Assembly (NCBI GenBank): GCA_022561415.1
Contig: JADFRH010000082.1
Coordinates: 1 to 8,738, forward strand
Source: Planctomycetota bacterium
Lineage (GTDB): Bacteria > Planctomycetota > Phycisphaerae > UBA1845
Length of the DNA stretch: 8,738 bases
Direction of reading: 5' to 3'
A program made the position numbers and the translations under genes. Below, one piece after another: positions 1 through 8,738 of this stretch (positions are counted from its first letter, which is position 1; each line of letters opens with the position of its first letter). A model generated the notes under the pieces. The model had not been told where the DNA came from, searched no databases, and saw only the letters and a program-made list of their open reading frames with translations.

Positions 1-142
1 TGGGTCAGGAGCGGAAGTGCCGATGACCCTGCGCCAATGTCTGCCGTTGGGCGTAAAGCAAACATGATCCGCTAATCAGCGGACGTTCAGGGCGTTGGTT
101 CGGCGGGAATTCAAGGCGAGACACGACCCGGGGGCCGTCAGG

Positions 143-170
143 TTGTGTTCCGGGGGCGAGGCGGTATGAT
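143..170 (+). promoter_or_regulatory. Candidate sigma70-type promoter for the chimeric ORF
   Basis: TTGTGT (143-148) and TATGAT (165-170) are separated by 16 bases. The -10 matches the consensus at 5 of 6 positions and the -35 at only 3 of 6. Transcription would begin near 177 and leave about 45 bases before the ATG at 223. Upstream in-frame starts (GTG 145, ATG 166) would lie inside the promoter, which supports the later start. The downstream gene is truncated, so this may be the surviving promoter of the original FAD-oxidase gene. Moderate to low confidence: a motif read by eye in GC-rich DNA. Confidence 0.35.
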
Positions 171-222
171 CGGCCGGCGCACCGCGCGAGAGCTCCTTCG
201 AGTCTGCTGGACGAATCGGCGC

Positions 223-480
223 ATGGAACCCTCTGCCGCCCGTCAGCCGCGCCCGCCGGTTCGGCCCGGCGACCCGGTGCTCGCCGTGCGCCTCGCGCGC
301 GAGATCGAGGGCGAGGTCCTGTTCGACGCATACTCCCGCGGCCGCTACAGCACCGACGCCTCGATCTATCAGATCGAGCCGGTGGGCGTGGTGGTGCCGC
401 GGAGCGCAGAAGACATCCACCGCACCATCGAGACGGCCTGGAACTGGCATCGCCATCACCCCAAGGGGTTCGCAAGCTAG
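223..480 (+). pseudogene. Chimeric remnant: N-terminus of FAD-linked oxidase joined to GalE C-terminal tail
   Basis: An 85-residue ORF, counted from ATG 223. Residues about 20-64 (LAREIEGEVLFDAYSRGRYS, then TDASIYQIEPVGVVVPRSAED) look like the extreme N-terminus of the large FAD-binding plus Fe-S oxidoreductases related to GlcD/Dld (COG0277 type). In that family the region just before the FAD-binding PCMH fold reads FDxxSRGRYSTDASIYQxxPxGVVVP. Those proteins are several hundred to about 1,000 residues long. Here the FAD-binding PP-loop glycines, catalytic domain and Fe-S domain are all absent. After about residue 64 the sequence changes to DIHRTIETAWNWHRHHPKGF and stops, which resembles the end of GalE. 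The ORF lies 18 bases before the beta-propeller gene and could be co-transcribed with it. It is almost certainly non-functional as an oxidase. The family assignment is from recalled motifs, with no alignment run; a short genuine protein is less likely. Confidence 0.65.
412..480 (+). other. galE: GalE-like C-terminal tail within the chimeric ORF
   Basis: The last 22 residues (DIHRTIETAWNWHRHHPKGF, then AS and the stop) match the usual end of UDP-glucose 4-epimerases. There a stretch of the form DIxxIIxxAWxWHxxHPxGF closes the protein a few residues before the stop. Nothing of the GalE Rossmann fold (GxxGxxG, YxxxK) is present upstream. The join to the FAD-oxidase piece lies in about 403-432. 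The DIxxTIE stretch would fit either parent, so the exact junction cannot be fixed without intact homologues. The assignment rests on a short motif. Confidence 0.55.
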
Positions 481-488
481 CTTGAGAC

Positions 489-494
489 AGGAGG
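489..494 (+). promoter_or_regulatory. Shine-Dalgarno AGGAGG for the beta-propeller gene
   Basis: AGGAGG sits just upstream of ATG 499, with four bases between the last G of the motif and the start codon. It is a near-perfect anti-16S match and fixes the start of the secreted propeller protein. It follows the stop of the preceding chimeric ORF (478-480) by only a few bases. Confidence 0.7.
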
Positions 495-498
495 GATC

Positions 499-1947
499 AT
501 GAGAGCCTGTCGTTTCGGGCGTCATGCGCAACGGTTGAGTCAATTCGTTTCCCTTGTGGTAGCGGGGTGGTTCGCGCCCTTCGTCTATGGCCAGACACCA
601 ACATCGACTACGCCCTATACGGTTCGCTTCCACTCGAAACCCAAACCGCTGTCACCTCGGGCGGTCACGCAGGACTGGCCCGATTTTCTTGGACCGAATC
701 GAGACGCGATTTCACGCGAGACGAGGCTGCTCAAGCGCTTTCCAAAAAGTGGACCGGCACTGGTGTGGGAGATGGAGACCGGACGCGGGTACGCTGCCCC
801 CTCCGTTGCAGGCAATCGGCTGGTCTTCATGCACCGAGTCAGCGACGAGGTGCTCGTCGAGTGTCTGCACCCCGAATCCGGCGATCGCTACTGGGCGTTC
901 CGTTATCCGACCGGGTACAAGGACCGCTACAACTTCGGCGACGGACCTCGGGCGACGCCCGTTATCGACGGCGATCGCGTCTACACCTGCGGCGCTTCGG
1001 GCACGCTCCACTGTCTTGAGCTCAAGACCGGTAAGCCGATCTGGAAGCACGACTTCATGACCGAACACTCGGTGCCTCAGGACTTCTTCGGCGTGGCCTC
1101 GACGCCACTGGTTGAGGGCGATCTGTTGATTGTCAACGTTGGTGCACCGGGCGGCCCGAGTGTCATCGCGTACGACAAACATACCGGAAGAATCATCTGG
1201 CGGGCCGGCAAAGAATGGGGGGCAAGCTGCGCATCGCCGGTGGCCGCCACGCTGCACGGTCGGCGCCGGGTCTTCGTGTTCGCCGGCGGAATCAGCGAAC
1301 CGCCGACGGGCGGGCTGCTCTCGATCGACCCGATAAGCGGATCGATCGACTTTCGCTTTCCGTTTCGCAGCCAGCGCTACGAATCCGTCAACGCCGCGAC
1401 GCCGGTCGTCGTCGGAGACCAGGTTTTCGTCACGACGGACTACCGAACGGGATGCGCGCTTCTGAACATTACGTCCTCCGGTGAATACAAAGTGGCCTGG
1501 AAGAACGAATCACTTCTCGCGCATTTCGTCACGCCGATCCATCACGACGGGCACCTGTACGGCCTGCACGGCGCGGGCGGTCAGACCGCCCTCGTCTGCG
1601 TGAACCTCGAGAGCGGCAAACGAATGTGGGAAGAGCGGCCGCTGTTCGACGTGGAAATCGAAAGGGACGGCAGGAAGCAGACCGTATCGGTCCCGCTGAA
1701 GTCCGGAGGCCTGCTCTACGCCGACGGAGATTTCCTTCTGCTCAATGAGCGAGGTCAATTGGTTTGGCTCGATCTCTCACCGAAAGGCTACCGTGAAATA
1801 TCACGGGCTACGCTGTTCTCGGCCACGGAGTCCTGGACCCCACCGGTCATCAGTCGCGGCCTGCTCTATGTCACGCAGAACACGAAAGACAAGCGGCACA
1901 ACACACCGCCCCGCCTTCTCTGCTACGACCTGCGAGCGGCCGACTGA
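499..1947 (+). CDS. Exported PQQ-like beta-propeller repeat protein
   Basis: 482 residues. The N-terminus has basic residues followed by a hydrophobic core (about 16-29) and a plausible signal peptidase site near VYG-Q (29-32), so the protein is probably exported. DWPDFLGPNRD (59-69) is the entry motif usual in planctomycete PQQ-like (BamB-type) propellers. At least six or seven blade repeats follow, each of the pattern xTPV-x-GDxVY ... L-x-x-G-x-x-xW. Examples are ATPVIDGDRVYTCGASGTLH (from 152), STPLVEGDLLIVNV (201), ATPVVVGDQVFVTT (300) and VTPIHHDGHLYGLHG (344). No separate catalytic domain such as a kinase is attached. Family members are thought to act in periplasmic or envelope binding or assembly; the ligand cannot be read from the sequence, and PQQ binding should not be assumed. 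A strong Shine-Dalgarno precedes ATG 499. The gene stands alone apart from the short chimera upstream. Family confidence is high; the role is unknown. Confidence 0.85.
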   Translation: MRACRFGRHAQRLSQFVSLVVAGWFAPFVYGQTPTSTTPYTVRFHSKPKPLSPRAVTQDWPDFLGPNRDAISRETRLLKRFPKSGPALVWEMETGRGYAAPSVAGNRLVFMHRVSDEVLVECLHPESGDRYWAFRYPTGYKDRYNFGDGPRATPVIDGDRVYTCGASGTLHCLELKTGKPIWKHDFMTEHSVPQDFFGVASTPLVEGDLLIVNVGAPGGPSVIAYDKHTGRIIWRAGKEWGASCASPVAATLHGRRRVFVFAGGISEPPTGGLLSIDPISGSIDFRFPFRSQRYESVNAATPVVVGDQVFVTTDYRTGCALLNITSSGEYKVAWKNESLLAHFVTPIHHDGHLYGLHGAGGQTALVCVNLESGKRMWEERPLFDVEIERDGRKQTVSVPLKSGGLLYADGDFLLLNERGQLVWLDLSPKGYREISRATLFSATESWTPPVISRGLLYVTQNTKDKRHNTPPRLLCYDLRAAD

Positions 1948-2054
1948 TCGCTCGCGCGAAACAGAATACGTTGGACCCGGCACAATGCGGGAATTAAAGT
2001 GGCAGTGGCGTTTCTTCGGTTGTCGTCCGTCCGGCGTTCCAAGCACCGGAGCTA

Positions 2055-2082
2055 TTGCAACGCGGATTCGCCTTGCTATACT
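2055..2082 (+). promoter_or_regulatory. Extended -10 sigma70-type promoter of rpmB
   Basis: TTGCAA (2055-2060) and TATACT (2077-2082) are spaced by 16 bases. TGC directly precedes the -10 (TGCTATACT), giving an extended -10 element. Predicted start is near 2089, about 50 bases ahead of the bL28 start codon. The surrounding DNA is GC-rich, so this AT-rich motif stands out. It is the best promoter match in the window and suits a constitutively expressed ribosomal protein gene. Confidence 0.55.
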
Positions 2083-2138
2083 GGCCCGACTCAGGCCGGT
2101 TGGCGGCGAATCTTCGCGTGGTCAGGGCGATGTGAATT

Positions 2139-2414
2139 ATGCCAAGAATTTGTCATTTTACTGGTAAGAAGACCCGGGCCGGTCGGTCCATAGCGCGCAA
2201 GGGCAAGGCCAAATACCTCGGCGGCGTGGGACGTAAGACCACCGGGGTCACCAAGCGAAAGTTCAAGGCCAACATCCAGCGCGTCCGCGCGGTCGTCAAC
2301 GGCACCGTGTGCCGAATCAAGGTTTCGGTCAAGGCGATTCGCATGGGGCTCGTCGTGAAGCCGACCAAGCGCAACTGGCCGCCCAAAGACGCCAAGCAGC
2401 CCACCGATTCGTAA
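2139..2414 (+). CDS. rpmB: 50S ribosomal protein bL28
   Basis: 91 residues, small and very basic. It begins MPRICHFTGKKTRAGRSIAR, the bL28 N-terminus (family form: M-x-x-x-C-x-x-TGKxPxxGxxxSH). The KFKANIQRVRAVVNGTVCRI stretch corresponds to the conserved LPNLQxxRxxxxGxxxxxxVxxxxLR core, and SVKAIRMGLVV to the conserved C-terminal strand. bL28 sits near the exit side of the large subunit and is needed for late 50S assembly. Only Cys5 is present at the N-terminal site, so this is not the zinc-binding CxxC form. The gene is not next to rpmG or other ribosomal genes here and has its own promoter (2055-2082). Upstream of ATG 2139 only a weak AGGG lies about a dozen bases away, so the ribosome-binding site is poor. 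Confidence 0.93.
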   Translation: MPRICHFTGKKTRAGRSIARKGKAKYLGGVGRKTTGVTKRKFKANIQRVRAVVNGTVCRIKVSVKAIRMGLVVKPTKRNWPPKDAKQPTDS

Positions 2415-2471
2415 GCCCGACGAGCCGGCCGTCTCGCCCGTATCCTCGGTTCCCCTCAGGCTCCCCGTTTC

Positions 2472-2498
2472 TTGACACGCGCTGTCGCATCGCGACAG
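2472..2498 (+). promoter_or_regulatory. Consensus -35 with a 7-bp inverted repeat just downstream
   Basis: TTGACA (2472-2477) is a perfect -35 hexamer. Four bases later comes a perfect inverted repeat, CTGTCGC (2482-2488) - ATC - GCGACAG (2492-2498). No convincing -10 exists at 16-18 bases (best is GACAGT at 2494-2499). The dyad would fill the promoter spacer, as an operator for a repressor or a MerR-like activator might. It could instead fold as an RNA hairpin ending rpmB transcription, but no T-run follows it. It lies in the 133-base gap before the YbjQ operon. Its role is inferred. Confidence 0.35.
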
Positions 2499-2547
2499 TT
2501 GGGCGCGGGTTACGTCCGTAGTTCGATCCTGAACGAGAGATCAAGCG

Positions 2548-2871
2548 ATGATCGTGGTCAACACCGAATCCATACCAGGGTACCGCCTTCGTGAATCCAA
2601 AGGTCTCGTGCAGGGCAACACGATTCGCGCCAAGCACCTTGGGCGCGACATGGCGGCCGGTCTGAAGAACCTCGTCGGCGGTGAGCTTCGGGGCTACACT
2701 GAACTGCTGATCGAGGCGCGTCGTCAGGCGTTGGAGCGCATGATCGCCCAGGCCGAGCAGCTCGGCGCTAACGCGGTCGTCAATGTTCGCTTCACGACCA
2801 GCGCCATCACGCAAGGGGCGGCCGAGCTCTACGCTTACGGTACGGCCATGGTCGCCGAGCCGGAGGGTTGA
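2548..2871 (+). CDS. YbjQ/UPF0145 (DUF74) family protein, soluble
   Basis: 107 residues, close to the length of E. coli YbjQ. It follows the family layout: an N-terminal strand segment (VVNTESIPGYRLRESKGLVQ, 3-22), the hallmark GLKNLVGGELRGYTELLIEA (38-57, equivalent to the IVGGxxxAYxxxLxxAR signature), then LGANAVVNVRF (72-82) and a C-terminal AELYAYGTAM strand. No signal peptide or membrane segment is seen. The fold is a small alpha/beta pentamer in solved members. The family is sometimes called putative heavy-metal binding, but biochemical function is not established and no Cys/His cluster is present here. It is the first gene of a compact operon, and its 3' end contains the ribosome-binding site of the membrane-anchored paralogue. 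Start ATG 2548 matches homologue lengths, with a weak GAGAGA upstream. Confidence 0.87.
   Translation: MIVVNTESIPGYRLRESKGLVQGNTIRAKHLGRDMAAGLKNLVGGELRGYTELLIEARRQALERMIAQAEQLGANAVVNVRFTTSAITQGAAELYAYGTAMVAEPEG
2862..2866 (+). promoter_or_regulatory. GGAGG ribosome-binding site that fixes the GTG start of the second YbjQ gene
   Basis: GGAGG lies inside the last codons of the first YbjQ gene, nine bases before GTG 2876. It is the only strong Shine-Dalgarno near possible starts of the next gene, so it selects GTG 2876. It also implies translational coupling between the two paralogues. Confidence 0.6.
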
Positions 2872-2875
2872 TCTC

Positions 2876-3352
2876 GTGCCGTGGCCCGTGATCATTCAGA
2901 TCGCACTGCCCGCCGCGCTGCTGATACTCGGATTCTCGATTGGCAGCCTCACGGAGCGCGCCCATTTCAAACGGCTCGCCAAACACGAAGCCGCGCTAAG
3001 CCACATCGTCTTATCCGATCTACGAACGTTTCCCCGACCCGAGGCCTCCGCCCCGTTCGGGCTGGTCACCGGGGAGGTCGTGATCGCGTCGGACTACTTC
3101 AAGACATTCGCGGCGGCGCTGCGCAAGATCGTCGGCGGCGAGCTTCGCGCCTACGAATCGCTGATGGATCGAGCGCGGCGCGAGGCGATGGTGCGCATGT
3201 TGCGGTCGGCCGTGGATATGGGAGCGACCCACGTGGTCAACATTCGCTTCTCGACCAGCAACATCGGAAGCCTGCGGCGGCGCGGGGCGGCGATGGTCGA
3301 GATGTACGCGTACGGCACGGCCATGCGCGCGGCCGATCCCGTGGCGAGTTGA
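2876..3352 (+). CDS. Membrane-anchored YbjQ/UPF0145 paralogue
   Basis: 158 residues from GTG 2876. The start is supported by GGAGG at 2862-2866 and a four-base gap from the previous stop. Residues 5-24 (VIIQIALPAALLILGFSIGS) form a single hydrophobic membrane anchor, followed by a charged linker (about 27-52). A YbjQ domain then occupies about 60-151, with KIVGGELRAYESLMDRARRE (84-103), MGATHVVNIRFSTSNI (115-130) and a closing MYAYGTAM. The domain is clearly paralogous to the upstream gene: the VGGELR-Y block, the xxVVNxRFxTSxI block and the YAYGTAM ending are shared. One gene of the pair thus encodes a soluble form and the other a tethered form, which may co-assemble at the membrane (inference). 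Next is a PrsW-like membrane protein four bases away. Confidence 0.85.
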   Translation: MPWPVIIQIALPAALLILGFSIGSLTERAHFKRLAKHEAALSHIVLSDLRTFPRPEASAPFGLVTGEVVIASDYFKTFAAALRKIVGGELRAYESLMDRARREAMVRMLRSAVDMGATHVVNIRFSTSNIGSLRRRGAAMVEMYAYGTAMRAADPVAS

Positions 3353-3355
3353 TCG

Positions 3356-4225
3356 GTGGCTGACAGCAAACATGATCCGTCGGTCCACGCCGAGCCCCAC
3401 CGGTCCAACCAGTCGCCCACGCCCGACCCGGCAGAACGCAAAGCGCTGCAGCGCCTCGATAGCGAACGGGCCGGCGCCGACCCGGAAGAGGAGCGGGCGA
3501 AGCATTCGATTTTCGACGAGCCGTCGACCCGACCGAATCGAACCTCCATCCTGATCGAACGCGACTGGAGCTGCCGCAACTGCGGCTACAACCTTCGCGG
3601 CCTGATGACCGGACATCCCTGCCCGGAATGCGGCAAGGTCGAGCTCTACGAGCCGCCACGCGAGGGAGAGCTGACCTATCTGGACTGGCTTGCCGTGCAT
3701 CGGTCACTTCCTTCGCTGCGAAAAACGTGGCTCATCGCGATCCTCATGCCCCTGCCGGCCATTCCGTTTGCGATCGGCTGCGCGCTTTTCTCGGTGGAGT
3801 ACGTGGGCTTGATGAGCTTCGTGGTGTTCGCCCCGGCCGCATCCGAAGTGCTCAAGATCGCGATCGCCGCAACGCTGATCGAACGACGCAGCGCGACGAT
3901 CCGCTCGGTCGAGCAGATATTCTGCATGACGATCGGCACGGCGTTGGTGTTTGCGGTCGTGCAGAACGTGATTTGCCTGCGTTTGTTCTTCAAGAACTCG
4001 CCGTTGGATCTCGTGCTCTACCGATGGGTGGTCTGCGTTCTGCTTCACGTCGTGTGTACGATGATCGCCACGCGGGGTCTGGCGTCGGTCTGGCGTCGCG
4101 TGCAGCACGAACATCGCCAGTTTTCGATCACGGCCGCGTTCCCCGGCGTCGCGGTGGCGATCGTCATTCACGCGGTCTACAACGCGTGCGTTTTTTTGAA
4201 CGGGAACTTGGGATATGGATTCTAG
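3356..4225 (+). CDS. Zinc-ribbon, PrsW-like multi-pass membrane protein with altered catalytic motifs
   Basis: 289 residues from GTG 3356, three bases after the previous stop. Residues 1-68 are polar, charged and probably disordered. A zinc ribbon follows: C73-RN-C76-GYNLRGL then C89-PE-C92, a form frequent in planctomycete membrane proteins. From about 123 on there are several hydrophobic segments with the PrsW (CPBP/ABI-like intramembrane protease) motif order. These are FAPAASEVLK (158-167, family EExxK), ALVFAVVQNV (196-205, family GFAxxEN), LLHVVCTMIATRGLA (229-243, family HxxxTxxxGxG) and IHAVYNA (271-277, family HxxxN). Both histidines (231, 272) are kept. The first glutamate of the EE pair is Ser163 and the ExN glutamate is Gln203. 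In Bacillus, PrsW performs site-1 cleavage of an anti-sigma factor; here the changed residues argue against normal peptidase activity. A divergent active enzyme cannot be excluded. No sigma or anti-sigma gene is adjacent. Confidence 0.72.
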   Translation: MADSKHDPSVHAEPHRSNQSPTPDPAERKALQRLDSERAGADPEEERAKHSIFDEPSTRPNRTSILIERDWSCRNCGYNLRGLMTGHPCPECGKVELYEPPREGELTYLDWLAVHRSLPSLRKTWLIAILMPLPAIPFAIGCALFSVEYVGLMSFVVFAPAASEVLKIAIAATLIERRSATIRSVEQIFCMTIGTALVFAVVQNVICLRLFFKNSPLDLVLYRWVVCVLLHVVCTMIATRGLASVWRRVQHEHRQFSITAAFPGVAVAIVIHAVYNACVFLNGNLGYGF

Positions 4226-4254
4226 GATGCTGCGGCGACTCACGTGACATCGGC

Positions 4255-4737
4255 GTGAAGAAATCGACGCGAACCAACTTCCTGCTTGCCGTTTCGGCAT
4301 TCGCCATAGCGACGGCCGGCATGTTCTTCGCATCGCGCGAGCCGACCGAGACCTTGACGACCGAGGGGTTAACTGCTGCGAGACAGCGGTGGCGGGCGGG
4401 AGATGTAACGAACTACCGCATCCGCTTTGACATGCATGGAAGCGTCTACGAGGTCGAAGTTCGCCGCGGCATCGTCGAAACCGCCACGACCGATGGGAAT
4501 CCGCTTCGCTCGGCCGATCCGGGTGCGTACTCCGTCGACGGATTGTTCGAGACACTCGAACTCGAGTTGGAAAACCGCTCCGACCCGCGAGGCCCCTTCG
4601 CCGGGCGGGCCGAGACGATGGTCATGCGCGTCCGGTTCAACAAGGAACTGGGCTACGTCGAACGTTACCTTCGCAGTTCCGGCGGCATGGGGCGCGGTGC
4701 GTCGATCGTGACGCTCGAGTTCGAACCCATCGAGTGA
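4255..4737 (+). CDS. DUF6174-like membrane-anchored or exported protein
   Basis: 160 residues from GTG 4255. The N-terminus is basic (KKSTRTN) followed by a hydrophobic stretch (about 9-26), a signal peptide or anchor. The rest follows the DUF6174 layout: ARQRWRAGDVTNYRIRFDM (42-60, family W...xxxYxFxY), a V-x-V-x-x-G-x-V strand pair (EVEVRRGIVE, 66-75), the YSVDGLFETLE helix (92-102, family TVDxLFxxI), and a final VRFNKELGYVERYLR (126-140, family VxYDxxxGYPxxI). The cysteine pair found in some members is missing. Function of the family is unknown. It follows the PrsW-like gene after 29 bases and is probably the last gene of the operon. No good Shine-Dalgarno is visible. The reading frame stays open far upstream, but that part is antisense-style shadow over the PrsW-like gene, and GTG 4255 gives the sensible N-terminus. 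Confidence 0.65.
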   Translation: MKKSTRTNFLLAVSAFAIATAGMFFASREPTETLTTEGLTAARQRWRAGDVTNYRIRFDMHGSVYEVEVRRGIVETATTDGNPLRSADPGAYSVDGLFETLELELENRSDPRGPFAGRAETMVMRVRFNKELGYVERYLRSSGGMGRGASIVTLEFEPIE

Positions 4738-4887
4738 GGTGTTTGATTCTCGATGGACCAATCGGACTTCGATTGAACCTACATATGATTTCACATCACG
4801 GAGGAATCTCGATTGATTATTCCGAATTATTGTGACCACCTGGTCCAGTCGGAGAGCGGGTCGATCCGCACCATATTCAATCGGATA
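4738..4887. other. AT-richer convergent intergenic region
   Basis: 150 bases lie between the converging DUF6174-like and DUF1579-like genes. They are visibly richer in A/T than the neighbours (for example TTGATTATTCCGAATTATTG near 4812-4831). Two weak hairpins are present: GACCA-CC-TGGTC (4834-4845) and GCGGG-TCGA-TCCGC (4856-4869, with one G-U pair). Neither is followed by a T-run on either strand, so no standard intrinsic terminator can be called. Confidence 0.35.
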
Positions 4888-5484
4888 TCATTTCGATTTG
4901 GGCTTCCGCTCGTAGACCGTCTCGACGGCCTTGCCCTCCTGTCCGTCGGGAGTGATGTTGTACGCCGTGATGGTGAGGTGGTCGTCATCGATCATTTCAA
5001 ACACGGTCTTCCAACCCCACGGCGTCTGGCCAGGGGCCATGCTGTATTTCCCGGCCACCCAGAAGCCCTTCGCGGTCTTTTCGCCTTCAGAGAACAGGAT
5101 GGCGTACTTCATATGGAAATCGTCGAACCAGGACACCTGGAACTTGTTGTGAACCGCATCGAAGACGATCGTCTCCTCGCCGGTGCGGGGCTTTCCCTTC
5201 ATTGAACCTTCGTACGTGTGTCGCACGAAGCGTCCTCCGAGCAACGGCCTGAACTCGCCGCGGATCTCCGACTCGTCACCCAGTATTCCGGGTCGGAACC
5301 ATGTCCGGCAAGTGCCCTCCCAGTTGCCGATGAGCGATTTCAGAATGTCCACGTCGTTTCCCTCCTTCACGCCGCCGCGTTCGTTCCGGGTGTCCTCAGT
5401 TTCCTGCTGACCGTAAGACCCCAGACCGAAGACAAGTAACAGGCAAAGTGCGGATTTCGGAAATCTGAATCTGGTTGCTTGCAT
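4888..5484 (-). CDS. Exported DUF1579-like protein
   Basis: 198 residues starting at ATG 5484-5482 (complement). The start is supported by AAAGGA six bases upstream and by the signal peptide that follows at once: MQATRFRFPK, a hydrophobic core ALCLLLVFGLG (12-22), then SYGQQ. There is no lipobox, so it is probably cleaved and secreted or periplasmic. The mature part carries the DUF1579 pattern: LKSLIGNWEGTCRTWFRPG (49-67), LLGGRFVRHTYEGSMKGKP (81-99, family LGGRxLxxxYxGxxxGxP), IVFDAVHNKFQVSWFDD (106-122, family GYDxxxxKYxxxWxD), then further strands. The domain is expected to be a lipocalin-like beta barrel; ligand and role are unknown. In-frame codons up to 5559 are unlikely to be translated. 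The gene is monocistronic, convergent with the operon on the left. Confidence 0.8.
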   Translation of the reverse strand: MQATRFRFPKSALCLLLVFGLGSYGQQETEDTRNERGGVKEGNDVDILKSLIGNWEGTCRTWFRPGILGDESEIRGEFRPLLGGRFVRHTYEGSMKGKPRTGEETIVFDAVHNKFQVSWFDDFHMKYAILFSEGEKTAKGFWVAGKYSMAPGQTPWGWKTVFEMIDDDHLTITAYNITPDGQEGKAVETVYERKPKSK

Positions 5485-5490
5485 TGGTTT

Positions 5491-5496
5491 TCCTTT
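5491..5496 (-). promoter_or_regulatory. Ribosome-binding site of the DUF1579-like gene
   Basis: On the complement, AAAGGA lies six bases before the ATG at 5484. It selects that start over the longer in-frame option beginning at 5559. Sequence and spacing are the same as for the secreted protease gene at 6604. Confidence 0.55.
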
Positions 5497-5544
5497 CTTG
5501 ACCGAAAATGCCCCACCGGCCCGTATCGAAACAACCAGCGACCG

Positions 5545-5577
5545 ATGATAGGAATCCACCTCTTCGACGCAAGCGTC
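5545..5577 (-). promoter_or_regulatory. Candidate promoter with dyad for the DUF1579-like gene
   Basis: On the complement, TTGCGT (5572-5567) and TATCAT (5550-5545) are spaced by 16 bases. The -10 matches at 5 of 6 positions, the -35 at 3 of 6. The -35 is embedded in a short inverted repeat GACGC-AA-GCGTC (5566-5577) that could bind a regulator. The predicted 5' leader is about 55 bases and holds the AAAGGA ribosome-binding site. This is a motif call by eye. Confidence 0.35.
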
Positions 5578-5811
5578 TCCGTGAGCGATCCACCTCGTCT
5601 GGTCACCGAATTAGGATTTCGCCGGCTTGTTGCGCTGGTCCGGCTCGACGGGATCGATCGATCCGGTTGTCTCCGAACGCATGTCAACGCACGTCTGCGC
5701 TGCCTTGGAACGTTGATCGATGGCATGTTGTTGTTGAACCGGACGGAACGGACGAACCACCGACCGCTTTCCACTCCCTCCAATGTCTCGGTTCTGAACA
5801 GGTGGCTCACC

Positions 5812-6384
5812 TCACATGCGTAAGAAGTTTCCGAGCAGCGTCGGGCCTTCCTCGGTCAAAAAGCTCTCGGGGTGAAACTGCACGCCTTCGATCGGCATGG
5901 TCTTGTGGCGGATGCCCATCAGCTCGTCGCGGTCCGCTGTCCAGGCGGTGACGTCGAACTCGCTTGGCAGGGTCGCACGCTCGATCGTCAGCGAGTGATA
6001 GCGTGTGGCCGTGAACGGATTGGTCAGGTCGCGAAAAACGCCCCGGCCGTCGTGCTTGATTTCGCTCGTCTTGCCGTGCATGAGCCGCTTGGCACGCACG
6101 ATTTTTCCGCCGAAGGCCTGGCCGATGCACTGATGACCGAGACACACACCGAGAATCGGCACCTTCCCGGCGAAGCGCGTAACGAGTTCGACGCTGATCC
6201 CGGCCTCGTTGGGCGTACACGGCCCAGGCGAAATGATGATGTGCCGCGGCTTCATCGCGGCCAGCTCGTCGAGCGTGGCCGCATCGTTACGCACCACCTT
6301 CATCTCGCGCTCGACGCCCAGCCCCCCGATCGTCTGCACGAGGTTGTAGGTAAACGAGTCGTAGTTATCGATAATGAGGATCAC
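5812..6384 (-). CDS. trpG: Glutamine amidotransferase subunit of anthranilate / aminodeoxychorismate synthase
   Basis: 190 residues from GTG 6384-6382. It starts ILIIDNYDSFTYNLVQ, the universal N-terminus of TrpG/PabA. The class I amidotransferase triad is complete: Cys81 in GVCLGHQ (79-85), and His171 and Glu173 in GVQFHPES (167-174). IISPGPCTPNEAG (50-62) and LMHGKTSEIKHDG (101-113) are further family signatures. The enzyme releases ammonia from glutamine and channels it to TrpE (anthranilate, tryptophan synthesis) or PabB (aminodeoxychorismate, folate synthesis), in the cytoplasm. In many bacteria one copy serves both, and sequence alone does not separate trpG from pabA. No trpE, pabB, trpD or trpC is adjacent, so this is a solo copy and a dual role is plausible. 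The start has no Shine-Dalgarno but lies seven bases after a good -10. Confidence 0.9.
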   Translation of the reverse strand: MILIIDNYDSFTYNLVQTIGGLGVEREMKVVRNDAATLDELAAMKPRHIIISPGPCTPNEAGISVELVTRFAGKVPILGVCLGHQCIGQAFGGKIVRAKRLMHGKTSEIKHDGRGVFRDLTNPFTATRYHSLTIERATLPSEFDVTAWTADRDELMGIRHKTMPIEGVQFHPESFLTEEGPTLLGNFLRM

Positions 6385-6391
6385 GAGAGTC

Positions 6392-6420
6392 AATCTAGCT
6401 GAGCGGGGGCGTTTCCTCAA
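6392..6420 (-). promoter_or_regulatory. Promoter of trpG/pabA positioned for a leaderless transcript
   Basis: On the complement, TTGAGG (6420-6415), 17 bases, then TAGATT (6397-6392). Both hexamers match consensus at 4 of 6, with optimal spacing. Only seven bases (GACTCTC) separate the -10 from the GTG start at 6384, so transcription would begin at or within a base or two of the start codon. No Shine-Dalgarno exists in those seven bases, which fits leaderless translation. An in-frame TTG at 6393 overlaps the -10 and is an unlikely start. Confidence 0.45.
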
Positions 6421-6591
6421 GGGTCACCCCGCCGAAGCAGCCAACGCCCTGTAGGCATCGACAAGTCACGACAACGTTTCGCCGGATTCCGTGACGGTAT
6501 CGCAGCTTGTCCGCCGTCTGGTATCGAGGTGCGTCGTGCCGCGGCGCTCCCGAAGCGGTTGTGCGAACCGTACGTGGATATGATTCTCCAA

Positions 6592-6597
6592 AAAGGA
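6592..6597 (+). promoter_or_regulatory. Ribosome-binding site of the aspartic protease gene
   Basis: AAAGGA lies six bases upstream of ATG 6604. It favours this start over in-frame codons back to 6529. The shorter protein begins directly with a signal peptide. Confidence 0.6.
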
Positions 6598-6603
6598 AAA
6601 ACC

Positions 6604-7575
6604 ATGCAAATTTCAAGCCTCTTGGTTCTGGTGTCGTTCGTATGGATGCCGCTCAACGCGATGGCCGTCGAGGATTCTTCCTCGCTGCCCGCACCGCCCA
6701 AGAAATCCGAGCTTACCGGCTCCAAGGTGTCCGTGCCCATGGACTTGGACTCACCCCGACCGATCATCTCCGCCAAGATAAACGGAAAGGGTCCGTTCCA
6801 ACTTATCTTTGATACAGGATGCGATGGGATGGTCGTAATGAAAGGGCTGGCCAGTCAGCTCAATCTCCCCGTAACCGGAAAAGCACATATGGGAGACCCA
6901 TCCAATCCGAAGGCCATCGAGGTGGATCGCGTTTCAATTCAAGAACTTACGATCGGCGGCGCGACCTTCCGGGACCTGGAAGCGGATTCGTGGGACGCAC
7001 CCCCCGGCTTTCTGCACGGAATGAACGATGTTCGGGGCATCATTGGCCTGCCCGTATTTTCGCAGTTCCTGGTAACGTTCGATTACGCCAACGGACGGAT
7101 GACTCTCGAACGCGGAGCGCTGCCCGAGGCCGATGGCGGAGAGGTTCTCGACTATGAGACGAAAGATGGAGGAAGCATCCCGTTGATTCCGCTGTCGGTC
7201 GGCGGCGTGGCGATGCGTGCGCACATCGACTCCGGCGCACCGGGCGAAATAACGCTGCCGGAGAACATTCAGAGTCGCCTCAAACTCATGGGCAACCCCG
7301 TCGTCGTCGGCCACGCGAGAACGGTCAATAGTGAGTTCGACATACTGGCGGCCACGCTCGATGGCGACCTGCGCATCGGCCGACACGTGTTCGAAAGGCC
7401 CAGCTTGAAATTCATCGACATGCTCAACGACGCAGGCGTCGGCAATATTGGGTCCGCCTTGCTTCGCCAATTCCACGTCACGTTCGATCAGAAAAACAAG
7501 CGTATCCGATTCGCCAATCGAACGAAAACAGCGTCGGCCGCCCCGTCACACATCGGGCACCACCTGGGTGGATAG
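6604..7575 (+). CDS. Exported retropepsin-like aspartic protease with two lobes
   Basis: 323 residues from ATG 6604. MQISSLLVLVSFVWMPLNAMA is a signal peptide with a probable AMA-V cleavage at about 21. Two pepsin-like half-domains follow. Lobe 1 has FDTGCDG (69-75) and the closing RGIIGLPVFSQFLVTFDY (144-161). Lobe 2 has HIDSGAPGE (207-215) and GNIGSALLRQFHVTFDQ (280-296). The catalytic aspartates would be D70 and D209, one from each lobe. The second motif (DSGA) is canonical; the first has Cys where Ala or Ser is usual (DTGC). The hydrophobic-hydrophobic-Gly strand expected downstream of each DTG/DSG is present. This matches the bacterial 'aspartyl protease / retropepsin-like' (Asp_protease_2) group; no PDZ domain is attached. 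The substrate is unknown and it probably acts in the periplasm. It is divergent from trpG across 219 bases and convergent with the HemW chimera. Confidence 0.8.
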   Translation: MQISSLLVLVSFVWMPLNAMAVEDSSSLPAPPKKSELTGSKVSVPMDLDSPRPIISAKINGKGPFQLIFDTGCDGMVVMKGLASQLNLPVTGKAHMGDPSNPKAIEVDRVSIQELTIGGATFRDLEADSWDAPPGFLHGMNDVRGIIGLPVFSQFLVTFDYANGRMTLERGALPEADGGEVLDYETKDGGSIPLIPLSVGGVAMRAHIDSGAPGEITLPENIQSRLKLMGNPVVVGHARTVNSEFDILAATLDGDLRIGRHVFERPSLKFIDMLNDAGVGNIGSALLRQFHVTFDQKNKRIRFANRTKTASAAPSHIGHHLGG

Positions 7576-7590
7576 CGGTGGCGTTCACCG
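7576..7590. terminator. Weak hairpin between convergent genes
   Basis: CGGTG-GCGTT-CACCG forms a 5-bp stem with a 5-base loop. It lies directly after the protease stop codon, in the 53-base gap before the stop of the converging HemW chimera. No T-run follows on either strand, so it is at most a weak bidirectional terminator. Confidence 0.2.
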
Positions 7591-7628
7591 GCACCGGCGA
7601 ACTACGGGCTCTCGACTCAGCTTGGACG

Positions 7629-8738
7629 TTACCGCAAGATCGTCGGCGCTAACCGCGGGTCCTTTGCCGGTTCGCTTGCGAGCACAAGTTCACGCATCAC
7701 CGCATCGCTCACGAGCCGACCGTCTTGCGTCAGGGCGATGTGTGTGTCGGACACCGTGAGGACTCCTCGTCGCTTCAGGTCGTCGAGCGTTGTTCCGAAC
7801 AAACCAACCGGGTCCATCCCGGTTCGATGGCGGAAGGACTCGATGGAAAGGCCCTCCACGAGCCGAAGCTGCATCATCACCATCTCGGTGATGAGTTTTT
7901 CGGTGTCAATCGTCTCGCTCTCAGCCTCGGCGTGGCCGTGCTCGTCCATCGTGCGAATGTATCCAGCGACGTCGGCCACATTCTTGTATCGCCGACCGTC
8001 CAAGCAACCGACTGCCGACGGTCCGACCCCGATGTACGGCTGGTTTCGCCAGTAGATCAGGTTGTGCTCGCTTCGACATCCGGGCTTGGCGAAGTTGCTC
8101 GTTTCGTATTGTTCGTAGCCCGCTGTGGTGAGCGTGCTCACCATGCGCTCGAACATGTCGGCTTCGAGATTCTCGTCGCATGGTTTGATCTTGCCAGCGC
8201 GACGCATGGCCGTGAGCACCGTGCCGGGCTCGTACATCAAACCGTAGCAGGCGATGTGATCCGGCTCGAGTTCGATGGCGCGGCTGAGCGATTGTGACCA
8301 GGTGCCGAGCGTCTGCCCGGGGATTCCAAAGATCAGATCGAGGTTGATCTGCAATACGCCGGCTCGACGAAGCGTGGCCACCGACGGCGCAATGTCATCC
8401 GGCGAGTGGATGCGTTCGAGCGTCGCAAGCTCTTCCGGAAAAAACGACTGCGCCCCCATCGACACACGCGTGACGCCCTGGCTCACAAGCAGTTCCGCTT
8501 TCTCGGCATCGACGGTCGCGGGATTGGCCTCGACCGTAAACTCATCGATGCGATCCACCAGCTTGAAGATCCCGCTAGCCGCCTCGCTGATCCGCTCGGC
8601 GAGCATATAGGCCGGGGTAGTGACGATGCGGTGCTCGAAATCGACCACGATATCGTCGACCTTGCAGGCACGGTGTAGGCCACCCATGGCGCTGATCGCC
8701 CCGGACACCGCCGGGTCATGACCTACCGTCACCGCGAT
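7629..8738 (-). CDS. hemW: Chimeric ORF: ElbB-like C-terminus fused in frame to HemW lacking its radical-SAM N-terminus (partial, runs off window)
   Basis: The frame is open from the window edge to TAA at 7631-7629. Numbering is from GTG 8732. Residues 63-367 are HemW (oxygen-independent coproporphyrinogen III oxidase-like, a heme chaperone). Matching signatures are DEFTVEANPATV (63-74), GVTRVSMGAQSF (86-97), INLDLIFGIPGQT (129-141), GYEQYETSNFAKPG (205-218), the HNxxYW element HNLIYW (223-228), and a winged-helix-like C-terminal part. E. coli HemW has about 95 further residues before this point, containing HIPxCxxxCxYC (4Fe-4S/SAM ligands) and GGGTP. They are absent: residues 1-62 and the preceding in-frame codons instead match the end of ElbB. 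I checked the other two frames of 8547-8738 and found no CxxxCxxC. Without the cluster the protein should not do radical-SAM chemistry. An intact copy may exist elsewhere. The HemW identity is very secure; functionality is doubtful. Confidence 0.85.
   Translation of the reverse strand: MAVTVGHDPAVSGAISAMGGLHRACKVDDIVVDFEHRIVTTPAYMLAERISEAASGIFKLVDRIDEFTVEANPATVDAEKAELLVSQGVTRVSMGAQSFFPEELATLERIHSPDDIAPSVATLRRAGVLQINLDLIFGIPGQTLGTWSQSLSRAIELEPDHIACYGLMYEPGTVLTAMRRAGKIKPCDENLEADMFERMVSTLTTAGYEQYETSNFAKPGCRSEHNLIYWRNQPYIGVGPSAVGCLDGRRYKNVADVAGYIRTMDEHGHAEAESETIDTEKLITEMVMMQLRLVEGLSIESFRHRTGMDPVGLFGTTLDDLKRRGVLTVSDTHIALTQDGRLVSDAVMRELVLASEPAKDPRLAPTILR
8547..8738 (-). other. elbB: C-terminal fragment of ElbB-like (DJ-1/PfpI superfamily) protein
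   Basis: The 64 codons before the HemW part read VTVGHDPAVSGAISAMGG, then CKVDDIVVDFEHRIVTTPAY, then MLAERISEAASGIFKLVDRI. E. coli ElbB ends with a strikingly similar segment: VDDIVVDEDNKIVTTPAYML followed by AQNIAEAASGIDKLVSRV and a few residues before its stop. ElbB is an isoprenoid-biosynthesis-linked protein with glyoxalase III-like activity. The upstream portion with the nucleophile cysteine lies outside the window, so the ElbB part may be full length. The join is at about 8541-8552, where KLVDRI gives way to DEFTVEANP. ElbB would thus have lost only its stop and last few residues, while HemW lost its first ~95. Confidence 0.75.

Follow-up and report, generated by a model that had tools for sequence, protein, structure and literature searches.

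HemW, a heme chaperone of the radical SAM family (profile TIGR00539), carries, in its N-terminal part of about 96 residues, the motifs CxxxCxxC and GGGTP, which were found in 123 and 132, respectively, of the 137 long proteins compared in this work (a number that includes the protein recorded for the locus described here). ElbB, represented by the NCBIfam profile NF008747 (isoprenoid biosynthesis glyoxalase), is a protein of about 220 residues. A literature search found no paper in which ElbB is treated together with HemW. Sequences from different organisms can also be brought together on metagenomic contigs. In the part of a simulation study drawn on here (PMC3100316), cross-species chimeric contigs appeared in noticeable number; two of the four assemblers mostly joined sequences of one genus or species, and the remaining two formed chimeras at the rank of family or deeper.

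The window, i.e., the whole stretch of 8,738 nucleotides that was analysed, ends in a minus-strand frame of 369 codons without a stop (7629-8738) that continues past the window end. Table 1 lists the features of this region. A profile search with this open reading frame (ORF) matched residues 2-66 to the C-terminus of ElbB (NF008747 positions 151-215 of 218, E 6e-19) and residues 41-340 to the HemW profile TIGR00539 (positions 61-358 of 361, 237 bits with a cut-off of 205 bits). The first-pass annotation, which had read the locus as an in-frame ElbB::HemW chimera, was right in this respect, as both families are found in one open frame. A full-length match to NF008747 was not obtained for the ORF (68.8 bits with a cut-off of 180 bits); of the roughly 220 ElbB residues, the window contains no more than the final 66 (the C-terminal 30%), and whatever else there might be of the near-complete ElbB proposed in the annotation would fall beyond it. 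The segment 8536-8738 also matched the ElbB-family solved structures 1oy1 and 1vhq (E 6e-16). On the HemW side, the profile match of a relative, P0003, covers positions 3-359 with 320 bits, and similarity to hemW at the DNA level starts at about residue 60 of the ORF. The HemN_C domain (PF06969, E 8e-16) is present at the C-terminus. The annotation had also described CxxxCxxC and GGGTP as gone and the HNxxYW element as kept, and a motif search agreed: the first two are missing from the ORF, and the third is present as HNLIYW. The protein is recorded as P0001, whose cluster consists of three member sequences from one contig; the other two members may carry the join too, a point against an artificial origin.

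Table 1. Features of the window at and near the join between elbB-like and hemW-like sequences.
Feature	Position	Strand	Basis
Foreign piece of 66 codons from the 3′ end of a Halomonas-like elbB, truncated at the window end	8541-8738	-	DNA and protein identity
19-base stretch common to both sources, site of the join	8541-8559	-	Base comparison with L031, L030 and L005
3′ part of a planctomycete hemW without the N-terminal ~96 residues (cluster motif)	7629-8540	-	Protein and DNA matches
Aspartyl-protease-like ORF between hemW and trpG of the window	6529-7575	+	Pfam PF13650, E 7e-19
trpG-like glutamine amidotransferase	5812-6420	-	Pfam GATase, E 2e-61; 82% identity in L005

The amino acid sequence of the whole ORF was compared with other proteins in a search that scored 7998 candidates sharing most words. 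Among the best 120 of 2505 matches, the closest other proteins were HemWs of 404 residues, namely P0002 (88% identity, 85% of the query covered) and P0003 (93% identity, 79% covered), and those naming an organism (P0024, P0025, P0053, P0062 and P0119) were all from Phycisphaerae or Planctomycetota. Within the planctomycete order, the 1110-base DNA of the ORF was matched by 101 of 114 genomes when three candidates were scored per genome. The surroundings are also of this type. In the planctomycete loci L001-L005, trpG is found close behind hemW in the same order and on the same strand, and the window has the two genes in this order as well, with the aspartyl-protease-like ORF between them. The hemW genes of four of these loci (L001, L002, L004 and L005) have the N-terminal cluster motif, located upstream of the point at which the window switches. 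Since the order with trpG is kept and the motif of the relatives lies upstream of the switch, the hemW side resembles a normal planctomycete locus that has been truncated. Seven further ORFs of the window had no match in the fetched loci at E 1e-8, a result of little weight because these loci cover at most 3 kb on each side.

The remaining part of the ORF has a different origin. With bases numbered on the reverse complement (base 1 is window position 8738), a Halomonas salipaludis locus, L031, shares 95% DNA identity with the window over bases 1-198 and is unrelated from there on. Across the five genomes compared from this genus the identity ranged from 89 to 95%, and the match ended at base 198 in four of them and at base 199 in the other. 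At the protein level, residues 1-66 share 97% identity with P0121 and 95% with P0122 (Halomonas sp. 1513), both ordinary ElbBs of 219-220 residues. Named matches to this part, among the best 120 of 253, belong to Halomonas, to its close kin or to broader gammaproteobacterial or Pseudomonadota labels, with the exception of one labelled marine sediment metagenome. When positions 8400-8738 were compared with plasmid records, the sole match came from Halomonas and ended at base 191, short of the join. The GC contents of the two parts are alike (0.631 and 0.606), so base composition gives no sign of a foreign piece, which counts against an artificial join.

The join, which the annotation had put near 8545, was placed at 8541-8559, and the switch occurs 198 bases short of the window end. 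The 19-base word at this place is identical in the Halomonas-type loci L031 and L030 (19/19) and nearly so in the planctomycete locus L005 (18/19). When L031 and L005 were compared on both strands, it was the only 19-base window with at least 18 matches. Other planctomycete hemW loci compared match the word less well, i.e., it is not conserved there, and the proteins P0002 and P0003 differ at the word, observations that count against an artificial join through a shared word. Among the 114 genomes of the planctomycete order, all matches extending beyond base 198 start at base 176 or later, and the Halomonas matches end at base 198 or 199; therefore, the overlap between the two sources is confined to about bases 180-198. 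Three planctomycete matches lie wholly before the join, ending by base 137 (in G034, G061 and G062), and in G061 and G062 this match is the genome's own elbB and the sole match.

The annotation had suggested looking for the same fusion in relatives, and none was found in the other proteins listed or in the genomes searched. A contig scan with six peptide patterns from the whole ORF returned 48 loci, none of which covers the whole ORF. Sixteen are gammaproteobacterial ElbBs (Halomonas and its kin, and Xenorhabdus) that match residues 1-67 or, in one case each, extend to residue 68, 75 or 87. In the remaining 32 the match is to the HemW part, starting between residues 26 and 65, and the twelve best of these carry planctomycete or Phycisphaerae titles. 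No match crosses the join in the 114 planctomycete-order genomes, with three candidates scored per genome. A protein that truly spans the join should rank near the top in a search with residues 25-110. In this search the window's own P0001 scored E 7e-46 and the next protein 8e-19 (best 120 of 660), and no other protein spanning the join was present among the matches listed for this stretch, for the whole ORF (best 120 of 2505) or for the ElbB part (best 120 of 253). Words of HemW and ElbB occur together only in P0001 among 264 proteins compared. Six HemWs that cover 93-98% of the join stretch (P0069, P0113, P0242, P0245, P0252 and P0253) were considered as further fusions and discarded; all of them start as HemW and are free of the ElbB words tested. 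P0253 alone among the six is without CxxxCxxC, because its listed start is downstream of the motif. P0242, labelled as a Burkholderiales metagenome-assembled genome, is a HemW match that does not name a planctomycete.

These results point to an artificial join, produced in assembly or as a library chimera, rather than to a new protein or a deletion scar, and from the sequence comparisons we give this reading a probability of about 0.94. Of the two origins offered in the annotation, an assembly join or a deletion scar, the former is thus favoured by the two sources and the sharp switch, and the latter is disfavoured by halves that belong to different phyla. In this reading, the last 198 bases are the end of an elbB from a Halomonas-like gammaproteobacterium, and the rest of the ORF is hemW from a planctomycete of the Phycisphaerae type. 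By coincidence, both genomes probably contain, in the same reading frame, the roughly 19-base word at 8541-8559, and the crossing from one genome to the other would have been made there, either by an assembler or by template switching in the library. Common short-read assemblers work with words whose minimum length is close to nineteen bases. As expected of a chimera, two taxonomic sources were found to meet in an abrupt switch at a common word, which is exact on the Halomonas side and matched at 18 of 19 positions on the planctomycete side in L005 only. That the window's own planctomycete has the same word is something we infer, because other planctomycete loci match it less well. The joining step would likewise have occurred in a computer or a tube and not in a cell. 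A point against an artificial join is that it would connect two phyla, unlike the chimeras of two of the assemblers in the part of the simulation study drawn on here, most of which joined members of one genus or species (PMC3100316).

The best surviving alternative, which we regard as very unlikely, is a real recombination in a planctomycete, in which an illegitimate event at a short shared word linked hemW to an elbB newly acquired from Halomonas, resulting in an ElbB-HemW protein or in a dead hemW. The frame is open, and microhomology such as that present here is possible at a true non-homologous junction. ElbB does occur in planctomycetes: searches detected it in 54 of the order's 114 genomes, with 43-53% identity to P0121. 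However, three things would have to coincide: the transfer between phyla must be very recent (95% DNA identity), recombination must have taken place in hemW, and the contig must happen to end 198 bases further on. In addition, the cluster part of hemW is lost and the arrangement is absent from every relative searched. Slightly less probable still is its version at the level of a planctomycete population, in which the end of elbB, or the whole gene, was fused at a microhomology of about 19 bases to a cluster-less HemW core after a very recent transfer from Halomonas; the two-domain protein might then bind heme but not an iron-sulfur cluster. If real, the locus would represent a cross-phylum gene fusion in which the catalytic cluster of HemW was removed. 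The opposite direction, a Halomonas-like genome that took up a planctomycete hemW-trpG region at the end of its elbB, is very improbable; nothing favours it except the join itself, and the match ends at the join in the Halomonas-type loci that were compared.

The distribution of ElbB in planctomycetes also bears on the deletion scar, for which elbB would once have stood upstream of hemW in the same genome. ElbB and a match to the hemW side coexist in 45 of the 54 ElbB-bearing genomes, which is in favour of this possibility. In these genomes, however, a comparison of places by eye located elbB on a different contig from hemW in 39, which is weak evidence because contigs are often short, and more than 100 kb away from it in the other six. 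Furthermore, only one of the 15 genomes carrying L001-L015 has ElbB. Identity to P0121 is 43-53% for planctomycete ElbBs, and the window piece shares 95-97% with P0121 and Halomonas, so this piece is unlike a planctomycete elbB. A deletion scar was rejected, because a Halomonas-like elbB end (95% DNA identity) and a planctomycete hemW, which have different phylum-level sources, would not be joined by a deletion within one genome.

Open frames of 604 codons around ElbB in two planctomycete genomes were inspected as candidates for a further fusion and rejected, since the ElbB frame extends backwards there across a portion of an opposite-strand gene. In L072 (826-2517) and L073 (1394-3085), ElbB lies inside an ORF of 563 codons that runs antisense through part of another gene, presumably CbiM-like. 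A gene caller could mistake such an ORF for a fusion.

Other regions of the window contain features of separate interest. Near the other end of the window, positions 211-480 of the plus strand encode a piece of about 75 codons, corresponding to the N-terminus of an apparent protein of about 1000 residues, which we take to be an FAD-type oxidoreductase, and ended by a stop at 480. The piece has no match in Pfam or among solved structures. It is matched in 31 of 61 Halomonas-family genomes, with a best identity of up to 65%, and in 92 of 114 planctomycete genomes, with 35-57% identity; many of these matches, in both groups, sit in open frames of about 1000 codons. The GC content of bases 1-400 of the window is 0.682, the highest among 400-base steps. 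This piece may represent a pseudogene; alternatively, another artificial join may explain it. Two adjacent plus-strand ORFs (2548-3352) each match the YbjQ family (PF01906), and the second has an N-terminal extension of about 80 residues that, judged by eye, may hold a membrane segment. They are followed on the same strand (3356-4225) by a PrsW-like membrane protease (PF13367), for which all N-terminal zinc-ribbon matches were under the cut-offs.

The locus serves mainly as a caution that, through a short word shared at a contig end, two well-known families can become fused in one open frame, and that the product is then recorded as a protein, in this case P0001. Compared with ElbB, residues 1-66 of the ORF are nearly the same as those of P0121 and Halomonas sp. 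1513, but the ORF reads on into HemW, while P0121 and P0122 stop four residues later. Compared with HemW, the ORF is of the ordinary planctomycete type from about residue 62 (88% and 93% identity to P0002 and P0003), but foreign sequence takes the place of the N-terminal region that holds CxxxCxxC and GGGTP. Compared with the cross-species chimeric contigs of metagenomes, the window case involves two phyla and is known from assembled sequence, and it resembles them in that two taxonomic sources meet at a short shared word near the end of a contig.
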